From contig JQIS01000001.1 in assembly GCA_000830175.1 (NCBI GenBank), forward strand, positions 345,482 through 409,481: a stretch of 64,000 bases of DNA, written 5' to 3'. The position numbers and the translations under genes were made by a program. The notes under the pieces were generated by a model. It was not told where the DNA came from and made no database searches. It saw only the letters and a list, made by a program, of their open reading frames with translations. The number at the start of each line of letters is the position of its first letter. Positions within the stretch are counted from its first letter, which is position 1. Below are positions 1-64,000 of this stretch, piece by piece. The DNA comes from Sulfurovum sp. FS08-3 (GTDB lineage Bacteria > Campylobacterota > Campylobacteria > Campylobacterales > Sulfurovaceae).

Positions 1-2
1 AG

Positions 3-818
3 ATTATCTTTGAAATAGAAAACGAGGTGTTGCATATCGTACAAGGTAGCTCCAAATTCAAACTCCCCACCTTTGATAGCTCCTCTTTTCCTCTTTTTCC
101 TACCAAAGAGAACAAATTTACTATCTCCATGGACTCATTAGCCCTTATCAAAAATCTCAAAAAAATCTCTCCCGCTATTGATACCAACAATCCTAAATAC
201 GAACTCAACGGGGCTTTGATAGATATTCAAAAAGAAAAAACCTTCATCGTAGGAACCGATACGAGACGTTTGGCTATCGCCTCTATTGATAATCAATCGC
301 AAACGGAACTCTCACTTATTATCCCCAAAAAAACTATCCTAGAGATTGAAAAGCTCTTTTTGGATCAAATTACTATCTATTATGACACTCAAGAACTTAT
401 CATCGAAAACGATAAATACTCTATCTATACCAAACTTATCAATGGAAAATTCCCCGATTACAATCGAATCATCCCCAAAGAGATCAAAAACTCTTTTGAA
501 TTTCCCAAAAAAGAGATGCTTGATGCTATTAGAAAAATCACCACCGTATCGCAAGATATTAACATGAGACTCACTCCCAATAGGATTTATTTCACCTCTT
601 TGATGCAAAACTCTCAAAATCTCGAAGCCAAAACAGAGCTTCCTTTGGAGATTACCATCGAGCATGAACTCGAACTCAACTTTAACGGTCGCTACCTTGT
701 AGAGTTTTTATCACAAATCGATAGTCCTACCTTTACCATTGGTATTAACGAAACAAGATTGCCTTTTACAGTAAAAGATAATAACTTTATGACTATAATT
801 ATGCCTATCATAAATTAA
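3..818 (+). CDS. dnaN: DNA polymerase III sliding clamp, beta subunit (5' end outside window)
   Basis: The reading frame is already open at the left edge, so the gene is cut by the window and its N-terminal third is missing. About 271 residues are visible against about 355 for a full clamp. The segments [26 protein letters not shown] and [17 protein letters not shown] are typical of domains 2 and 3 of Campylobacterota DnaN. The C-terminus MPIIN carries the usual hydrophobic MPxxx tail at the protein-binding cleft. The clamp encircles DNA and tethers the replicative polymerase. pyrG follows 10 bp downstream, whereas gyrB is the common neighbour. Confidence 0.93.
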
Positions 819-828
819 AGGCAATGTT

Positions 829-2454
829 TTGGAGAATAAAAAATATATATTTATTACAGGTGGAGTACTTAGTTCACTGGGCAAAGGAGTTACGGCTGCA
901 AGTATAGGAACACTGCTTAAACATGCAGGTATGCGTATTGGTGTATTGAAGCTTGATCCCTATATCAATGTTGATCCAGGAACCATGTCACCGCTTGAAC
1001 ACGGAGAGGTTTATGTGACACAAGATGGAGCCGAAACCGATTTGGATTTGGGTCACTATGAGCGATTTTTGGATACTTCACTGACACGGCACAGCAACTT
1101 CACAACGGGTCAAATCTATAAAACCGTCATCGAAAATGAGCGAAAAGGGAAATATCTAGGAAAAACAATTCAAATTGTTCCTCATATTGTTGATGAAATC
1201 AAAGAGCGTATTTTATTGGCAAGCGAACATAAAGATTTGCTTATTGTTGAACTAGGCGGTACAACAGGAGATATAGAAGGATTGCCCTTTTTGGAAACGA
1301 TTCGCCAAATGAAACATGAGTTTGGAAGCGATAGCGTTTTTAATATTCACGTCACGCTTTTGCCCTATCTCAAAAGTGCAGGAGAACTCAAAACCAAACC
1401 AACCCAACACTCCGTTCAAGAGCTTCGACGATTAGGCATTGCACCCCATATGATAGTGTTGCGTTCGGAACATTTTATCCCCAATGACCTTAAACGCAAA
1501 ATCGCCTTTAGTTGCGATGTTGATGTTGATTGCGTGATTGATGCGATGGATTCGCCTAGTATCTATCAAGTACCGCTCAACTTTTTGCAACAAGATATTA
1601 TCGCACCCATTGCCAAACGCCTCAATTTGGGAGAACTTAGTCCCGATATGGATAAATGGAGTCAATTGGTAAAAACCATTATCTCTCCCAAAGAGAGCGT
1701 AACCATTGCCTTTGTAGGTAAATATCTTGACCTTAAAGAGTCTTACAAATCACTCACCGAAGCACTTATCCACGCAGGTGCTCATTTGGATTGCAAAGTA
1801 AATATCAAATGGGTTGATAGTGAAAAAATCGAAGATGAAGGGGTGCAAAAATTCCTTGCGGGAGTTGATGGTGTGCTTGTTGCGGGTGGATTTGGAGAGC
1901 GAGGCGTTGAGGGTAAAATTTTGTGCATCTCCTACGCCAGAGAAAACAAAATACCCTTTTTGGGAATATGTCTAGGAATGCAACTTGCCATGATAGAGTT
2001 TGCTCGTAATGTACTAGGACTCAAAGAGGCAAACTCAATGGAGTTTAACGAAGAGACCAAAGAACCCGTTATCTATCTTATCGATGAATTTATCGACAGC
2101 AGTGGAACCAAACAAGTACGCACTACCACTTCTCCTCTTGGAGGCACGATGCGTTTGGGAGAGTATGAGTGCAAAATCAAAGAGGGCAGCAATCTTCACA
2201 AAGCCTACAAAAGCTCGGTCATTTATGAACGCCATCGCCACCGATACGAAGCCAATCCGCTCTATCGTCAAAGATTTGAAGCCAACGGCTTAAGCATTAC
2301 AGGAGAGTCACAAGGGCTTATTGAGGCGATTGAGATACCCAATCATCCATGGTTTTTGGGTGTGCAGTTTCATCCTGAGTTTACCTCACGACTCCAAACG
2401 CCTAATCCTGCTATCTTTAGCTTTGTTCAAGCTTCGCTTGATAATAGAGAATGA
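829..2454 (+). CDS. pyrG: CTP synthase
   Basis: Cytosolic enzyme making CTP from UTP, ATP and glutamine. At 541 residues it is full length. The N-terminal amidoligase carries the P-loop [10 protein letters not shown] (about residues 11-20) and [11 protein letters not shown]. The C-terminal class I glutamine amidotransferase has GGFGERG, the nucleophile Cys in GICLGMQ (about 380) and the catalytic HPEF (about 514-517). I chose the TTG at 829, which follows AAAGG at 817-821 and places [11 protein letters not shown] at the N-terminus; the ATG at 824 is out of frame. Its stop overlaps the recJ start (ATGA), so the two are translationally coupled. Confidence 0.97.
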
Positions 2455-4046
2455 CGACACGCTATCCCTCCATTGAGTCGCTTGAACACCTTCAAGCGAT
2501 TCTTTCGAGTCGCTTCGATGAGGGATTTTTGAGCCTCAAAGATTTGCCCCATCCCTATACTCTCAAAGATATGCAAAAAGCCACAAAACGTATCACCCAA
2601 GCTATTCATGGGAAGCAAAAAATTGTTTTGATTGGAGATTACGATGTCGATGGAGTGGTCTCCACGGCTCTTATGAAGCTTTTTTTTGATGAGATAGGGG
2701 TTGAGCTTACTACCATCATTCCCAATCGTTTTAGGGATGGTTATGGGCTTAGCAGTGCTATTATCCCTCGTATTGCCGATTTTGATTTGGCTATCACGGT
2801 CGATAACGGTATCTCAGCGGTAGAGGCTGCTGCATTGTGTCAAAGGTTTGGTATTGAACTCATCATTACCGACCATCACCTCTTGCCTCCGATTTTGCCC
2901 AATGCCTATGCTATTGTGGATCAAAAACAGAGTGATTGTTCATTTCCCTACAAAGAGATTTGCGGTGCTCAAATTGCGTGGTATCTTATCGCTTCACTTA
3001 AAATTGAATTGGGTGTGGAGATCGATACCAAAAGCTATTTGGAACTCGTAGCCATTGCCATAATCGCCGATGTAATGCCTCTTAGACATATCAATCGTGC
3101 CATGGTAGTAGCGGGGTTGCAACGTATCAATCAATCCACCCACCCTGCCCTAAGAGCTATCAAAGAGAAGTTTGGAAAAGAGAACATAAGCAGTGAAGAT
3201 GTTGGCTTTTTGATTGCTCCACTGCTTAACTCTGCGGGAAGAATTGAAGATGCCTCTTTTGCATTGGATTTTTTAAGTACACGCAATATCTATGAAGCCA
3301 ACGCTAAGCTTGAAGTTTTAATAGCTTTTAATACCCAGCGTAAAAATATTGAAGAGTCTATTACCCAAAAAGCTATTGCAAATGCCAATCCTAATGAAAA
3401 TATTATCGTTACTTACGGAGAGGATTGGAATGAGGGAGTTGTGGGAATTGTTGCTGCGCGAGTTGTTAATCACTTCAAAAGACCTGCCATTATCCTTTCG
3501 CAAAAAGGCAATCAACTCAAAGGAAGCGGTCGAAGCTACGGAGAGTGCGATTTGTTTGAGCTAGTTAGCGAGTCCAAGGGGTATTTGGAGAAATTTGGAG
3601 GACACAAAGCCGCTATTGGACTAAGTTTGAAGCTTGAAAACTTTGAAAATTTTAAAAACACTTTGCACAAAAGCATTCAAGAGAGGGGGTATAGCCAAAA
3701 TAACGTAGATGACTCTATTGTTGGCTCTATGGGTTTTGATTTGATTGATTTTCGCTTGACTAAAATGTTGAGTCAATACGAGCCTTATGGGCATGAAAAC
3801 AGCAAACCCAAATTTATAACCTCCGATGTAGAGGTAGTCCATTTTGATAGAATAGGTAAAAATCAAGAGCATTTAAGGATGATTGTATCGCACCGTGGTA
3901 TCCATCTGAGTGCTATCAAATTTAAATGCAAACGAGAGATGAAGATAGGAGAGCGTTTGAATATAAGCTATTTTGTCAATGAAAATCACTTTCGAGGCGA
4001 AGTCTCTCTTCAATTGATGATTGATGAGATAATACAAAGAGGTTAA
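2451..4046 (+). CDS. recJ: Single-stranded-DNA-specific exonuclease RecJ
   Basis: A 5'-to-3' ssDNA exonuclease used in recombination and mismatch repair. It has 531 residues, slightly shorter than the E. coli protein. The DHH phosphoesterase core shows DYDVDGV (about 62-68) and TDHH (about 139-142), which bind the metal ions. The DHHA1 part shows GSGRS (about 357) and GGHKAAIG (about 382). The C-terminus ends with an OB-like segment. It overlaps pyrG by 4 bp, and the phosphoribosyltransferase gene follows with no gap (TAA then ATG), so the three genes look like one operon. Confidence 0.95.
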
Positions 4047-4499
4047 ATGCAACGTTATTACTACAGCTATCATGAGTTTAGAGAAGATTTAAAAACCCTA
4101 ACGCACAAGATTGATGAAGAGTTTGATACCCTATTGCCTATCGCACGAGGGGGGCTAAGCATGGGGCAACTTTTGGGTGAATATTACGCTATTCGCAAAG
4201 TCTATGCTATCAATACCATCGGCTATGACGATACCCAAAAGCTCAAAAGCGTTGAGGTGTTGAATCTGCCCGATTTAAGCGATTCGCATCGTATTTTAAT
4301 CCTTGATGATATTATTGATAGCGGTGATACTATCAAAGCCGTACTGGAGAGACTCCAAAAACTCTACCCTACCAAAACTTTCAAAGTTGCATCTATTTTT
4401 TACAAACCCAGTGCTTCAATTGAACCGAACTATTGGGTACGAGAGGCTAAGGGATGGATAGATTTCTTTTGGACGGTTGATCTAAGAGAGCACGTTTAA
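4047..4499 (+). CDS. Phosphoribosyltransferase, xanthine/guanine type (putative)
   Basis: A 150-residue type I phosphoribosyltransferase. The PRPP-binding loop is ILILDDIIDSGDT (about residues 82-94), and LLPIARGGLSMG near residue 30 matches the region of purine PRTases that precedes the flexible loop. The size fits Gpt/hypoxanthine-type salvage enzymes, but the base specificity cannot be read from the sequence. A good ribosome site AAAGAGG precedes the ATG, and the start abuts the recJ stop. Its last 53 bp overlap the 3' end of the convergent AAA-ATPase gene, an unusually long convergent overlap. Confidence 0.8.
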   Translation: MQRYYYSYHEFREDLKTLTHKIDEEFDTLLPIARGGLSMGQLLGEYYAIRKVYAINTIGYDDTQKLKSVEVLNLPDLSDSHRILILDDIIDSGDTIKAVLERLQKLYPTKTFKVASIFYKPSASIEPNYWVREAKGWIDFFWTVDLREHV

Positions 4500-6153
4500 C
4501 CCACACCCTCTTCCCATCAAACACCACACCAAACGCCAAAGTGTTGTCGTAGCCTCTTTTGTGTAGCTCTGAAACATAAGTTTTTTGCTCTATCTGCTCT
4601 ATAGCACTCTCTAAAGCTCTCTCTTTGGACTCCTTTTCAAATACATCAATGGTTTTAAGTTCTATGACCAAAGCCAGTTTTGATTTGTCGTGTTTGTGTA
4701 AAAGCATAATATCAACCCGTCCATAACCTGCTTCTTTGTTGGAAATCACCTCATAATCGTTGAGATTGACAAGTAGTCCTAAGAAAAAGGCGTGATAGAC
4801 ACTTTCAATAGTTTTAGCGGTATCGTAAAACGAAAGGGTATCACGGACAAACTCACTAAATATTTTCTCAAAAAGCTCCAAATCTCCCTGGGTTAAAGAT
4901 TTCAAGAGGATTCTAAGTCTGGGGTTTGAAAACTTCTCACTTATCCAATTGGCAATGATTTTTCTAAAGATATAACGACACTCCTCATTGACAATCGAGA
5001 GTTGGCAAATATGCTCCCCTAGCTCCCATCTTTTGGAGGTGTATTTGAGATACCCGCTAAAAAACAAAAACGAATAGAGCATCTCTTCATTGAAGTGAAA
5101 ATCTCTATCTTTAAAGGTAATATTGGGATTAATCACCCTCTCGACACTCTCACCTTTGAGCAAATATTGCAAATCCTCTCGAAATCCATCGGAGTTTTCA
5201 ACCAATATCCTAATAATATCATTAGAAGAGGTATTGGCCCAATAGACATCTATCTCTCCCCTATTGACAAAATTAAGGAGTGACCACGGATTAAAGATAG
5301 TCTCATCACCTATCTTGTATCCATTGTACCACTCATTCACCTTTTCTTGATGGGCTTGTAATTGATAGTCATGCAACAATTGTGTCACCTCTTGGGTTGT
5401 AAATCCAAAGTGGGTATTAAACTCTTTGTTAAGAAGGGTATAGACTTCGATATTGTTAAGGTCACTAAAAATAGACTCTTTGGAGACTCTTAAGATACCT
5501 GTAAGTACCGCTTTATAGAGATGAATATCGTTATCTTTGAGTGCTGCTCCCATAAAGGTTTTAAAAAATCCCACCATCTCTTCGTAATACCCTTTAAGAA
5601 AAGCGGTTTGGATAGGGGTATCATACTCATCGATAAGAATGATACATTTTTGGTTGTAGGCTGTTGTGAGGAGTTTGGAGAGGAGTTTAAAAGATACCTC
5701 AAAATCAACTTGATAGGCTGAAGTAATCAATATTCTCTCTATGAGCTGTCTCTCTTTTTCTTCCAAATTTATACTAAAAATTGCTTTTTTGTGCCGAGCA
5801 AACTCTTTTTCAATCAACATTCCTATTTTAACGATACTCTGCTCAAAGCTCTCCTCTTTGACATCTTTAAACGAAATATAGATAATAGGATAACGATTCA
5901 GATGAGCCATAATTGCACTATTGTTTGCAACCGCCAACCCCTCAAAGAGCTTCCCACTCTCCTCTTGTATATCAAAAAAATAGTTGAGCATACTAAGGTT
6001 GAGGGTTTTACCAAAGCGTCTAGGGCGAGGGAGGAGGATTACATCGGCACTTGCATTTATGATTTCAGTAATCAGCTGTGTTTTATCAATATAGTAAAAA
6101 TTATCTTGAATAATTGATTTAAAATCACTTTTTCCAATGGGTAGCTTTTGCAT
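4447..6153 (-). CDS. AAA-ATPase-like protein with C-terminal PD-(D/E)XK nuclease domain
   Basis: A 568-residue protein of the widespread AAA-ATPase-like plus PD-(D/E)XK type. The N-terminal Walker A is PRRFGKT (residues 44-50), in the family's usual RRFGKT form. Walker B is KCIILIDEYDTPI near residue 171. The C-terminal nuclease core shows DIMLLHKHD followed by LVIELKTID (about 475-500), giving the D...ExK motif. Families of this type are multi-copy in many genomes, patchily distributed and of unknown role; mobile or selfish behaviour and defence have been suggested. It stands alone here, opposite in strand to its left neighbours. Confidence 0.85.
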   Translation of the reverse strand: MQKLPIGKSDFKSIIQDNFYYIDKTQLITEIINASADVILLPRPRRFGKTLNLSMLNYFFDIQEESGKLFEGLAVANNSAIMAHLNRYPIIYISFKDVKEESFEQSIVKIGMLIEKEFARHKKAIFSINLEEKERQLIERILITSAYQVDFEVSFKLLSKLLTTAYNQKCIILIDEYDTPIQTAFLKGYYEEMVGFFKTFMGAALKDNDIHLYKAVLTGILRVSKESIFSDLNNIEVYTLLNKEFNTHFGFTTQEVTQLLHDYQLQAHQEKVNEWYNGYKIGDETIFNPWSLLNFVNRGEIDVYWANTSSNDIIRILVENSDGFREDLQYLLKGESVERVINPNITFKDRDFHFNEEMLYSFLFFSGYLKYTSKRWELGEHICQLSIVNEECRYIFRKIIANWISEKFSNPRLRILLKSLTQGDLELFEKIFSEFVRDTLSFYDTAKTIESVYHAFFLGLLVNLNDYEVISNKEAGYGRVDIMLLHKHDKSKLALVIELKTIDVFEKESKERALESAIEQIEQKTYVSELHKRGYDNTLAFGVVFDGKRVWVKRALLDQPSKRNLSIP

Positions 6154-6171
6154 GGTTTGACTCTCTTTTGT

Positions 6172-6771
6172 CTATTGTTTGCTAAATATCCCGCTTGTTG
6201 TGTAGGCATTCATCCCGCAATAGTAGCGACACTCTGAGATATTGACATCAAGGCTTTCGCCTTTTGAGCTAATGCGAATATGACAATCGTTGGAGTTGTC
6301 ATCAAATGTGAGTTTGCCCATACTCTCTGTAAATTTGCCCTCAATCATACACAAATGCAAATTGCCCCCCAAGGAGGTGTAGCTAAAGTGTAGAGAAGAT
6401 TGAATGCTCAAATCATCTCCGTCCATTTTGTAATCCCCTGCCCATTTAGAGATAGAACGTAATTGACGAGTAGTAGAGCCGTTTAATCTATCAATCTGGA
6501 ATCTATAGGCATCTTTGAGGCACTCTAGGGTGTTGCAATCGTTGCGTGTGTATTTGAGCCATCGTTGTTGTTGGGTTTTGACTCTATCGGGATCTTTTTG
6601 CACCGCACTTTTGTAGGCTTTTGCTAAATCTTCGTCCAATACAGAGAGTTGCGTATCGCTACAGATAAGTTTTTCAACATCGGTTGAAGCCTTTTGGCAA
6701 TCAAAACTTGCACCGTAACTCAATCCACTCAAGACAACTATCCCAAAAGCAATTTTACACCAATTTTTCAT
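6172..6771 (-). CDS. Secreted lysozyme-inhibitor LprI-like (DUF1311) protein
   Basis: About 199 residues with a clear Sec signal peptide (basic MKNWCK start, hydrophobic stretch, cut near SYGA-SF). The mature N-terminus DCQKASTDVEKLICSDTQLSVLDEDLAKAY is the LprI/DUF1311 pattern of paired Cys and a helical repeat, followed by RWLKYTRNDC. The C-terminal half is Cys-rich and unrecognised. The ATG at 6771 is preferred over a GTG at 6774 because AGGAG lies six bases before it. LprI-like proteins are periplasmic; inhibition of lysozyme is a family inference, not shown here. Confidence 0.75.
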   Translation of the reverse strand: MKNWCKIAFGIVVLSGLSYGASFDCQKASTDVEKLICSDTQLSVLDEDLAKAYKSAVQKDPDRVKTQQQRWLKYTRNDCNTLECLKDAYRFQIDRLNGSTTRQLRSISKWAGDYKMDGDDLSIQSSLHFSYTSLGGNLHLCMIEGKFTESMGKLTFDDNSNDCHIRISSKGESLDVNISECRYYCGMNAYTTSGIFSKQ

Positions 6772-7014
6772 CACTAACTCCTAAAAAGCATCTACTATAC
6801 TATAACATAAAACTCCTATAGATTTATGAATATATTTCGACATTGATACTCTAATATTTGATTATTCAACCCCTTTTGGAAACAATCACCTAGATTTTTG
6901 GGTTTGGTTGTGTGTAAAATGTATAAAATCGAATGAATGGAGAGATATATTAAAGGATAGTTAAAGTTTTTTATGCTAAAATCCTTTTCCTATTCAATAA
7001 CTACTTAGTAAGTT

Positions 7015-7091
7015 GCACCCATAGCTTAGCTGGATAGAGCATCGGTTTGCGGTACCGAAGGTCTTAGGTTCGAATCCTAATGGGTGTACCA
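7015..7091 (+). tRNA. tRNA-Arg (anticodon GCG), CCA encoded
   Basis: A complete 77-nt cloverleaf. The acceptor arm is 7015-7021 paired with 7081-7087 (G1 wobbles with U72). The D arm is at 7024-7040, the anticodon stem pairs 7042-7046 with 7054-7058, the T arm TTAGG/CCTAA encloses TTCGAAT, and ACCA ends the gene. The anticodon at 7049-7051 is GCG, which reads CGC and CGU arginine codons. A TAAAAT-like -10 box lies about 33 bp upstream (6977-6982). No terminator stem is visible downstream. Confidence 0.95.
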
Positions 7092-7224
7092 CACAAAGAA
7101 ACAATAAAAACTCCCCCCAATAACACAATTTACTTGCTTTAGAAAATAATTGACGTTACTATTCTTGATTTTTTGATTGTATCAAGGTAAGATTGTATTC
7201 AATTCAATCCAAAGAGAAATGATA

Positions 7225-7446
7225 ATGATACAAGTAGAATTTTTAGGTCCAATAGAACACAGTGATATGCAAGTAGAAGCATCATCGCTTGAACAACTTT
7301 CAACTATTTTAAAACAAAACCCAATCATTGCCCCATGGCTTGATAAATCTGCTGTTGCTATTAATGATGAGATGGTTTTTAGAGTCGATACGCTACTTAA
7401 AGATGGCGATAGAGTCTCTATCTTGCCACCTGTTTGTGGAGGATAG
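7225..7446 (+). CDS. moaD: Molybdopterin synthase small (sulfur carrier) subunit MoaD
   Basis: A 73-residue ubiquitin-like sulfur carrier. The C-terminus ends in GG, which is adenylated and thiocarboxylated and gives sulfur to precursor Z together with MoaE. VAINDEMV and LKDGDRVSILPPVCGG are typical of MoaD. The second ATG (7225) is preferred over that at 7219 because AAAGAG at 7211-7216 is then eight bases away. moaE follows three bases after the stop, so the two synthase subunits are made from one message. Confidence 0.93.
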   Translation: MIQVEFLGPIEHSDMQVEASSLEQLSTILKQNPIIAPWLDKSAVAINDEMVFRVDTLLKDGDRVSILPPVCGG

Positions 7447-7448
7447 GT

Positions 7449-7883
7449 ATGGAGATTTATGAAGGCTCACTTGATATCAAAATGATTTTTGGCAAGTGGC
7501 TTGATGAGGAGTCGCACTCAAATTACGGTGCTTTTATCCCTTTTGTAGGCACTATTCGAGATGAAGATGGTATCGATGGTCTTAGCTTTGATATTTATGA
7601 ACCTATACTTCAAAAGTGGTTTGATGGGTGGGTAACCAAAGCAAAAAGACAAGGGGCGATTGTCAAGATGGCTCACTCAAGAGGAGATGTTGCTATCCAT
7701 ACAAGCTCTTATATAAGTGCCGTTTTTTCTCCAAAGAGACGCATAGCCTTGGAGCTTATTGATGAATTTGTAGAGGATTTCAAAGCCAATGCACCCATAT
7801 GGAAATATGACCTCAAAAATGGAAAACGCATCTACGCACAAGAGAGAAGTACACCTATGATGGGTGCTGGGGTATTGCAATGA
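7449..7883 (+). CDS. moaE: Molybdopterin synthase catalytic subunit MoaE
   Basis: A 144-residue large subunit of molybdopterin synthase, which converts precursor Z to molybdopterin with sulfur from MoaD. FIPFVGTIRDEDG near residue 30 and NAPIWKYDL near residue 118 match the family core; the Lys of the PxWK motif is the catalytic lysine of characterised MoaE proteins. The ATG at 7449 is chosen since GGAGG (7438-7442) lies six bases before it; a TTG at 7434 would overlap moaD. The stop overlaps the maf start by ATGA. Confidence 0.92.
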   Translation: MEIYEGSLDIKMIFGKWLDEESHSNYGAFIPFVGTIRDEDGIDGLSFDIYEPILQKWFDGWVTKAKRQGAIVKMAHSRGDVAIHTSSYISAVFSPKRRIALELIDEFVEDFKANAPIWKYDLKNGKRIYAQERSTPMMGAGVLQ

Positions 7884-8425
7884 TACACCTATGCTCCACT
7901 TCATCAACGCGTGCTTTGCTATTGGATAATTTTGGGATTGAGTATATCCAACAATCTCCCAATTATGATGAAGAACAAATCTCTACCTCTTGTGCCAAAG
8001 AGTTTGTCTATATCGCAAGTCGTGGTAAACTTATCGCCTCTATCAAAGAGTTTGGATTGGAGTTGCCTCTGTTGTGTGCCGATACGGTTGTGGCTTCAAG
8101 CGATGGAGAGATTTTACGCAAGGCCAAAGATGAGATGGAAGCGAGGCGTATTTTAGATATTCAAAGTGGCTCTACTATTTCGATTATCTCTTCAGTGCAT
8201 TATCAAAAAAAAGAGTATCTTTTTAGTGACATATCGACTACAACTTATCAATTTGCTCCATTTGATAGAGAGGATATTGAAGCTTATATAGCCAGTGGTT
8301 TATGGGAAGGGAAAGCGGGGGCTTGTATGGTAGAGGGATTTTGCAAAAAATATATTATAAGTGTCAAAGGTTTGGAGAGTACAGCGATGGGAATGCAAGT
8401 AGAAAAACTCTTGCCGTGGTTGTAG
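7880..8425 (+). CDS. maf: Maf-family nucleoside triphosphate pyrophosphatase
   Basis: A 181-residue Maf/YhdE-type house-cleaning pyrophosphatase, which hydrolyses dTTP/UTP and modified nucleotides. LCSTSSTRALLLDNFGIEY replaces the common LAS-S-RR-LL start, CADTVV (about 72) holds the conserved Asp, and GLWEGKAGACMVEG matches the family's GxAGxYxIQG segment. The first base of its ATG lies inside moaE, so it is co-translated with the molybdopterin genes. A spacer of about 57 bp separates it from the next gene. Confidence 0.88.
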   Translation: MIHLCSTSSTRALLLDNFGIEYIQQSPNYDEEQISTSCAKEFVYIASRGKLIASIKEFGLELPLLCADTVVASSDGEILRKAKDEMEARRILDIQSGSTISIISSVHYQKKEYLFSDISTTTYQFAPFDREDIEAYIASGLWEGKAGACMVEGFCKKYIISVKGLESTAMGMQVEKLLPWL

Positions 8426-8482
8426 GCTTGACTAAAAAACGAATATATAGTAAGATAATACAATTTTAACTAGGAGTTTCGC

Positions 8483-8839
8483 ATGGAGCAAAAGATCAAA
8501 AAATCAGTAGCCACCATCTTGGCACACATTATCAAAGTCGATAAGCGAGATGTAGCCAAAGAGACTCCTCTGTTTTGTCGATTGATGGATCAAGATTTTG
8601 GGTGCGACAAGGGTGAGGCGGAGCAGTTTTTAAACGCCATTATGGATGAGGATTACGATATTGAAGAGCACGCCGCATTGGTTCGTGAAGCACTCAAAGA
8701 TGATAAATACACCAAATACAAAGTTCTTGACCAGCTCAATCAAATCATCTGTTCAGACGCTATCAACGACAAAGATTACGAAGAGTTTTTACGCATTCGT
8801 GAGATTTTATTCCCCGATGATCAACTTTATTGCAACTAA
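8483..8839 (+). CDS. Small acidic helical protein, TerB-like (tentative)
   Basis: A 118-residue soluble protein without a signal peptide. It looks all-helical and rich in acidic residues (FGCDKGEAEQFLNAIMDEDYDIEEH). The layout, a helix followed by an acidic loop and FL.AIM, resembles the TerB/DUF533 fold, but I cannot name a function. The ribosome site TAGGAG is good. fabG begins 11 bp downstream with its own AAGGAG, so the pair may be co-transcribed. It may simply be a conserved Campylobacterota protein of unknown role. Confidence 0.6.
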   Translation: MEQKIKKSVATILAHIIKVDKRDVAKETPLFCRLMDQDFGCDKGEAEQFLNAIMDEDYDIEEHAALVREALKDDKYTKYKVLDQLNQIICSDAINDKDYEEFLRIREILFPDDQLYCN

Positions 8840-8850
8840 AAAGGAGTTTT

Positions 8851-9594
8851 ATGAAATTTAGTGGAAAAAATGTACTCGTTACAGGTTCAAGCCGTGGAAT
8901 TGGCGCACAAATCGCCAAAACATTAGCCTCTTATGGACTCAAAGTTTGGATTAATTACCGCTCTGGCGAAGAGGATGCAAAAGCAGTAGCTCACTCTATT
9001 CAAGAGATGGGTGGAACGTGTGATATTATTGGCTTTGATGTAAGTGATGAAAATGCTTTTGTTGAGGCGATTAAGCATATTGTTACTACCGATGGAGAGC
9101 TTAGTTATCTGGTTAATAATGCGGGGATTACCAATGACAAATTGGCAATGCGTATGAAAACCGATGAGTTTATGAGTGTCATTGAAGCCAATCTCAAATC
9201 GGCCTTTATTGGATGTCGAGAAGCTATTAAGGTGATGAGCAAACAACGCTTTGGAAGTGTCGTCAATATCGCTTCGATTGTAGGTGAGACAGGCAATATG
9301 GGGCAAACCAACTACTCCGCTTCCAAAGGTGGACTGATTACTATGAGTAAATCTTTTGCCCTAGAGGGAGCTTCAAGAGGAGTGAGATTTAATACCATTA
9401 CCCCTGGATTTATAGCCACGCAAATGACCGATGTACTCAAAGAGGAGATAAAAGCAGGATTTATTGCCAAAATTCCTTTGGGACGCTTTGGGAATGCTAC
9501 AGAAGTAGCCGATAGTGTCGCATTTTTGCTTAGTGACCACTCAAGCTATATTACAGGTGAGACACTCAAAGTCAATGGCGGGATGTATATGTAG
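8851..9594 (+). CDS. fabG: 3-oxoacyl-[acyl-carrier-protein] reductase
   Basis: A 247-residue short-chain dehydrogenase that reduces beta-ketoacyl-ACP with NADPH in fatty acid synthesis. The cofactor loop is TGSSRGIG, followed by NNAG (about 89), the catalytic Ser in NIASIVG and YSASKGG (Tyr and Lys about 154 and 158). The C-terminus ETLKVNGGMYM is typical of FabG. I start at 8851, because AAGGAG at 8841-8846 fits it exactly; earlier in-frame codons lack a site. It is followed after 8 bp by the response regulator gene. Confidence 0.93.
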   Translation: MKFSGKNVLVTGSSRGIGAQIAKTLASYGLKVWINYRSGEEDAKAVAHSIQEMGGTCDIIGFDVSDENAFVEAIKHIVTTDGELSYLVNNAGITNDKLAMRMKTDEFMSVIEANLKSAFIGCREAIKVMSKQRFGSVVNIASIVGETGNMGQTNYSASKGGLITMSKSFALEGASRGVRFNTITPGFIATQMTDVLKEEIKAGFIAKIPLGRFGNATEVADSVAFLLSDHSSYITGETLKVNGGMYM

Positions 9595-9602
9595 GATGCC
9601 TT

Positions 9603-10253
9603 ATGGCTGATATTTTAATCCTTGAAGATGACAAACTCTTCAATGAAACACTTCAAGATTTTTTGGAGGATTTGGGGCATAAGGTCTCTTTCGCCCTTGA
9701 TCCCTACTACGCCCTCGAACTTAGCTACCAACACAACTTTGATTGTTACCTCTTTGATGTCAATTTGCCCTATGAGAGTGGCTTTGAGCTTTTGACGAAG
9801 CTGCGTCAAAGCGGAGATACTACTCCTGCTATTTTTATCACCTCTCGTGATGACAAAGCCTCTTTGCACAACGGTTTTGCGGCGGGAGCCGATGACTATA
9901 TCAAAAAACCCTTGGATCTTGATGAGCTTCATTTGCGTCTGGATGCTTTGCTCAAACGTACGCTTCGCAACGCAACCGTTGAGATTGACCACTACCATTT
10001 TGATACTCAAACCAAAATACTTTATCAAGGTGAAAATCCTTTGGAGCTAAGCCACAAAGCGGCGTTGCTTTTGTTGATTTTGATAGAAGCAAAAGGCAAT
10101 TTGGTAAGTTTTGAAACGATTCAATCACGCCTATGGGCTCCTAGCGAAGAGAGCAGTAGTGGGGCGATTAGAGTCTATGTGACGCAAATCAAAAAGTACT
10201 TTCCCAATAGAATCAAAAATATCCGTGGGGTAGGATACGCCTTTGCACTCTAA
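9603..10253 (+). CDS. OmpR/PhoB-type response regulator
   Basis: A 216-residue two-component regulator. The receiver domain (about 1-118) has the acidic pair EDD at 8-10, the phospho-acceptor Asp in FDVNLP (about 53), Thr/Ser in FITSRDD and Lys in IKKPLDLDEL (about 103). The C-terminal winged helix (about 125-216) ends with AIRVYVTQIKKYFPNRIKNIRGVGYAF, of the OmpR class. The kinase gene overlaps its 3' end by 11 bp, so the two are a cognate pair. The target genes are unknown. Confidence 0.92.
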   Translation: MADILILEDDKLFNETLQDFLEDLGHKVSFALDPYYALELSYQHNFDCYLFDVNLPYESGFELLTKLRQSGDTTPAIFITSRDDKASLHNGFAAGADDYIKKPLDLDELHLRLDALLKRTLRNATVEIDHYHFDTQTKILYQGENPLELSHKAALLLLILIEAKGNLVSFETIQSRLWAPSEESSSGAIRVYVTQIKKYFPNRIKNIRGVGYAFAL

Positions 10254-11103
10254 AAATCCCTTTTTTCTCACCTTTGTCTATACGCTTACCACTTTGATTA
10301 TGGTAGCAACTATCTATCTCTATATTGATCGCTTTGGCTATTCGCCTACCAATTTTATTCTCTCCTCTATGGTAGGGCTTTTTTTTGCGACGATGCTGGG
10401 ATATTTGCTTATTGCCTATATTGTTGAGCGTCAAAAGGCACTCGATGATGCCTTGCTTCATATTACCAAAGAGACGCTTCATGAGCTTAATATCCCTCTT
10501 GCTACCATTCAAGCCAACAGTGCCATGATAGCCAAAAGCAATCCCGATGCCAAAACACTCAAACGTCTAGGGCGTATCGATGAGGCGTCCAAACGCCTTA
10601 AACGTCTCTATATTGAGCTAAGCTACTCCATCAAAAAAGAGATAGCCACGGTTGAAAAAGAGCCTTTTGAGCTTAAAAATCTACTGCGTGAGCGGGTTGA
10701 GACGCTTATGGAGCTTGGACGAAATCCTATCACACTTCACGAGCCTTTGGAGCTTGTACTCTATCTTGATAAAATCGGATTTGAAAAGGTGATTGATAAT
10801 ATTTTGCACAATGCGATGAAATACAGCGACAAAGAGAGTCCTATTGATATTTTTCTTAAAAATAAAAGAGTGCATATTGTCGATAGAGGCATAGGGATTG
10901 ATGAGAGTCAAATGGTAGCTATTTTTGAACGCTACTTTCAAGCTACCAACACCTATGAAGGCAAAGGGATAGGTTTAGCCATAGTCAAGAGCTATTGCGA
11001 TAGATACGGCATTGGTATCGATATCAAATCAGTCAAAAACTTAGGTACTACAGTGATACTCGATCTCAAAGCTGTTTGTTTTAGTGCTTCTAACGCACAA
11101 TAA
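10243..11103 (+). CDS. Sensor histidine kinase (partner of upstream regulator)
   Basis: A 286-residue membrane kinase. Two transmembrane helices (about residues 8-28 and 38-60) flank a very short periplasmic loop. The phospho-acceptor is in ETLHELNIPL (His about 84), the N box in NILHNAMKYS, G1 in DRGIGI and G2 in GKGIGLAIVKSY. A TTG start at 10243 overlaps the regulator gene by 11 bp. From 10933 to 11086 the sequence is repeated at 12068-12221. The last six residues (after 11086) differ from the second copy, which suggests the 3' tip was replaced when the downstream cassette arrived. Confidence 0.9.
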   Translation: MHSKNPFFLTFVYTLTTLIMVATIYLYIDRFGYSPTNFILSSMVGLFFATMLGYLLIAYIVERQKALDDALLHITKETLHELNIPLATIQANSAMIAKSNPDAKTLKRLGRIDEASKRLKRLYIELSYSIKKEIATVEKEPFELKNLLRERVETLMELGRNPITLHEPLELVLYLDKIGFEKVIDNILHNAMKYSDKESPIDIFLKNKRVHIVDRGIGIDESQMVAIFERYFQATNTYEGKGIGLAIVKSYCDRYGIGIDIKSVKNLGTTVILDLKAVCFSASNAQ

Positions 11104-11118
11104 AACAACAAAAGCAAA

Positions 11119-11136
11119 CCGATAAGTTTTTTCAAA
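11119..11136 (-). pseudogene. Remnant of the start of the thioredoxin-like gene
   Basis: Read on the minus strand, 11134-11119 is identical over 16 bases to the first codons of the thioredoxin-like gene at 12571-12586, and the next codons continue as a similar hydrophobic signal peptide (LKKLIGLLLLFY compared with MKKLIGLFLFFG). The ATG is degraded. It sits just after the end of the first histidine kinase copy, where an intact convergent thioredoxin gene would be expected. Confidence 0.5.
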
Positions 11137-11154
11137 TATACACAATAAATATGC

Positions 11155-11160
11155 TATAAT
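11155..11160 (+). promoter_or_regulatory. Probable -10 box of the GNAT cassette
   Basis: A perfect TATAAT lies 33 bp before the antitoxin-like ORF and is followed by an AT-rich inverted repeat (TATAATTAATAAAATTTATA) that could be an autoregulatory operator. No clear -35 box is seen, as is usual in Campylobacterota. Confidence 0.5.
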
Positions 11161-11192
11161 TAATAAAATTTATATAAGGAGATGAATCAATC

Positions 11193-11369
11193 ATGGCAGT
11201 ACGACATATAAATCCAAATTCAAAAGTTCAAAGTGGTGTTATAGTATCAGGTCAAGATGCCCTTAAGGTATTCTCTTTATTTGATGAGTCTAAGCGAACA
11301 CAAGAGTACATCGAAACAAAAAAAAGAAAGTTTAAATCCAGACTTAAAGCCTCTATAAAAGCTTCATAA
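11193..11369 (+). CDS. Small basic protein, candidate antitoxin of the GNAT module
   Basis: A 58-residue ORF starting MAVRHINPNSKVQSG, preceded by AGGAG at 11177-11181 and ending four bases before the GNAT gene. The N-terminal half is polar and neutral; the C-terminal half (residues 33-58) is strongly basic and probably helical. It does not show the ribbon-helix-helix pattern of DUF1778 antitoxins, so the antitoxin role is inferred only from position, size and tight coupling to an acetyltransferase. The gene is probably real because of its ribosome site and spacing. Confidence 0.55.
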   Translation: MAVRHINPNSKVQSGVIVSGQDALKVFSLFDESKRTQEYIETKKRKFKSRLKASIKAS

Positions 11370-11373
11370 CTTT

Positions 11374-11967
11374 ATGCCCAAGATTATAAGCTTGTCATCT
11401 ATTAAAAGAAGTAGATACGACAAGATAAAAAAAGATTTTAGATGTTCTACAAAAGAGCTAGAAGAATACATCAAACAATATGCTTTTTCTCATCAAAAAG
11501 ATGGTTTATATCAAACATATTTTTATTTAGATGATGAGGAGAACTACTTAGGTTATATTTCGGTAGCAATTTCTTCGATAGATAGAGAGAAGATAGATAG
11601 TGAAATTGATATACCTACTTCGATAAAATATGAGATACCTGCACTTAAAATCACTCGACTTTGTACTTTTGATAACCATTGCAAAAAAGGCGTAGGGACA
11701 AAACTTGTAATATTTTGTGAAATATTAGCTCTTGCACTGCAAAAAAAGGTTGGATGTAGGGCAATAATTGTTGATAGTAAAAAAGATGCTGTTGGGTTTT
11801 ACACACAATGTGACTTTACAGAAATAGCTCAAGAAGATGATGACAATACAATCTTTATGGTATATGACCTCTTAAAAAAGAATGAACTTAATGACGAGCT
11901 TGATGATATAATCACATTTTGTAAAATGTATGGACAAAATGATTTGATAGAAATATTAAAAAGTTAG
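11374..11967 (+). CDS. GNAT-family N-acetyltransferase, probable toxin
   Basis: A 197-residue GNAT protein. The acetyl-CoA-binding region is ITRLCTFDNHCKKGVGTKLV (about 90-110), with the K-x-G-V-G-T loop. Next come a helix, the beta-5 strand CRAIIVDSKKDAV and GFYTQCDFTEI, the usual order in tRNA-acetylating toxins such as TacT/AtaT. A C-terminal tail of about 30 residues goes beyond the core fold. It lies four bases after a small basic ORF, in the same orientation, and the pair is bracketed by copies of the kinase 3' end. Codon use is more AT-rich than its neighbours, consistent with transfer. Confidence 0.7.
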   Translation: MPKIISLSSIKRSRYDKIKKDFRCSTKELEEYIKQYAFSHQKDGLYQTYFYLDDEENYLGYISVAISSIDREKIDSEIDIPTSIKYEIPALKITRLCTFDNHCKKGVGTKLVIFCEILALALQKKVGCRAIIVDSKKDAVGFYTQCDFTEIAQEDDDNTIFMVYDLLKKNELNDELDDIITFCKMYGQNDLIEILKS

Positions 11968-12067
11968 TACAAATAATTGATATTATTGCTTATAACTTGC
12001 TACATATCAGGAGATATGGGACTAGTAAGTGGATGGACAAGCCACGCTATCATCGAAGTCGAAACTT

Positions 12068-12226
12068 TACTTTCAAGCTACCAACACCTATGAAGGCAAA
12101 GGGATAGGTCTAGCCATAGTCAAGAGCTATTGCGATAGATACGGCATTGGTATCGATATCAAATCATCCAAAAACTTAGGTACTACGGTAATGCTAGACC
12201 TCAAAGCTGTTTGTTTTAGTGTATAG
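12068..12226 (+). pseudogene. Second copy of the histidine kinase 3' end
   Basis: Bases 12068-12221 repeat 10933-11086 with about 8 mismatches in 154 (about 95% identity), in the same orientation. It encodes YFQATNTYEGKGIGLAIVKS and onward, i.e. the G2 box and C-terminus of the kinase, without any upstream kinase domain. It ends CFSV-stop at 12226 and overlaps the end of the convergent thioredoxin gene by 11 bp. That overlap suggests this copy is the original kinase 3' end and that 10933-11103 came with the cassette. Confidence 0.9.
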
Positions 12227-12587
12227 CACGTTGCAACATTTGATAAAACCCCTCTACGTTTTTGCCCCCACTGTAGGATGGGATGATTTTATTGCCCTCT
12301 TGATCGACAAAATGCAAGGTGGGCGTTTGAGTGGAGTGAAGCTCTCTAGGTAATCCTTTGCTTTGATGTATGTCGTATTTAAACGATACAAAGTGTTGAT
12401 TGAGGTACGCATAAATCTTTGGGTCGCCCAATGTCTTATCCATATAAGCACAAGCGGGACACCCTTTTTGAGCGATATAGACAAAGATAGGCTTGTCTCT
12501 CTTTTGAGCCTCTTTGTAGGAATCAACCCAATCAACATTGGCATAAGCCAAACCAAAAAACAAAAACAATCCGATAAGTTTTTTCAT
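12216..12587 (-). CDS. Periplasmic thioredoxin-like protein
   Basis: A 123-residue exported protein. It has a signal peptide (MKKLIGLFLFFGLAYA) and a thioredoxin fold with the redox motif GCPACAYMD (Cys about 43 and 46) and the cis-proline TPTLHF. It resembles SoxW/thioredoxin_7 type proteins that reduce or repair thiols in the periplasm; the partner is unknown. Convergent with the kinase fragment, overlapping it by 11 bp. A short remnant of a second copy of its 5' end lies at 11119-11136. Confidence 0.85.
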   Translation of the reverse strand: MKKLIGLFLFFGLAYANVDWVDSYKEAQKRDKPIFVYIAQKGCPACAYMDKTLGDPKIYAYLNQHFVSFKYDIHQSKGLPRELHSTQTPTLHFVDQEGNKIIPSYSGGKNVEGFYQMLQRAIH

Positions 12588-12642
12588 AGTTTTCTCCGAT
12601 TTTTTATTTTTTTAAGTACATATCATCAGATACTGTATCCAA

Positions 12643-12682
12643 AAAACTTAAACATAACCTAGAAAAGAGCATCAAAAGCATT
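12643..12682 (-). repeat. Short copy of the 3' end of the DUF2269 gene
   Basis: About 39 bases match 14054-14092 (the last codons and stop of the DUF2269 gene) with four or five differences including one inserted base, in the same orientation. Shared blocks include TAAACATAACCT and AAAGAGCATCAAAAGCAT. The DUF2202 lipoprotein gene lies between the two copies. Confidence 0.8.
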
Positions 12683-12725
12683 TTGTTATTTTTACCTTCT
12701 ATTCCTACGGCAAATGCCTCTTCCC

Positions 12726-13958
12726 TTATCGTCTTGGATTTGTTTGTTGTGTGCCGTTGAGTTGAGAGTTGAAAGCAGCCAAATGGTTGTAGCTTCCCTC
12801 TAAGAGGCTATTATAGACGGTTTTAATATCCTCTGGTGCATCGACGATACGTTTTTGCAAATCGGCAATATCGGTCTCTTCGACAAGTACCCCTACCTCT
12901 ATCGCATCCGTGAGAGAAAGTGTGCCTTTTTGCATCAATGTCTCATAGAGCGATTGCAACTCCTCAAGGTCAAACTCACCTACGGTGTCACTGGCTACGG
13001 GTACAACAATCTCATATTTTTCCAACAAAGCTTTCACGCCTTGCATATGCGTCTCTTCGGCTTTGGCGATGTTGTTGAAGATTTTAAGACCCCACTTTTC
13101 GTAGAGTTTGAGATAGACATCACGTGCCACTTTCTCCTCTTGGTACATGAAGAGCAAATCATCTTTTTGTGTTTGCGTTAAAACACTCACAGGCATTGCC
13201 TCCACGATTGTACTTGGGTCTTGCGGTATGAGTGCAGTGTTGTTGATAATCTCTTGTGCTTGAGATACTTGAGTGGTATCCAACTCAACATTGAGTTGCT
13301 CCATAAGTTCTATCTCATTATTTGTCACTATATCAACCACACTTCCCTCTAAAGTTTTGGATGATTCAATTCTTGATTCGATACGACCTTGAAGCCCTTG
13401 TAGGGCTACTCTATCAAAACTCTCCATGGAGAGATTGTTTTCGATACAGTAGCGATAGACCTCATCAGAGATAGAAGCTACCTCCAAAGAGTCTGAGGGT
13501 GTCAAAGTATAGATATCCTCATGACTCAAACCGTACGTTGTCATTAACTCATTTTTAAGCTCTTCATTGATTGCTAATGTTGTAAGCAGTGTCACATTGG
13601 TTTGGTTGTGTTCATGGAGTGCTAGATTGAGTACAAGCTTGGTATCTTTTTCACCAATCACCCCATCACGATCAACATCAATGTATCCTCCATAGACATT
13701 GATAGGATAACTTGGTGTTTGCTTAAAGCGATAGTTGTTGCCACTTACATTGTAGGCTCTTTGTCCTCTATTATCAATCACATACGCCCCAACAACTGGT
13801 CCTCGCTCAACCGTAATATCCACTGGAGTGGTTGTTGCTTGAGAAGTCGTCAAAGAGGAATCTCCACTTGTGCTATCCAAAGAGTTATTTTGAGCGCTAG
13901 AGCCACATCCTATCAATAATGATGCCGCTACAAGAGAAAATAGTATCTGTTTTTTCAT
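12726..13958 (-). CDS. DUF2202 (ferritin-like) lipoprotein
   Basis: A 410-residue lipoprotein: MKKQILFSL signal, lipobox LIGC (Cys about 18), then a low-complexity Ser/Thr linker. Residues about 30-250 form an unrecognised region that includes DVDRDGVIGEKDT, an EF-hand/dockerin-like calcium loop. Residues about 258-400 are a DUF2202 domain, ferritin-like, with metal-binding candidates in YQEEKVARDVY, AKAEETHM, VLVEETD and SYNHLAAF. The start at 13958 has a ribosome site and is preferred to an upstream open extension that overlaps the next gene. The gene is bracketed by copies of the 3' end of its upstream neighbour. Confidence 0.8.
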   Translation of the reverse strand: MKKQILFSLVAASLLIGCGSSAQNNSLDSTSGDSSLTTSQATTTPVDITVERGPVVGAYVIDNRGQRAYNVSGNNYRFKQTPSYPINVYGGYIDVDRDGVIGEKDTKLVLNLALHEHNQTNVTLLTTLAINEELKNELMTTYGLSHEDIYTLTPSDSLEVASISDEVYRYCIENNLSMESFDRVALQGLQGRIESRIESSKTLEGSVVDIVTNNEIELMEQLNVELDTTQVSQAQEIINNTALIPQDPSTIVEAMPVSVLTQTQKDDLLFMYQEEKVARDVYLKLYEKWGLKIFNNIAKAEETHMQGVKALLEKYEIVVPVASDTVGEFDLEELQSLYETLMQKGTLSLTDAIEVGVLVEETDIADLQKRIVDAPEDIKTVYNSLLEGSYNHLAAFNSQLNGTQQTNPRR

Positions 13959-14059
13959 GGTATATCCTTTGAAATATTTTGTTATAGTCAAATAGTATAG
14001 TCTTCGCATGAAAAAATCGTGAAATGATTTTGCTAGGAGAGGTGGAACGAGAGAAAAAC

Positions 14060-14527
14060 CTAAACATAACCTCGAAAGAGCATCAAAAGCATCACTCCAA
14101 ACATCGCCAAAAATGAGGGAATGCCTAGCAAAAACCAAATTTTGGCGTAGCGATGATAGAGGGGCGGGAGTGCTTCTTTTTGTTCCAAAGCTTTGATGGA
14201 TAGATTACGCATTTGGATTTGCAAATAGACCGCTCCTAGCCACAAAATCCCCGAAAAACCAAAGAGAATCAGCGAATAGAGTATCCACGGAGCAGTGAGC
14301 GAATAGCCCAAAAGATGAGCCAATGCGATACCGCTAAGGGGTTGAAGGATAGCCGAGGGAGTTGTGAAGAGCCAATCGGCTAAGACGACTTGTTTGTTGA
14401 TATGCACGATAGCCTCAAGGCTTCCTTTTTTGTCGGTCATGTATTTATAAAACGCCGAACCGCTACCAATGCCCAAAAGCAAAAGCATACTTAGGAGGTG
14501 AATGAGTTTGAGTATTTCGTAGCTCAT
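14060..14527 (-). CDS. DUF2269-type integral membrane protein
   Basis: A 155-residue protein with four hydrophobic helices (about 8-27, 47-72, 78-103 and 128-150). The conserved opening ILKLIHLLSMLLLLG and the mid segment ADWLFTTPSAILQPLSG match DUF2269 (predicted integral membrane proteins of unknown function). The start at 14527 (MSYEILK) overlaps the end of the SDR-DoxX gene by four bases, so they are coupled. Its last 30 or so bases are repeated at 12643-12682. Confidence 0.75.
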   Translation of the reverse strand: MSYEILKLIHLLSMLLLLGIGSGSAFYKYMTDKKGSLEAIVHINKQVVLADWLFTTPSAILQPLSGIALAHLLGYSLTAPWILYSLILFGFSGILWLGAVYLQIQMRNLSIKALEQKEALPPLYHRYAKIWFLLGIPSFLAMFGVMLLMLFRGYV

Positions 14528-15744
14528 CTGTTTCTCTCTAGCACAATAGCTACAAAGATAGTTGCGACCAAAGGAATGTTTTTGAGTACGCATCCAAAGG
14601 GGTGAAGCCAATGGTGAGGTGCTAAAAGCGTAATGATAAGGGTATAGCCTACAATAATAATCACACTAAACCACAACATACACACGATGCGGTAATTCAA
14701 AAGTATCATCATCCCCACCGTAATATCCAAATAGGAAGCAAAGTAGAGCGTAGGCAAAGCCCAATCACCGCCAATGCCCACATCGCCTAGAAGTGCTAAC
14801 GCTCCCTCTTGGGGGTAGAAAAAAGCCGAGACCATACCGCTCCATATCCACACAAAAGCAATGACGAAACGCAAAAGGGGAGCAAAAAAGTAGAGATTGG
14901 CACTAAGCTTTTGGCTTTTGGTAGCGTGATGTTTGAAAAGTGTCTCATCGATGCTTTTGGGCGTATATCCCAAAAAGTTTGTGAGCGGTGTCGCATCGGC
15001 AACGCTTCCTCTTTTGAGCATCATAATACTCTCTTTGTTCATAATAGGTTCACCTAACATTTTGCCAAAGATTGCCAAAGAGGAGGGGATGGGGATAGTT
15101 TTTGCGGGCTTTTTGCCTAGCCATGCTCTAAATTTTTGCAAAAGCTCTTGATAGCTTAGCCTCTCTTCGCCTACGCAATCAAGCTCTATTGGGCTTTGGT
15201 TGCTCTCAAGGGCTTTGATAACCGTAGCTACCAAATCCTCAATAAAGAGGGGTTGGAGTCTCTGGTCGCCTTTGTCGATGATGGGTAAAAGGGGTAGATT
15301 GGCTAATGCTCTAAAGAGTGCCGTGCTTTTGCCCTCTTCTCCATAAACGATGGAGGGTTTTAAAATGGCGTAATGAACACTAAGGGTTCTTAGATAATCA
15401 TCGGCTGCTTTTTTGCTTAGGTGATAAGCACTCTGTGCCTCCTCATCGGCTCCTAGTGCTGAGATTTGAATTACTTTTGAAATGCCCAATTGATTGGCAG
15501 CTTCAAAGAGGGCTTTGGGGGTATCGCCGTGGAGTGCTTTGAAGCTTTGGTTGGAGGTTTGAGCGATGATGCCTACGGCATTGATAACCCCATCAAAGCC
15601 TCTTATTCGCTCTTTCCAAAGCTCTACACTGGGTTCTTGTGTGAAGTCATAACGTGGAGTAGCGGTATCGTATCCTTTGCTTTTGAGTCCCTCAACAATC
15701 GCTTTGCCTATAAATCCTGAAGCTCCCAAAACCAAAATTTTCAT
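14524..15744 (-). CDS. SDR-family NAD(P)-binding protein fused to a DoxX-like membrane domain
   Basis: A 406-residue fusion. The N-terminal Rossmann domain starts MKILVLGASGFIGKAIVEG (NAD(P) glycine motif) and runs as an atypical SDR/epimerase to about residue 270, with YHLSKKAADDYLR giving the YxxxK pair. The C-terminal 130 residues hold four transmembrane helices of DoxX-like type. This fusion is known in many Proteobacteria; substrates are unknown, and quinone or membrane redox roles are only suggested. The ribosome site GGGAG is six bases before the ATG. It leads a two-gene operon with the DUF2269 gene. Confidence 0.82.
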   Translation of the reverse strand: MKILVLGASGFIGKAIVEGLKSKGYDTATPRYDFTQEPSVELWKERIRGFDGVINAVGIIAQTSNQSFKALHGDTPKALFEAANQLGISKVIQISALGADEEAQSAYHLSKKAADDYLRTLSVHYAILKPSIVYGEEGKSTALFRALANLPLLPIIDKGDQRLQPLFIEDLVATVIKALESNQSPIELDCVGEERLSYQELLQKFRAWLGKKPAKTIPIPSSLAIFGKMLGEPIMNKESIMMLKRGSVADATPLTNFLGYTPKSIDETLFKHHATKSQKLSANLYFFAPLLRFVIAFVWIWSGMVSAFFYPQEGALALLGDVGIGGDWALPTLYFASYLDITVGMMILLNYRIVCMLWFSVIIIVGYTLIITLLAPHHWLHPFGCVLKNIPLVATIFVAIVLERNR

Positions 15745-15778
15745 ACTTTACTCCCGCAGTTTATCTCTTTTTGTTATA

Positions 15779-15950
15779 ATATCTGATGTTACGCACTTTT
15801 ATCGGAAGTGGGACTTTAGTCCCACAAAAGCTAAGATTTGGTTGTCGTTACTATCGAAGCCAATAGATAGGTGACTGAAGTCCCACTTCCGAAATGCTAC
15901 TCCATTTGTATATTTTACAAATAGATTGCAGGTGCGTAATATCAGATAAT
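15779..15950. repeat. MITE-like nested inverted repeat, about 172 bp
   Basis: Outer arms ATCTGATGTTACGCAC (15781-15796) and GTGCGTAATATCAGAT (15932-15947) are inverted with one mismatch. Inner arms at 15803-15821 and 15873-15891 (CGGAAGTGGGACTTTAGTC and its near complement) form a second stem. There is no ORF inside. The inner motif recurs as a hairpin at 35569-35586, and TTACGCAC recurs at 29855. Confidence 0.8.
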
Positions 15951-15999
15951 ATTCTATCGTATCTTCTTGCTCATTAGTAGGTCATAAAAGGCATTTAAA

Positions 16000-16491
16000 T
16001 TGAAAAAACTACTTATTGCTCTGGTTGTATTGCTCTTTAACGCTTGTGAAACCAAAGATCCCTCGCTCATTGAGTATCTCTTTGCATCCTCCAATCCCCA
16101 AAAGATAGCACTTGATTTCAACGCCTCGGGTGCGACGTGTCCTAAATGCCGTATGGGAGTAGAACACAAAGAGAATGCAGCACAGGTGGTTTTTGAGGAT
16201 GAAAAAACCTATATTTTTGACGATGTGGGGTGTTTGGTTTTGTGGATAGAGCAAGTCAAAGCCAATAGAGAGACTATCAAGATGTTTGTATTTACCAAAG
16301 ATACCCATCGATGGATAGATGCCCAAAAGGCGTTTTACTCGCTCAAAGATGAAACACCCATGGGGTATGGATTTGGAGGCTACGAGAAGAACCAAGCGGA
16401 GTTTATTGATTTTGAAACCATGCGTCTTAAGATGTTAAGAGGCGAAAACATGGCAGATCCCAAAATTCGCAAAATGCTACTAGGACAATAA
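16000..16491 (+). CDS. NosL-like copper-binding lipoprotein
   Basis: A 163-residue lipoprotein: signal MKKLLIALVVLLFNAC with Cys about 16, then ATCPKCRMGVEHKENAAQVVF, which matches the CxxC-M motif of NosL, and YIFDDVGCLVLWIE. NosL delivers Cu(I) to nitrous oxide reductase, but related proteins occur without nos genes, and none is visible here. TTG start at 16000 with AAAAGG eight bases upstream. The TPR gene starts two bases after its stop, suggesting one message. Confidence 0.75.
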   Translation: MKKLLIALVVLLFNACETKDPSLIEYLFASSNPQKIALDFNASGATCPKCRMGVEHKENAAQVVFEDEKTYIFDDVGCLVLWIEQVKANRETIKMFVFTKDTHRWIDAQKAFYSLKDETPMGYGFGGYEKNQAEFIDFETMRLKMLRGENMADPKIRKMLLGQ

Positions 16492-16492
16492 T

Positions 16493-17512
16493 TTGCAACA
16501 GATGCTCCCCTCCTACAAAGACCCGCTTTTTAGCATTTTGATTATCATTACGCTCATGCTTGTGACGGCTTTGATAACCTATGCGTGGGGTATCTATGTC
16601 CAAAATCGCAAAAAAGAGTCCCTACTTGCATTTTTGGGAAAATTTGATGAAATGGGGAGTATTTTGGATAACCACGTCATTGATTTTCAAAACAACATGA
16701 TTAAGCCTTTGCAAATACTCGCCAAAGCCTTTGAAAACAGTGGAGAGTATCACAAAGCTATCGATGTCTATCGCTACCTTATCAAAAACTCCGATGCTTT
16801 GCTATCAAAAAAAGAGCTACTTCAAAGCTTGGGCGAACTCTATCTGAGGGCTGGATTTATTGAGCGATCCAAAGCGATATTTTTGGAAATTCTCAAAGAG
16901 TACCCTAGAAGTCGTGATACCTTGCACTCCTTGACTATTGTTTATGAGTTACTTCATCTATATGACAATGCCAAAGAGGTGTTAGAACCCCTCGAGATGC
17001 TAGGCGAAGATACAACCTCATTAAGAGCCTATTTGGAGTTTGAGACTCTTTTGGCTCATCCATCCTATACTCCCAAACAAAAGATTGCCCAACTCCAATC
17101 GCTCAACGCCCTCTATCCCCTGCTTTATCGCAAGATGATGGATTATGTTTTTAAGCACGATTACGCCATAGCATGGGGGTTAGTAGAGAGTCAAAAGATT
17201 GTGGAGATTATTGATATTCTTTGGATGTTGCCAAAATCAAAACTGGATTTGGATATAATATATACCAATGGTTGCTTACAAACAATCTATTATCTCAAGG
17301 GCTACATCAATGAGGTATCTTATACATGCGACATCTTTTTTGTCGATATTTTGGCAAGTGCAAAGCGTAGTGGAAATGGTAGCGGTGATCTCTTTTTTGA
17401 GTATCGATGCAAAAAGTGTCAGCACTCTTTTCCTATCTCTTTTAATCGATGCCCAAATTGTATGAGTATAAACAGCATGAAAATCGAGGCAAATATTGCA
17501 AAAAAACAATAA
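16493..17512 (+). CDS. Membrane-anchored TPR protein with C-terminal zinc ribbon (LapB/YciM-like)
   Basis: A 339-residue protein with an N-terminal membrane anchor (about 12-33), TPR helices from about 75 to 200 (e.g. GEYHKAIDVYRYLI and GFIERSKAIFLEIL) and a C-terminal rubredoxin-like ribbon CKKCQHSF...CPNC (about 304-326). This is the LapB/YciM architecture; in E. coli LapB helps control LPS synthesis. TTG at 16493 follows AGGA by seven bases. It sits between the NosL-like gene and rnhA, overlapping rnhA by 17 bp. Confidence 0.8.
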   Translation: MQQMLPSYKDPLFSILIIITLMLVTALITYAWGIYVQNRKKESLLAFLGKFDEMGSILDNHVIDFQNNMIKPLQILAKAFENSGEYHKAIDVYRYLIKNSDALLSKKELLQSLGELYLRAGFIERSKAIFLEILKEYPRSRDTLHSLTIVYELLHLYDNAKEVLEPLEMLGEDTTSLRAYLEFETLLAHPSYTPKQKIAQLQSLNALYPLLYRKMMDYVFKHDYAIAWGLVESQKIVEIIDILWMLPKSKLDLDIIYTNGCLQTIYYLKGYINEVSYTCDIFFVDILASAKRSGNGSGDLFFEYRCKKCQHSFPISFNRCPNCMSINSMKIEANIAKKQ

Positions 17513-17951
17513 CAAACAGGTGACTCTCTATTGTGACGGATCGTGTCTTGGCAATCCTGGGGCGGGTGGTTATGCTGGTATTTTGGATTACAAAGGCAAC
17601 CAAAAACGCTACAGTGGAGGAAATCCCTACACTACCAATAACAAAATGGAGATACAAGCCGTCATTGAGGGACTCAAACTCCTCAAAGAGCCGTGCAAAG
17701 TCGAAGTAGTCACCGATAGCAACTACGTAGCTCAAAGTATCAATATATGGCTCAAAGGCTGGGTCAAAAATGATTTTAAAGGCAAAAAAAATGTAGAGCT
17801 TTGGAAAGAGTATCTACGCATAGTCTCTCCTCACACCATTCATGCTACTTGGGTCAAAGCCCACAACGGTCACCCCCAAAACGAGGAGTGCGATACCATG
17901 GCTAGAGAAGAAGCCACAAAGCAACACAACACTAGGAATAGAGATGAATAA
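17496..17951 (+). CDS. rnhA: Ribonuclease HI
   Basis: A 151-residue endonuclease that cuts the RNA strand of RNA-DNA hybrids. The four catalytic acidic residues are visible: Asp in [11 protein letters not shown], Glu in NNKMEIQAV, Asp in VVTDSNYV and Asp in EECDTMA. The basic handle region [17 protein letters not shown] is present. The TTG start overlaps the end of the TPR gene by 17 bp and its end overlaps rnc by 8 bp, so TPR-rnhA-rnc form a tight operon, as in other Campylobacterota. Confidence 0.93.
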
Positions 17952-18615
17952 CTATCAGGCATTGGAAGCAAAGTTAAACTATTTTTTCAAAAACAAAGAG
18001 TTGTTTATAGAAGCTTTAACCCACAAAAGCTACAAAAAACCCTACAATAACGAACGATTGGAGTTTTTGGGTGATGCGGTGCTTGATTTGATCGTGGGGG
18101 AGTTTTTGTTTGCCAAATTTCCCGATTCCGATGAGGGGATTTTGTCCAAAATACGGGCATCACTTGTCAATGAGAGCGGCTTTACCCTCCTTGCCAAAGA
18201 GCTTGATATGGGGCAATACATCTACCTCTCAATAGCCGAAGAGAACAACGGTGGACGCACTAAACCCTCCTTGCTCTCCAACGCTTTTGAAGCGGTTATT
18301 GGGGCGATTTATCTCGAAGCGGGACTCGAAGTGGCACGTAATATATCCATAAAGCTACTCAACGAAGTACACCCCATCATTGACCTTGAATCGCTCTCCA
18401 AAGATTACAAAACAGCCCTTCAAGAACTCACCCAATCAACCCACGGCGTAACACCCGATTATCAACTTATTCGTGCCACAGGACCTGACCACAAAAAAGA
18501 GTTTGAAATTGCTATCTATTTGGATGGCAAAGTCATCTCTTCTGCCAAAGGCAATAGCAAAAAAGAGGCACAACAAAAAGCCGCCCAAAAAGCACTAGAG
18601 TGGTTAAGAGAGTAA
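17944..18615 (+). CDS. rnc: Ribonuclease III
   Basis: A 223-residue double-strand-specific endoribonuclease for rRNA and mRNA processing. The signature [15 protein letters not shown] (about 37-51) contains the catalytic Asp/Glu residues, and [15 protein letters not shown] follows. The C-terminal double-stranded RNA-binding domain (about 152-222) ends [20 protein letters not shown]. The start at 17944 lies inside the end of rnhA (8 bp overlap). A 45 bp gap leads to aroC. Confidence 0.95.
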
Positions 18616-18660
18616 TGATGAATGAAAATCAATCAATAGAGCAATGAATAGGATATTGAA

Positions 18661-19734
18661 ATGAATACTTTTGGCAAAAAATTAACAATGACAACCTTTG
18701 GGGAGTCACACGGCAAGGCTATTGGATGTGTTCTTGATGGCGTTCCTGCGGGATTAGCGATTGATGAAGCGTTTATCCAAGGTGATTTGGATAGACGAAA
18801 ACCAGGTAAATCCGCACTTGAAACGGCACGCAAAGAAGAAGATAGAGTAGAGATTTTATCGGGTATTTTTGAGGGATTAAGTACGGGGACTCCTATTGCT
18901 ATGGTCATCTACAACAGCGACCAAAAAAGCAAAGATTATGATAGTATCAAAGATCTCTTTCGCCCTGCTCATGCCGATTTTACCTATTTTCACAAATACG
19001 GAGTGCGTGATTATCGAGGCGGTGGACGAAGTTCTGCTAGAGAGACCGCCGCACGAGTCGCCGCGGGAGCTATTGCCAAACTGATTTTAGCCAAAGCCAA
19101 TATCGTCGTAGAGAGTGGTGTGAGTGCTATTGATGGTATTGAAGCTACCCACTACGATTTTGAGTACGCCAAAAGCTCTATTTTGTATGCGTTAGACAAA
19201 AACCAAGAAAAGGCTCAAGAAGAGGCGGTACTCAAAGCCAAAAATAGACACGATTCGGTAGGGGGCGTAGTGGTCACAAGGGCCAAAAATGTACCTATAG
19301 GATTGGGTGAACCGCTTTATTACAAACTTGATGCTCTTTTGGCTAGTGCGATGATGGGGATTAATGCAGCCAAAGCCGTAGAGATTGGCGATGGGGTAGC
19401 GGCAGCCTCGCTTAAGGGAAGTCAAAACAATGATGCTATTACACCCCATGGATTTGCTACCAATCACGCAGGGGGTATTTTGGGGGGTATTAGTAACGGC
19501 GATGATATTGTTGTCAAAACCTATTTTAAGCCAACACCCTCTATTTTTCAACCTCAACAAACCATTACCAAAGATAATAAAGAGACTCTTTGTGAGCTAA
19601 AAGGTCGCCATGACCCTTGCGTAGCCATTAGGGGCAGTGTGGTATGCGAAGCGATGATGGCACTGGTACTAGCCGATATGCTGTTGCTCAATTTAGGTAA
19701 AAAAATATCCCATATTGAGTCGATTTACGCATGA
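18661..19734 (+). CDS. aroC: Chorismate synthase
   Basis: A 357-residue FMN-dependent enzyme that converts EPSP to chorismate, the last shikimate step. The start [21 protein letters not shown], the centre [22 protein letters not shown] and the C-terminal RHDPCVAIR segments are the three family signatures. AGGA is seven bases before the ATG. Its stop overlaps the SNF2 helicase start (ATGA). Confidence 0.96.
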
Positions 19735-22700
19735 GATTTTTTCAATTTAAATCCGACGACATCAAAAGCTCATTTGATACGCAGATATATGCACTAGGCG
19801 AAACAGTGTTTGAACAAAATCGTGTGATTGAGTATGACTCTTTGGCTATCTCTCGCAAAGAGATTAAAATTTTATCGGTTGTTGAAGATAGTGATGATAC
19901 TCCTTATGAACAAGAGGTAAATATCTATGCACAAGATAGCGGTATCGTGATAGAGGGGGGGTGTAGTTGCGATACGGGGCTTAATTGCGAACATATCGTA
20001 GCGGTTGTTTTGCAACATATTCACGACAAAAACAAATCCGAAGATACCAAAGTCGCCTCTTTGATTGAGATTAAAAATGACCCGACTCAAAAAGTGACCG
20101 ATTGGCTCTCATTGCTCTTGCAAACCCATCAAAAAAAAGAGCAAACCGAACAAAACGATACCTTTTTGGCCTACAAGCTTATCAAAAACAACAATCCCAA
20201 CAGCGACGATATCAAGTGCTTCAAAACCCGTATCATCAAAAATGGCTCTTTGGGCAAGGGGACAAGTGTCGATATTCGCTCTTTGTCCTACAATGGGTTT
20301 GATTATAGCTTTTTGACGCCTGAGGATATGGATATTCTCAAAATCATGAACGCCCTAGCTCCTAGACATCAAGATACTTTTAAGTTCAAAGGACATTTGG
20401 GCAAAAAGCTTTTGGAATCGATTGTGGCGACCCGTCGATGCTATTTGGAGAATGAAGATACACCCTTAAGCTTTGCCAAAGAGGCTCACCGTTTGCAATG
20501 GAGTTGGCATGAGATGGATGAGGAGCATATTGAGCTTGTTTCCAATATCAAGTCCAATGAGTTTTTCATCTATACCTCACCGACCTATTTGATCAAAAAC
20601 AATCAGCTCTACGCCCTATCAAGGGAGTACAATGCAAACTTTTTGCAAACGCTTCTCTCCTCTCCTCGTATTCCCAAATATTTTTTGGATGAGGTAGTAG
20701 CGACGATTGATGAGAAGTTGCCCCATCTTGATATCGAACCGCCTGAGTACTATGAGATTGAGACGCTTGAGATTAAGCCCAAACCCAAACTCTATGTGGC
20801 TACTATTTTGCACAATGACAAACTCGAACACACGCTTGAGCTTAGCTTCATCTATGGAGACAACGCCGTTGCCTATATGCCCCTCAATGCTAGTAAAAAG
20901 ATACTCAAAAGGGGCTATGCACTCAATATTATCCGAGACTTTGAACAAGAAGAGAGCTTTATCCAAGAGATTATGGCAATGGGATTTGTTGCTAACCGTA
21001 TCGATGAAACACTCCTCTTTATGCTCAAAGAGGACTCCATTATTTGGCTTGATAAGTGGCGAATCTTTTTGGAGTTTGAGGTGGAGCGTTTGCAAAAAGA
21101 GGGATGGGAGATAGGTTTTGATGGGGAGTTTAATCTGACTTTTACCCAAGTCGATACCGTCTTTGCCTATGTCAATGAACAAAAAAACAAAGGATGGTTT
21201 GACCTTTCGTTTGATATCGAGATAGAGGGTCAAAAGATACCCATCGTGCCTATTATTGTCAAGCTTCTCAATGGTCTTGAGAGTTTGGATAATTTGCCTG
21301 AGTTTTTGAATATCCAAACAAAACCCAATCACTTTGTGAAGCTCAACACCCAAGAGATACTCCCTATCCTCAAAACCATCAACAACCTACTCGATAGCAT
21401 CAAAGAGGAAGATGAATCAAGTATTGGCATTAGCAGTGCCAAAGCCCATCTTATTGACAATTTTGATACCGCTACGGTGGAGTGGGTAGGCAAACGAGAT
21501 GTTTTGGAACTCTCTCAAAAGCTTAAAGCCTTTGATGGAATCTCGCAAGTTAATCTCCCTCAAAATCTCAACGCCACGCTAAGAGACTATCAACACCGAG
21601 GAATCAATTGGCTTAATTTTCTCTACGAGTATCAATTTAGCGGTATTCTTGCCGATGATATGGGGCTAGGGAAGACGCTTCAAGTTTTGTCACACCTCCA
21701 ACGCCTCAAAGAAGAGGGGAAACTCACCAAACCCTCTTTGATTATTATGCCCACCTCACTCATTAGCAATTGGCGAAGCGAGGCGGCTAAATTTACCCCA
21801 CAACTTACTCTTTTGGATCTCTACGGTTCCAATCGTTTTGAGCTTTTGGGCGAGATTGACCGCTACGATATTGTCCTTACTACCTATCAACTTGCTGCCA
21901 AAGATGAAGAGGTATTTGGCGATGTGGAGTTTTTGTATATTATCCTTGATGAGGCACAAAAGATTAAAAACCCTCGTACCAAAATGGCAAAATCAATCAA
22001 GGCTTTCAATAGTCACTATCGTCTCGCCCTAAGCGGTACACCCATCGAAAACCATCTAGGAGAGCTTTGGTCTATCTTTAGCTTCTTAATGCCAGGGTTT
22101 TTAAGCACCTTGACACTCTTCAAACGCTTCTATCAAACCCCTATCGAAAAAGAGGGCAACAGTGCTAGACAGCAGCTGCTCAATAGCAAAATCAAGCCCT
22201 TTATGCTACGACGTACCAAAGATAGCGTTATCGATGAACTTCCCGACAAAACCGAGATTATCAAATACGTTGAGTTTGGAATCGACCAACAAAAACTCTA
22301 CGAATCGATTCGCCTCACTATGGAGAAACAAGTGCGTGATTTGATTGTCAAGCAAGGGATTGAGAAGAGCCATATTACTATCCTTGATGCTTTATTAAAA
22401 CTTCGTCAAGTCTGTTGCGACCCCTCGTTACTCAAGCTTAAAGTGGAAATAGAGCAGACACAATCGGCCAAACTTGAACTCTTTTTGGAGCTTGTGGAGG
22501 AGCTTTTGGAGGAGGGACGCAAAATATTGGTCTTTTCGCAATTTACATCGATGCTCAATATCATCGAAAAAGAGCTTCAAAATCGCTCCATCTCCTACTC
22601 CAAACTCGTAGGCTCTACCAAAGATAGAGAAAAAGTTATCAATACCTTTAGAGAGGGCAAAAGTGATATTTTCTTGATTTCACTCAAAGCAGGAGGCGTG

Positions 22701-22964
22701 GGACTCAACCTTGTCGAAGCCGATACCGTCATTCACTACGACCCATGGTGGAATCCAGCAGCCGAAAATCAAGCCACCGATAGAGCCTATCGAATAGGAC
22801 AAACCAAAGCGGTTTTTGTCTATAAACTCATCGTCCAAAACTCCATCGAAGAGAAGATTTTGCAACTCCAAGAGAACAAAAAACAGCTTCAAGACAATCT
22901 CTACGGCGAAGGAAGCGACGAAAAGATTACGGCTAATGATCTTTTTGAACTATTGGCTCATTAA
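19731..22964 (+). CDS. SNF2/RapA-family helicase with SWIM zinc finger
   Basis: A 1077-residue DEAD/SNF2 ATPase. The N-terminal SWIM finger [16 protein letters not shown] (about 78-93) is followed by a long unrecognised region (100-610). The SNF2 core has Walker [11 protein letters not shown] (about 640-649), DEAQ (about 740), SGTPIEN and the helicase-C motifs [11 protein letters not shown] and [12 protein letters not shown]. Such proteins remodel nucleoprotein complexes; the bacterial substrate is unknown. Start overlaps aroC by four bases. It is followed 23 bp later by the Type III modification gene; SNF2 proteins occur in some defence systems, but here the close link to aroC argues for a resident gene. 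Confidence 0.9.
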
Positions 22965-22987
22965 CGCTTATCATTAAAGGTTATGCG

Positions 22988-25177
22988 ATGAATTACCACA
23001 ACTACACAAAAGAGGAGCTTTTAAAGCTTGTCGAAGAACTCATTCAAGAACTGCAAACCAAAAAGTACGGTTTGGTATGGGACAAAGAACGAGAACCCGA
23101 ACAAGTAGTGGTTGATTGTCAAGATAATTTACCAATACTAAAAGAAGTCAAAACCAAACATATTAAAACTGATAATAGCGATGATAATATTTTGATAGAG
23201 GGAGATAACTATCACGCTCTTTCTGTTTTAAATTACACGCATGAAAATAAAATCGATGTGATTTATATCGACCCGCCATATAATACAGGTGAAAATGATT
23301 TTAAATATAATGATAAATATGTAGAGAAAGAAAATAAATATCGTCACAGCAAATGGCTAAATTTTATGGAAAAAAGATTAAATTTAGCTCAAAAAATATT
23401 AAATGACACAGGTGTAATTATCGTTCATATAGATGAACATGAAGTACATAATTTACAATTATTATTAACAAATATATTTGGTGCTAACAATAGCCTAGGA
23501 ACTATTATTTGGAATAAAAAGAATCCAAAAGGTGATAGCCAAGGTGTTTCCATAATGCATGAGTATATTTTGTGTTTTGCAAAAAATAAAGAAAAGTTTT
23601 TAGAGCTTGAAAATCCATTAAAAAGAGCTAAACCAAATGCTCAAAAGATATTAAATAAAGCAAGTCAACTTTATAGAAAACTGGGAAAAACACTTATTCC
23701 TGATGATGTAAAAGAGGTAATAAAACCATTTGATTATGAAAAAAATGTGTTAAAAGATTTTGAAGTTACATATACTTTAGAGCTTATAAATAAAGAGTTC
23801 CAAAATTGGCTTTCAAGGCAAGACTTTTCAGGTGGTGAAAAAGCATACAAGTTTATTGATAATAATGGTAGAGTTTATCGTGGAGTTTCTATGGCATGGC
23901 CGAATAAGAAAAAAGCTCCAAATGACTATTTTATTCCTTTAATTCATCCTGTTACAAAAAAACCTTGCCCAATACCTGAAAGGGGCTGGAGAAATCCACC
24001 AAGTACAATGCAAATTCTTTTTGACAATGACCTAATCCTATTTGGTAAAGATGAAACAAAACAACCTGAAAGAAAGTATTTACTTGAAGACAATATGTTT
24101 GAAAATACAACATCTTTATATGAGAATGCTTCAAGTGACGATGAATTTTTTAAAGACTTAAATATACATTTTCCATATCCAAAGCCTGTAGATGTAGCAA
24201 AGTATTTTTTATCGACTATTCATCCAAATGCTAAAATAATTTGTGATTTTGTTGCAGGTAGTGGAACTACTGGTCAAGCAGTGCTAGAGTTAAATCAAAC
24301 TGATGAATTACAAAGGCAATTTATTCTTTGTACAAATGATGAAAATGAAATTTGTACAGGTATTTTGTATCCAAGACTAAAACAAGTTATTGATGGATAT
24401 TCCAAAAGAGATGGAGAGGACACAAAAGGTATACAAGCTAATCTCAAATATTTTAAAGCCCAATTGCTTCCAAAATCTCGTAGTTATTATCAAACAAAAA
24501 TAAGCCTAACCAATGAATGTACGCAGATGCTTTGTATCAAAGAGAATATCTACAATCTTGAAATCCAAAAAGAGGACTATAAGATATTTGCATCCAATGA
24601 TAAGAGCAAATATTTAGCGGTTTACTACAATACGCTTAATAGTGGATTAAAAGAGTTTTTAAGGGAACTCAAAAAGATTAAAGAGGAAAAAATTGTTTAT
24701 ATGTTTAGCGATACTGACACAGTAAACCAAACTATTTTTAAAGGTATCAAAGATTTTAGGGTTGAGGCTATCCCGCAAAAGATACTTGATGTTTACAAAG
24801 AACTCAACAAACAAAATATCTCCCCCCAAACCAATACGATTTTTGTCGATTTGGAAAAAGCCAAAAGAAGAATATTTATTGAAAACGACAAAGATGATGG
24901 AGCAAGTAAACTAAGGATTGTATTGGAGCAAATCATAGAGCATATAGCCTATAAAAATGGACTAAACTTGAATGATTTTAATGCAATTGCCAGAGTCAAT
25001 ACAAAGCTCAAAGATGATGGGGTCTTTACAAAAGTGAGATGGAAAGAGATAGAGACATATTTAACCATTGGCAATGATGCAAGTCATGGGGATTATGGCA
25101 ACTATGAGATGAAACAAGTCAAAGAGTTTTATACATTTGTCCAAAATCTCATAACAGAATTTGGTATAGGGAAATAG
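22988..25177 (+). CDS. mod: Type III restriction-modification methyltransferase (Mod)
   Basis: A 729-residue adenine-N6 methyltransferase of the beta class: the catalytic DPPYNTG (residues 95-101) precedes the AdoMet loop FVAGSGTTG (about 422-430), with the target-recognition region between them. The C-terminal 270 residues are of the kind found in Type III Mod proteins. It methylates one strand of an asymmetric site that cannot be read from the sequence. The gene is clearly more AT-rich than aroC or galU, a sign of transfer. The res gene starts two bases after its stop. Confidence 0.93.
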   Translation: MNYHNYTKEELLKLVEELIQELQTKKYGLVWDKEREPEQVVVDCQDNLPILKEVKTKHIKTDNSDDNILIEGDNYHALSVLNYTHENKIDVIYIDPPYNTGENDFKYNDKYVEKENKYRHSKWLNFMEKRLNLAQKILNDTGVIIVHIDEHEVHNLQLLLTNIFGANNSLGTIIWNKKNPKGDSQGVSIMHEYILCFAKNKEKFLELENPLKRAKPNAQKILNKASQLYRKLGKTLIPDDVKEVIKPFDYEKNVLKDFEVTYTLELINKEFQNWLSRQDFSGGEKAYKFIDNNGRVYRGVSMAWPNKKKAPNDYFIPLIHPVTKKPCPIPERGWRNPPSTMQILFDNDLILFGKDETKQPERKYLLEDNMFENTTSLYENASSDDEFFKDLNIHFPYPKPVDVAKYFLSTIHPNAKIICDFVAGSGTTGQAVLELNQTDELQRQFILCTNDENEICTGILYPRLKQVIDGYSKRDGEDTKGIQANLKYFKAQLLPKSRSYYQTKISLTNECTQMLCIKENIYNLEIQKEDYKIFASNDKSKYLAVYYNTLNSGLKEFLRELKKIKEEKIVYMFSDTDTVNQTIFKGIKDFRVEAIPQKILDVYKELNKQNISPQTNTIFVDLEKAKRRIFIENDKDDGASKLRIVLEQIIEHIAYKNGLNLNDFNAIARVNTKLKDDGVFTKVRWKEIETYLTIGNDASHGDYGNYEMKQVKEFYTFVQNLITEFGIGK

Positions 25178-25178
25178 T

Positions 25179-27467
25179 ATGAAAAGTTTAAAAAGGTATC
25201 AAGAAAAAGCAGTAGAGAAGCTCCTATCAAGAAGCAAAGAGCTACTAGATGAAAAAAAAGAGAAAGCCACTATCGTTTTCCAATCCCCCACGGGAAGCGG
25301 AAAAACCTTTATGTTGAGCAAATATATAGAAGATTTAATAAAAGAGTACCCCGATAAAGAGATCTGTTTTTTGTGGATAAGTATCGGAGCAGGGAAACTG
25401 CACAAACAAAGCTACTACTCTTTGAAAAATAATTTTTACGGATTTCCTAGCGTTTACTTGCTAGAAGATGAGTTTCACGGTGGGCGAAGTCACATTGAAC
25501 GAAACGAAGTAGTCATCGTAAACTGGGATAAAATCAACACCAAAGACAAAGCAGGTGATTGGTCCAATGCCCTTATGAGAGATAGTGAACGATACAACTT
25601 CAGGGACGTATTGTACAACACACGAAGATTGGGTACTTTGATTGTGATGATTATCGATGAGAGCCATCAAAACGCAGGAAGCCAAAGAGCCAAAGAGCTT
25701 AGAGATGAGATTATCAAAGCTCATTTGACTATCGAGATGAGTGCCACGCCTGAACTGAGTGATTTTGATGAAAGAGTGATAGTAAACGCCCAAGATGTCA
25801 TTGATGAGGGGATGATAAAAAAAGAGATAATTGTCAATGATGGGCTTGATAGATATACGAGCGATGAGATAAGTTCTGTAGAGCTACTTTTAAAAACCGC
25901 TTACTCCAAAAGATTTGAACTGGCAAAAATGTACCAAACAGATGAAATAGAGGTCAATCCATTGTGTCTCGTTCAAATACCAAATGGTGAAGTAGCCAAA
26001 GAGAAACAAGAGCAAATAGAAAACTTTTTGGCAAAAAACCGTATCACACAAGAAAATGGCAAATTGGCTATTTGGCTTAGTGAAGAAAAAATCAATCTTG
26101 AAATGCTCAATGACAATGAAAACAAAGTAGAATTTTTGATATTTAAACAAGCTATTGCTACAGGTTGGGATTGCCCAAGGGCTCAGATTTTGGTTAAATT
26201 TAGAGATAAAGGCAGTGAAACACTAGAGATACAAACCGTTGGTAGAATTTTACGAATGCCAGAGGGTGAACACTACCCAAACGATGAACTCAATAGAGCC
26301 TATATGTATATTGATACCCATGAATTTAATGTCAAAAAAGAGGAGTATAACCCCAATATAATAAAAACTCTTTCATCAAAGAGAAAAGATATTTATGGGG
26401 AGCTGAAATTGAAATCCTATTATCTCAATAGAGTTGATTATGGCGATATTACCAGTGAAGTTTGGGGGGATTTGGAGAGAGTATTTTGTGAATATTTTAA
26501 TCTTGAGATTGGCGAATATGAGTTTTTTGATGAAAATAAAAAAATAGTATCTCAAAAAATCTCTTTGGAAAAATCGACACTGCAAAACAGTTTTATGCTT
26601 GATAAGCATCTTGATACAAGCGAATTTGATAAGCTATACACAAAACACATTACATCCCAAAAAAAAGTCTCTATTGGATACTCTCAAGAGGATTTGGATG
26701 ATTTGTTTACGTACATGATTAACACAAATCTCAACGGATATGCCCCTAAAAGGTCTTTTTGGTCGATGCTAAGTGCTATTAGAAGATGGTTTGCTCACTA
26801 TTTGGGGATAAATGCCATGAAAACACCCAATGGACATATAGTCCAAAGAGATATATTGCTTAGTAACTATGAAATCTTTGCAAGACTCTTAAACCAAACG
26901 ACACTTATCTATAAAGATACAAAGAAAAAAGAGATAGAAACCAAAGTTCAAGAACTAGAGGAGTGGAAAGAGGCGTGGGAAATCCCCCATCAAAAAGCCT
27001 TTAATCCGCAAACATATCAAAAGTATGATTATAAATTATCGCTTTATGAGCCTTGTTATTTGAGTATCGATAGTCAAATAGAGCAAGATTTTATAGAGTA
27101 TTTGGAGTCAAATAAAGACAAAATTGTATGGTGGTGGCAAAATGGAAGCGAACACATGGCACAAAATTTTGGTATCAAATACAATACAAAATCGACTTTT
27201 CAACCCGATTTTATAGTAAAGTTTACCAATGGAAAAATTGGAATATTTGATACCAAAGCCGTGGGTTATCAAGAAGAGGATAACAAATCAAAAGCAGAAG
27301 CTTTGCAAAAATATATCAAAGATGAAAATACAAAAGGAAGAAATCTTTTTGGTGGTTTAGTCATCAAAGAGGGTGAATATTTTAGAATCAATCAAAAAGA
27401 TAGCTACAAATCATTTAAAGAGTCTTTTGAAGATTGGGAATATTTTAATTTAAAGGAGCAAAAATGA
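25179..27467 (+). CDS. res: Type III restriction enzyme subunit (Res)
   Basis: A 762-residue translocase-nuclease. The superfamily 2 helicase core has Walker A SPTGSGKTFML (about 35-46), the DESH box IIDESHQ (about 159-164), SATPEL, and motif VI QTVGRILRMPEG. The C-terminal nuclease shows QPDFIVKF followed by IGIFDTKAVG (about 676-697), i.e. PD...DxK. It is shorter than Res proteins of about 950 residues, but all motifs are present. With Mod it forms the restriction complex. Its stop overlaps the galU start (ATGA). Confidence 0.93.
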   Translation: MKSLKRYQEKAVEKLLSRSKELLDEKKEKATIVFQSPTGSGKTFMLSKYIEDLIKEYPDKEICFLWISIGAGKLHKQSYYSLKNNFYGFPSVYLLEDEFHGGRSHIERNEVVIVNWDKINTKDKAGDWSNALMRDSERYNFRDVLYNTRRLGTLIVMIIDESHQNAGSQRAKELRDEIIKAHLTIEMSATPELSDFDERVIVNAQDVIDEGMIKKEIIVNDGLDRYTSDEISSVELLLKTAYSKRFELAKMYQTDEIEVNPLCLVQIPNGEVAKEKQEQIENFLAKNRITQENGKLAIWLSEEKINLEMLNDNENKVEFLIFKQAIATGWDCPRAQILVKFRDKGSETLEIQTVGRILRMPEGEHYPNDELNRAYMYIDTHEFNVKKEEYNPNIIKTLSSKRKDIYGELKLKSYYLNRVDYGDITSEVWGDLERVFCEYFNLEIGEYEFFDENKKIVSQKISLEKSTLQNSFMLDKHLDTSEFDKLYTKHITSQKKVSIGYSQEDLDDLFTYMINTNLNGYAPKRSFWSMLSAIRRWFAHYLGINAMKTPNGHIVQRDILLSNYEIFARLLNQTTLIYKDTKKKEIETKVQELEEWKEAWEIPHQKAFNPQTYQKYDYKLSLYEPCYLSIDSQIEQDFIEYLESNKDKIVWWWQNGSEHMAQNFGIKYNTKSTFQPDFIVKFTNGKIGIFDTKAVGYQEEDNKSKAEALQKYIKDENTKGRNLFGGLVIKEGEYFRINQKDSYKSFKESFEDWEYFNLKEQK

Positions 27468-28291
27468 ACCCACAACTTATCAAAAAGTGTCTCTTTCCCG
27501 CTGCGGGATACGGTACACGATTTTTACCCGCTACTAAGGCAATGCCCAAAGAGATGTTGCCCATACTCACCAAACCGCTTATTCAATACGGAGTCGAAGA
27601 GGCGATTGAGGCGGGAATGGATACTATGGCGATAGTGACAGGACGAGGCAAGAGGGCTATTGAAGATCATTTTGATATTAGCTACGAGCTGGAACATCAA
27701 ATCAAAGGCACTTCCAAAGAGCATTATCTTAACGAAATTCGCAGTGTCATTGAGCAGTGTACCTTTAGCTACACACGCCAAATCGAGATGAAGGGGCTAG
27801 GTCATGCGATACTTTCTGGTGAGACGCTCATTGGCAACAATCCCTTTGCGGTGATACTTGCCGATGATTTGTGTGACCACGAGGGCAAAGGGGTATTAGC
27901 CCAAATGGTAGCTATTTATGCCAAATACAAATGCTCTATTGTAGCCATTGAAGAGATTGATATAAGTCAAAGTAAAAAGTACGGTATTGTAGTGGGCAAT
28001 CCTATCGAAGAGGGGATTTATATGGTAAGCGACATGGTTGAAAAGCCCGAACCCCAAGAGGCTCCTAGCAACCTTGCTATTATCGGTCGCTACATTCTCA
28101 CTCCTGATATTTTTGAGATTATCCGCTCAACCAAAGCAGGGAAAAATGGCGAAATTCAAATCACCGATGCACTGCTCACCCAAGCCAAAAAGGGAATGGT
28201 ACTCGCTTATAAATTCAAAGGCAAACGCTTTGATTGCGGAAGTGTCGATGGTTTTGTGGAGGCTACCAACTACTTCTACAATAAACATTAG
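27464..28291 (+). CDS. galU: UTP-glucose-1-phosphate uridylyltransferase
   Basis: A 275-residue nucleotidyltransferase that makes UDP-glucose for surface polysaccharides. The N-terminal FPAAGYGTRFLPATKAMPKE is the G-x-G-T-R-x-L-P-x-T-K signature, with VEKP and GEIQLTDAL-like (GEIQITDALL) segments further on. AAAGGAG precedes the ATG within the res gene. Overlap with res couples a housekeeping sugar-nucleotide gene to a restriction system, which probably reflects insertion of the restriction genes upstream. Confidence 0.95.
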   Translation: MNPQLIKKCLFPAAGYGTRFLPATKAMPKEMLPILTKPLIQYGVEEAIEAGMDTMAIVTGRGKRAIEDHFDISYELEHQIKGTSKEHYLNEIRSVIEQCTFSYTRQIEMKGLGHAILSGETLIGNNPFAVILADDLCDHEGKGVLAQMVAIYAKYKCSIVAIEEIDISQSKKYGIVVGNPIEEGIYMVSDMVEKPEPQEAPSNLAIIGRYILTPDIFEIIRSTKAGKNGEIQITDALLTQAKKGMVLAYKFKGKRFDCGSVDGFVEATNYFYNKH

Positions 28292-28329
28292 TGCAACTGC
28301 ATACCGCTTAATTTTTAGAAGGAGAAGCG

Positions 28330-29844
28330 ATGCCAACAATCAAACAAGTCCAAACCCTAGAGGGTAAGAGTATCGAGTACATTGACGAAATCATTGGCTC
28401 GGGAACGATGAAAGATGTTTACTTTACGACCGATGGCAAACACGCTGTGGCGTTTTTTCGTGAGCCTCTTGATAGCCATTCGCTTGAACGCCTTGAGATG
28501 ATTGTAGGCTCTTATTATGAGGGGATATTCAAAAGCGGACACGGGGAGTATTGGGAGCAGCTCTTTTGTTGGCCCAGTGCCATTGTAAAAGAGGGTAGCC
28601 GATACGGGGTACTCTTGCCCAAATACGATAGGCACTACTTTTTTGAGCATGGTTCGATTAATGGAGATTTTTTGGGTATCAAAGGGGGCGAAAAAGAGGG
28701 GAAATGGTTCTCAACCCCCACCAACCGCTTTGGACGGCTTGATGAGCGTGAACGGGGCGATTGGCGTATCTATTTGAGGCTTTGTTTGATGATTGCCCGT
28801 AGTGTTCGGCGTATGCACTCAGCGGGATTGGCTCACTCGGATCTCTCCTATAAAAATGTTTTAATCTCCCCTTCATCGGGTCATGCTTGTATTATTGATG
28901 TCGATGGATTGGTTGTGCCTGGTAAATTCCCACCCGATGTTGTGGGTACACCCGATTTTATCGCTCCCGAAGTGGTAGCTACGACGCATCTAGCCAAAGA
29001 ACACCCCCAAAGAGTCTTGCCCAGTCGCCACACCGATCGCCACGCTTTAGCGGTGCTTATCTATCAATATCTTTTGCTTCGTCACCCTTTGCGAGGTCGA
29101 AAAATCCACGACGAAGAGGACCCTAGCGTCGATGAGACGTTGGCAATGGGCAAAGAGGCTCTCTTTGTCGAACACCCCTTTGATGACTCCAACCGCATTG
29201 ATGCACAATACGCCAAAAAAGAGGAGCAGTTTTGGCACGATACACGCAAACTTCCCTACACTATCACAGGTCCCTATCTCTCCAAACTCATGGAACAAGC
29301 CTTTATAGAGGGATTGCATGATCCTCACAAACGCCCTACCGCCGATGATTGGGAGAGGGCGCTTATCAAAACTGTAGATCTTGTTGTGCCGTGCGAAAAC
29401 CCCCAATGTATCGCTAAGTGGTATGTTTTTGACAACAAACAAAAGCCCAAATGCCCCTTTTGCGACACCCCCTACCGTGGGAAACTCCCTGTGATTAATC
29501 TCTACTCCGACCGAGGAGGTAATGGCAAATTTATGCCCGATAATCACCGTATTATGATTTACAAAGATCAATCGCTCTTTGCGTGGCATATCAGTCGTGA
29601 TGTTATCCCCAATGAGCGTCTTGAGGTCTCCCAAAGTGGTCGAGTGGGGTATTGTATCTATCACAACAACGAGTGGTTGCTTGTCAATGAGAAGATGGAG
29701 GGGCTTTATGACTACAGCAACCCTAGCAACATACAGCAGATAGCAAAAGGCAAAGCAGTCGCCCTAGTGGATGGATTGCAACTCGTTGTCAAATACAACC
29801 ACTCCACACGACTGCTTTTGGTACAATTGGTAGAGGGGAGTTGA
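28330..29844 (+). CDS. Serine/threonine protein kinase-like protein with zinc ribbon, Ter-associated type
   Basis: A 504-residue soluble kinase-like protein. The N-lobe has IGSGTMKDVYF (about 22-32), a shortened Gly loop. The catalytic loop reads LAHSDLSYKNVLI (Asp about 170, HSD in place of HRD), the metal site is DVDGL (about 190) and the activation end is GTPDFIAPEV. A zinc ribbon CENPQC...CPFC (about 356-380) follows, then about 120 residues of beta-rich sequence that may be FHA-like. This arrangement matches kinases that accompany TerY-type vWA and PP2C genes in tellurite-resistance/stress loci; neither partner is in this window. Confidence 0.75.
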   Translation: MPTIKQVQTLEGKSIEYIDEIIGSGTMKDVYFTTDGKHAVAFFREPLDSHSLERLEMIVGSYYEGIFKSGHGEYWEQLFCWPSAIVKEGSRYGVLLPKYDRHYFFEHGSINGDFLGIKGGEKEGKWFSTPTNRFGRLDERERGDWRIYLRLCLMIARSVRRMHSAGLAHSDLSYKNVLISPSSGHACIIDVDGLVVPGKFPPDVVGTPDFIAPEVVATTHLAKEHPQRVLPSRHTDRHALAVLIYQYLLLRHPLRGRKIHDEEDPSVDETLAMGKEALFVEHPFDDSNRIDAQYAKKEEQFWHDTRKLPYTITGPYLSKLMEQAFIEGLHDPHKRPTADDWERALIKTVDLVVPCENPQCIAKWYVFDNKQKPKCPFCDTPYRGKLPVINLYSDRGGNGKFMPDNHRIMIYKDQSLFAWHISRDVIPNERLEVSQSGRVGYCIYHNNEWLLVNEKMEGLYDYSNPSNIQQIAKGKAVALVDGLQLVVKYNHSTRLLLVQLVEGS

Positions 29845-29854
29845 TTTTGTGACC

Positions 29855-29955
29855 TTACGCACTTCGAGAGAAATTTGATATTTTGTAGGTTTGGTATCGC
29901 CAAACGATAGATAAAGCATATCAATGGATACGATATATTAACCGTTTGGCGATGA
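29855..29955. repeat. REP-like palindromic repeat
   Basis: TCGCCAAACG (29897-29906) is inverted at 29943-29952. The left arm is part of GTAGGTTTGGTATCGCCAAA, a motif related to the perfect 21 bp inverted repeat at 43779-43915 and to a half copy near 35681. It begins with TTACGCAC, the outer arm motif of the 15779 element. Confidence 0.65.
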
Positions 29956-29969
29956 AGTACGTTCTTTTG

Positions 29970-30833
29970 CTACTCTTTGCCTTTGGAGCTAAGATAGATA
30001 AAGAGTCCTAGTGCTATCATCAAAATCGAAACCCCACCGATGAGATAGAGGGCGTGAATCATCGCCTCGTAGCTGTGAATAGCGATTTTGAAGACTACCA
30101 TAAGGGCTTCGATAAGCAACGCTATAATGATGGTAATGGAGAATTTGATAAGCACCTTGTATTCGCTTTTGCCCGATTTGGAGTAGCTTTTGAAAACCAC
30201 CTCTTGTTCTAGCGAAGTTTTGGCGAGATCAAAGATTGCCAATCCTAACGTAAGGGCGATAACGGGCTTGAAGATGGACTCGATAGACATATCGACTTTG
30301 ACAAAAACCGAATGAAAAAACTCCCACACCGAGTAGCCCAGCGTAAAAAGAGCCAATCCCATCATGATAATGCCTGTAATGATATAAAACCCTTTGGTCA
30401 TAACGTTAAACTCTTTGTGAATCTCCATAAGCCCCAAGCGTTGCAACAAAGCGACTAGATTAAAATCCATAAAGTAGATACTACCCGCCTCTTGTTTGGC
30501 TACGGTAATGCAGGTCTCTCCCGTGGCACTGCTAATGTAGGGTTTGGTAATGGCGAGATTGGATTCATTAAAATCAAGCTTCTCCATCAAATAGGAGCGG
30601 TCTCTGCCTCGTGGTGCTGAACTGCTTTTGGAGCGATAGATGTTGTCTGAGGTTTGTAAAAGAGTCGTCTCATCGCAAACGTAAATAAGCTCAAGCGAGG
30701 GAAATACCGAAAAGAGCTTTTCAAATTGATTGCCTTGACGATCGTGAATTTCGCCCAAATTAAAGATAGTACCTTCTAAAAAATGCTCTATATCATCAAT
30801 ATGTTCTTTGTAGGTTGCCATAAACTCTTGCAT
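29970..30833 (-). CDS. Cache-like sensor domain with C-terminal membrane helices, function unknown
   Basis: A 287-residue protein. Residues 1-140 resemble a PDC/Cache sensor domain (DRQGNQFEKLFSVFPSLELIYVCD, later TGETCITVAKQEAGSIYFMDFNL) but lack an N-terminal membrane helix. Four hydrophobic helices follow (about 150-175, 183-205, 232-255, 262-283). No kinase, GGDEF or methyl-accepting domain is attached, so any signal must pass through the membrane part or a partner. The ribosome site AGGA precedes the ATG. I do not recognise a named function. Confidence 0.6.
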   Translation of the reverse strand: MQEFMATYKEHIDDIEHFLEGTIFNLGEIHDRQGNQFEKLFSVFPSLELIYVCDETTLLQTSDNIYRSKSSSAPRGRDRSYLMEKLDFNESNLAITKPYISSATGETCITVAKQEAGSIYFMDFNLVALLQRLGLMEIHKEFNVMTKGFYIITGIIMMGLALFTLGYSVWEFFHSVFVKVDMSIESIFKPVIALTLGLAIFDLAKTSLEQEVVFKSYSKSGKSEYKVLIKFSITIIIALLIEALMVVFKIAIHSYEAMIHALYLIGGVSILMIALGLFIYLSSKGKE

Positions 30834-30885
30834 CGTCTTTTCCTATTTTTTTGTTTTATTATACACTATTGTTATCTATTTTATA

Positions 30886-30939
30886 ATGCTTAGTTGTTTA
30901 ATTTTAATGCAATCGTATCTTAGCTTTGGTATAATTAAG
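30886..30939 (+). promoter_or_regulatory. Promoter of the K+ channel operon (copy 1 of a direct repeat)
   Basis: Contains a perfect -10 TATAAT at 30930-30935 preceded by a conserved block (AATGCAATCGTATCTTAGC at 30905-30923). The whole stretch is repeated at 33341-33395 in front of the pseudopilin gene, the AATGC-to-AAG part being nearly identical. The start site is expected near 30942. Confidence 0.7.
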
Positions 30940-30941
30940 TT

Positions 30942-31060
30942 GCAACCCAAGAGCTTTTGTGCTTATGAAGTGTGTTGCTCCTTTGGCTACGTTTAAGAGA
31001 GAATAGCAACCTACGAAGAGGCTTTGAGCGTGGGAATTATGGATGGATAATTAGGAAAAT
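30942..31060 (+). ncRNA. Candidate structured 5' leader of the K+ channel operon
   Basis: A 119-nt leader that can fold as a closed multi-branch structure: CCCA (30946-30949) pairs with TGGG (31031-31034), AGAGC (30950-30954) with GCTTT (31021-31025), and GTTGCT (30974-30979) with AGCAAC (31005-31010). It does not match a riboswitch class I recognise. Whether it regulates anything is inference. Confidence 0.35.
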
Positions 31061-32626
31061 ATGAACAGTGAGTTTTTGGTAAAGTTCTCTTATGCTTTGG
31101 AAGGCTCAAAAAGCTATCATCACATAAAAAGAAAAGTATATGAAATATTAGAAGACCACAATTATAAAAATAAAAAATATTTTGATATAGCTATGATTGT
31201 TTTGGTTCTTTTTACGGTTATTGCTTTTTTGTATGAGGTGAAGCATAAGCCACCTGCTATTATTGTTGTGATTGAAGATATTGCCATTACAATTTTTATT
31301 TTAGAGTGGTTGGGGCGTCTATGGGTTAATGGTAATATGCACAATAAAGTTATAAAACACTATTCTCAAGCAAGATTTATAGACTCTAAGTTTAAATTTC
31401 GTGTCGTCTTGTGGGATATTGTGAAAGAAAAATTAGACTTTATCTTCTCTCCTATGTCGATTATCGACCTTTTGAGTATCTTGCCCTACTATCGTCCGCT
31501 TAGAATTTTAAGAATTTTTATGTTTTTTAGACTCTTTAAGATTTTAAGATATACCAATAGTATTTCGCAATTAGCAACGATTTTTGTAGAACGAAAATTT
31601 GACTTTTTGACACTTTTGACACTTTTGACACTTTTTGTATTTGTTGTCTTTGCGGGAGCATCGGCTATATATGTTTATGAGGGACACAGTAATATTAATG
31701 ACAAAATAGATAACTTTTTTGATGCTATTTATTGGGCTATCATAACTGTTGCTACGGTTGGGTATGGAGATATCTCTCCTGTGACGGTTGAAGGAAGAGT
31801 AATTACTATTTTTTTGGTATGTTGTAGCTTTATTGTTTTGGCCTTTGGAAATGCTATTATCACTTCGGCAATGTTGCATAAATTGGCAAATATGAAAGAG
31901 AGCAATTCATTAAAATCCATATCCCAACTTAAAAAATTTCATGTTATTTGTGGTTTTAGTAAATCAGCTAAAGTTTTATGCAGAGAGTTAAAAAAGTCAA
32001 ATGAGCCTTTTATCGTTATAGACAAATTGCCCTCAGCCGATCTTAATTTGCAAGAAGATGAAAGAGGTTATAAGTTTATCTACGGTGAAGCATCCTCTCC
32101 TCTCTTGATGGAGAGAATTTTTTTGCAAAATAGGGTAAAATCTTTGATAGCGATGAGCAGTAATGATGCCACAAATACAGCCATAATATTGAATGCAAAA
32201 TCAATACAACCAAGTTTGGAGCTTATAAGTATCGTCAATATAACCAAAAATGAGAAAAAACTTCGTCTAGCGGGTGCGACCAAAACTATCATGATTAATA
32301 ATCTATCCGCCTATATTGGTGCGGGTTACATCAAACACCCTATCGCTTTTGAGGCCATTGAGAGACTTTTGATTGAAGACAAAAAGCTTATTATTGAGAC
32401 TATTGAGGTCAAAAATTCTCAATACAAACAAGAGATGACTATCTTTGAGCTAGATTTTAAAAGATTTAAGATTATACTTTTGGGTCTATCGCATCATCAT
32501 GAGTTTGTATTCAATCCCAAAAAAGATACGATAGTAAAAGCAGATGATATTTTGATAGTTGCAGGGTATGAATCGAGTATTAAAGCGTTTAAGTTGTATT
32601 TCAAATATTTTGGGAGCAAAAAGTGA
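31061..32626 (+). CDS. Voltage-gated-type K+ channel with RCK (TrkA-N/TrkA-C) domains
   Basis: A 521-residue six-helix K+ channel. S1 and S2 lie at about 42-60 and 68-85; S4 carries spaced arginines in RPLRILRIFMFFRLFKILR (about 145-163), so it may be voltage-sensitive. The pore helix and filter TVGYGD lie near residue 231. The cytosolic part has a TrkA-N nucleotide-binding fold (about 290-410) and a TrkA-C domain to the end. In S5 a 9 bp tandem repeat encodes TLLTLLTL. The stop overlaps the next gene by GTGA. Confidence 0.9.
   Translation: MNSEFLVKFSYALEGSKSYHHIKRKVYEILEDHNYKNKKYFDIAMIVLVLFTVIAFLYEVKHKPPAIIVVIEDIAITIFILEWLGRLWVNGNMHNKVIKHYSQARFIDSKFKFRVVLWDIVKEKLDFIFSPMSIIDLLSILPYYRPLRILRIFMFFRLFKILRYTNSISQLATIFVERKFDFLTLLTLLTLFVFVVFAGASAIYVYEGHSNINDKIDNFFDAIYWAIITVATVGYGDISPVTVEGRVITIFLVCCSFIVLAFGNAIITSAMLHKLANMKESNSLKSISQLKKFHVICGFSKSAKVLCRELKKSNEPFIVIDKLPSADLNLQEDERGYKFIYGEASSPLLMERIFLQNRVKSLIAMSSNDATNTAIILNAKSIQPSLELISIVNITKNEKKLRLAGATKTIMINNLSAYIGAGYIKHPIAFEAIERLLIEDKKLIIETIEVKNSQYKQEMTIFELDFKRFKIILLGLSHHHEFVFNPKKDTIVKADDILIVAGYESSIKAFKLYFKYFGSKK
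31607..31633 (+). repeat. Three tandem copies of a 9 bp unit inside the channel gene
   Basis: TTGACACTT repeated exactly three times, in frame, in the S5 helix. A gain or loss of one unit would add or remove three residues. Confidence 0.9.
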
Positions 32627-33315
32627 CACAAAAGCGGATTGTTGTCTATGGGTATAACGATTTTACAAAAGAGTTGATTGATTTGAGCGATAAGACTCTT
32701 TTTGATATCTTAGTGATTGAGCCAAATGGTGAGAATTTTGCAAAAGCTAGAAACAACGGAATTTTGGCTTTAAAATTATCCTTGCTTGATGATGAGGAGT
32801 TGGAGCAGATAGAGATAACTTCAAGTAATATCAAATCTTTTGTCGTGGCAAGTGAAAATAGTAGCGACAATCTTTTTGTTACGCTCTCGGCTAGAGCATT
32901 AAATCCCGATTTGTCGATCATTGCCCTTAGTGAATCGGAACATAAAAATCAACAATTTTATTTAGCAGGTGCAAATATAGTGATCAATCCAACGACTATT
33001 TGTGGGCTTCGTATTGCACGATTGATTTCAAAACCTCTTGTTGTAGATTTGTTGGATAATATACTTTTTGGCTCGTATGATATCAATTTGCATGAACATA
33101 TCATAGACAAATATTCAAAACTCAATACGCTAACCATCAATGATGTCGATTTTAATTTTTTCAATCTTATCTTATTGGGGCTTCAAGATAGAGAGTTGAG
33201 TGATAGGTTTATATTTGGTACTTTTGAGCAAAATCATCGACTTGATACCCATGATGTGTTGGTTTTGTTGGGTAGGGATGATGACTTTCAAGGCTTTGTG
33301 AACTTTTATGCTTAG
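32623..33315 (+). CDS. TrkA-N/TrkA-C (RCK) domain protein, partner of the K+ channel
   Basis: A 230-residue soluble protein with the Rossmann fold of K+ channel regulators: RIVVYGYNDFTKELIDL at the start (glycine motif degenerate), VIEPNGENFAKAR, and a C-terminal TrkA-C-like domain ending LVLLGRDDDFQGF. It lies directly behind the channel, whose stop it overlaps (GTGA), so it probably assembles with the channel's own RCK ring as a hetero-gating ring. GTG start. Confidence 0.8.
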   Translation: MTQKRIVVYGYNDFTKELIDLSDKTLFDILVIEPNGENFAKARNNGILALKLSLLDDEELEQIEITSSNIKSFVVASENSSDNLFVTLSARALNPDLSIIALSESEHKNQQFYLAGANIVINPTTICGLRIARLISKPLVVDLLDNILFGSYDINLHEHIIDKYSKLNTLTINDVDFNFFNLILLGLQDRELSDRFIFGTFEQNHRLDTHDVLVLLGRDDDFQGFVNFYA

Positions 33316-33340
33316 AAAATTTTGCCAATCCAAATAAACA

Positions 33341-33395
33341 ATGCTCAATTGCGTGGTTTTAATGCAATCGTATCTTAGCTTTTGATATAATTAAG
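33341..33395 (+). promoter_or_regulatory. Promoter of the pseudopilin operon (copy 2 of the direct repeat)
   Basis: Repeats 30886-30939 with a few differences and a one-base indel; -10 TATAAT at 33386-33391, about 21 bp before the pseudopilin ATG. The two copies bracket the K+ channel operon. Confidence 0.7.
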
Positions 33396-33411
33396 CAAAA
33401 AATGGGAATCG

Positions 33412-34011
33412 ATGCAAAACACAAGAGCCTTTACACTGATTGAAGTTCTTATCTCCATTGCACTGTTAGGATTTATCATAGCCGTACTCTACAAAAGCCT
33501 TGATATGGTTCGCTTTTCCAATCGTCACCTCTACAACGCTTTGCAAACAAGCTCAACCCAAATCAAAGCTATCAATACACTCTATCTTGACATTCTCAAA
33601 TCCGATGGCAATCTCACGATCAAAAACGAGAACGACTTTAGCCGTTTGTGTATCGGCTCTACCCAAAATTCACTCTACAATCTCGCCTTTGCAACCGTTT
33701 GTTGGGTCGTATCTAAGCAAAACAACCAACTGCTTCGTGTCGAGGGCAATGATTATGAGCTTCCCAGTGCTTATGATGAGCCTATTGAAGTCGATGGTAT
33801 CATGAACGATGTCACTCAATTTAGCGTCGCACACAACGGCGATAAGGTATTGGTGATATTAGCCGCTCAAAAGCTTGAAGCAATCTCTTTTTTGGTACAA
33901 GGCATCAAACCTTCCGCCCCACCCATTCCACCCAATCCAAAAGCCCCCAATGGTCAAAATAAGATAGATACCCAAAAAGTCGAAAAAGATGCTAAGGATG
34001 GACTCTTCTAA
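33412..34011 (+). CDS. Type IV pilin-like / pseudopilin protein
   Basis: A 199-residue protein with a class III prepilin leader: MQNTRAFTLIEVLISIALLG, cut before F by a prepilin peptidase, followed by the hydrophobic N-terminal helix. The remaining domain is a small minor-pseudopilin-like body, and the C-terminus is a proline/lysine-rich tail (PPIPPNPKAP). It probably belongs to a type II secretion or type IV pilus assembly whose other genes are not in this window. Its stop overlaps the next start (TAATG). Confidence 0.75.
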   Translation: MQNTRAFTLIEVLISIALLGFIIAVLYKSLDMVRFSNRHLYNALQTSSTQIKAINTLYLDILKSDGNLTIKNENDFSRLCIGSTQNSLYNLAFATVCWVVSKQNNQLLRVEGNDYELPSAYDEPIEVDGIMNDVTQFSVAHNGDKVLVILAAQKLEAISFLVQGIKPSAPPIPPNPKAPNGQNKIDTQKVEKDAKDGLF

Positions 34012-35234
34012 TGCCTTTTAGGGTGCGGTGGATACTCCTTTTTGTGCCGCTTTTTACCTACGCTTTGACCCCTACACTTATCCATGAAAAATACAAAGAG
34101 TACTTCAAGACCCAAAAAGCCATTACGATGTGCATCGACCCCGATTGGATGCCACTTGAAGCGATTAAAAATAGCAAAATAGCAGTAGCGTACAATCTTC
34201 AAAATGGCAATTTTAAAAATCTTCACACAGCTATCACGCTTCCGTGGTTTCTTCGTTTGGGTTTTGGTGTGCGGATTGATGATACCGTGCTTTTGGCTAT
34301 CCTAGAGGAGATTGTGACGCAAACGCCTCAAGCCAAACGTGATGCTATCTTTGGCAAGTGGATTACTGCCAAACCGCTTGAGAGAGACACAAACTCTCAA
34401 CTCTTTCGCAATGTTATGTTGGCTTTGTTGGCTATTTTGCTCTTTATTCTCTACCACTACCACAACTCTCGCAAACTCAACCAAAAACTTCAAGAGAGTC
34501 TCGCTATTCAAATCCACGACATTAGACAAAAAGATGCAATCATCTTCCATCAAAACAAATTGGCCTCCATGGGAGAGATGATTCAAAACATAGCCCACCA
34601 GTGGCGACAACCCCTTGCACAAATCAACTCCGCTATCGGTGCGATTGACAATAGGCTCTATCAAAACAGTCTGTGCGATAGGATTATTGAAGAGAAATTG
34701 GTTGAGATAGAGAAGATGACGCACTATATGTCTCAAACCATTGATGATTTTCATGGGTTTTTGGATGAAAACAAACAAAAAGAGTCGTTTAATCTCTACG
34801 AAACAATCCAAAAAGCCATTGATATTACCAAAGGTTCACTCGAATCGTGCCAAATTGATATTCGATTGCATTTGGACAAAGAGATTGTACTTGTAGGATA
34901 CCCCAATGAGTTGCTGCACATCTTTGTCGTGCTTCTCTCCAATGCCAAAGAGAGTATTCAAATGCGTGACATTGCCAATCCTATCATCACCGTACTGCTT
35001 AAACATATCGACAACTTTTTTGAGATTTATCTATGCGACAACGGTGGCGGTATCGACCCCTCCATCGAAGAGAAGATATTTGAACCCTATTTTACGACCA
35101 AAGAGAAGCAACAAGGCAGGGGGTTGGGACTCTATATCTCCAAAATGATTATGCAAGAGTCTTTCAAGGGTGATATTAGGCTTCAAAATAGCCCCAAAGG
35201 TGCTTGTTTTATTATTCAATTTCATCAAGACTAA
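34011..35234 (+). CDS. Sensor histidine kinase with internally deleted SBP_bac_3 sensor
   Basis: A 407-residue kinase. Signal-like N-terminus, then MCIDPDWMPLEAI (about 41-53), the usual start of a periplasmic SBP_bac_3 sensor in Campylobacterota kinases. This is followed almost at once by VRIDDTVLLAILEEIVTQTP and KRDAIFGKWI, which are the end of the same domain; about 150 middle residues are missing but the frame is kept. One membrane helix (about 142-160), H box NIAHQWRQPL (about 196-205), N box and G boxes CDNGGGI and GRGLGLYISK follow. Kinase activity is likely intact, ligand sensing doubtful. Confidence 0.85.
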   Translation: MPFRVRWILLFVPLFTYALTPTLIHEKYKEYFKTQKAITMCIDPDWMPLEAIKNSKIAVAYNLQNGNFKNLHTAITLPWFLRLGFGVRIDDTVLLAILEEIVTQTPQAKRDAIFGKWITAKPLERDTNSQLFRNVMLALLAILLFILYHYHNSRKLNQKLQESLAIQIHDIRQKDAIIFHQNKLASMGEMIQNIAHQWRQPLAQINSAIGAIDNRLYQNSLCDRIIEEKLVEIEKMTHYMSQTIDDFHGFLDENKQKESFNLYETIQKAIDITKGSLESCQIDIRLHLDKEIVLVGYPNELLHIFVVLLSNAKESIQMRDIANPIITVLLKHIDNFFEIYLCDNGGGIDPSIEEKIFEPYFTTKEKQQGRGLGLYISKMIMQESFKGDIRLQNSPKGACFIIQFHQD

Positions 35235-35246
35235 AAAGGAATGCGT

Positions 35247-35540
35247 ATGAATCTTACACAAAACTCCTACACTCTGCTCTTTGTTGAAGACGAACTGAGT
35301 ATTCGCACAAACTATGTCGCCTATCTCTCACGTTTTTTTGCAACAATCCATGAAGCAGCCAATGGCAACGAGGCGTATAGGCTCTATCGTGAAAAAAAAC
35401 CCGATATTATGATTGTTGATATTAACATTCCCCAACTCAACGGCATAGAGCTGTTGCAAAAAATCCGAGAACACGACCATACTACCCGCAGCAATTCTAA
35501 CCCAACCTCCAATCTCCAAATAAAAAATAGGATAAAATAA
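35247..35540 (+). pseudogene. Truncated response regulator receiver domain
   Basis: 97 residues: the acidic pair VEDE (about 14-15), the phospho-acceptor in IVDINIP (about 57) and the beta-strand/helix up to LLQKIREHDH are normal. The conserved T/S strand, the K and any output domain are absent, replaced by an unrelated polar tail. A REP hairpin lies 29 bp later. ATG at 35247 fits AAAAAGGA by six bases. It pairs with the preceding kinase but is probably non-functional. Confidence 0.75.
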
Positions 35541-35568
35541 GAAAAAAGGAGTTTTTTAGACTTTTTTG

Positions 35569-35586
35569 GCGGGACTAAAGTCCCGC
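35569..35586. repeat. REP hairpin (GCGGGACT family)
   Basis: GCGGGACT and AGTCCCGC separated by two bases. Same family as the inner arms of the 15779-15950 element. It follows the broken end of the response regulator gene. Confidence 0.7.
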
Positions 35587-35738
35587 TTCCGAAGTTTTCC
35601 CATGTTATTTCACACTCTCGGGAGAGGTGGAGCGAGTAGCAATTTTCATCAGATAATCATTTTGATTTTTGATTTTTGTAGGTTTGGGATTGTCAAACAT
35701 TTTTTGATATAATTAATGAAGCCAAAGGAGTAAAAAAA

Positions 35739-35987
35739 ATGCAAAATGTTACTATAAGTATAGAAGAGAGTGCAGTGGATAAGGTGATGTATCTATTGCG
35801 TAATCTTTCAGACATAAAGATACTCTCTTCATCTGCTACTATTGAAAATCAAGAGGAAGATTTATCTTTTGTAGAAGAGAAAAAGAGGCTACAACAGAGT
35901 AAAAGAGATATGGAGAGTGGCACAGTGAAATTACTCTTGGAAAAAGAAGCAGACAATCAGATAGAAGCATTTTTGAGTCATCTATGA
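35739..35987 (+). CDS. Antitoxin-like small protein of a ParDE/RelBE-type module
   Basis: An 82-residue acidic protein starting MQNVTISIEESAVDKVMYLLRNL, a short beta strand plus helix typical of antitoxin dimerisation parts, followed by a charged helical tail that would wrap the toxin. AAAGGAG is upstream, and its stop overlaps the start of a decayed toxin gene (ATGA). TATAAT-like sequence at about 35708 may be its promoter. It could be an orphan antitoxin now. Confidence 0.7.
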   Translation: MQNVTISIEESAVDKVMYLLRNLSDIKILSSSATIENQEEDLSFVEEKKRLQQSKRDMESGTVKLLLEKEADNQIEAFLSHL

Positions 35988-36148
35988 AAATTGTCAAATC
36001 ATAAGATTATTTGGACTCACTCAAAGATATTCTATATTTTATCGCCCAAGATAGCAAAAGTGCTTCACAAAATTTTTATAAAAATATAAATATCAAAATA
36101 AGAGAACTGAAACATTTTCCATATAAATACAGAGAATCTATCTATTTC
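35984..36148 (+). pseudogene. Decayed RelE/ParE-family toxin
   Basis: The frame opens MKIVKS, meets an ochre stop at 36002-36004 at codon 7, then continues DYLDSLKDILYFIAQDSKSAS and IKIRELKHFPYKYRESIYF, which is the N-terminal two thirds of a RelE/ParE toxin (helix hairpin, then the PxxYR strand). At 36149 the frame runs into a palindromic repeat and the C-terminal catalytic strand is lost. So two lesions are visible: a nonsense change and a truncation. Confidence 0.85.
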
Positions 36149-36273
36149 CCTCGTTCCCATCGCTCCTGCGTGGGAATGCCTACTAACGTTTGAGTATAAT
36201 TTCACTTACAATCCAACGTTAGTTGGCTTATGTAGCTCTCGTACGCATTCCCATCGAGACGATGGGAACGAGG
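36149..36273. repeat. Palindromic repeat of the CTCGTTCCCA family
   Basis: CCTCGTTCCCATCG (36149-36162) is perfectly inverted at 36260-36273, with inner arms GGGAATGC/GCATTCCC and CTAACGTT/AACGTTAG. Related pieces occur at 42719-42750 and 45848-45907. The CTCGTTCCCA...TGGGAACGAG motif is known from many genomes and often ascribed to REP-associated transposases. Confidence 0.85.
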
Positions 36274-36296
36274 TAATTGTGGAACGAGCAAAATGG

Positions 36297-37415
36297 TTAA
36301 TTATCTCTAAAGTATAGCTCTTCTACATCCTTAAATCCGTGGCGATTGAGTATCTCTTTGAGTTTGAAGTTTTTGGGTTTTTGGGTGGTTTCATAGCAGA
36401 TGAAGATTTTGTCGTACTCTTTGTCATCGACATTGTAGAGGAAATTATCGATATTTTCAAAGTAGTTGTCTTTAAATTCAAGTTTGGACTCAATATCACC
36501 ATCGACATTGGCAGGACTTCGGGTAGTGGCTTGGAAATAGACATCAATCCCGCCAAGTTCGAGCGATAACGCCAAAAGATAGGGCGGATACATAAACTCA
36601 GCCGTACCCAAAACCAGTACTCTTTTGCCCTCCAACGCATCGCTATCGATAGGATTTTCGAGGACACTGTGCAATCTATCGATACCGTATCGTCCGAAGT
36701 TGTAGGGGATAATCTCATCTAACATCACCTTTTCTTGAGGCTGCGAGACGATGCACTCATCCATGACTTTGCCGTTGTAGTGCCACTCAAACTCAAAATT
36801 GCCATTGTAGAGCGTAATGTTTTTGAACGCATTTTTTTTGTTGCCAATCCAGCTTAGGATGGTGACAAGCAGATAGTTGTGTACGGCGGGGAGGTGGTGT
36901 TTGAGTTGTTCTATTAAATTATTGGCGGTTTTGCCTGTAGAGACCTCATCATCGACCAATACCACATTGCCCACATCGTAGAGCAAATCACGCAGAGCAT
37001 TATCTTTGGGATGATAGATAATATGGCTAGGAGCATGGCAATGCTCTTCATAAAATTCCAAAAAGGTATCGTGAGAGGTCATAAAGCGAGTCGAATGAAT
37101 ATAAAATATATCTTTGATTCCAAATTCATCACGAAGTGCCTCAAAGACCCCATGCCCTAGTGCCGTAGCCGTCTCAGCAAATCCAATCACCACGGTAGGT
37201 TTATCAAGGATGATTTGATGTGTTGTTTTGTGAGCCAATTGTGAGTATATCTCTTTCATTGCGGAGGGTTTGACGGGAATATGTTTGCCCAGTACCTTGG
37301 AGACAAACAGATACCCCCTTTTGGGATTGAGCCTAGAACCAAAACCTGTAAGGTGTGCTAACTTTTGATCGTAGCTCACACTCAAAAGCCCCGTCTTTAG
37401 TGACATATTGACCAT
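36297..37415 (-). CDS. Phosphoribosyltransferase with C-terminal TRSP domain (Ter-cluster type)
   Basis: A 372-residue protein. The N-terminal PRTase domain has VIGFAETATALGHGVFEAL (about 75-95) and the PRPP loop VVLVDDEVSTGKTANNLI (about 148-165). The C-terminal TRSP-like domain (about 255-372) includes RVLVLGTAEFMYPPYLLA and YFQATTRSP. This PRTase-TRSP pairing is known from the nucleotide-like biosynthetic module of tellurite/stress Ter loci, with HAD and ATP-grasp partners. Those genes and TerD-family genes are not visible here, so it is an orphan. ATG at 37415 follows AGGA by seven bases. Confidence 0.8.
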   Translation of the reverse strand: MVNMSLKTGLLSVSYDQKLAHLTGFGSRLNPKRGYLFVSKVLGKHIPVKPSAMKEIYSQLAHKTTHQIILDKPTVVIGFAETATALGHGVFEALRDEFGIKDIFYIHSTRFMTSHDTFLEFYEEHCHAPSHIIYHPKDNALRDLLYDVGNVVLVDDEVSTGKTANNLIEQLKHHLPAVHNYLLVTILSWIGNKKNAFKNITLYNGNFEFEWHYNGKVMDECIVSQPQEKVMLDEIIPYNFGRYGIDRLHSVLENPIDSDALEGKRVLVLGTAEFMYPPYLLALSLELGGIDVYFQATTRSPANVDGDIESKLEFKDNYFENIDNFLYNVDDKEYDKIFICYETTQKPKNFKLKEILNRHGFKDVEELYFRDN

Positions 37416-37586
37416 AATAGTATCCTGTTGTATAAAACTTTGTAGCGTATTATATAGAATATTTTGTGATAAAGGGGTTGAGGGATTGATATTTGGGCTG
37501 TTCTTCTTTTGTTTTTACATTCTATTTGGATTGTAGGTGTAATCGTATCGCACAAAACGTGTGTGACAATGTGCAACCAAACACTT
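37416..37586. other. Intergenic, no gene seen
   Basis: Upstream region of the PRTase-TRSP gene. A minus-strand TATAAT lies at 37449-37454 and probably drives that gene. No ORF or palindrome of note. Confidence 0.5.
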
Positions 37587-37685
37587 CTACTGGATAATGA
37601 TACGTGCGTTGGTGGCTTGAATGGGGCGGTTGTTGCCTCCGTGGACGGCGTGGGCGAACTTTTTGATTTGTGTTTGAGATACTTT
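37587..37685 (-). pseudogene. Second copy of the carbonic anhydrase 3' end
   Basis: 99 bp repeat of 38600-38698 with four mismatches (about 96% identity), same orientation, including the stop codon. It encodes VSQTQIKKFAHAVHGGNNRP and onward, ending ARIIIQ-stop. The VapBC-type genes lie between the two copies. No start or upstream carbonic anhydrase sequence is present here. Confidence 0.93.
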
Positions 37686-37765
37686 TTGTGAGAGTTAAGA
37701 GATAATGCTTGGAGGTAGAAAGATATTGATAGATACTTGTATTATGAGCTTTTGTCATTCAAGTT

Positions 37766-38194
37766 TTATTCTATATTTTTACTAAACTCAACTGTACTCA
37801 TTAATTTTATATCTTCTGAAACAAACCCCTTGTCGTTAGAGAGTATCAAATCGCACTCTACTTTTTTTGCCATGACATATTGGATGGTATCTTCCAAATC
37901 TTTATAGTTAGAGTTGTTTTTCATTAAGATACAGCTTTGCATGACTTCATCATTACCAAATTTAACCACTTGGCAAAGTGTATTAATCTGCATAATGGCT
38001 TCGAGGGCTTTGGATTTATCGTTTTTGGAAAAGATATAGTAGAGTGTGGTGATAATATCGCATGAGGTGAAGAGTTTGATATTATCATTGTCACTTAAAT
38101 AGAGTAGAGCTTTTTTACTTTGGGCATAAAGGGGACGATTGTGGTCATATATATCAGCAATGACATTGGCATCCAAAAAGATTCGTCTATACAT
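37766..38194 (-). CDS. PIN-domain ribonuclease toxin (VapC-type)
   Basis: A 142-residue PIN domain. Acidic residues of the active site are seen in FLDANVIADI (Asp about 8), YKDLEDTIQY (Glu/Asp about 100) and LILSNDKGF (Asp about 119). VapC-type toxins cut tRNA or rRNA. It overlaps the antitoxin gene by 8 bp and appears intact. The two-gene cassette is bracketed by direct repeats of the carbonic anhydrase 3' end. Confidence 0.85.
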   Translation of the reverse strand: MYRRIFLDANVIADIYDHNRPLYAQSKKALLYLSDNDNIKLFTSCDIITTLYYIFSKNDKSKALEAIMQINTLCQVVKFGNDEVMQSCILMKNNSNYKDLEDTIQYVMAKKVECDLILSNDKGFVSEDIKLMSTVEFSKNIE

Positions 38195-38426
38195 CCATAC
38201 TTGCCTTAACCTTTTGAATGGAAAAATCGGTCAATAACCCTGTACCAAATCCATCCATTTGTTTTAATACCTCTTTGCGTTGTTGGACTCGTAGCTTATG
38301 GTATCGCTCTTCAATGAGTTCTTGAATCAATGCTGTCATGGATTGATTATTATTTTTAGCCAACTCTTCAAGGTGATTGGCAATCTCTTGATCGAGTACA
38401 AAGTTTTTGCGTACGGTTACACTCAT
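38187..38426 (-). CDS. Antitoxin of the PIN-domain module (ribbon-helix-helix type)
   Basis: A 79-residue protein: MSVTVRKNFVLDQEIANHLEELA is a ribbon-helix-helix N-terminus, with NQSMTALIQELIEERYHKL as the second helix, and a C-terminal toxin-binding tail. The start at 38426 is preferred because AAAGGAG lies seven bases before it. It overlaps the toxin gene by 8 bp and should repress its own promoter. Confidence 0.82.
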   Translation of the reverse strand: MSVTVRKNFVLDQEIANHLEELAKNNNQSMTALIQELIEERYHKLRVQQRKEVLKQMDGFGTGLLTDFSIQKVKASMDV

Positions 38427-38577
38427 AGTCTCTCCTTTGATGTAAAAAGTTGTATGTATATATTTTAGCATAAATAGCTTGATGTGTCAAAAGAGCAAGA
38501 TTCTCTTAGTACTTTTTGTTCCAACAAAGCCGATTTGGCAAATTGTGAATTTAGTTCAAATTAAATAGTTTTCCTCA

Positions 38578-38599
38578 TTGCGAAGCTTTAGCTTCGCAA
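38578..38599. repeat. Perfect hairpin at the carbonic anhydrase stop
   Basis: TTGCGAAGCT (38578-38587) and AGCTTCGCAA (38590-38599) with two bases between. It abuts the stop codon at 38600 and is related to the CATTGCGA repeats at 39495 and 55059. Without a following U-run on the minus strand it is a weak terminator at best. Confidence 0.7.
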
Positions 38600-39343
38600 C
38601 TACTTGATAACGATACGTGCGTTGGTGGCTTGAATGGGGCGGTTGTTGCCTCCGTGGACGGCGTGGGCGAACTTCTCGATTTGTGTTTGAGATACTTTAA
38701 GCATTTTGCCTAGCACCATCCACTTAACCCCTTCAGAACAAGGCGGAGTGGTGAGTGAGCCGTTAAATCGGTAGTATTGTGTCTGGGTAGGAATCAAATC
38801 CATAAGATTTTTGGCGACATTATTAAGCTCATGTTTCTCATCCTTATTCATGGGCATCTTCTCCCAAAGCTGTGCCAAGGTAGTGTTGGCTTTGCCATAC
38901 TCAAACATTACACCAATCACCGCCAACTCTCCATCCTTTGCAACATGGACGAAGTGTACCTCTAGCGGGAAGCTTTTGCCCTCAATGTGGTTTTCACTGG
39001 GTGTATGGAAATGATACTGCTTAAGCTCATACCTCTTTTTGTCCACCACGATAGAGCTACCCGATGCGATATTGACTTGTACTGTATGACCGTTATTGAC
39101 AATCTCCGTGGGAGCAGTGGTATAGCTAAATTGGATGGGGGCTAGATGGGCATCAAGAGAGTTTGTGATATTGATAGGCGATTGATTGCGTCCCAATGTA
39201 CACATTTTGTAATCATCACTCAAACTTCCCCAACTAGAGGGTCCATTGTGACCTGTATAACCCCAGTGGGCGTTGTGCGTGGTGTGCGAACAGCTACTCA
39301 TAAGTAGCAAAGCTGATGATAGCATTAAAGTAATTTTTTTCAC
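38600..39343 (-). CDS. Alpha-type carbonic anhydrase, exported lipoprotein
   Basis: A 247-residue enzyme interconverting CO2 and bicarbonate, in the periplasm. Signal with lipobox MSSC (Cys about 18). The three zinc histidines are in QYHFHTPSEN and LEVHFVH, with the RNQSPINI opening and GSLTTPPCSEGVKW substrate segment of the alpha class. GTG start at 39343 after AAGGA. Its last 99 bp are duplicated downstream behind the toxin cassette. Confidence 0.93.
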   Translation of the reverse strand: MKKITLMLSSALLLMSSCSHTTHNAHWGYTGHNGPSSWGSLSDDYKMCTLGRNQSPINITNSLDAHLAPIQFSYTTAPTEIVNNGHTVQVNIASGSSIVVDKKRYELKQYHFHTPSENHIEGKSFPLEVHFVHVAKDGELAVIGVMFEYGKANTTLAQLWEKMPMNKDEKHELNNVAKNLMDLIPTQTQYYRFNGSLTTPPCSEGVKWMVLGKMLKVSQTQIEKFAHAVHGGNNRPIQATNARIVIK

Positions 39344-39494
39344 AATGATCCTTTTTCCTAAAAATCACATTATATCATGCTCTATCTTATAAATTTATAT
39401 GATAATAATAAAAAATACAATCAAATAAATTGATATATTAAAGCATTTATAGAGATGAACACTAGCTGATTGCACACTTAAAAACTATCCCTAC

Positions 39495-39655
39495 GTCATT
39501 GCGAACCTCTTAGGGTGAAACAATCTAAGATTTATTTCTACTTTTTTTAGAAAAAAGTAGGCAAAAAAGCGTCACCACTCTCGAATCGCTTCGCTTTCAA
39601 AGTCGTTCGTGGTGACAAAAAATTAAAATAGATTGCTTCGTGCCTCGCAATGACT
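39495..39655. repeat. Palindromic repeat of the GTCATTGCGA family, 161 bp
   Basis: GTCATTGCGA (39495-39504) is inverted as TCGCAATGAC (39646-39655); inside, CAATCT/AGATTG and GTCACCAC/GTGGTGAC (39571-39578, 39610-39617) also pair. No ORF. It fills most of the gap between carbonic anhydrase and gap. The same family is at 55059-55120 and a half copy at 49262. Confidence 0.85.
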
Positions 39656-39737
39656 GGTTCAAAGATGATTTGATGGGTAAGTGTGTAGTATTAGTTACTT
39701 GAAAAAGAGGTACTAAGCGGGATAATCCCACCTAGAA

Positions 39738-40730
39738 CTATTGGCTTACTCGTACTGCCATATCGACAAGTCGTGTGCTGTATCCCCACTCGTTGTCGTA
39801 CCAAGAGAGTACTTTGACCATATTGCCTCCTACGACTTGAATGGTATCAAGAGCTACGACGGTTGAGAGTGTTTCGCCGTTGAAATCGGAACTTACACGA
39901 TAGACCTCATCGATACCTAAAATATGACTCAAATTGCCATTGGCAGCATCTTTGAAGGCTTGTTGTACTTCATCTAGTGTAATATCTTTGGCAAGTGTCA
40001 CCGTCAAATCGACTAATGAGACGTTGGGTGTTGGGACACGGATAGCTTGACCGTTGAGTTTGCCATTAAGATGAGGCATTACTTTGCCAATAGCTTTGGC
40101 AGCACCTGTGGTAGTGGGCCCCATATTAAGAGCTCCCGCACGTGCTTTGCGTGGGTCTTTTTTGTCTTTAGCATCCAAAAGCGATTGAGTACTGGTGTAG
40201 CTATGAACCGTTGTCATCAACCCTTTTTCGACACCAAAAACATCATCAAGCACTTTGACGATAGGGGCTAAACCGTTGGTAGTACAACTGGCATTGGAGA
40301 TAATTGCCTCACCGTTGTATTTATCATCATTGACACCCAATACAAACGTAGGCGTATCATCTTTGGCAGGGGCTGACATAATGACTTTTTTGACACCTTT
40401 GTCGATATGTGTCTGAACGCTCTCCATAGTCAAAAACGCTCCCGTACACTCTAATACTACCTCTGCTCCAAGCTGGGCAAAATCCAAATCTTGTGGATCT
40501 CTACTGGCTACAAGCTTAGCTTTGTCTTTGCCGATATAAACGTATCCATCTTTGACGCTGACATCATTAAATGTACCGTGAACACTATCGTATTTTAAAC
40601 CGTACTCAATCACGCTATCGTCGCCGCTTGCATTGATAGCTACAAGCTCTACATCGTCTCTTTTTGCAATAATTCTAGCTACGCATCGACCAATGCGACC
40701 CAAACCGTTAATAGCAACTTTCACAGCCAT
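39738..40730 (-). CDS. gap: Glyceraldehyde-3-phosphate dehydrogenase
   Basis: A 330-residue NAD(P)-dependent enzyme of glycolysis and gluconeogenesis. N-terminal Rossmann motif INGLGRIGRCVAR, the active site SNASCTTNGLAP (Cys about 152), and the C-terminal WYDNEWGYSTR are diagnostic. The divergent nadD gene starts 75 bp away, an arrangement common in Campylobacterota, although gap and nadD usually run in the same direction. Confidence 0.96.
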   Translation of the reverse strand: MAVKVAINGLGRIGRCVARIIAKRDDVELVAINASGDDSVIEYGLKYDSVHGTFNDVSVKDGYVYIGKDKAKLVASRDPQDLDFAQLGAEVVLECTGAFLTMESVQTHIDKGVKKVIMSAPAKDDTPTFVLGVNDDKYNGEAIISNASCTTNGLAPIVKVLDDVFGVEKGLMTTVHSYTSTQSLLDAKDKKDPRKARAGALNMGPTTTGAAKAIGKVMPHLNGKLNGQAIRVPTPNVSLVDLTVTLAKDITLDEVQQAFKDAANGNLSHILGIDEVYRVSSDFNGETLSTVVALDTIQVVGGNMVKVLSWYDNEWGYSTRLVDMAVRVSQ

Positions 40731-40805
40731 CTTTAAATCCTTAAATAAAATTTTGATAAAATTATAACATTATTAGCAGTAAAATTGATTGAACAAGGTT
40801 ACAAA

Positions 40806-41351
40806 TTGGTTAAAATTGCAATTTTTGGTGGAAGTTTTGACCCTCCCCACAACGGACATCACAAGATTGTCCACAAGGCTCTTGAGGTATTGGAGATAGA
40901 TAAACTCATCGTCGTACCCGCCTATCTCAATCCTTTCAAACACGCCTCTCATGCAACACCTAGCCAACGATTGCATTGGTGCAAAGAGATATTTCATCAC
41001 CCCAAAGTTGAAATTAGCTCGTTTGAAATTGACCAACACAAAAGCATCTACTCCGCCCACACCATCGCCCATTTTAGGCAATATTATGAAGTCAAATACT
41101 TTATTATCGGAGCCGATAACGTAGCCTCGCTTGATAAGTGGCATCAGTTTGAATGGATAAACGAAACGATTACATGGGCGATTGTCCACAGGGAGGATAT
41201 AGCGTTTGAGACCTCCAAGCTCAAAGAGTGGATTGAACTACCTCTCAAAGCCAATATCAGCTCCACTATGATACGCACCATGTTGGCATTTGACCATATT
41301 GACCACAAAATCAAAGAGGAGATTGAGAGAGTCTATCGAGAGGTAAAATGA
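40806..41351 (+). CDS. nadD: Nicotinate-nucleotide adenylyltransferase
   Basis: A 181-residue enzyme that adenylates nicotinate mononucleotide in NAD synthesis. KIAIFGGSFDPPHNGHHKIV is the nucleotidyltransferase HxGH-type signature (HNGH), and KANISSTMIRTML is the ISSTxIR motif. The TTG at 40806 is chosen because AAGG lies seven bases before it and it places the first strand at the N-terminus; a TTG at 40785 has no site. The ribosome silencing factor gene that often follows is absent. Confidence 0.9.
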   Translation: MVKIAIFGGSFDPPHNGHHKIVHKALEVLEIDKLIVVPAYLNPFKHASHATPSQRLHWCKEIFHHPKVEISSFEIDQHKSIYSAHTIAHFRQYYEVKYFIIGADNVASLDKWHQFEWINETITWAIVHREDIAFETSKLKEWIELPLKANISSTMIRTMLAFDHIDHKIKEEIERVYREVK

Positions 41352-41581
41352 TGAACAAATTTCTTATTCTTAAGTTGCATTTGGAACCATTTATACATTT
41401 CACAACGCAGAGAGTCTAAAACAACTCTAATTTTTTTTCGGAAGTGGTGTTTGAGTTACTACCAATAGGCGAGATAAAACCTTATTTCTACAAAAGCTAC
41501 GGGTGGATTGCTTTCTGCATTCAAGAGTTCTAGTTGTGAATGTTCTATTTTGGGATTGGGGGCTAATGGAGGGGAACAACC
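41352..41581. other. Intergenic with gene and repeat debris
   Basis: Contains a half copy of the CGGAAGTGG repeat motif (41439), an open stretch at 41447-41533 reading VFELLPIGEIKPYFYKSYGW to a stop that looks like a gene fragment I cannot name, and the hairpin repeat CATTCA...TGAATG at 41518-41542, which recurs at 42663-42688. Confidence 0.45.
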
Positions 41582-41794
41582 CTAACTATACGATAATTTT
41601 TTTGAGATTTCAATATCTTGTTTGAGCAGTGCATTGACGATGCTATTAAGTGAGAACTCTTTGGAGTTGTTTTTGATTTTGGACATCAAAAACTCTTTAA
41701 TATCTTTATCCAAATAGATAGGAATATCAAGCTCCTCTATGGGTCGATAAAACTTACCTTGCACGGCATTGCTAAAATCATACTCTTCTCTCAT
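41582..41794 (-). CDS. BrnA-like antitoxin
   Basis: A 70-residue protein starting MREEYDFSNAVQGKFYRP, the usual BrnA/CopG opening, followed by LDIPIYLDKDIKEFLMSKIK, the ribbon-helix-helix part. ATG at 41794 follows AAGG by eight bases. It overlaps the end of a truncated BrnT toxin gene. A working BrnT is not present, so it may persist as an orphan antitoxin. Confidence 0.75.
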   Translation of the reverse strand: MREEYDFSNAVQGKFYRPIEELDIPIYLDKDIKEFLMSKIKNNSKEFSLNSIVNALLKQDIEISKKLSYS

Positions 41795-41949
41795 ATTGGA
41801 CACCTTTTTTGATATATTTTGCTCTCATTGTTCGTTGCTTTTCTAGCACTTATCACTCTAACTATCTCAAATCCATTTGAATCCCTAAAAGTATGCACGA
41901 CGGTCAAAATCACTTCATTTTGTGATTTGCCAATCAAGATATAACGATA
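41791..41949 (-). pseudogene. C-terminal fragment of a BrnT-family toxin
   Basis: Reads YRYILIGKSQNEVILTVVHT, then IVRVISARKATNNESKIYQK to a stop overlapping brnA. These are the last strands of BrnT, including the RxISARKAT motif. A stop lies two codons before the start of the fragment and the first 40 or so residues are missing, so no functional toxin can be made. Confidence 0.85.
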
Positions 41950-42082
41950 TTTACACTATCTTTCATTTTTGATAGAGCTATTATAGCATATTTTTATAGG
42001 TTGGATTTTATCGAACATCATTAAGCATTAAATTCAAACAAGATAAAATATCATACTAATTATTTGCAATATAGGAACTTAA

Positions 42083-42493
42083 ATGAGCTTTGAAGATATT
42101 GAAACGCACCTTTGTGGTTTGGTGGAGCGTTCACTTCAAGATAGAATGCTCAAAGAGGAGTTTATCTTTCAAATAAGTTCCAAAACCATTGAGAGTGCTT
42201 GGAGATACTACTTTATTAATCTCAAAAAATATCGTTTTCGAGTCCATAGTGATGATATTCGACACATCTATAATCAACATCACGAAGAGGTCTATCATAT
42301 ATGCAAAGTACACTACTATCTTGAAAAATTTAAAAGTATCGAAAAGACAACCACGCGAGATGCTCAAACGGGCAAAATGATACCTTGTTTGACATTTACC
42401 AAACAGCTCAAAGACAAAAGAGTAAAAATAGTGAAATTAAATTTAAGTAGGAAAAAACTGTTGAGTCTCAAAACGCTCTATGAGATAGGGTAG
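42083..42493 (+). CDS. Putative small nuclease-like protein (barnase/EndoU/RelE-like fold, tentative)
   Basis: A 136-residue soluble protein. The first 45 residues are helical. RVHSDDIRHIYNQHH, then YYLEKFKSIEKTT, a long strand pair and LKTLYEIG resemble the histidine-bearing layout of phage-borne barnase-EndoU-colicin-RelE-like (PBECR) nucleases. Catalytic identity is not certain. It lies in an accessory zone between a dead BrnTA module and repeats, and no partner antitoxin is seen. It could instead be an unrelated orphan. Confidence 0.5.
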   Translation: MSFEDIETHLCGLVERSLQDRMLKEEFIFQISSKTIESAWRYYFINLKKYRFRVHSDDIRHIYNQHHEEVYHICKVHYYLEKFKSIEKTTTRDAQTGKMIPCLTFTKQLKDKRVKIVKLNLSRKKLLSLKTLYEIG

Positions 42494-42779
42494 CAGACCG
42501 AAAACTGCTACAACTTTAGGGCTATCGAGAGTCTGCATCCCAAAAGTGCTACCAAGGCACTCAATTCCCACGGTCTTTAACGATGACAGATTAGCTCTGT
42601 TGCTCTTATTATATCAAAATAGGTTTGATAAATCAATGGTATTTTGGCATCTATTTTACTCTCATTCAACAAGTTCTAGTTGTGAATGTTCCACTAGACT
42701 TCAAAGCTCTCATATACACTCCCACCGAGGACGGATGGGAGCGAGGGAAGCAGGGAGCTTCGTGATGAGGGAAACAATA
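42494..42779. other. Intergenic repeats
   Basis: Holds the hairpin repeat at 42663-42688 (second copy of that at 41518) and CTCCCA/TGGGAG arms at 42719-42741 followed by GCGAGGGA, a variant of the CTCGTTCCCA family. No ORF is supported. Confidence 0.6.
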
Positions 42780-43007
42780 TTACTTTACTGTTGAAATACT
42801 TCCATGGTAAATAACTATTCCACATTTGAGTTTATCATTTTTGTATTCTTCTAAATTTTTCATCTGATTAATAATAGTTTGGGAAGTGGAGTTTCCAATA
42901 TATGTATTTTCATTAATGCATTGATACTTATTAGCATCAAAAATTGTTTTTACTTTTTGTAAAAAATCTGTATCTTTTTTTGAAGTTATAGAAATAATAT
43001 ATGCCAT
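42780..43007 (-). CDS. Small orphan protein
   Basis: A 75-residue protein, AT-rich codon use. It alternates strand and helix (MAYIISITSKKDTDFLQKVK, then LKCGIVIYHGSI at the end), which suggests a small alpha/beta ferredoxin-like fold. No motif identifies it. It is upstream-open and unlinked to a clear operon partner; it may be co-transcribed after the membrane protein gene 46 bp upstream on the same strand. Confidence 0.45.
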   Translation of the reverse strand: MAYIISITSKKDTDFLQKVKTIFDANKYQCINENTYIGNSTSQTIINQMKNLEEYKNDKLKCGIVIYHGSISTVK

Positions 43008-43053
43008 TTAAGTCCTTAATTTTTAAATATTATACTAACTATAAAACTTAATG

Positions 43054-43461
43054 TCAAGTTTCTGATTTATTTTGTTCTATTTCATTCGATAATTCTTTGT
43101 CTTTTACATTTTTCCACCCTAAAAATATACTTGATAATAAAATAAAAATAACAACCGCACAGCATAAACAAACATAATAATACTGTTTATCAATAGTATT
43201 GTTGATTTCCATAATAGTAGAAATAAACATTATAAATATTCCTGAAAGTAAAAAATATCCACCATATTCTCCATCTAGTTTTTGATTCAATAAAGATTTA
43301 GCTAAAGATGGATTATTCGAACCATTTTCATCTGCATATGTAGTTTGAGTATTTTTTTTAATATTATCAACTGTTGTATCTCTAAATCCTTTTGCAATCA
43401 TCCACACACCTATAGCTTCCAATATGAGGGCTAGTAAGGTAAAAATATCTTTACATTCCAT
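43054..43461 (-). CDS. Small membrane protein, unknown
   Basis: A 135-residue protein with three hydrophobic helices (about 8-24, 71-87, 99-118) and charged ends (ELSNEIEQNKSET). No family is recognised. Base composition is AT-rich compared with htpG and nadD, and it shares strand and style with the 75-residue gene downstream, so the two may be a recently acquired pair. Confidence 0.5.
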   Translation of the reverse strand: MECKDIFTLLALILEAIGVWMIAKGFRDTTVDNIKKNTQTTYADENGSNNPSLAKSLLNQKLDGEYGGYFLLSGIFIMFISTIMEINNTIDKQYYYVCLCCAVVIFILLSSIFLGWKNVKDKELSNEIEQNKSET

Positions 43462-43488
43462 TTATTTCCTTATTTAATATTTTATAGC

Positions 43489-43575
43489 TTAAGTCAAAGT
43501 GATATCTATAGATTCTGATTTAGAAGTTGTTTCTTTAGTATTGTTATTAGCAATGGTCTCTTTTGATTTGTTCAT
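43489..43575 (-). CDS. Possible 28-residue peptide
   Basis: MNKSKETIANNNTKETTSKS... ends ITLT; a good ribosome site (AAAGGA, eight bases before the ATG). Very Ser/Thr/Asn-rich without Cys. The frame is open further upstream for about 40 codons, so the start is uncertain. Coding is only suggested. Confidence 0.25.
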   Translation of the reverse strand: MNKSKETIANNNTKETTSKSESIDITLT

Positions 43576-43778
43576 GATACATCCTTTTTGATTCTTCATT
43601 AGGTTCTGTTTTTTACGATCTTTCATACACGGCATATCAAGGTTTTTTAGAGAATCTGTAGATTTATTTGACTTCGAGTTTTTACACTCTGACTTAAACT
43701 ATATACAACATTATTACACAATAGTATTTAAAATGTACTCTTTCTTTACAGAATTTTATAAAAAATTTGTAAAATAAT
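43576..43778. other. AT-rich intergenic
   Basis: No supported gene. Part of the minus-strand frame of the small peptide continues to about 43697. Confidence 0.4.
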
Positions 43779-43915
43779 CGTAGGTTTGGCACTGCCAAAC
43801 GACAAAGCGTATTTAATCGGGTATTAAAGTATAAAACTCCCTAGAGAGCTATTGTAAAAACAGTTTCTCTTAGGGTTAGAGTTTGTTTTAAGCATTTGGC
43901 AGTGCCAAACCTACG
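43779..43915. repeat. Long perfect inverted repeat, 137 bp (GTAGGTTTGGCA family)
   Basis: A 21 bp arm (43779-43799, starting CGTAGGTTTGGCACTG) is perfectly inverted at 43895-43915; each arm is itself a palindrome TTTGGCA-C-TGCCAAA. It ends just after the htpG stop. Related arms are near 29886 and 35681. Confidence 0.9.
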
Positions 43916-43936
43916 GGTGGGGAGTCCCACCGTGTA

Positions 43937-45799
43937 TTAAAGTGCCTTAGTCGCCACTCTTGCGATTCTACTTGCAAAGGCAATCTTATCTTTGGGTTCG
44001 ATTCCCTCAGATAGTTTGGCGTTATCTAATAGAATATGAGCCATATCTTCAAAGGTATCTTTATCTTCTAATGTGTTGAGCTTTTTGATCATCTCGTGTT
44101 CGGGGTTGATTTCGAGTATCATGGGTACTTCGGGTAGCTCTTGTCCCATTTGGGCAAACATTGCTGCCATTCCTGCCATGGGGTCGTTGGCATCTTTGAC
44201 GACACAGCTAGGACTGCTGGTGAGTCGGTTGGTGGTTCGTGCCTCTTTAATCTCTTCGCCTAAAACTTCTTTAAGTCTATCGGTGAGTTCTTTAAACTCT
44301 TTGGCTCTCTCCTCTTTCTCTTCGGGCGATTTGGTATCGGGAGCGTCGATGGTGGTAATGTCTTTGAAACTCCACTCTTTAAACGTGCTAATTGAGGGCG
44401 TTACGATGGTATCGAAATCTTTATCATCCATAATCAACACCTCAATACCCGCTTGATTGTACGCCTCTAGCAAGGGAGAGTTACGCAACGCCGCCTCTTT
44501 TTCGCCGATGATGTAATAAATCTCTTTTTTGTCGCTATCGCCTCGTTCGATATACTCATCAAGCCCTACAAGTCCCTCTTTTTGAGAGCTTTTGTATTTG
44601 ACAATCTCTAGCAACAGCTCTTTGTTGGTGTGGTCTTGAAAAATCCCCTCTTTGATGACTCGGTTGTACTCCTTGGCAAAGGTGGTAGCCTCATCTCCTT
44701 CGAGTTTTTTGATAGCTTGGAGTATTTTTTTGACGGAGCTTTGTTTGATATTGGCAAGTATTCTATTCTCTTGCAAAATCTCACGGCTGACATTAAGCGG
44801 CAAATCTTCGCTATCAATGATACCCTTGACAAATCGCAAATAGGGAGGCAATAGCTCACGGTTATCATCGGTGATAAAGACTCGCTTGACATAGAGCTTC
44901 ATACCCGATTGGTAGTCGCTTCGGTAGAGGTCAAAAGGCGCTCTTTTGGGTACATAAAAGAGTGTCGTAAACTCATTAGCCCCCTCTACTTTGTTGTGAA
45001 GATAGAGAAGCGGGTCATCGTCTCCGTGCGAGAGCGATTTGTAAAACTCTACATAATCCTCTTTTTTAAGCTCACTCTTTGGCAATGTCCAGAGTGCGGT
45101 GGCTTCGTTGATTTGCTCCGATTTATTGACGCTCTTCGTTACGGCATCGTCGCCCTCGCCCTCTGTCTCCTCTTCGGTGAAATGCACCATAATAGGATAA
45201 GCGATATGGTTGGAGTACTTTTTGACGACCTCTTGGGTTCTCCACTTGCTCAAAAACTCTTTTTCATCGGCTTTGAGCGTGATATAGACGATCGTCCCTT
45301 GCTCCTCTTTGGTGACGGGATTGACCTCATACTCACCCGTTCCATCGGTTGTAAACTTGTAGGCTTGTTCCTCACCTGCTTTTTTGGTAATGACATCAAC
45401 TTTGTCGGCTACCATAAAGACAGAGTAAAACCCAACCCCAAATTGTCCGATAAGATTGCTATCTTTTTTGGCATCGCCTGTAAGATTTTCAACAAAGGCT
45501 TTGGTACCCGATTTGGCAATAGTACCCAAATGATCCATCAAATCAGCCTCATTCATACCGATACCGTTATCCGAAATCGTTAAGCTTCCATCGTTGTCAT
45601 CAAGCTTGATGTTGATTTTGCCTACCCAATCATCGTTTTTATACTTCTCATCGGTTAGGCGTAGGTGGTTGAATTTATCAATCGCATCACTAGCATTTGA
45701 GATAAGCTCTCGAATAAAAATCTCTTTGTTTGAGTACAAAGAGTGTGTCATAAGTTTAAGCAGTTGTCCAATCTCTGTTTGGAATTGATGTTTTGCCAT
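43937..45799 (-). CDS. htpG: Chaperone HtpG (Hsp90)
   Basis: A 620-residue Hsp90. ATP-binding motifs ELISNASDAIDK (about 30-41), ISDNGIGM and GQFGVGFYSVFM; the middle domain shows LPLNVSREILQ; the C-terminal dimerisation domain ends the protein. Acts on client proteins in the cytosol with DnaK. It sits 118 bp downstream of dnaK on the same strand with a repeat between them. Confidence 0.97.
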   Translation of the reverse strand: MAKHQFQTEIGQLLKLMTHSLYSNKEIFIRELISNASDAIDKFNHLRLTDEKYKNDDWVGKINIKLDDNDGSLTISDNGIGMNEADLMDHLGTIAKSGTKAFVENLTGDAKKDSNLIGQFGVGFYSVFMVADKVDVITKKAGEEQAYKFTTDGTGEYEVNPVTKEEQGTIVYITLKADEKEFLSKWRTQEVVKKYSNHIAYPIMVHFTEEETEGEGDDAVTKSVNKSEQINEATALWTLPKSELKKEDYVEFYKSLSHGDDDPLLYLHNKVEGANEFTTLFYVPKRAPFDLYRSDYQSGMKLYVKRVFITDDNRELLPPYLRFVKGIIDSEDLPLNVSREILQENRILANIKQSSVKKILQAIKKLEGDEATTFAKEYNRVIKEGIFQDHTNKELLLEIVKYKSSQKEGLVGLDEYIERGDSDKKEIYYIIGEKEAALRNSPLLEAYNQAGIEVLIMDDKDFDTIVTPSISTFKEWSFKDITTIDAPDTKSPEEKEERAKEFKELTDRLKEVLGEEIKEARTTNRLTSSPSCVVKDANDPMAGMAAMFAQMGQELPEVPMILEINPEHEMIKKLNTLEDKDTFEDMAHILLDNAKLSEGIEPKDKIAFASRIARVATKAL

Positions 45800-45847
45800 T
45801 AAATTCTCTCCTATTGTATCTATTATATTTTTGATTTATACATTTGC

Positions 45848-45907
45848 TCTCGTTCCACAATTGTATTGTGGAATGCATACGTTCCCAAACACATTTTGGG
45901 AACGAGG
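45848..45907. repeat. REP-like double hairpin between dnaK and htpG
   Basis: Outer CTCGTTCC (45849-45856) and GGAACGAG (45899-45906) pair; inner hairpins TTCCACAAT/ATTGTGGAA and GTTCCCAAA/TTTGGGAAC. Member of the CTCGTTCCCA family. It could slow transcription from dnaK into htpG. Confidence 0.8.
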
Positions 45908-45916
45908 GGTGGTAGA

Positions 45917-47794
45917 TTATTCTACTTCAGCGTCGATGACATCGTCATCTTTTTTGGCGTTTGCACCTTGTGGAGCGGCTCCGCCTTGCTCTTTAGCGTA
46001 CATCGCTTCGGCTAGTTTGTGACTTGCTTGTGTGAGTACTTTCATCTTCTCATCAATTTGCTCTTTGGTAGCGTTGTCATCTTTGATAAGTGCTTCAAGC
46101 TCATTGGCGGCTTTTTCGATGTTGGCTTTTTCGTTGGCATCGAAATTATCGCCCAAATCGCCAAGAGATTTGCGTGTTTGGTGGATCAGGGCATCGGCTT
46201 GATTGCGTGCTTCTACCATCGCTTTGCGTTTTTCATCTTCCTCTTTGTGGGCTTCGGCATCACGCACCATCTTTTCGATTTCAGCATCGCTTAGACCACT
46301 TGAACCTGTGATTTTAATCTCTTGTTGTTTGCCTGTACCTTTATCTTTGGCAGTTACTGTTAAGATACCGTTGGCATCAATGTCAAACGTCACTTCAATT
46401 TGTGGCACACCTCGTGGTGCTGCTGGAATATCTCGTAGCTCAAACATTCCCAATGATTTGTTGTCTTTTGCAAACTCTCGCTCACCTTGAAGCACATGAA
46501 TGCTAACGGCTGGTTGGTTATCTTCAGCCGTTGAGAAAGTTTGTGACTTTTTAGCAGGAATGGTTGTCCCTTTTTCGATTACTTTTGTCGTTACACCGCC
46601 AAGTGTTTCGATACCTAGTGAGAGCGGTGTAACATCTAACAACAAGACATCTTTGACATCTCCTGCCAATACACCCCCTTGAATTGCAGCACCTACAGCG
46701 ACTACCTCATCGGGGTTTACCGACTTGTTAAGCTCTTTGCCAAAGTATTTTTTCACCTCTTCTTGTACGAGTGGCACACGAGTTGAGCCTCCTACCATAA
46801 TGACTTCGTTGATATCGGATTTTTTAAGACCCGCATCTTTGAGTACCGCATCAATGGTTTTGATAGTATCGGCTACCAAATCGGAGATAAGTGATTCAAA
46901 CTTCGCTCGTGTGACTTTGGTTACAAGGTGTTTAGGACCCGTTGCATCGGCGGTAATAAAGGGGAGGTTTATCTCCGTTTCACTTGCAGAACTTAGCTCT
47001 TTTTTAGCACTTTCGGCGGCATCTTTGACTCTTTGAAGTGCCATTACATCGCTTTTTATGTCGATTCCTGTAGTGTTTTTAAACTCTCCTGCAATGTAAT
47101 CAATGAGTCTGTTATCAAAATCATCTCCACCCAAGAAAGCATCCCCACCTGTGGACATTACCTCGACTACATTATCACCCGTTTCAAGTGTCGTGACATC
47201 AAATGTACCACCACCTAAGTCATAGACAACAATTTGCTCTGATTCTTTTTTGTCAAGCCCGTACGCCAAAGCCGCCGAGGTAGGTTCGTTGATGATTCGT
47301 AGCACATTGAGTCCTGCTATCGTTCCTGCCTCTTTGGTTGCTTTTCGTTGTGCATCGTTGAAATAAGCAGGTACTGTAATAACCGCATCGGTAATGGTTT
47401 GCCCAAGATAAGCCTCTGCATCCTCTTTGAGCTTCATCAATACTTTGGCTGAAATCTCTTGTGGAGTATAGGTTTTACCCGCTACTTCAATGGCACACGC
47501 TCCGTTTCGATCGACGACGTGATAAGGAAGTCTCTTTTGTGCCTCTTTGGCCTTCTCTTCGCTCATCATCAAACCCATAATACGCTTAATCGAGTAAATC
47601 GTTTTTTCGGGGTTGGTTACCGCTTGTCTTTTGGCAGACTCACCTACCAATACTTCGCCTTTGTCTGTAAAAGCTACGATAGAAGGGGTAGTGTTTTTGC
47701 CCTCTTTGTTGGCGATAATCTTTGCTTCGCCGTTTTCATAAACCGCCATAGCGGAGTTGGTTGTTCCTAAATCTATTCCTAATACTTTTGCCAT
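45917..47794 (-). CDS. dnaK: Chaperone DnaK (Hsp70)
   Basis: A 625-residue Hsp70. N-terminal [13 protein letters not shown], phosphate loop [10 protein letters not shown] and [11 protein letters not shown] of the ATPase domain; the substrate domain starts near [12 protein letters not shown]; the C-terminal lid ends in the acidic [10 protein letters not shown] motif. Works with GrpE, encoded 70 bp upstream in the same direction; no dnaJ is near. Folding of nascent and stress-damaged proteins. Confidence 0.97.
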
Positions 47795-47864
47795 TTTTAT
47801 TATCCTTTTTTATCTATAATTTTTGTATATTTTTTTGTGCGACATGGTCGCACCTACAGTTGCA

Positions 47865-48452
47865 TTACTTGCAAGTACTCACCATAGGGGGTCGTAGGAC
47901 TCGCTCTTTGATGGTGTATCCCTTTTGAAGTACCGCTACGATGTGTCCGCTTTCGTGTTGGTCACTCTCTACTTGCATGATGGCTTGATGCAAATTGGGG
48001 TCGAGTTCGCCCTCACAAGCTATCTCTTTGATGTGGTTTTTTTCCAATACTTTGATAAGTTGCTGATAGGTTAAATCAACGCCCTCTTTGATTTTGTTGA
48101 GTACCTCATCCTCGCTTTGTACGGCATGGATAGTCGCTAATGCCTGTTCAAAAGAGTCAAGCACCGTCAAAATATCGGTAGCAAACTTCTCGTTGGCGTA
48201 GGTTACGGCACTGTTTTTGTCTTTTTGCATGAGTCTCTTGCTGTTTTCAAAATCGGCGTAAGCCCTCATGTATTTATCTTTCCACTCCATAGCCTCGGTT
48301 TGAGCCGTTGCCAAAGCATCTTCTTGCTTTGGAGTCTCTTCGTTTGGATTTTCATTGGAAGCATCATCGGGTTGGATGGTTGTCTCTCCTAACTCCTCTG
48401 GCTTCTCTTCTTGCTCTTTAGGAGTCTCTTGAATAGGTTCATTTTGGCTCAT
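47865..48452 (-). CDS. grpE: Nucleotide exchange factor GrpE
   Basis: A 195-residue protein with an acidic disordered N-terminus, a long coiled-coil helix (about 60-110, KYMRAYADFENSKRLMQKDK) and the C-terminal beta domain (NLHQAIMQVES, GYTIKERVLRPPMV). Releases ADP from DnaK. The start at 48452 has AAAGGGA upstream; an earlier in-frame ATG would have no site. hrcA, the usual upstream gene, is not present here. Confidence 0.95.
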   Translation of the reverse strand: MSQNEPIQETPKEQEEKPEELGETTIQPDDASNENPNEETPKQEDALATAQTEAMEWKDKYMRAYADFENSKRLMQKDKNSAVTYANEKFATDILTVLDSFEQALATIHAVQSEDEVLNKIKEGVDLTYQQLIKVLEKNHIKEIACEGELDPNLHQAIMQVESDQHESGHIVAVLQKGYTIKERVLRPPMVSTCK

Positions 48453-48478
48453 CAAGTCCCTTTGTGTTGAGATTTTAT

Positions 48479-48495
48479 GCACTCATTATCAGTGC
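48479..48495. promoter_or_regulatory. Inverted repeat at the grpE start of transcription
   Basis: GCACT (48479-48483) and AGTGC (48491-48495) with a seven-base spacer, just downstream of the expected start site. It recalls a shortened CIRCE (GCACTC/GAGTGC) but the spacing is wrong for HrcA. Confidence 0.4.
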
Positions 48496-48503
48496 TTGAT
48501 GGA

Positions 48504-48533
48504 ATTATACAACATTTAGTCAATCTTTGTCAA
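48504..48533 (-). promoter_or_regulatory. Sigma-70 promoter of grpE-dnaK
   Basis: Minus strand TTGACA (48533-48528), 18 bp, TATAAT (48509-48504). A TTTAGTC element lies between the two boxes (48515-48521). Confidence 0.7.
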
Positions 48534-48563
48534 GTCATAACTATATATTTTTAGTTAATTTAG

Positions 48564-48582
48564 TTTAGTCTATACGACTAAA
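48564..48582. promoter_or_regulatory. TTTAGTC inverted repeat upstream of grpE
   Basis: TTTAGTC, five bases, GACTAAA: a perfect 7 bp palindrome 31 bp upstream of the -35 box. The same half-site recurs within the promoter at 48515. Candidate operator; the binding protein is unknown. Confidence 0.5.
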
Positions 48583-48613
48583 GTTATATTAGTTCAATCA
48601 ATCATTATAGGTT

Positions 48614-49180
48614 TCACAATCGTTGCAATCGCTTGAGTGCCTCTTTGACAAGCGTAGAGGTCTCACCGCTAATACCCTCTAGTGCCTTTTTGATTTGATC
48701 TTTTTTAAATCCCAAACTCTCCAGTGCCATAGTCGCCTCCATGCTGCTTTGCGAGAGACTATCTCCTGTGGCGTTGGTATCTTGGACGATAAAGTCAGCA
48801 AGTTCTACCAAAATACGACTCGCACTTTTGGGGCCAATACCTGGGACTTTTTTGAGCAACGTCACATCTTTGCTATTGACTACCCGTGCAAACGTGACGG
48901 GATTAAAGGTAGAACAAATCGCCAAAGCCACCTTGGGACCCACACCGTTGATTTTGATAAGGGTATCAAACATTCGCTTCTCATCAAGTGTCACAAATCC
49001 AAAGAGTAAATGGGCATCTTCTCGAATGATTTGGGTTGCAAAAAGCTTGATTTTGGTCTCTTTTTGGATACTATTGGAGCTATTGAGAGAGATATGCACC
49101 TCGTAAATTAATCCATTGACATTAATATGCACAACCGTCGGCTCTTTTTGCTCCACAACGCCCTCTATGCCTACTACCAT
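48614..49180 (-). CDS. ruvA: Holliday junction helicase subunit RuvA
   Basis: A 188-residue DNA-junction binding protein. N-terminal OB fold with GLIYEVHI and [15 protein letters not shown]; helix-hairpin-helix motifs [12 protein letters not shown] (about 79-90) and [12 protein letters not shown] (about 113-124); C-terminal domain III contacts RuvB. AGGAG is six bases before the ATG. The RuvB gene is not adjacent, as in many Campylobacterota. Confidence 0.95.
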
Positions 49181-49261
49181 TATATACTCCTAACAATTTT
49201 TGCAAAACAATAGCACAAAAAAACAAAAACATTAGCAAAACTCCGTAAAACATTGAAATAG

Positions 49262-49290
49262 GTCATTGAGAACCCTTTAGGGTGAAGCAC
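49262..49290. repeat. Half copy of the GTCATTGCGA repeat
   Basis: GTCATTGAGAACCCTTTAGG and the next nine bases match the left end of the 39495 element. The right arm is missing. It lies just beyond the end of the truncated ORF at 49323. Confidence 0.65.
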
Positions 49291-49322
49291 TTTTAATTAT
49301 ACGATGACGAGTTTAATAGTGA

Positions 49323-49424
49323 TTATTGAATACAAGTTGCGTTTTGTGAAGTTTTTAGTACAGATGAAAAGAGCAAAGAGGGAAGGATTACCATTGAGGT
49401 AAAGAGCTTAGTTTTAAGTTTCAT
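49323..49424 (-). pseudogene. 5' stub of an exported protein gene
   Basis: A 33-residue frame with AGGAG five bases before ATG and a plausible signal peptide (MKLKTKLFTSMVILPSLLFS), then only 13 residues to a stop. It looks like the start of a gene whose body was lost, close to a partial repeat. Confidence 0.4.
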
Positions 49425-49634
49425 AATAACTCCTATCATTTAATCTATTGCACAATAATAGCACCCCCCCCTTTGAAAGAGTTTTGAAATGGGTTGTTTT
49501 TATAGGTTTTAAATTAATAGTGGATAGTATTGTAGCGGTTAAGGGATTGTTAATAGTACTTCTATTTTTTGCCAAAAGCATAGGATTTACAATTTTTGGA
49601 TATAATCCTACAATTTTGATTTCAAGGGAGTTTT
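49425..49634. other. Intergenic with poly-C tract
   Basis: Upstream region of the tlpA-like gene. It holds an eight-C run at about 49464-49471 and a TATAAT at 49602-49607. No gene is supported. Confidence 0.5.
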
Positions 49635-50291
49635 ATGAGAGTCTTTGTTGCTCTTTGGATGCTATTTTTTCTTATGGGTTGCGGTGAAGAGGAGAAGCAA
49701 ACCCCGCCTACGCCCATCGTGCCAAAGAGCAAACAAGAGACCAATGAGTCCAATCAAAGCCGTGTAAAATCTGCACCAATAGCTCAAAAACCCATCCAAA
49801 CACCCGCTTTGGATCGGTACGACAAAGAGATATTTTCGATTTTCGATTTTTCACAAGATAGTTCCAAAGCCAAAAAATTTGTACTCTACAAAGAGGGAAT
49901 AGATTTCAAAAATATTCCCCAAAAGATTGTGATTATGAACTTTTTTGCACAAAATTGTACTCCTTGTATCGGGCAGTTTCCCTATCTTTCGGATTTGCAA
50001 AACAAATACCAAAAAGAGCTTTTTTTGATGGGAATTATTTTGGATTCGCAGATGAACAAAGAGCAATTGAGCCAATTTGCCAACGACAAACATGCGGTTT
50101 TCTTTTTGAGTGATAGTGAGCAAAATACACGCCTTGTCGATACCGTAGCCAAACAATTGGGCATCAAAAATCTGATACTTCCCCTAACAGTCATCTATAA
50201 AGATGGAAATTACTATATGCACTACGAGGGGGCTGCTCCCATAGAGATGATTGAGAGCGATATTGCCCAAGCATTGGGACAATCAAAATAA
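49635..50291 (+). CDS. TlpA-like thioredoxin-fold lipoprotein
   Basis: A 218-residue lipoprotein with lipobox FLMGC (Cys about 16), a Pro/Ser-rich linker (20-60) and a thioredoxin domain with the redox motif NCTPCIGQFP (Cys about 110 and 113) and cis-Pro LPLTVIYK. Probably maintains thiols of exported proteins or cytochrome c. AAGGGAG precedes the ATG. ftsY is 23 bp downstream, a conserved link in Campylobacterota. Confidence 0.85.
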   Translation: MRVFVALWMLFFLMGCGEEEKQTPPTPIVPKSKQETNESNQSRVKSAPIAQKPIQTPALDRYDKEIFSIFDFSQDSSKAKKFVLYKEGIDFKNIPQKIVIMNFFAQNCTPCIGQFPYLSDLQNKYQKELFLMGIILDSQMNKEQLSQFANDKHAVFFLSDSEQNTRLVDTVAKQLGIKNLILPLTVIYKDGNYYMHYEGAAPIEMIESDIAQALGQSK

Positions 50292-50314
50292 TTTTGTAAA
50301 TACAGAGGTAAAAA

Positions 50315-51181
50315 ATGTTTAGTTTTCTTAAAAAAGCATTGGGCAAGACCAATGAAGCGATAAAAGAGGTACTCCCCCAAAAAAAAAGAGTCCTTACCAA
50401 AGATGAGTTTGAAGAGATTTTATTAGAGTCCGATGTGCATTACGATTTGGTTGAGAGATTGCTTATGGGTTTGCCCGATGAGATCAATAGAATCCAAGCT
50501 TTCAACTCGCTTATTTCTGTCTTTCAATACAAAGCCAACTGGAAAGAGAGCGATGATAAACCCTTTGTGGAGATGATTATAGGGGTCAATGGGGCGGGCA
50601 AGACAACGACTATCTCCAAATTGGCTCGTCGCTACCAAAAAGAGGGCAAAAGTGTCATTTTGGGGGCGGGAGATACCTTTAGGGCTGCAGCTATTGAACA
50701 ACTCAAACGTTGGGCGGATAAACTTGAGATTCCTATTGTCTATACTCAGCAAGGACACGACCCCTCCGCTGTGGTTTACGATACGATTTTGTCTGCCAAA
50801 TCAAGAGGAAGCGACCATGTCATCATCGATACAGCAGGAAGATTGCACACGCAAAGCAATTTGGGTGAAGAGCTTAAAAAAATGGTAAGAGTAGCAACCA
50901 AAGCCTTGCCTACCGCTCCCAATCGCAAAATGCTCATACTCGATGGTACACAAGGAGGCTCAACCATTAATCAAGTTAAAGTCTTTGATGAGATGATAGG
51001 TATTGATGGTATTATTATCACCAAGCTTGATGGTACAGCCAAAGGCGGGGCGGTATTGACTATCGCCGATGAACTCAAAATGCCGATTTTTTATATTGGA
51101 GTAGGCGAACAGCCCGATGATTTGATACGTTTTAAAGCCAATGAGTATGTTAATACTATATTGGATGAGATTTTTATCTAA
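50315..51181 (+). CDS. ftsY: Signal recognition particle receptor FtsY
   Basis: A 288-residue SRP GTPase with N domain (1-80) and G domain: GVNGAGKTTT (G1, about 90-99), DTFRAAAIEQL (insertion box), DTAGRLHT (G3), TKLDGTAKGG (G4), and GVGEQPDDLIRF. The short N-terminus lacks the acidic A domain of E. coli, as is normal here. Docks ribosome-SRP complexes at the membrane. Confidence 0.96.
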   Translation: MFSFLKKALGKTNEAIKEVLPQKKRVLTKDEFEEILLESDVHYDLVERLLMGLPDEINRIQAFNSLISVFQYKANWKESDDKPFVEMIIGVNGAGKTTTISKLARRYQKEGKSVILGAGDTFRAAAIEQLKRWADKLEIPIVYTQQGHDPSAVVYDTILSAKSRGSDHVIIDTAGRLHTQSNLGEELKKMVRVATKALPTAPNRKMLILDGTQGGSTINQVKVFDEMIGIDGIIITKLDGTAKGGAVLTIADELKMPIFYIGVGEQPDDLIRFKANEYVNTILDEIFI

Positions 51182-51497
51182 AAGGTGGATAATTCTATTG
51201 TGATTGTCCCAAGAGTTTAAAACCGCCAAACATAGATAAATCTCAGAAACAAGGAGTGGGACATTTAAATGAAAACTATGCTTGACGATTCGATGAAAAG
51301 CTACTCAACTCTTTTCAAGGTGTGATTATAGAGAATTTAAATTAATCAATAGTTAATAAAAATTGAAAGTTGGCAAATATTACAAAAGAGGGTGAAATTT
51401 ATATTAAATAGTATAAATATTTCTCCTGCTTAAGTTTATAAATGATACAATTTATATAAAAAATATTTAGGTCACCCAAAATAGTAGGAGTATGATT
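51182..51497. other. Intergenic
   Basis: AT-rich 316 bp. An 18-codon frame at 51269 (MKTMLDDSMKSYS...) is too weak to call. radA, which often follows ftsY, is absent. A TATAAA-like box near 51454 may serve the next gene. Confidence 0.45.
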
Positions 51498-53975
51498 ATG
51501 AATGTGAGAATGATTGTGACAACGCTTTTTGTCTCTCTCTTTTTTCTATCGTGTGGAGGTTCAAGTAGCTCATCCAAAGCTACCAATGACACAAAGCCAC
51601 AAGAGGATGCTTTTGCCAAGATTGTTGCCTATGTCCAAAGTGAGGGCAATGCAACGTTGCCTACCACGAGTGATTACAATAGCGTTGGAGCCACAAAGGT
51701 TAATGCTCAAAATATAGATTATATCAACTCTATATTTGCAAAATACATCACAACTCAGTATGTTCAAAAGAGCAGCAACGTTGTAGAACTTGTCGATTCG
51801 ATTGTTTTAAATCAAGCGGTTTTAATTGATTCGGAAGATAGCGTCATGCAAACCAAAAGCATAACGCTTAGGCTTGTCAATACCAAAGAGAGCAACCTTA
51901 GTGCATTGGCGTGGCTTGATGAGAATGCAACCGTCATGGGCAATGCACCCACACAAAATTATGAGGCTATGGATAAAGTAGGCAAAGAGTTTATAATTGT
52001 GCGTGTGAAGTTTAAAGATGATTCAGTGGCATTGGCTTACAAAGAGATTGAGACTACCGCCTATCAAAATGCCTTAACGCAAATCAAAGGCGTACCCCCT
52101 AGTAGTGTCAAACAAGATGAAAATTACACCTATACCCCCTCCATTTACAATCCCGACAAAGATACGCTCACCTTTAAAGCTACCCATTTGCCCAGTTGGC
52201 TAAGGCTTGATAGTACTACAGGCAAGATTTGGGGCATACCCACCAACGCCGATGTAGGCATCGCTAGAGATATTAACATCAGTGTCAATGATGGTCACGA
52301 TGTTGTCTATATCAAACCTTTTGATATTGAGGTTATCAATGTCAATGATGCTCCTACTATCGAGGGGACACCCCCTCCAAAGGCCTACGAGGATAGCAAC
52401 TACAGCTTTTTGCCCATAGCCAAAGATATAGATGCCAACACAACGTTTCTCTTCACCTCTGCCAATTTCCCCGCATGGCTTAGCATCAATGCCCAAACGG
52501 GACGGGTAAGTGGAATACCAAGGCAAAGCGATGTAGGTATCAAAAATCAATTGCGTATTCTTGTAAGCGATGGGGAGCATAGCGATACGATTGAGTTTAG
52601 ATTGGAGATTATTCCCGTCAATGATGCACCTCAAATTCAAAGTGTAGGCAACCGTGTCAATGTTTATGAAGATAGTAACTTCTCACTTGATATCAATGCT
52701 ACCGATGAAGAGAATGAGACTTTTACCTTCAGAGCCACCGATTTGCCTCAATGGGCAAAGCTTGATAGTGCAACGGGTAAGATAAGTGGAGTCCCAACCA
52801 ACGATAATGTAGGACTTAGCAACCCCATTAGGGTGTTTGTGCGTGATGTTCATGGGGGCGAGTCCAACACAAGCTTCCAAATCAATGTCATCAATACCAA
52901 CGATGCCCCCGTATTCAAAATCACCAAGCTACCCGATGCTCACGAGGATAGTCTCTATCTTTATGCAATAGAGGTTGAAGATGTGGATGCTAATGATTTG
53001 TTGGAGTATCGTGTTACCAATCTTCCAAGTTGGCTCTATGTCAAACCCGCAAACGGTGAAGTAGCAGGAATACCTACCAATGACGATGTGGGAGTTTCCA
53101 AAGATATTAACGTGACAGTTTATGATGGTACGGTATCGGTATCAAGGGTTTTTGATATAAAAGTTATCAATGTCAATGACGCTCCAACGATTTGGGGTAA
53201 ACCTCTCCAAAAATCTATTCCTGCTACGATTGATTTCAAATTTACGCCCAACGCCGATGATGAAGATACCAATACAACGCTTAGCTTTAGTATCGCCAAC
53301 AATCCCGCATGGATGCGTATCAATAGTACCACAGGCGTGGTGAGTGGCTATCCAGAGGCTTTGGATGCGGGTGAATACACGGGCATAGTCGTAAGCGTAA
53401 GTGATGGAATTGCAAGTGCCGATTTGGAAGAGTTTAATGTAACCGTTACACCTATTACCAAGCCTCTCAAGACAGGACAAGAGTTGAGTTATGTGACCTA
53501 CGATGATGGCCATTACGACAAAGGTGAAGTAAGAAGCTTCACAAGAGCCGACGATATTGTCACCTCTACCTCCATGGGGCTTATGTGGCAAGACAATGCC
53601 GATGTTATCACGCTCAAAAAACCGTGGCTTACAGAGCTTAATTATCAGGGTTATCGACACGAAGATACCTCAGGCGATACCGCAGCGACCTATTGTTCCA
53701 ATTTGAGGTTGGGTGGCTACAGTGATTGGCGAGTCCCTAGCGTAGAGGAGCTTATGAGTATTAGCGACAAATCTAAGGTCAATAACGGTGTCGATAAGTT
53801 TGAAAACTCTATTGATGCACAGTTTCTCTATGCCAATGGAGAGATTTATTGGTCATCGACTTCACTCAAATCGGAGAGTTCAAAAGCATGGACGGTCAAG
53901 TTTGATTACGGTAGCAACCGTTGGAGCAATAAATCCGATACGTATTTTGTGCGATGCGTTCGCAATAAGGAGTAG
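51498..53975 (+). CDS. Surface lipoprotein with five He_PIG/cadherin-like repeats and C-terminal DUF1566 domain
   Basis: An 825-residue lipoprotein with lipobox LSCG (Cys about 19) and a Ser-rich linker. After an unrecognised region (30-200), five Ig-like repeats of about 90 residues run to about 660; each has a LPSWL-like turn, TGKI(S/W)GIPTN and a VNVNDAP end, which are the He_PIG signatures. The C-terminus (about 670-825) is a DUF1566/Lcl domain (GLMWQDN, SDWRVPSVEEL, YWSST, VRCVRN). ATG at 51498 is seven bases after TAGGAG. Likely adhesive; ligand unknown. Confidence 0.85.
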   Translation: MNVRMIVTTLFVSLFFLSCGGSSSSSKATNDTKPQEDAFAKIVAYVQSEGNATLPTTSDYNSVGATKVNAQNIDYINSIFAKYITTQYVQKSSNVVELVDSIVLNQAVLIDSEDSVMQTKSITLRLVNTKESNLSALAWLDENATVMGNAPTQNYEAMDKVGKEFIIVRVKFKDDSVALAYKEIETTAYQNALTQIKGVPPSSVKQDENYTYTPSIYNPDKDTLTFKATHLPSWLRLDSTTGKIWGIPTNADVGIARDINISVNDGHDVVYIKPFDIEVINVNDAPTIEGTPPPKAYEDSNYSFLPIAKDIDANTTFLFTSANFPAWLSINAQTGRVSGIPRQSDVGIKNQLRILVSDGEHSDTIEFRLEIIPVNDAPQIQSVGNRVNVYEDSNFSLDINATDEENETFTFRATDLPQWAKLDSATGKISGVPTNDNVGLSNPIRVFVRDVHGGESNTSFQINVINTNDAPVFKITKLPDAHEDSLYLYAIEVEDVDANDLLEYRVTNLPSWLYVKPANGEVAGIPTNDDVGVSKDINVTVYDGTVSVSRVFDIKVINVNDAPTIWGKPLQKSIPATIDFKFTPNADDEDTNTTLSFSIANNPAWMRINSTTGVVSGYPEALDAGEYTGIVVSVSDGIASADLEEFNVTVTPITKPLKTGQELSYVTYDDGHYDKGEVRSFTRADDIVTSTSMGLMWQDNADVITLKKPWLTELNYQGYRHEDTSGDTAATYCSNLRLGGYSDWRVPSVEELMSISDKSKVNNGVDKFENSIDAQFLYANGEIYWSSTSLKSESSKAWTVKFDYGSNRWSNKSDTYFVRCVRNKE

Positions 53976-53977
53976 TC

Positions 53978-54427
53978 ATGAAACGAAGTGTGATAGTTAT
54001 ATTTTTTTTAAGCTCTCTTTATGGAGAGTATTACAAGCAAGAGAACAAGGTGATTGAGGTCGCTACAGCCTTTATGTGGCAAGATGAGGCGTATTCTCAA
54101 AGCGAACTCGATGCCTACAGCGGTGGAGACAGCGTCGATAAGGTACAAAACTTTGAGGGGGCTATTGAGTATTGTGAGGCTTTGGTGCTTGATGGATACA
54201 GCGATTGGCGATTGCCAAACTTTACAGAGCTTTATCTATTGGCGGATCGTAACGTAAGCCAACCCTCTATCGATGCAACGTTTGACAATACACCAATAGG
54301 GAAGTACTGGAGTTCAACCACCTCAGCCGACCAATCAACGCAAGGATGGGTTGTAGATTTTTTACACGGCAATTCAGAGTTGCTCGATAAGAGCAGTAGC
54401 GCTTATGTGCGTTGCATACGAAATTAA
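53978..54427 (+). CDS. Secreted DUF1566 domain protein
   Basis: A 149-residue exported protein with signal MKRSVIVIFFLSSLYG. It repeats the DUF1566/Lcl domain seen at the end of the gene before it: AFMWQDEA, SDWRLPNFTEL, KYWSSTTS and AYVRCIRN. AGGAG overlaps the preceding stop region, so it is co-translated. The two domains look like products of a duplication. Confidence 0.85.
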   Translation: MKRSVIVIFFLSSLYGEYYKQENKVIEVATAFMWQDEAYSQSELDAYSGGDSVDKVQNFEGAIEYCEALVLDGYSDWRLPNFTELYLLADRNVSQPSIDATFDNTPIGKYWSSTTSADQSTQGWVVDFLHGNSELLDKSSSAYVRCIRN

Positions 54428-54439
54428 AGGAGAAAAAAG

Positions 54440-55033
54440 ATGAGATTTGTTGTTGTTTTGTTGTTTTTGTTCAATAGTGTATGGGCAGATACGTTGCGTA
54501 ATGAGATACGAGAGGAGTACAATGCTCCCGTAAGCAATATGGAGACTCAAGAGATTAACAGTAATGGGATTAATATCACCTTGCGTTATCCAGCACATGT
54601 CTATGCAGGTGAAACGTTCACGGTTTACGCCTCAATGACCAACAGCATTGATTACGCCACTATGGGAGGTCTCACCTTATCGTTCCCTCAATACAACTCT
54701 ATGGATGCTAATATACTCTCACGACGATTTGATAAGCTCAATGGCTATCTTCCGCCCTCCAAGCTCTACAGTCGTGTCTATAACCGAAACATTCCTATTG
54801 ATTACTATGTGATAGAGGGGTGGGAGAATGAGTGGAGCTACGGTGCTACCAAACACATGAGACTTCAATTCAAAGCCCCCTACAGTATTCCTCAAATTGA
54901 GGTCAATGTACGAGGGGTTTTGATTTTTGGCAGAGGGCGAAACAAACAAGAGGTTGCCGTCCCTATCCATAGCTACCTCAACGATCAACAAGGCTACCCC
55001 GTAACTCAAATTGTTATTAAGGTGTTGCGTTAG
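54440..55033 (+). CDS. Secreted protein of unknown function
   Basis: A 197-residue protein with signal MRFVVVLLFLFNSVWA. The mature part is beta-rich (ITLRYPAHVYAGETFTVYAS) and ends IVIKVLR. It resembles a single immunoglobulin-like or bacterial adhesion-type sandwich domain, but I recognise no family. It follows the DUF1566 gene by 12 bp with AAAGGAG, forming a three-gene exported operon. Confidence 0.65.
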   Translation: MRFVVVLLFLFNSVWADTLRNEIREEYNAPVSNMETQEINSNGINITLRYPAHVYAGETFTVYASMTNSIDYATMGGLTLSFPQYNSMDANILSRRFDKLNGYLPPSKLYSRVYNRNIPIDYYVIEGWENEWSYGATKHMRLQFKAPYSIPQIEVNVRGVLIFGRGRNKQEVAVPIHSYLNDQQGYPVTQIVIKVLR

Positions 55034-55058
55034 AATTTGACCATTCAATATTAAGCTT

Positions 55059-55120
55059 GTCATTGCGAATGAAGTGAAGCAATCTCAAATGTTGTAGATT
55101 GCTTCGTGCCTCGCAATGAC
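55059..55120. repeat. REP hairpin of the GTCATTGCGA family
   Basis: GTCATTGCGA (55059-55068) with TCGCAATGAC (55111-55120), and GAAGCAATCT (55076-55085) with AGATTGCTTC (55096-55105), all perfect. It separates convergent genes and may act as a bidirectional terminator. Confidence 0.9.
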
Positions 55121-55136
55121 CGTCATGACGAAATCT

Positions 55137-56246
55137 CTAAAAAGCGTAACTTAGATGCACATTAAAAGCACTAGGATATTCAATATCGTTGATGGCTATG
55201 GAGGCTTTGAAGTCGTAGAGTTCAATGCCAAGCATCAAAGCACCAAATCGCCCCTCATAGCCCAATGTGTAGTCGATGTTGGCGTTTGAGTGATAGGTTA
55301 GCGACGCAAAAGGTAAGAGAAAGTTTTGATAATACCCAATGCCTAGCGTGGTATCGAATCTATCGTCATGCTTATAGTTGTAGGTGAGTTGATACTTTGC
55401 TTCAAGCTTTTGGGTATGCTCTTCGTAGCGTTCAAATCCGCTAAGAGAGGGTTTGTATTTGACGTAACCATCTTTGTCGTACTCTTTTGTGTTGGATAGA
55501 ATCGAAACCTCTGAGTAGGGAAGCTCATGCCAATAGATAGCTGAAGCAAAATCTTCGATGAGTAGCGTAAAGGTGTGTTGTGCGTGTTGATACTCCAAAC
55601 CCATTTTGAGTGAATACCCGTATCCCAAAGGCTTCTCAACGTCTAACGAGTAGAGTAGATTTTTGTGGTAGTAGTACTCACTATGACCCTCAAAATCATA
55701 GGTTTTGGTATCGACAATATCGGCATAAGCATCGACAAATCCCTCTTGCATTCCAAAGGCTTGAAGCAACGCTACCCCTCCAAAAGCTTTGAAGTTTGGG
55801 TTAATCACAAAAGATTTGGAGAGTACCAGATTGTGCGAAGCCAAACCGTAAACTTTAAGCAAAGCATCGTAACGCTCTCCTAGTGGCAAATCGCTTTTGG
55901 TATTGACAAGTTGCAAAATATCGGTGGTTTGTTTATCGGTTTGGACAAACATCTCATAACGCAACGCATAGCCCAAATACCAATCCCCAATCCCCATACC
56001 TATATCGGCTCGATGGCTAATAATGGCGATATTGCTACCCTCTTTGGGTGAGTAGCCTTTGGCATTCCATGTGTATTGGGCTTCATCTTTGAGGGCTATG
56101 GCATCGTTGGCGTTGCGATATTGAAGTGAGAAGTTGTAATGCTTTTTGTCAAAGTGATTAAAGAGTGAAAGAGGTTGTGCAAAAGCCAAGAGTGGCAACC
56201 AAACCACCCCCCAAAGGATAGGGGGCTTTTTAGTAGAGCGATTCAA
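55137..56246 (-). CDS. Predicted outer-membrane beta-barrel protein
   Basis: A 369-residue exported protein: a signal-like N-terminus (LWGVVWLPLLAFAQP), many amphipathic strands rich in Tyr and Gly (LGYALRYEMF, YSLKMGLEYQHA, YTLGYEGRFGALMLGIELYDF) and a C-terminal Phe (LSYAF), the mark of BAM-inserted barrels. The TTG start overlaps the end of the upstream lipoprotein gene by 17 bp and has no clear ribosome site, so reinitiation is likely. Function is unknown. Confidence 0.7.
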   Translation of the reverse strand: MNRSTKKPPILWGVVWLPLLAFAQPLSLFNHFDKKHYNFSLQYRNANDAIALKDEAQYTWNAKGYSPKEGSNIAIISHRADIGMGIGDWYLGYALRYEMFVQTDKQTTDILQLVNTKSDLPLGERYDALLKVYGLASHNLVLSKSFVINPNFKAFGGVALLQAFGMQEGFVDAYADIVDTKTYDFEGHSEYYYHKNLLYSLDVEKPLGYGYSLKMGLEYQHAQHTFTLLIEDFASAIYWHELPYSEVSILSNTKEYDKDGYVKYKPSLSGFERYEEHTQKLEAKYQLTYNYKHDDRFDTTLGIGYYQNFLLPFASLTYHSNANIDYTLGYEGRFGALMLGIELYDFKASIAINDIEYPSAFNVHLSYAF

Positions 56247-58254
56247 ATGAACCGTCGGTATATTTGACTATCAACACACCTTCTCGATAATCAACAACGC
56301 CTATAAGTGTGCCATCTTTGGTCACGATACTGCCGTTGCCGCCCAGATCACCTGCGATGACCAATCCATTGTGAAGGTTAAAGCTTCCTTTGATACCCAA
56401 ATTGTTGGTCACTACTATAGTGCCGTTGTCTTGTTCTTGCGAGGTGAAGCTTAGCGTTGCGTTGGCTACCATTCCATCGCCTGTATAGTAGATTTTTGCT
56501 TTTTGCGAACCATCTGTGAAGTTTTCAAACTCAAAATTGACAATACTTTCTGCTTGATTGGCTATTTTGATAGTGCCGTTGATGTTGAGTTTGAGCAATG
56601 GGTCATAGTTCTCATCGTCAATAGTAGCTTGTGTCACCAGTTTGACATCTTTCCAATTAGCAATGATTTGTGCATCGATTTTGGTTTGATTTTGGGTATT
56701 GAGAATGTATCCATTGAAGACGATTTGCTCGGGCATATAGCCACCGTTTTCTACGATATTGCTATTGATAGCATAGCTAGGAATATCGATACGGGCATCG
56801 ACTTGATAGTGCTTGATGGTACCGCTAAAGACTACCTCCTCTAGCTTGGCATACTTCCCACCTGAAAGCGTGTTGCTTTGGGTGACCATTTTGGTAACAT
56901 TGAGTATTTGATTATCCTTTTGGAGTACTCCGTTGGTAAGTATGGTTTTGATTAATCCGCTACTATTAATGACGCTTAAATCCCCTTTGAGCGATTGTAT
57001 GCCAATATCATTTATCTCTTTGCTATTGACCACGTCGCTGTATCGATAGGCAGGTAGTGTGCCATCAAATTTGAAGCTCAATTGAGTATAGAGATTGCTC
57101 TCTAGGTAGTTTTGAGGCATATCGGTGGGTACGGTTACGCTCCCTTTGTAGAGATTGTCTTTGCCAAATTGGTAGTTCCATGTAGTAGCCGATGTTTTGG
57201 TGACTTTGATATTCATACCCGCTCCATCGCCGATAATGTCAAAGTTTTCAATTTTGCCCAACTCAATAGCATCGAAAATGACGTTAAGCACCGCACTTTT
57301 GTAGATAGCTGCACTGTCAAATGTGACACCAAATTCATTGACTACTTCGCCAAATCCAGCTAGTTCTACATCTACTGTACCGCTTTTTTGGGCTGTTTCA
57401 TAATCAACAAGTGCCAAAGTAGAAGTTCGCAAATCTTTGAACATTCCTTTTGCGTAGCTAATCGCCTCATCTTCATCAATCGTCCCATCGTTGTTGTTAT
57501 CGGTTGTATCGTCTCCTGTAGAGGGAGTGTAGCTTCCGTCATTTTCGGTTAGGTTGTTGGAGACATTGTTATCTTTGATAGCATCAGAGAGGTCTTTGGT
57601 GGTGTTGCTATCGCCCGCACTTCCATCGCTTACATCTTGGGCGACTTCATCGACAATCTCTTGTACCGTTTTGTTTTGATCATTGGCTACATCAAGAATA
57701 GCGTTGATGATAGAGCCATAGACACCTTCGGAGGGATTGTCATTGATAGGATCTACTCCAAAGATTTCACCAATTTGCGAACGTGCTTCTTCAAACGCCG
57801 CTTGCGTAATTGAACCTAGATTGCTACTAAGTTCCAAGGCACGTTGATAGACCATTTCGGTAAGGGGTGAGATGTTTGCAATGACGGGTGTCGTACGACC
57901 CGATGTGACCCCAAATGAACGCAATCTCGTATTGAGCGGACACACTTTTTGTGTTCCATCAAGAGCCGACATCATAGAGTCTTTGTCGCAAGTGACTTCG
58001 ACAACAACCAATCCCATGTAATCTTTGATAACCAAGTGATAGCTACCGTTTTGATCGCTTCGTGTCGCTGCAAGTTTTGCATTGACGTTGGTGTAGCCTG
58101 TGATGATACCATTGACTATCAAATCATCAACAGCAACTCCTTCCATTGTCGAAGTAATCTCTTCAACTACTCTAGCACTACCGCTTCCGCCGTCGCACGA
58201 GCTTAACAGCGAGATAGCAAAGAGTGAAACGAGTAAAAGTTTAAAATTTTTCAT
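56230..58254 (-). CDS. Large repeat-poor lipoprotein with EF-hand-like motif
   Basis: A 674-residue lipoprotein: signal MKNFKLLLVSLFAISLLSSC (Cys 20). Residues about 40-100 resemble a carboxypeptidase-regulatory-like beta fold (VNGIITGYTNVNAKLAATRSD). Near 253-265 DNNNDGTIDEDEA is a calcium-binding EF-hand-like loop. The C-terminal half is beta-rich with many short strands. It is upstream of a beta-barrel gene that overlaps it, so the two are probably an exported pair at the outer membrane. Function unknown. Confidence 0.65.
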   Translation of the reverse strand: MKNFKLLLVSLFAISLLSSCDGGSGSARVVEEITSTMEGVAVDDLIVNGIITGYTNVNAKLAATRSDQNGSYHLVIKDYMGLVVVEVTCDKDSMMSALDGTQKVCPLNTRLRSFGVTSGRTTPVIANISPLTEMVYQRALELSSNLGSITQAAFEEARSQIGEIFGVDPINDNPSEGVYGSIINAILDVANDQNKTVQEIVDEVAQDVSDGSAGDSNTTKDLSDAIKDNNVSNNLTENDGSYTPSTGDDTTDNNNDGTIDEDEAISYAKGMFKDLRTSTLALVDYETAQKSGTVDVELAGFGEVVNEFGVTFDSAAIYKSAVLNVIFDAIELGKIENFDIIGDGAGMNIKVTKTSATTWNYQFGKDNLYKGSVTVPTDMPQNYLESNLYTQLSFKFDGTLPAYRYSDVVNSKEINDIGIQSLKGDLSVINSSGLIKTILTNGVLQKDNQILNVTKMVTQSNTLSGGKYAKLEEVVFSGTIKHYQVDARIDIPSYAINSNIVENGGYMPEQIVFNGYILNTQNQTKIDAQIIANWKDVKLVTQATIDDENYDPLLKLNINGTIKIANQAESIVNFEFENFTDGSQKAKIYYTGDGMVANATLSFTSQEQDNGTIVVTNNLGIKGSFNLHNGLVIAGDLGGNGSIVTKDGTLIGVVDYREGVLIVKYTDGSFESLY

Positions 58255-58389
58255 ATCCCTAACTCCTAATTTTAATATCTATTAATATTATACAACAAAA
58301 AACTAAATAAATGGTAGAGTTTTTAAGCAAAAGTAGCACAAGAGATTAAAAACTATATTTCAATTTACATTAATACAAAAGAGCGAAGC

Positions 58390-58863
58390 CTATGATTGAG
58401 CCAACTCTTTGAGCTTTGTTTTCACCGCTTCGACGTGTCCTTTGACTTTGACACTACGCCACAACGCCGCAATTTTTCCATCGGGTGAAATGATAAAGGT
58501 GCTTCGTACTACCCCCATGGACTCTTTGCCCATAAATTTTTTGAGTTGCCATACGCCGTAATCTTGACACAGCGACTTGTCTTCATCTGCCAAAAGGGTA
58601 ATCGTGAGAGCTTTTTTGGCGATAAAGTTGCGATGTTTTTGGGGACTATCGGGACTTACACCCAAAACAATAGCATCGAGTGCTTCAAAGGCTTCGAGTT
58701 CATGGCTAAAATCACACGCCTCCGTGGTGCATCCTGGGGTATTGTCTCGTGGGTAGAAATACAAAACTATCCATTTGCCACTAAGGTCTCTTAGGCAAAT
58801 CTCCTCGTGGTCTTGATTGGGTCTGCAAAAAGCGGGGGCATTATCATCAATATGTAACATCAT
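58390..58863 (-). CDS. bcp: Peroxiredoxin, Bcp/PrxQ type
   Basis: A 157-residue thiol peroxidase. VLYFYPRDNTPGCTTEACDF (about 32-51) contains the peroxidatic Cys in PGCT and the resolving Cys five residues later, the PrxQ pattern. Detoxifies hydroperoxides with thioredoxin. Two adjacent ATGs (58863, 58860); the second is better spaced from AGGA. Divergent from mqnC. Confidence 0.93.
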   Translation of the reverse strand: MMLHIDDNAPAFCRPNQDHEEICLRDLSGKWIVLYFYPRDNTPGCTTEACDFSHELEAFEALDAIVLGVSPDSPQKHRNFIAKKALTITLLADEDKSLCQDYGVWQLKKFMGKESMGVVRSTFIISPDGKIAALWRSVKVKGHVEAVKTKLKELAQS

Positions 58864-58927
58864 GGTATCCTGTTTTTAATTTTTTTTGTAGTATAACAAA
58901 ATGAGCTTATAAAAAAAAGGATATAAT

Positions 58928-60004
58928 GTGAGCCAAAACTGCAATAATAGAGATAACAGCATGAGAATGAGCGTAGAAGAGGCGATTGACCTCATCGAAA
59001 ACGGTGACCTAAAAGAGCTAGGAGCGATGGCATTAGCCAAAAAACGAGAGCTTCATCCCCAAAAAATCACAACCTTTGTCGTCGATAGAAATATCAACTA
59101 TACCAATATCTGTTGGGTTGATTGCAAATTTTGTGCCTTTTATCGTCATGAAAAAGATAACGATGCGTATGTATTAAGCTTTGAGGAGATTGATACCAAA
59201 ATTGATGAGCTTTTGGCTATTGGCGGTACGCAAATCCTCTTTCAGGGGGGCGTTCACCCCAAACTTCGCATCGAGTGGTACGAAGATTTGGTAGCCCATA
59301 TCCACACCAAATATCCTCAAATCACCATTCACGGCTTTTCGGCGATTGAGATTGACTATATTGCCCGTATCTCTAAAATCTCGGTCGAAGAGGTATTGAC
59401 AAGGCTTCATCAAAAGGGCTTAGCCTCGATACCTGGAGCGGGAGCGGAGATACTCAACGATAGAGTACGAGACATTATTGCCCCTCGCAAGATTGACAAA
59501 GATATTTGGCTTGATGTTCACCGCAAAGCCCACAAACTAGGCATCAAATCGACGGCTACCATGATGTATGGTACGGTTGAAACCACAGCAGAGATTGTAG
59601 AGCATTGGGATGCAATACGCCAACTTCAAGATGAGACAGGGGGCTTTAGAGCCTATATTATGTGGAGTTTTCAAAGCGATAATACACTCCTCAAACAAGA
59701 GTTCCCCGACATTATGAAACAATCCTCTAACCGCTATTTGCGACTCCTTGCGGTCTCAAGGCTCTTTTTGGATAATTTCAAAAATATTCAAAGCTCATGG
59801 GTGACACAAGGAAGCCTTATTGGGCAAATGGCACTGCTTTTTGGGGCTAATGATTTGGGAAGTACGATGATGGAAGAGAACGTCGTCTCAGCCGCAGGAG
59901 CAAAAAACAGCATGAATCAAGAGGAGATGATACGTCTCATTCAAGATTTGGACGAAAACCCCGCCAAACGCAACACCGCATACGAAATATTGGAGCGTTT
60001 TTGA
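58928..60004 (+). CDS. mqnC: Cyclic dehypoxanthine futalosine synthase MqnC
   Basis: A 358-residue radical SAM enzyme of the futalosine menaquinone pathway. The [4Fe-4S] motif is NICWVDCKFCAF (Cys about 60, 64 and 67), with GGTQILFQGGVHP and GAGAEIL following. The GTG at 58928 has AAAGGA seven bases upstream; a later ATG at 58961 is possible but lacks a site. Its presence fits Campylobacterota, which use this route in place of the classical Men pathway. Confidence 0.95.
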   Translation: MSQNCNNRDNSMRMSVEEAIDLIENGDLKELGAMALAKKRELHPQKITTFVVDRNINYTNICWVDCKFCAFYRHEKDNDAYVLSFEEIDTKIDELLAIGGTQILFQGGVHPKLRIEWYEDLVAHIHTKYPQITIHGFSAIEIDYIARISKISVEEVLTRLHQKGLASIPGAGAEILNDRVRDIIAPRKIDKDIWLDVHRKAHKLGIKSTATMMYGTVETTAEIVEHWDAIRQLQDETGGFRAYIMWSFQSDNTLLKQEFPDIMKQSSNRYLRLLAVSRLFLDNFKNIQSSWVTQGSLIGQMALLFGANDLGSTMMEENVVSAAGAKNSMNQEEMIRLIQDLDENPAKRNTAYEILERF

Positions 60005-60171
60005 GAAATATCATCAAGGATGAGTCTCTTTGGGGAATTTAGTTTGTATTGAGTATGCAAATAGAGACAACAAGCGTGAAAACTCTTTTGCAATGAGTTA
60101 TTAAATGCAAATAGGCTACAATATAGAACTCAATTTTTAATATCAAATAAGTATCTAAGGAGAGTGACGAT

Positions 60172-61470
60172 TTGAAAAAGATACTCGTGCTAATTTTATT
60201 TTTACAAGGATGGTTAATGGGTGCGCAACTCAAACAAATTGAAATCAATGGAGTCAAAGTCGATGTTATTTACGAACAAAGCGATTATATTCCTGCGGTA
60301 TCGATGCAGATTATTTTTCGCCAAAGCGGATTTTTGAATGAAACCAAACTCGGACTCGCCTCTTTTAGTGCCAATATGCTCAATGAAGGAACACACAAAG
60401 AGGGAAGTTTTGCTTTTGCTCAAAAGCTTGACGCTAAGGCGATTACGCTTCATGCCAATAGCGGTGATGAGACTTTTAGTATCGAAATTGAATCGCTCAA
60501 AGAGTATTTTGATGATGCCCTCAAATTGCTAGGAGAGCTACTAAGTGACCCCAACTACACCCAAGAGGCGTATCAAAAGGTACTCAAACAAGCATTGGGA
60601 CGTATTGAGAAAAACAAAACCGATTTTGATTATGTCGCTTCACACCAACTCAAAGCGATGGTTTTTGAAGGTACGCATTTGGCGTATCCCAAGATTGGAA
60701 CCAAGGAGAGTTTGGAGAGTATCACCATCGACGATGTCAAAGGTTTTATTGCCGATGCACTTACATTAAATAATGTCATCGTCGTAGCAGGTGGAGATAT
60801 AAGCTTTGAAGAGCTTAGTGAGCATATCCAAAAGATTTTATCCCCTTTGCCAAAGCGTGATAAAACCTCTCCTCAAAAGCTTGTTATGAAGCCTATCGAG
60901 GAGACCAGAGAGTATTACGAAAAGACCCAACAAGCCTATATCTATTTTGCCGCTCCCTTTGCTATCGATTACAACGCTACCGACCAATACAAAGCCAAAG
61001 TAGCAGCGAGTATTTTGGGTTCGAGTGGATTTGGGAGTCGTATGCTAGAGGAGATTCGTGTCAAAAGAGGACTAGCCTATAGTGCGTATTGTTACTTTGC
61101 CAATCATCGCTACATCAACTACTTCACGGGAGCATTGCAGACCAAAATTGAGTCGCAAAAAGAGGCGATTGATGTTGTCAAAGCGATGGTTGGGGATTTT
61201 GTCGCCAAAGGAGTGACGCAAGAGGAGCTAACCAAAGCCAAAAAATATATTTTAGGTTCTGAACCGCTCAAAAATGAGTCGCTTTCGCAACGCCTCTCCA
61301 AGGCTTTTTATCACTACTACTATGACAAACCTTTGGATTATAGCCAACAAGAGTTGGAGTTGATTGATAAGCTTACCCTTGAGCAGCTCAATAGCTTCAT
61401 CGCCTCACACCCCGAGATTGCCAAGCTAAGTTTTGCTGTAGTCACTGCCAAAGAGGGGAAGAAAAAATAA
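60172..61470 (+). CDS. M16-family peptidase-like protein lacking the zinc motif
   Basis: A 432-residue exported protein with signal MKKILVLILFLQGWLMGA. Two M16 half-domains are visible (for example GLASFSANMLNEGTHKEGSF near 63-82 and SSGFGSRMLEEIRVKRGLAY in the second half). Where catalytic M16 enzymes have HxxEH, it reads SFSAN, so it cannot bind zinc there. Such chains work as the non-catalytic half of a heterodimer or as a scaffold. TTG start after AAGGAG. Located between mqnC and recG, as in relatives. Confidence 0.85.
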   Translation: MKKILVLILFLQGWLMGAQLKQIEINGVKVDVIYEQSDYIPAVSMQIIFRQSGFLNETKLGLASFSANMLNEGTHKEGSFAFAQKLDAKAITLHANSGDETFSIEIESLKEYFDDALKLLGELLSDPNYTQEAYQKVLKQALGRIEKNKTDFDYVASHQLKAMVFEGTHLAYPKIGTKESLESITIDDVKGFIADALTLNNVIVVAGGDISFEELSEHIQKILSPLPKRDKTSPQKLVMKPIEETREYYEKTQQAYIYFAAPFAIDYNATDQYKAKVAASILGSSGFGSRMLEEIRVKRGLAYSAYCYFANHRYINYFTGALQTKIESQKEAIDVVKAMVGDFVAKGVTQEELTKAKKYILGSEPLKNESLSQRLSKAFYHYYYDKPLDYSQQELELIDKLTLEQLNSFIASHPEIAKLSFAVVTAKEGKKK

Positions 61471-61492
61471 TCCAACACCAAAGCCTCTTGCG

Positions 61493-63301
61493 ATGAAATC
61501 TTACGACGATAAAGCACTGTTTATCAAGCTCAAAGCCTCCTCGTTGTTGGATTTGGCACTCACTCTTCCGCTTCGTTACAGTGATAGGCATCTTTCGCAA
61601 ACGCTTGAAGTGGGCAAAATAAGCACACTTGAAGTAGAGGTTCAAGAGGCACATTCACGCAACGGCAGATGGGTTGCTCGCTGTTGGTTGCCTCAGTTTA
61701 AAACGCATCTTCAAGCAATCTTTTTTCGCCCAACCCCCTATCACCTCAACACCTTCAAGCCTCATACGACGCATATTATTCAAGGTAAACTCGAAACCTA
61801 CAACGCTTTTTTGCAAATCTCTCAACCCAAAGTGATTAGCAATCCCGCTACGGTTATCCCCCTTTACAAAAGTGAACTCAAAGCCAATGAGATACGCTAT
61901 TTGATGGAGAAGTATGTGACCTACGAAGCTTTGATGGATGAGGGGTTGGAGTCTATTCATGCCAATCGTCTCCTCTCGTTGCACTATCCTAGCTCTTTGG
62001 AGGGGATTGTGGGGGTGAGAGGCTTTGCATCGCCTATCGTCGAGACGCTTAAATACGTCGAGGCGTATAACCATATCAAAAAACTCTCCAAAAAAAAGCG
62101 AAACTATACACCACTTAGGGCATTGGATGGGGATATTAAGCCTTTTGTGGAAGCCTTGCCCTTTTGCCTCACTCTTGAACAACGTCAAGTCATTGAGCAA
62201 ATACGCAACGATCTCGCCTCATCGACTAGGGCAGCACGGCGCATGATAGTAGGCGATGTAGGGAGCGGTAAAACGATGGTGATTTTGGCAAGTGCGATGG
62301 TAGCGGGGCATAATGGCTCTATCTTGATGGCACCTACGTCGATATTGGCTCAACAAATCTACGAGGAAGCCACCCGTTATCTTCCTACGCTCACAATCGC
62401 TCTTGTCATGCAAGGAGTCAAAGAGTCGCAGGATTTGGCTCAATTTGATTTTATTATCGGTACACACGCATTGCTTTACCGTGACAATTTGCCCAAGGTA
62501 GCTTTGGTAATGGTCGATGAACAGCACCGCTTTGGCTCAAATCAACGCCGATTGCTTGAGGGTATGATGAGCCAAGGCGAGCGTCGTCCTCACTATTTGC
62601 AGTTTTCGGCTACCCCTATCCCTCGTACTCAAGCGATGATAAACTCTACCTTTATCGATGTCTCTTTGATAACAACAACACCTTTTGAAAAGGATATTGC
62701 CACCGTGACTATCTCCAAAGAGCATTTCAAAAAACTTTTGGTTCATATCCAAGAGGAGATAGACCAAAACCATCAAGTTCTTATCGTCTATCCGCTTGTA
62801 CAAGCCAGTGATGCCATTGAGTATCAGTCTCTTGAAGAGAGTTTGGAGTTTTGGCGTAAACGCTTTGAGGGGGTTTACTCAACGCACGGCAAAGACAAAA
62901 ACAAAGAGAGCGTACTTTTGGAGTTTCGAGGACAAGGCAAGATACTGTTGGCAACTACCGTTGTAGAGGTGGGTATTTCGTTGCCAAATCTTACGCTTGT
63001 TGTTATCGTGGGTGCAGAGCGGTTGGGATTGGCGACACTTCATCAGCTTCGGGGCAGGGTAGGGCGAAATGGGCTAAAAAGCTGGTGCTATCTCTACTCC
63101 AACCATCTACCCAATAAGCGTTTGGAAGCCTTTGCACAAACGCTAAGTGGGTTTGATATAGCAAGGCTTGATCTCAAATACCGCAACAGCGGCGATATTT
63201 TGGAGGGCAAAAACCAAAGCGGAGAGCAGTTTGTCTGGTTAGATATTGCCAATGATGAGGAGATAGTCGCCAAAGTACAAAAAAAGTTAAAACTATCTTA
63301 A
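61493..63301 (+). CDS. recG: ATP-dependent DNA helicase RecG
   Basis: A 602-residue branch-migration helicase, shorter than the 690-residue E. coli protein mainly in the wedge domain. N-terminal OB/wedge region 1-220; Walker A GDVGSGKTMV (about 254-263), DEQHRFG (about 342-348), SATPIPRT, motif VI LHQLRGRVGR. Rescues stalled forks. Starts 22 bp after the M16 gene with a weak ribosome site, so it may depend on coupling. Confidence 0.94.
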   Translation: MKSYDDKALFIKLKASSLLDLALTLPLRYSDRHLSQTLEVGKISTLEVEVQEAHSRNGRWVARCWLPQFKTHLQAIFFRPTPYHLNTFKPHTTHIIQGKLETYNAFLQISQPKVISNPATVIPLYKSELKANEIRYLMEKYVTYEALMDEGLESIHANRLLSLHYPSSLEGIVGVRGFASPIVETLKYVEAYNHIKKLSKKKRNYTPLRALDGDIKPFVEALPFCLTLEQRQVIEQIRNDLASSTRAARRMIVGDVGSGKTMVILASAMVAGHNGSILMAPTSILAQQIYEEATRYLPTLTIALVMQGVKESQDLAQFDFIIGTHALLYRDNLPKVALVMVDEQHRFGSNQRRLLEGMMSQGERRPHYLQFSATPIPRTQAMINSTFIDVSLITTTPFEKDIATVTISKEHFKKLLVHIQEEIDQNHQVLIVYPLVQASDAIEYQSLEESLEFWRKRFEGVYSTHGKDKNKESVLLEFRGQGKILLATTVVEVGISLPNLTLVVIVGAERLGLATLHQLRGRVGRNGLKSWCYLYSNHLPNKRLEAFAQTLSGFDIARLDLKYRNSGDILEGKNQSGEQFVWLDIANDEEIVAKVQKKLKLS

Positions 63302-63444
63302 ATAAATTTTTCAAATTAGAAATATTGTTTTAAGTACCAATTAATCCATATCATTGTACAATAAACCAAAATAAAGCGTGGTAATCTATTTGCCCAAATC
63401 AAGCCTACGGGCTATGCAAACAAAACTTTTGAAAGGAATTTATG
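63302..63444. other. Leader of the Ig-repeat gene, weakly structured
   Basis: No ORF. AGCC/GGCT around TACG (about 63413-63424) nested in TTTGC/GCAAA could form a two-stem leader before the gene. It is not a riboswitch class that I recognise. Confidence 0.35.
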
Positions 63445-64000
63445 ATGAAAGCCTATCATAAAATTTATAAACTATTACTATTGTTAATATTTATGGCACT
63501 ACCGCAAAGTTTGATGGCGGCTAATCAAAGACCTTTATTGGATGATGTATCGACTCAAACTATTTTTTTGGGAGCATCACTCAATATCCAAACCAATGCA
63601 AGTGACCCTGATAGCGACCCTTTGACCTACACGCTTAGTGGAAACAGTGATTTGTCAATTTCGCAAAGTGGATTGATTACGGGGACACCTACGACCATCG
63701 GGAGTTCAACCGTTACCATTACTGTAAGTGATGGGGCATTGAGTAAATCCCAATCTTTTACATTGACAGTCAAGAATAATCCACCTACTATTGTATCAAT
63801 TTCTAATCAAACCGCTTACAAAGGAGTGCCTTTTAGTTATCAAGTTCAAGCAAATGATTTGGATGGTCATGCTTTAACCTACACCGAAAACAGCTCTTTT
63901 CTCTCGATAGATTCCAATGGATTGCTTACGGGTACATTCCCTACGTCAGGAAAAACCTATAGCGTAAAAGTAACGGTGAAAGATAGTCTAAATGCCAGTG
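63445..64000 (+). CDS. Exported protein with He_PIG/cadherin-like repeats (3' end outside window)
   Basis: The frame stays open to the window edge (185 codons seen). Signal peptide MKAYHKIYKLLLLLIFMALP...LMAA, then two Ig-like repeats: NQRPLLDDVSTQTIFLGASL...LISGTPTT-like (GLITGTPTTIGS) and a second starting NNPPTIVSISNQTAYKGVPF with GLLTGTFPTSG. ATG at 63445 is seven bases after AAAGGA. Related in style to the 51498 lipoprotein, but without a lipobox. Confidence 0.8.
   Translation, partial: MKAYHKIYKLLLLLIFMALPQSLMAANQRPLLDDVSTQTIFLGASLNIQTNASDPDSDPLTYTLSGNSDLSISQSGLITGTPTTIGSSTVTITVSDGALSKSQSFTLTVKNNPPTIVSISNQTAYKGVPFSYQVQANDLDGHALTYTENSSFLSIDSNGLLTGTFPTSGKTYSVKVTVKDSLNAS

What the first reader, a model, noticed from the sequence alone, without database searches (positions are those of the whole stretch)
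12643..14092. Non-toxin cargo: DUF2202 lipoprotein between copies of a DUF2269 gene end
About 39 bp around the DUF2269 stop recur 1.4 kb downstream behind the DUF2202 lipoprotein gene. It extends the pattern to non-toxin cargo and lies next to the kinase cassette, so two such events touch the same locus.
Basis: seen in the sequence. Interest (0 to 1): 0.55.

Follow-up and report, generated by a model that had tools for sequence, protein, structure and literature searches.

The report
Lipoprotein gene inserted at gene end
In an environmental bacterium a small lipoprotein gene appears to have been spliced in beside another gene, leaving a spare, decaying copy of that gene's tail; similar scars recur in this genome and in relatives, which hints at a way that small genes move without a dedicated mobility enzyme.

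Summary
The repeat is real: 12642-12681 and 14054-14092 match over 40 columns at 92.5% (one 1-nt gap, E 9e-8; best of 5000 shuffles 29 against 63), and a search of the 2.54-Mb genome found only these two copies. The 14054 copy is the intact DUF2269 3' end; the other is a frameshifted remnant. Between them lies a DUF2202 lipoprotein gene, with no transposase or integrase ORF.

The pattern recurs. In the 428-kb contig, close near-identical repeats are 18 direct pairs against 2 inverted; hand sorting leaves nine loci with cargo between partial target copies. Three sister cases have single-copy or joined sites in relatives: a K+ channel cassette, a BrnT toxin cassette in G001 and, independently, a DUF2269 gene end in L009 against L014.

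For this exact locus no joined-flank genome was found, and a REP-like sequence beside the intact copy keeps a one-sided recombination model open. Best reading: insertion with long target duplication, discussed for Helicobacter restriction-modification genes, here with non-toxin cargo.

The parts
10243..11103 (+). Histidine kinase gene, target of the neighbouring toxin-cassette event
   Evidence: HATPase_c and a sub-threshold HisKA match; 97% and 95% protein identity in G001 and G002
10933..11086 (+). Kinase 3' region, copy in the intact gene
   Evidence: 94.8% to 12068-12221 over 154 nt
11103..11134 (-). Partial copy of the thioredoxin-like gene start, left of the toxin cassette
   Evidence: 90.6% to 12555-12586
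11193..11369 (+). Small ORF before the GNAT gene, candidate antitoxin (inferred from position)
   Evidence: no Pfam match
11374..11967 (+). GNAT-fold gene, candidate toxin (inferred)
   Evidence: Acetyltransf_10
12068..12221 (+). Kinase 3' fragment, second copy
12216..12587 (-). Thioredoxin-like protein gene, downstream neighbour of the remnant
   Evidence: Thioredoxin_7; no listed match above 41% identity in relatives
12642..12681 (-). Remnant copy of the DUF2269 3' end, frameshifted
12682..14053 (.). Segment between the two copies (1372 bp), read as the insert
12726..13958 (-). DUF2202 lipoprotein gene (cargo)
   Evidence: PF09968 E 5e-44; G001 homolog at another locus, 85% DNA over 13470-14031
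14037..14052 (+). REP-like half palindrome GAGAGGTGGAACGAGA at the cargo edge
14054..14092 (-). Repeated segment in the intact DUF2269 3' end
14060..14527 (-). DUF2269 gene, intact target gene
   Evidence: PF10027 E 1.6e-45; 95.5% DNA to G001
14524..15744 (-). Epimerase/DoxX gene upstream of DUF2269
   Evidence: a similar pair is seen in L009 and L007

Best explanation
A 1.37-kb segment with a DUF2202 lipoprotein gene was inserted at the 3' end of the DUF2269 gene, and about 40 nt of the gene end was duplicated. One copy ends the intact gene; the other is left beyond the cargo as a decaying scar. Most likely mechanism, inferred: a break or stalled 3' end near the gene end was extended onto foreign or distant DNA and then rejoined the chromosome tens of bases behind its point of departure, giving cargo plus a direct duplication of variable length with no integrase. 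Insertions inside a gene survive only if the duplication rebuilds the gene, which would explain the gene-end placement. Shown: the repeat, its decay, the cargo, and (by parsimony) insertion with duplication at sister loci. Inferred: insertion at this locus, template switching, and the enzyme (multi-copy PDDEXK_2 nucleases are a candidate).
For: Repeat far above chance and only two copies found in the genome. The remnant carries a frameshift that the intact copy and G001 lack. The same kind of scar recurs: contig C59 has 18 direct (17 under the merging) against 2 inverted pairs of at least 80% identity, at most 300 nt, at least 42 bits, 0.3-6 kb apart. Single-copy sites: K+ channel cassette, 2400 bp, 55-56-nt repeat, single copy in G001; BrnT cassette in G001, 761 bp, 38-44-nt repeat, single copy in G000 and G002. 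Independent case at the same gene: L009 has the DUF2269 end twice (27 nt, one mismatch; 0 of 200 shuffles reach it) around two genes, while L014 has DUF2269 directly before a relative of the same downstream gene. The lipoprotein gene lies elsewhere in G001 at lower DNA identity (85%) than the genes flanking it in the window (95%). Repeat lengths vary from 27 to 154 nt. Carbonic anhydrase copies differ by 4 of 99 from each other but by 8 and 10 from G001, with 3 of the 4 differences on the fragment.
Against: No genome with the two flanks of this locus joined was found. The intact copy is followed by a REP-like sequence, and in G001 the DUF2269 stop is followed by a sequence that I read by eye as REP-like; if REP was ancestral there, a simple target duplication should leave it beside the remnant, not beside the intact gene. 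The remnant shares the TAA stop with G001 while the intact copy has TAG, one base only. Kinase copies differ from each other (8 of 154) as much as from G001 (7 and 8 of 150), and 5 of 7 changed codons are synonymous, which fits diverged alleles as well as an old duplication. The carbonic anhydrase event has no empty site in G001. The K+ channel single-copy site could be a precise loss between repeats. Only 1 of 25 other DUF2269 loci shows a repeated gene end.
Confidence: 0.6

Rival explanations
1. Homology-facilitated illegitimate recombination: incoming DNA carrying epimerase-DUF2269-REP-lipoprotein paired through its homologous part and joined illegitimately at the other end, leaving the last 33 nt of the resident DUF2269 allele downstream. 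The copies are then alleles, not duplicates.
For: REP-like sequence after DUF2269 in G000 and, by eye, in G001; TAA in remnant and G001 against TAG in the intact copy; kinase copies as far from each other as from G001, 5 of 7 changed codons synonymous; a ComEC-like competence gene is present. A similar scheme was proposed for Vibrio effector-immunity arrays with leftover 3' pieces (PMC5361080, passages).
Against: It needs a donor in which the cargo already sits beside this gene. The BrnT and K+ channel sites, with single copies in relatives, fit duplication directly. Carbonic anhydrase copies are sisters relative to G001.
Confidence: 0.25
2. Junction of older rearrangements: tandem duplication or translocation of the DUF2269 region followed by deletion, with the lipoprotein gene resident or arriving separately.
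For: Gene neighbourhoods around the examined genes differ between G000, G001 and G002, and local direct repeats also arise by tandem duplication.
Against: The second copy lacks the downstream REP and any second lipoprotein piece, which a plain tandem duplication of that stretch would carry. The cargo homolog is at another locus in G001.
Confidence: 0.11
3. Site-specific island using the gene 3' end as attachment site.
For: Gene-end direct repeats are typical of integrase islands (recalled).
Against: No integrase-like gene in the 1372 bp (gene calls and ORFs; Pfam of the one gene); each event uses a different target and repeat length.
Confidence: 0.03
4. Chance match or dispersed repeat.
For: None beyond the short REP-like hits at C16 and C56.
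Against: Shuffle tests and whole-genome search.
Confidence: 0.01

Closest known systems
Insertion with long target duplication of restriction-modification genes in Helicobacter pylori (Nobusato et al. 2000; Furuta et al. 2010)
   Same: Cargo without its own mobility gene, flanked by long variable direct copies of the target, inferred from genome comparison; same bacterial phylum (recalled).
   Different: Cargo here is a DUF2202 lipoprotein, and at sister loci toxin-antitoxin pairs, a K+ channel pair, FA_hydroxylase plus SIR2. The two original papers were not read: Furuta 2010 is not held, Nobusato 2000 was not looked up. Known from passages in PMC3874152, PMC3031569 and PMC4978471.
Homology-facilitated illegitimate recombination (three competent species per the abstract start of PMC3240628 in the listing; proposed for Vibrio effector arrays, PMC5361080, passages)
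   Same: Can leave a 3' piece of the displaced gene behind new cargo.
   Different: Needs a homologous anchor on the incoming DNA; not demonstrated here.
Rpn recombination-promoting nucleases of E. coli (PMC5350276, passages)
   Same: RecA-independent joining with a proposed template switch; PDDEXK_2 nucleases, which I take to be of a similar kind, have 10 matches in this genome, 8 over the cut-off.
   Different: The studied proteins belong to PF04754, not PF12784, and their recombinants carried large segmental replacements; no link to these scars was tested.

Membership tests
Insertion with long target duplication | Cargo flanked by long, variable-length direct copies of target sequence | tested here: met
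   40 columns here; 27 to 154 nt at sister loci
Insertion with long target duplication | Related genome with a single target copy and no cargo | tested here: inconclusive
   Not found for this locus; found for the K+ channel cassette, the BrnT cassette and the L009 DUF2269 end; not found for carbonic anhydrase
Insertion with long target duplication | No transposase or integrase in the insert | tested here: met
   ORF list and gene calls for 12682-14053, and Pfam
Mobile restriction-modification unit | Cargo is a restriction-modification system | tested here: not met
   DUF2202 only
Homology-facilitated illegitimate recombination | Two copies are alleles of different origin, one with a homologous anchor | tested here: inconclusive
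   Kinase copies equidistant from each other and G001, carbonic anhydrase copies sisters; the DUF2269 copies are too short
IS or transposon | Transposase, terminal inverted repeats, short fixed target duplication | tested here: not met
   No transposase-like gene; no inverted repeat pair at the two insert ends among the 19 listed; duplication about 40 nt here and variable between loci

The most novel reading that the evidence does not exclude
These bacteria carry a general, integrase-free cassette process: repair-type template switching, perhaps started by their multi-copy PDDEXK_2 nucleases and aided by REP-like hairpins, repeatedly drops any small gene (toxin pairs, lipoproteins, channels) at gene ends and rebuilds the gene by duplicating its tail, so that the same gene ends become reusable docking sites (DUF2269 in two lineages; the radical-SAM gene end with three different cargos).
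Probability: 0.2. Interest if true: 0.75.

Novelty: new variant of a known kind. Interest (0 to 1): 0.5.

Why it matters
Insertion with long target duplication has been discussed for restriction-modification genes. If ordinary envelope, transport and metabolic genes move in the same way, leaving readable scars, then small-gene acquisition in these genomes can be dated and counted, and the question of which process makes the long duplications becomes testable in a culturable relative.

Tried and rejected
Empty site at this locus: the DUF2269 protein search of genome contigs gave 26 loci; the genus search gave DUF2269 in 2 of 5 genomes, own included. I saw none with DUF2269 joined to the thioredoxin gene; only L005 and L009 were read at length, the others were tested for a repeated gene end and a few ends were printed. 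G001 has its DUF2269 split over two contigs whose ends look like insertion-sequence ends, and other DNA after the stop, with many dispersed matches.

REP-like sequence as the cause: it lies at the cargo edge here and at the lipoprotein cargo at C59 244088-245209, but a strict dispersed-repeat test found such repeats at 2 of 20 cargo edges (10 events) against 17 of 234 ordinary gene-stop windows; no clear excess, and the threshold misses the copy at this locus. Suggestive only.

DUF2202 as a habitually repeat-flanked cargo: of 30 DUF2202 loci, 9 had some direct repeat more than 300 bp apart. Apart from this locus and the repetitive L092, only L078 had a strong pair, which I read as a REP-like element, so rejected; the rest were weak (E 8e-4 or worse).

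Pairs dropped before counting loci. The 18 direct pairs fall into ten rows at the nine loci kept and eight set aside: 30008 and 30583 (pieces of an ATPase-like gene), 32448, 32600 and 32686 (repeats of a leucine-rich-repeat-like stretch), 138373 and 331408 (dispersed or REP elements), 152373 (100% identical 67 nt at a truncated asd-like gene, possible assembly fault). Pairs under 80% identity (28 and 40: repeat proteins and paralogs) were left out. The pair 41518/42663 of the window (41 bits) lies under the line but was shown. Controls on two other genomes, 400 kb each: G026 7 direct against 0 inverted; G023 22 against 12, so dispersed repeats inflate it. The G026 and G023 pairs were not annotated, so I do not know how many are of this kind.

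Literature: searches; no paper held the terms Sulfurovum, toxin-antitoxin and direct repeats together. That is not proof that nothing is in print.

Full report
What is there. The window lies in a 428-kb contig (C59) of a 2.54-Mb genome. Its close relative G001 is the Sulfurovum record DYMA: the two DYMA loci fetched are contained in G001 contigs letter for letter. On the minus strand the order is epimerase/DoxX, DUF2269, DUF2202 lipoprotein, a 40-nt remnant, a thioredoxin-like gene. The remnant at 12642-12681 matches the intact DUF2269 3' end at 14054-14092 over 40 columns, 92.5%, E 8.7e-8, score 63 against a shuffle maximum of 29. The genome search found only these two copies; two further short hits fall on query 17-43, mostly the REP-like stretch next to it. 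In the remnant the reading frame is broken by one inserted base that neither the intact copy nor G001 has.

The cargo. The 1372 bp between the copies carry one called gene, DUF2202 (PF09968, E 5e-44), with a lipoprotein-like N-terminus (read from the sequence), and no transposase or integrase gene. In G001 the nearest homolog (88% protein identity over residues 1-165, 85% DNA over 13470-14031) is at another place, behind a short piece that I read as a truncated oxidoreductase start; it stops near a contig end. Genes beside the window copy are about 95% identical between the two genomes, so the lipoprotein probably did not travel with its present neighbours; faster evolution of that gene is not excluded.

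The neighbourhood. The kinase cassette beside it is the same kind of structure: kinase 3' region twice (154 nt, 94.8%) around a small ORF and a GNAT gene; the left side also carries 32 nt of the thioredoxin-gene start. In G002 the kinase end is followed, in the 1.5 kb at hand, by other genes, with no toxin cassette and no thioredoxin.

How general. Self-comparison of C59 gave, for pairs at least 80% identical, at most 300 nt, at least 42 bits and 0.3-6 kb apart, 18 direct pairs (17 under the coarser merging) and 2 inverted. By hand sorting with a simple gene finder, nine loci have cargo between partial copies: 36546 (several genes not identified) and 40556 (SLFN_AlbA_2 gene), which overlap; 109156 (PIN gene with a small partner); 168322 (HepT-like plus nucleotidyltransferase beside a restriction specificity gene); 244088 (lipoprotein-like gene at a radical-SAM gene end); 356414 (kinase); 358123 (this one); 376366 (ion channel and TrkA_N genes); 383068 (PIN pair at a carbonic anhydrase end). 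In three of these (244088, 358123, 383068) the gene caller placed an intact gene's stop inside the repeat. Two other genomes, 400 kb each, gave 7 against 0 and 22 against 12.

Single-copy sites. For the K+ channel cassette (window 30885-33395) G001 runs through left flank, one repeat copy and right flank without the 2400-bp cargo; G002 keeps 117 bp of the cargo end. At the radical-SAM gene end G001 holds two cassettes, one with a BrnT toxin (E 6e-19) and one with a RelE-like ORF (just under the Pfam cut-off), where G000 has the lipoprotein. The BrnT cassette is flanked by 38-44-nt copies of a stretch that is single in G000 and G002. For the PIN cassette at 109156 G001 has the same two copies with a shorter cargo; G002 has cargo pieces and, in the stretch read, one copy; corresponding copies are identical or nearly so between species while the two copies differ from each other, so that event is older than the species split and is not an assembly fault of one genome. 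The carbonic anhydrase event has no empty site in G001.

A second DUF2269 case. I compared the DUF2269 3' region with its own downstream DNA in 25 of the 26 loci (L030, which holds only the gene start, was left out; the downstream DNA is under 2 kb in several): 1 of 25 has a repeat at E 0.01 or better, L009, 27 nt with one mismatch, 0 of 200 shuffles as good. Between the copies are an FA_hydroxylase and a SIR2 gene. In L014 DUF2269 is followed directly by a relative (43% protein identity) of the gene that in L009 follows the second copy. So the same gene end seems to have been used in two lineages with different cargo.

Duplicates or alleles? Kinase copies: 8 of 154 differ; they differ from G001 by 7 and 8 of 150; 5 of 7 changed codons are synonymous. 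Carbonic anhydrase copies: 4 of 99 differ, against 8 and 10 to G001, three of the four on the fragment. The first pattern fits alleles or an old duplication, the second a duplication. For DUF2269 the REP-like stretch beside the intact copy, and a sequence at the G001 stop that I read as REP-like, suggest that the intact copy keeps an old flank, which favours one-sided recombination; the remnant is too short to decide.

Mechanism. Long, variable direct duplications without integrase fit repair-type template switching that returns behind its point of departure; selection then keeps events that rebuild the gene. This is inference. PDDEXK_2 has 10 matches in this genome (8 over the cut-off, two of them adjacent pieces) and 6, 4, 13 and 1 in its four genus mates G001, G002, G003 and G004; of the 8 further genomes searched, 4 of the same family and 3 of the order have none, and one of the order, G040, has 11. 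E. coli Rpn nucleases of another Pfam family raise RecA-independent recombination when overproduced (PMC5350276, passages). No link was tested.

Known or new. The closest kind is insertion with long target duplication of restriction-modification genes (passages in PMC3874152, PMC3031569, PMC4978471). The structure is the same, the cargo is not. I file it as a new variant of that kind, with the caveat that this locus itself lacks an empty site.

Noticed in passing
window 14037-14052; C59 245146, 330123, 331408-331440, 332884-332916, 381103: REP-like palindrome family (GAGAGGTGGAACGAGA). It lies at the cargo edge of both lipoprotein cassettes; no clear excess at cargo edges by a strict test.
   Followed up: partly
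C59 244061-245209 and L227 (G001 C74): The radical-SAM gene end is a hot spot: a lipoprotein-like cargo in G000, BrnT and RelE-like cargo in G001, with overlapping target copies.
   Followed up: partly
C59 152373-153656: Identical 67-nt repeats around a RhuM-family gene next to what looks like an asd gene lacking its start; real insertion or assembly fault not settled.
   Followed up: no
window 11103-11134: A copy of the thioredoxin-gene start left of the toxin cassette suggests that its target copy once reached beyond the kinase into the thioredoxin gene.
   Followed up: no
L095, L096, L094 (G001 C235, C203, C204): In G001 both DUF2269 and the DUF2202 gene stop near contig ends; the ends of C235 and C204 share one sequence by eye, probably copies of one insertion sequence.
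   Followed up: partly
G000, G001, G002, G003, G040: PDDEXK_2 nuclease genes are multi-copy (4 to 13 matches, some below the cut-off or fragments) in these genomes and unmatched in 4 of 4 same-family genomes of other genera searched.
   Followed up: partly
L078 1310-1351 and 2534-2575: A different DUF2202 gene in G004 lies between two 42-nt copies (95%) of what looks like a REP element.
   Followed up: partly
window about 15797-15908; C59 138373-143565: Dispersed palindromic element (GTGGGACTTTAGTCCCAC type) with matches in G001.
   Followed up: no
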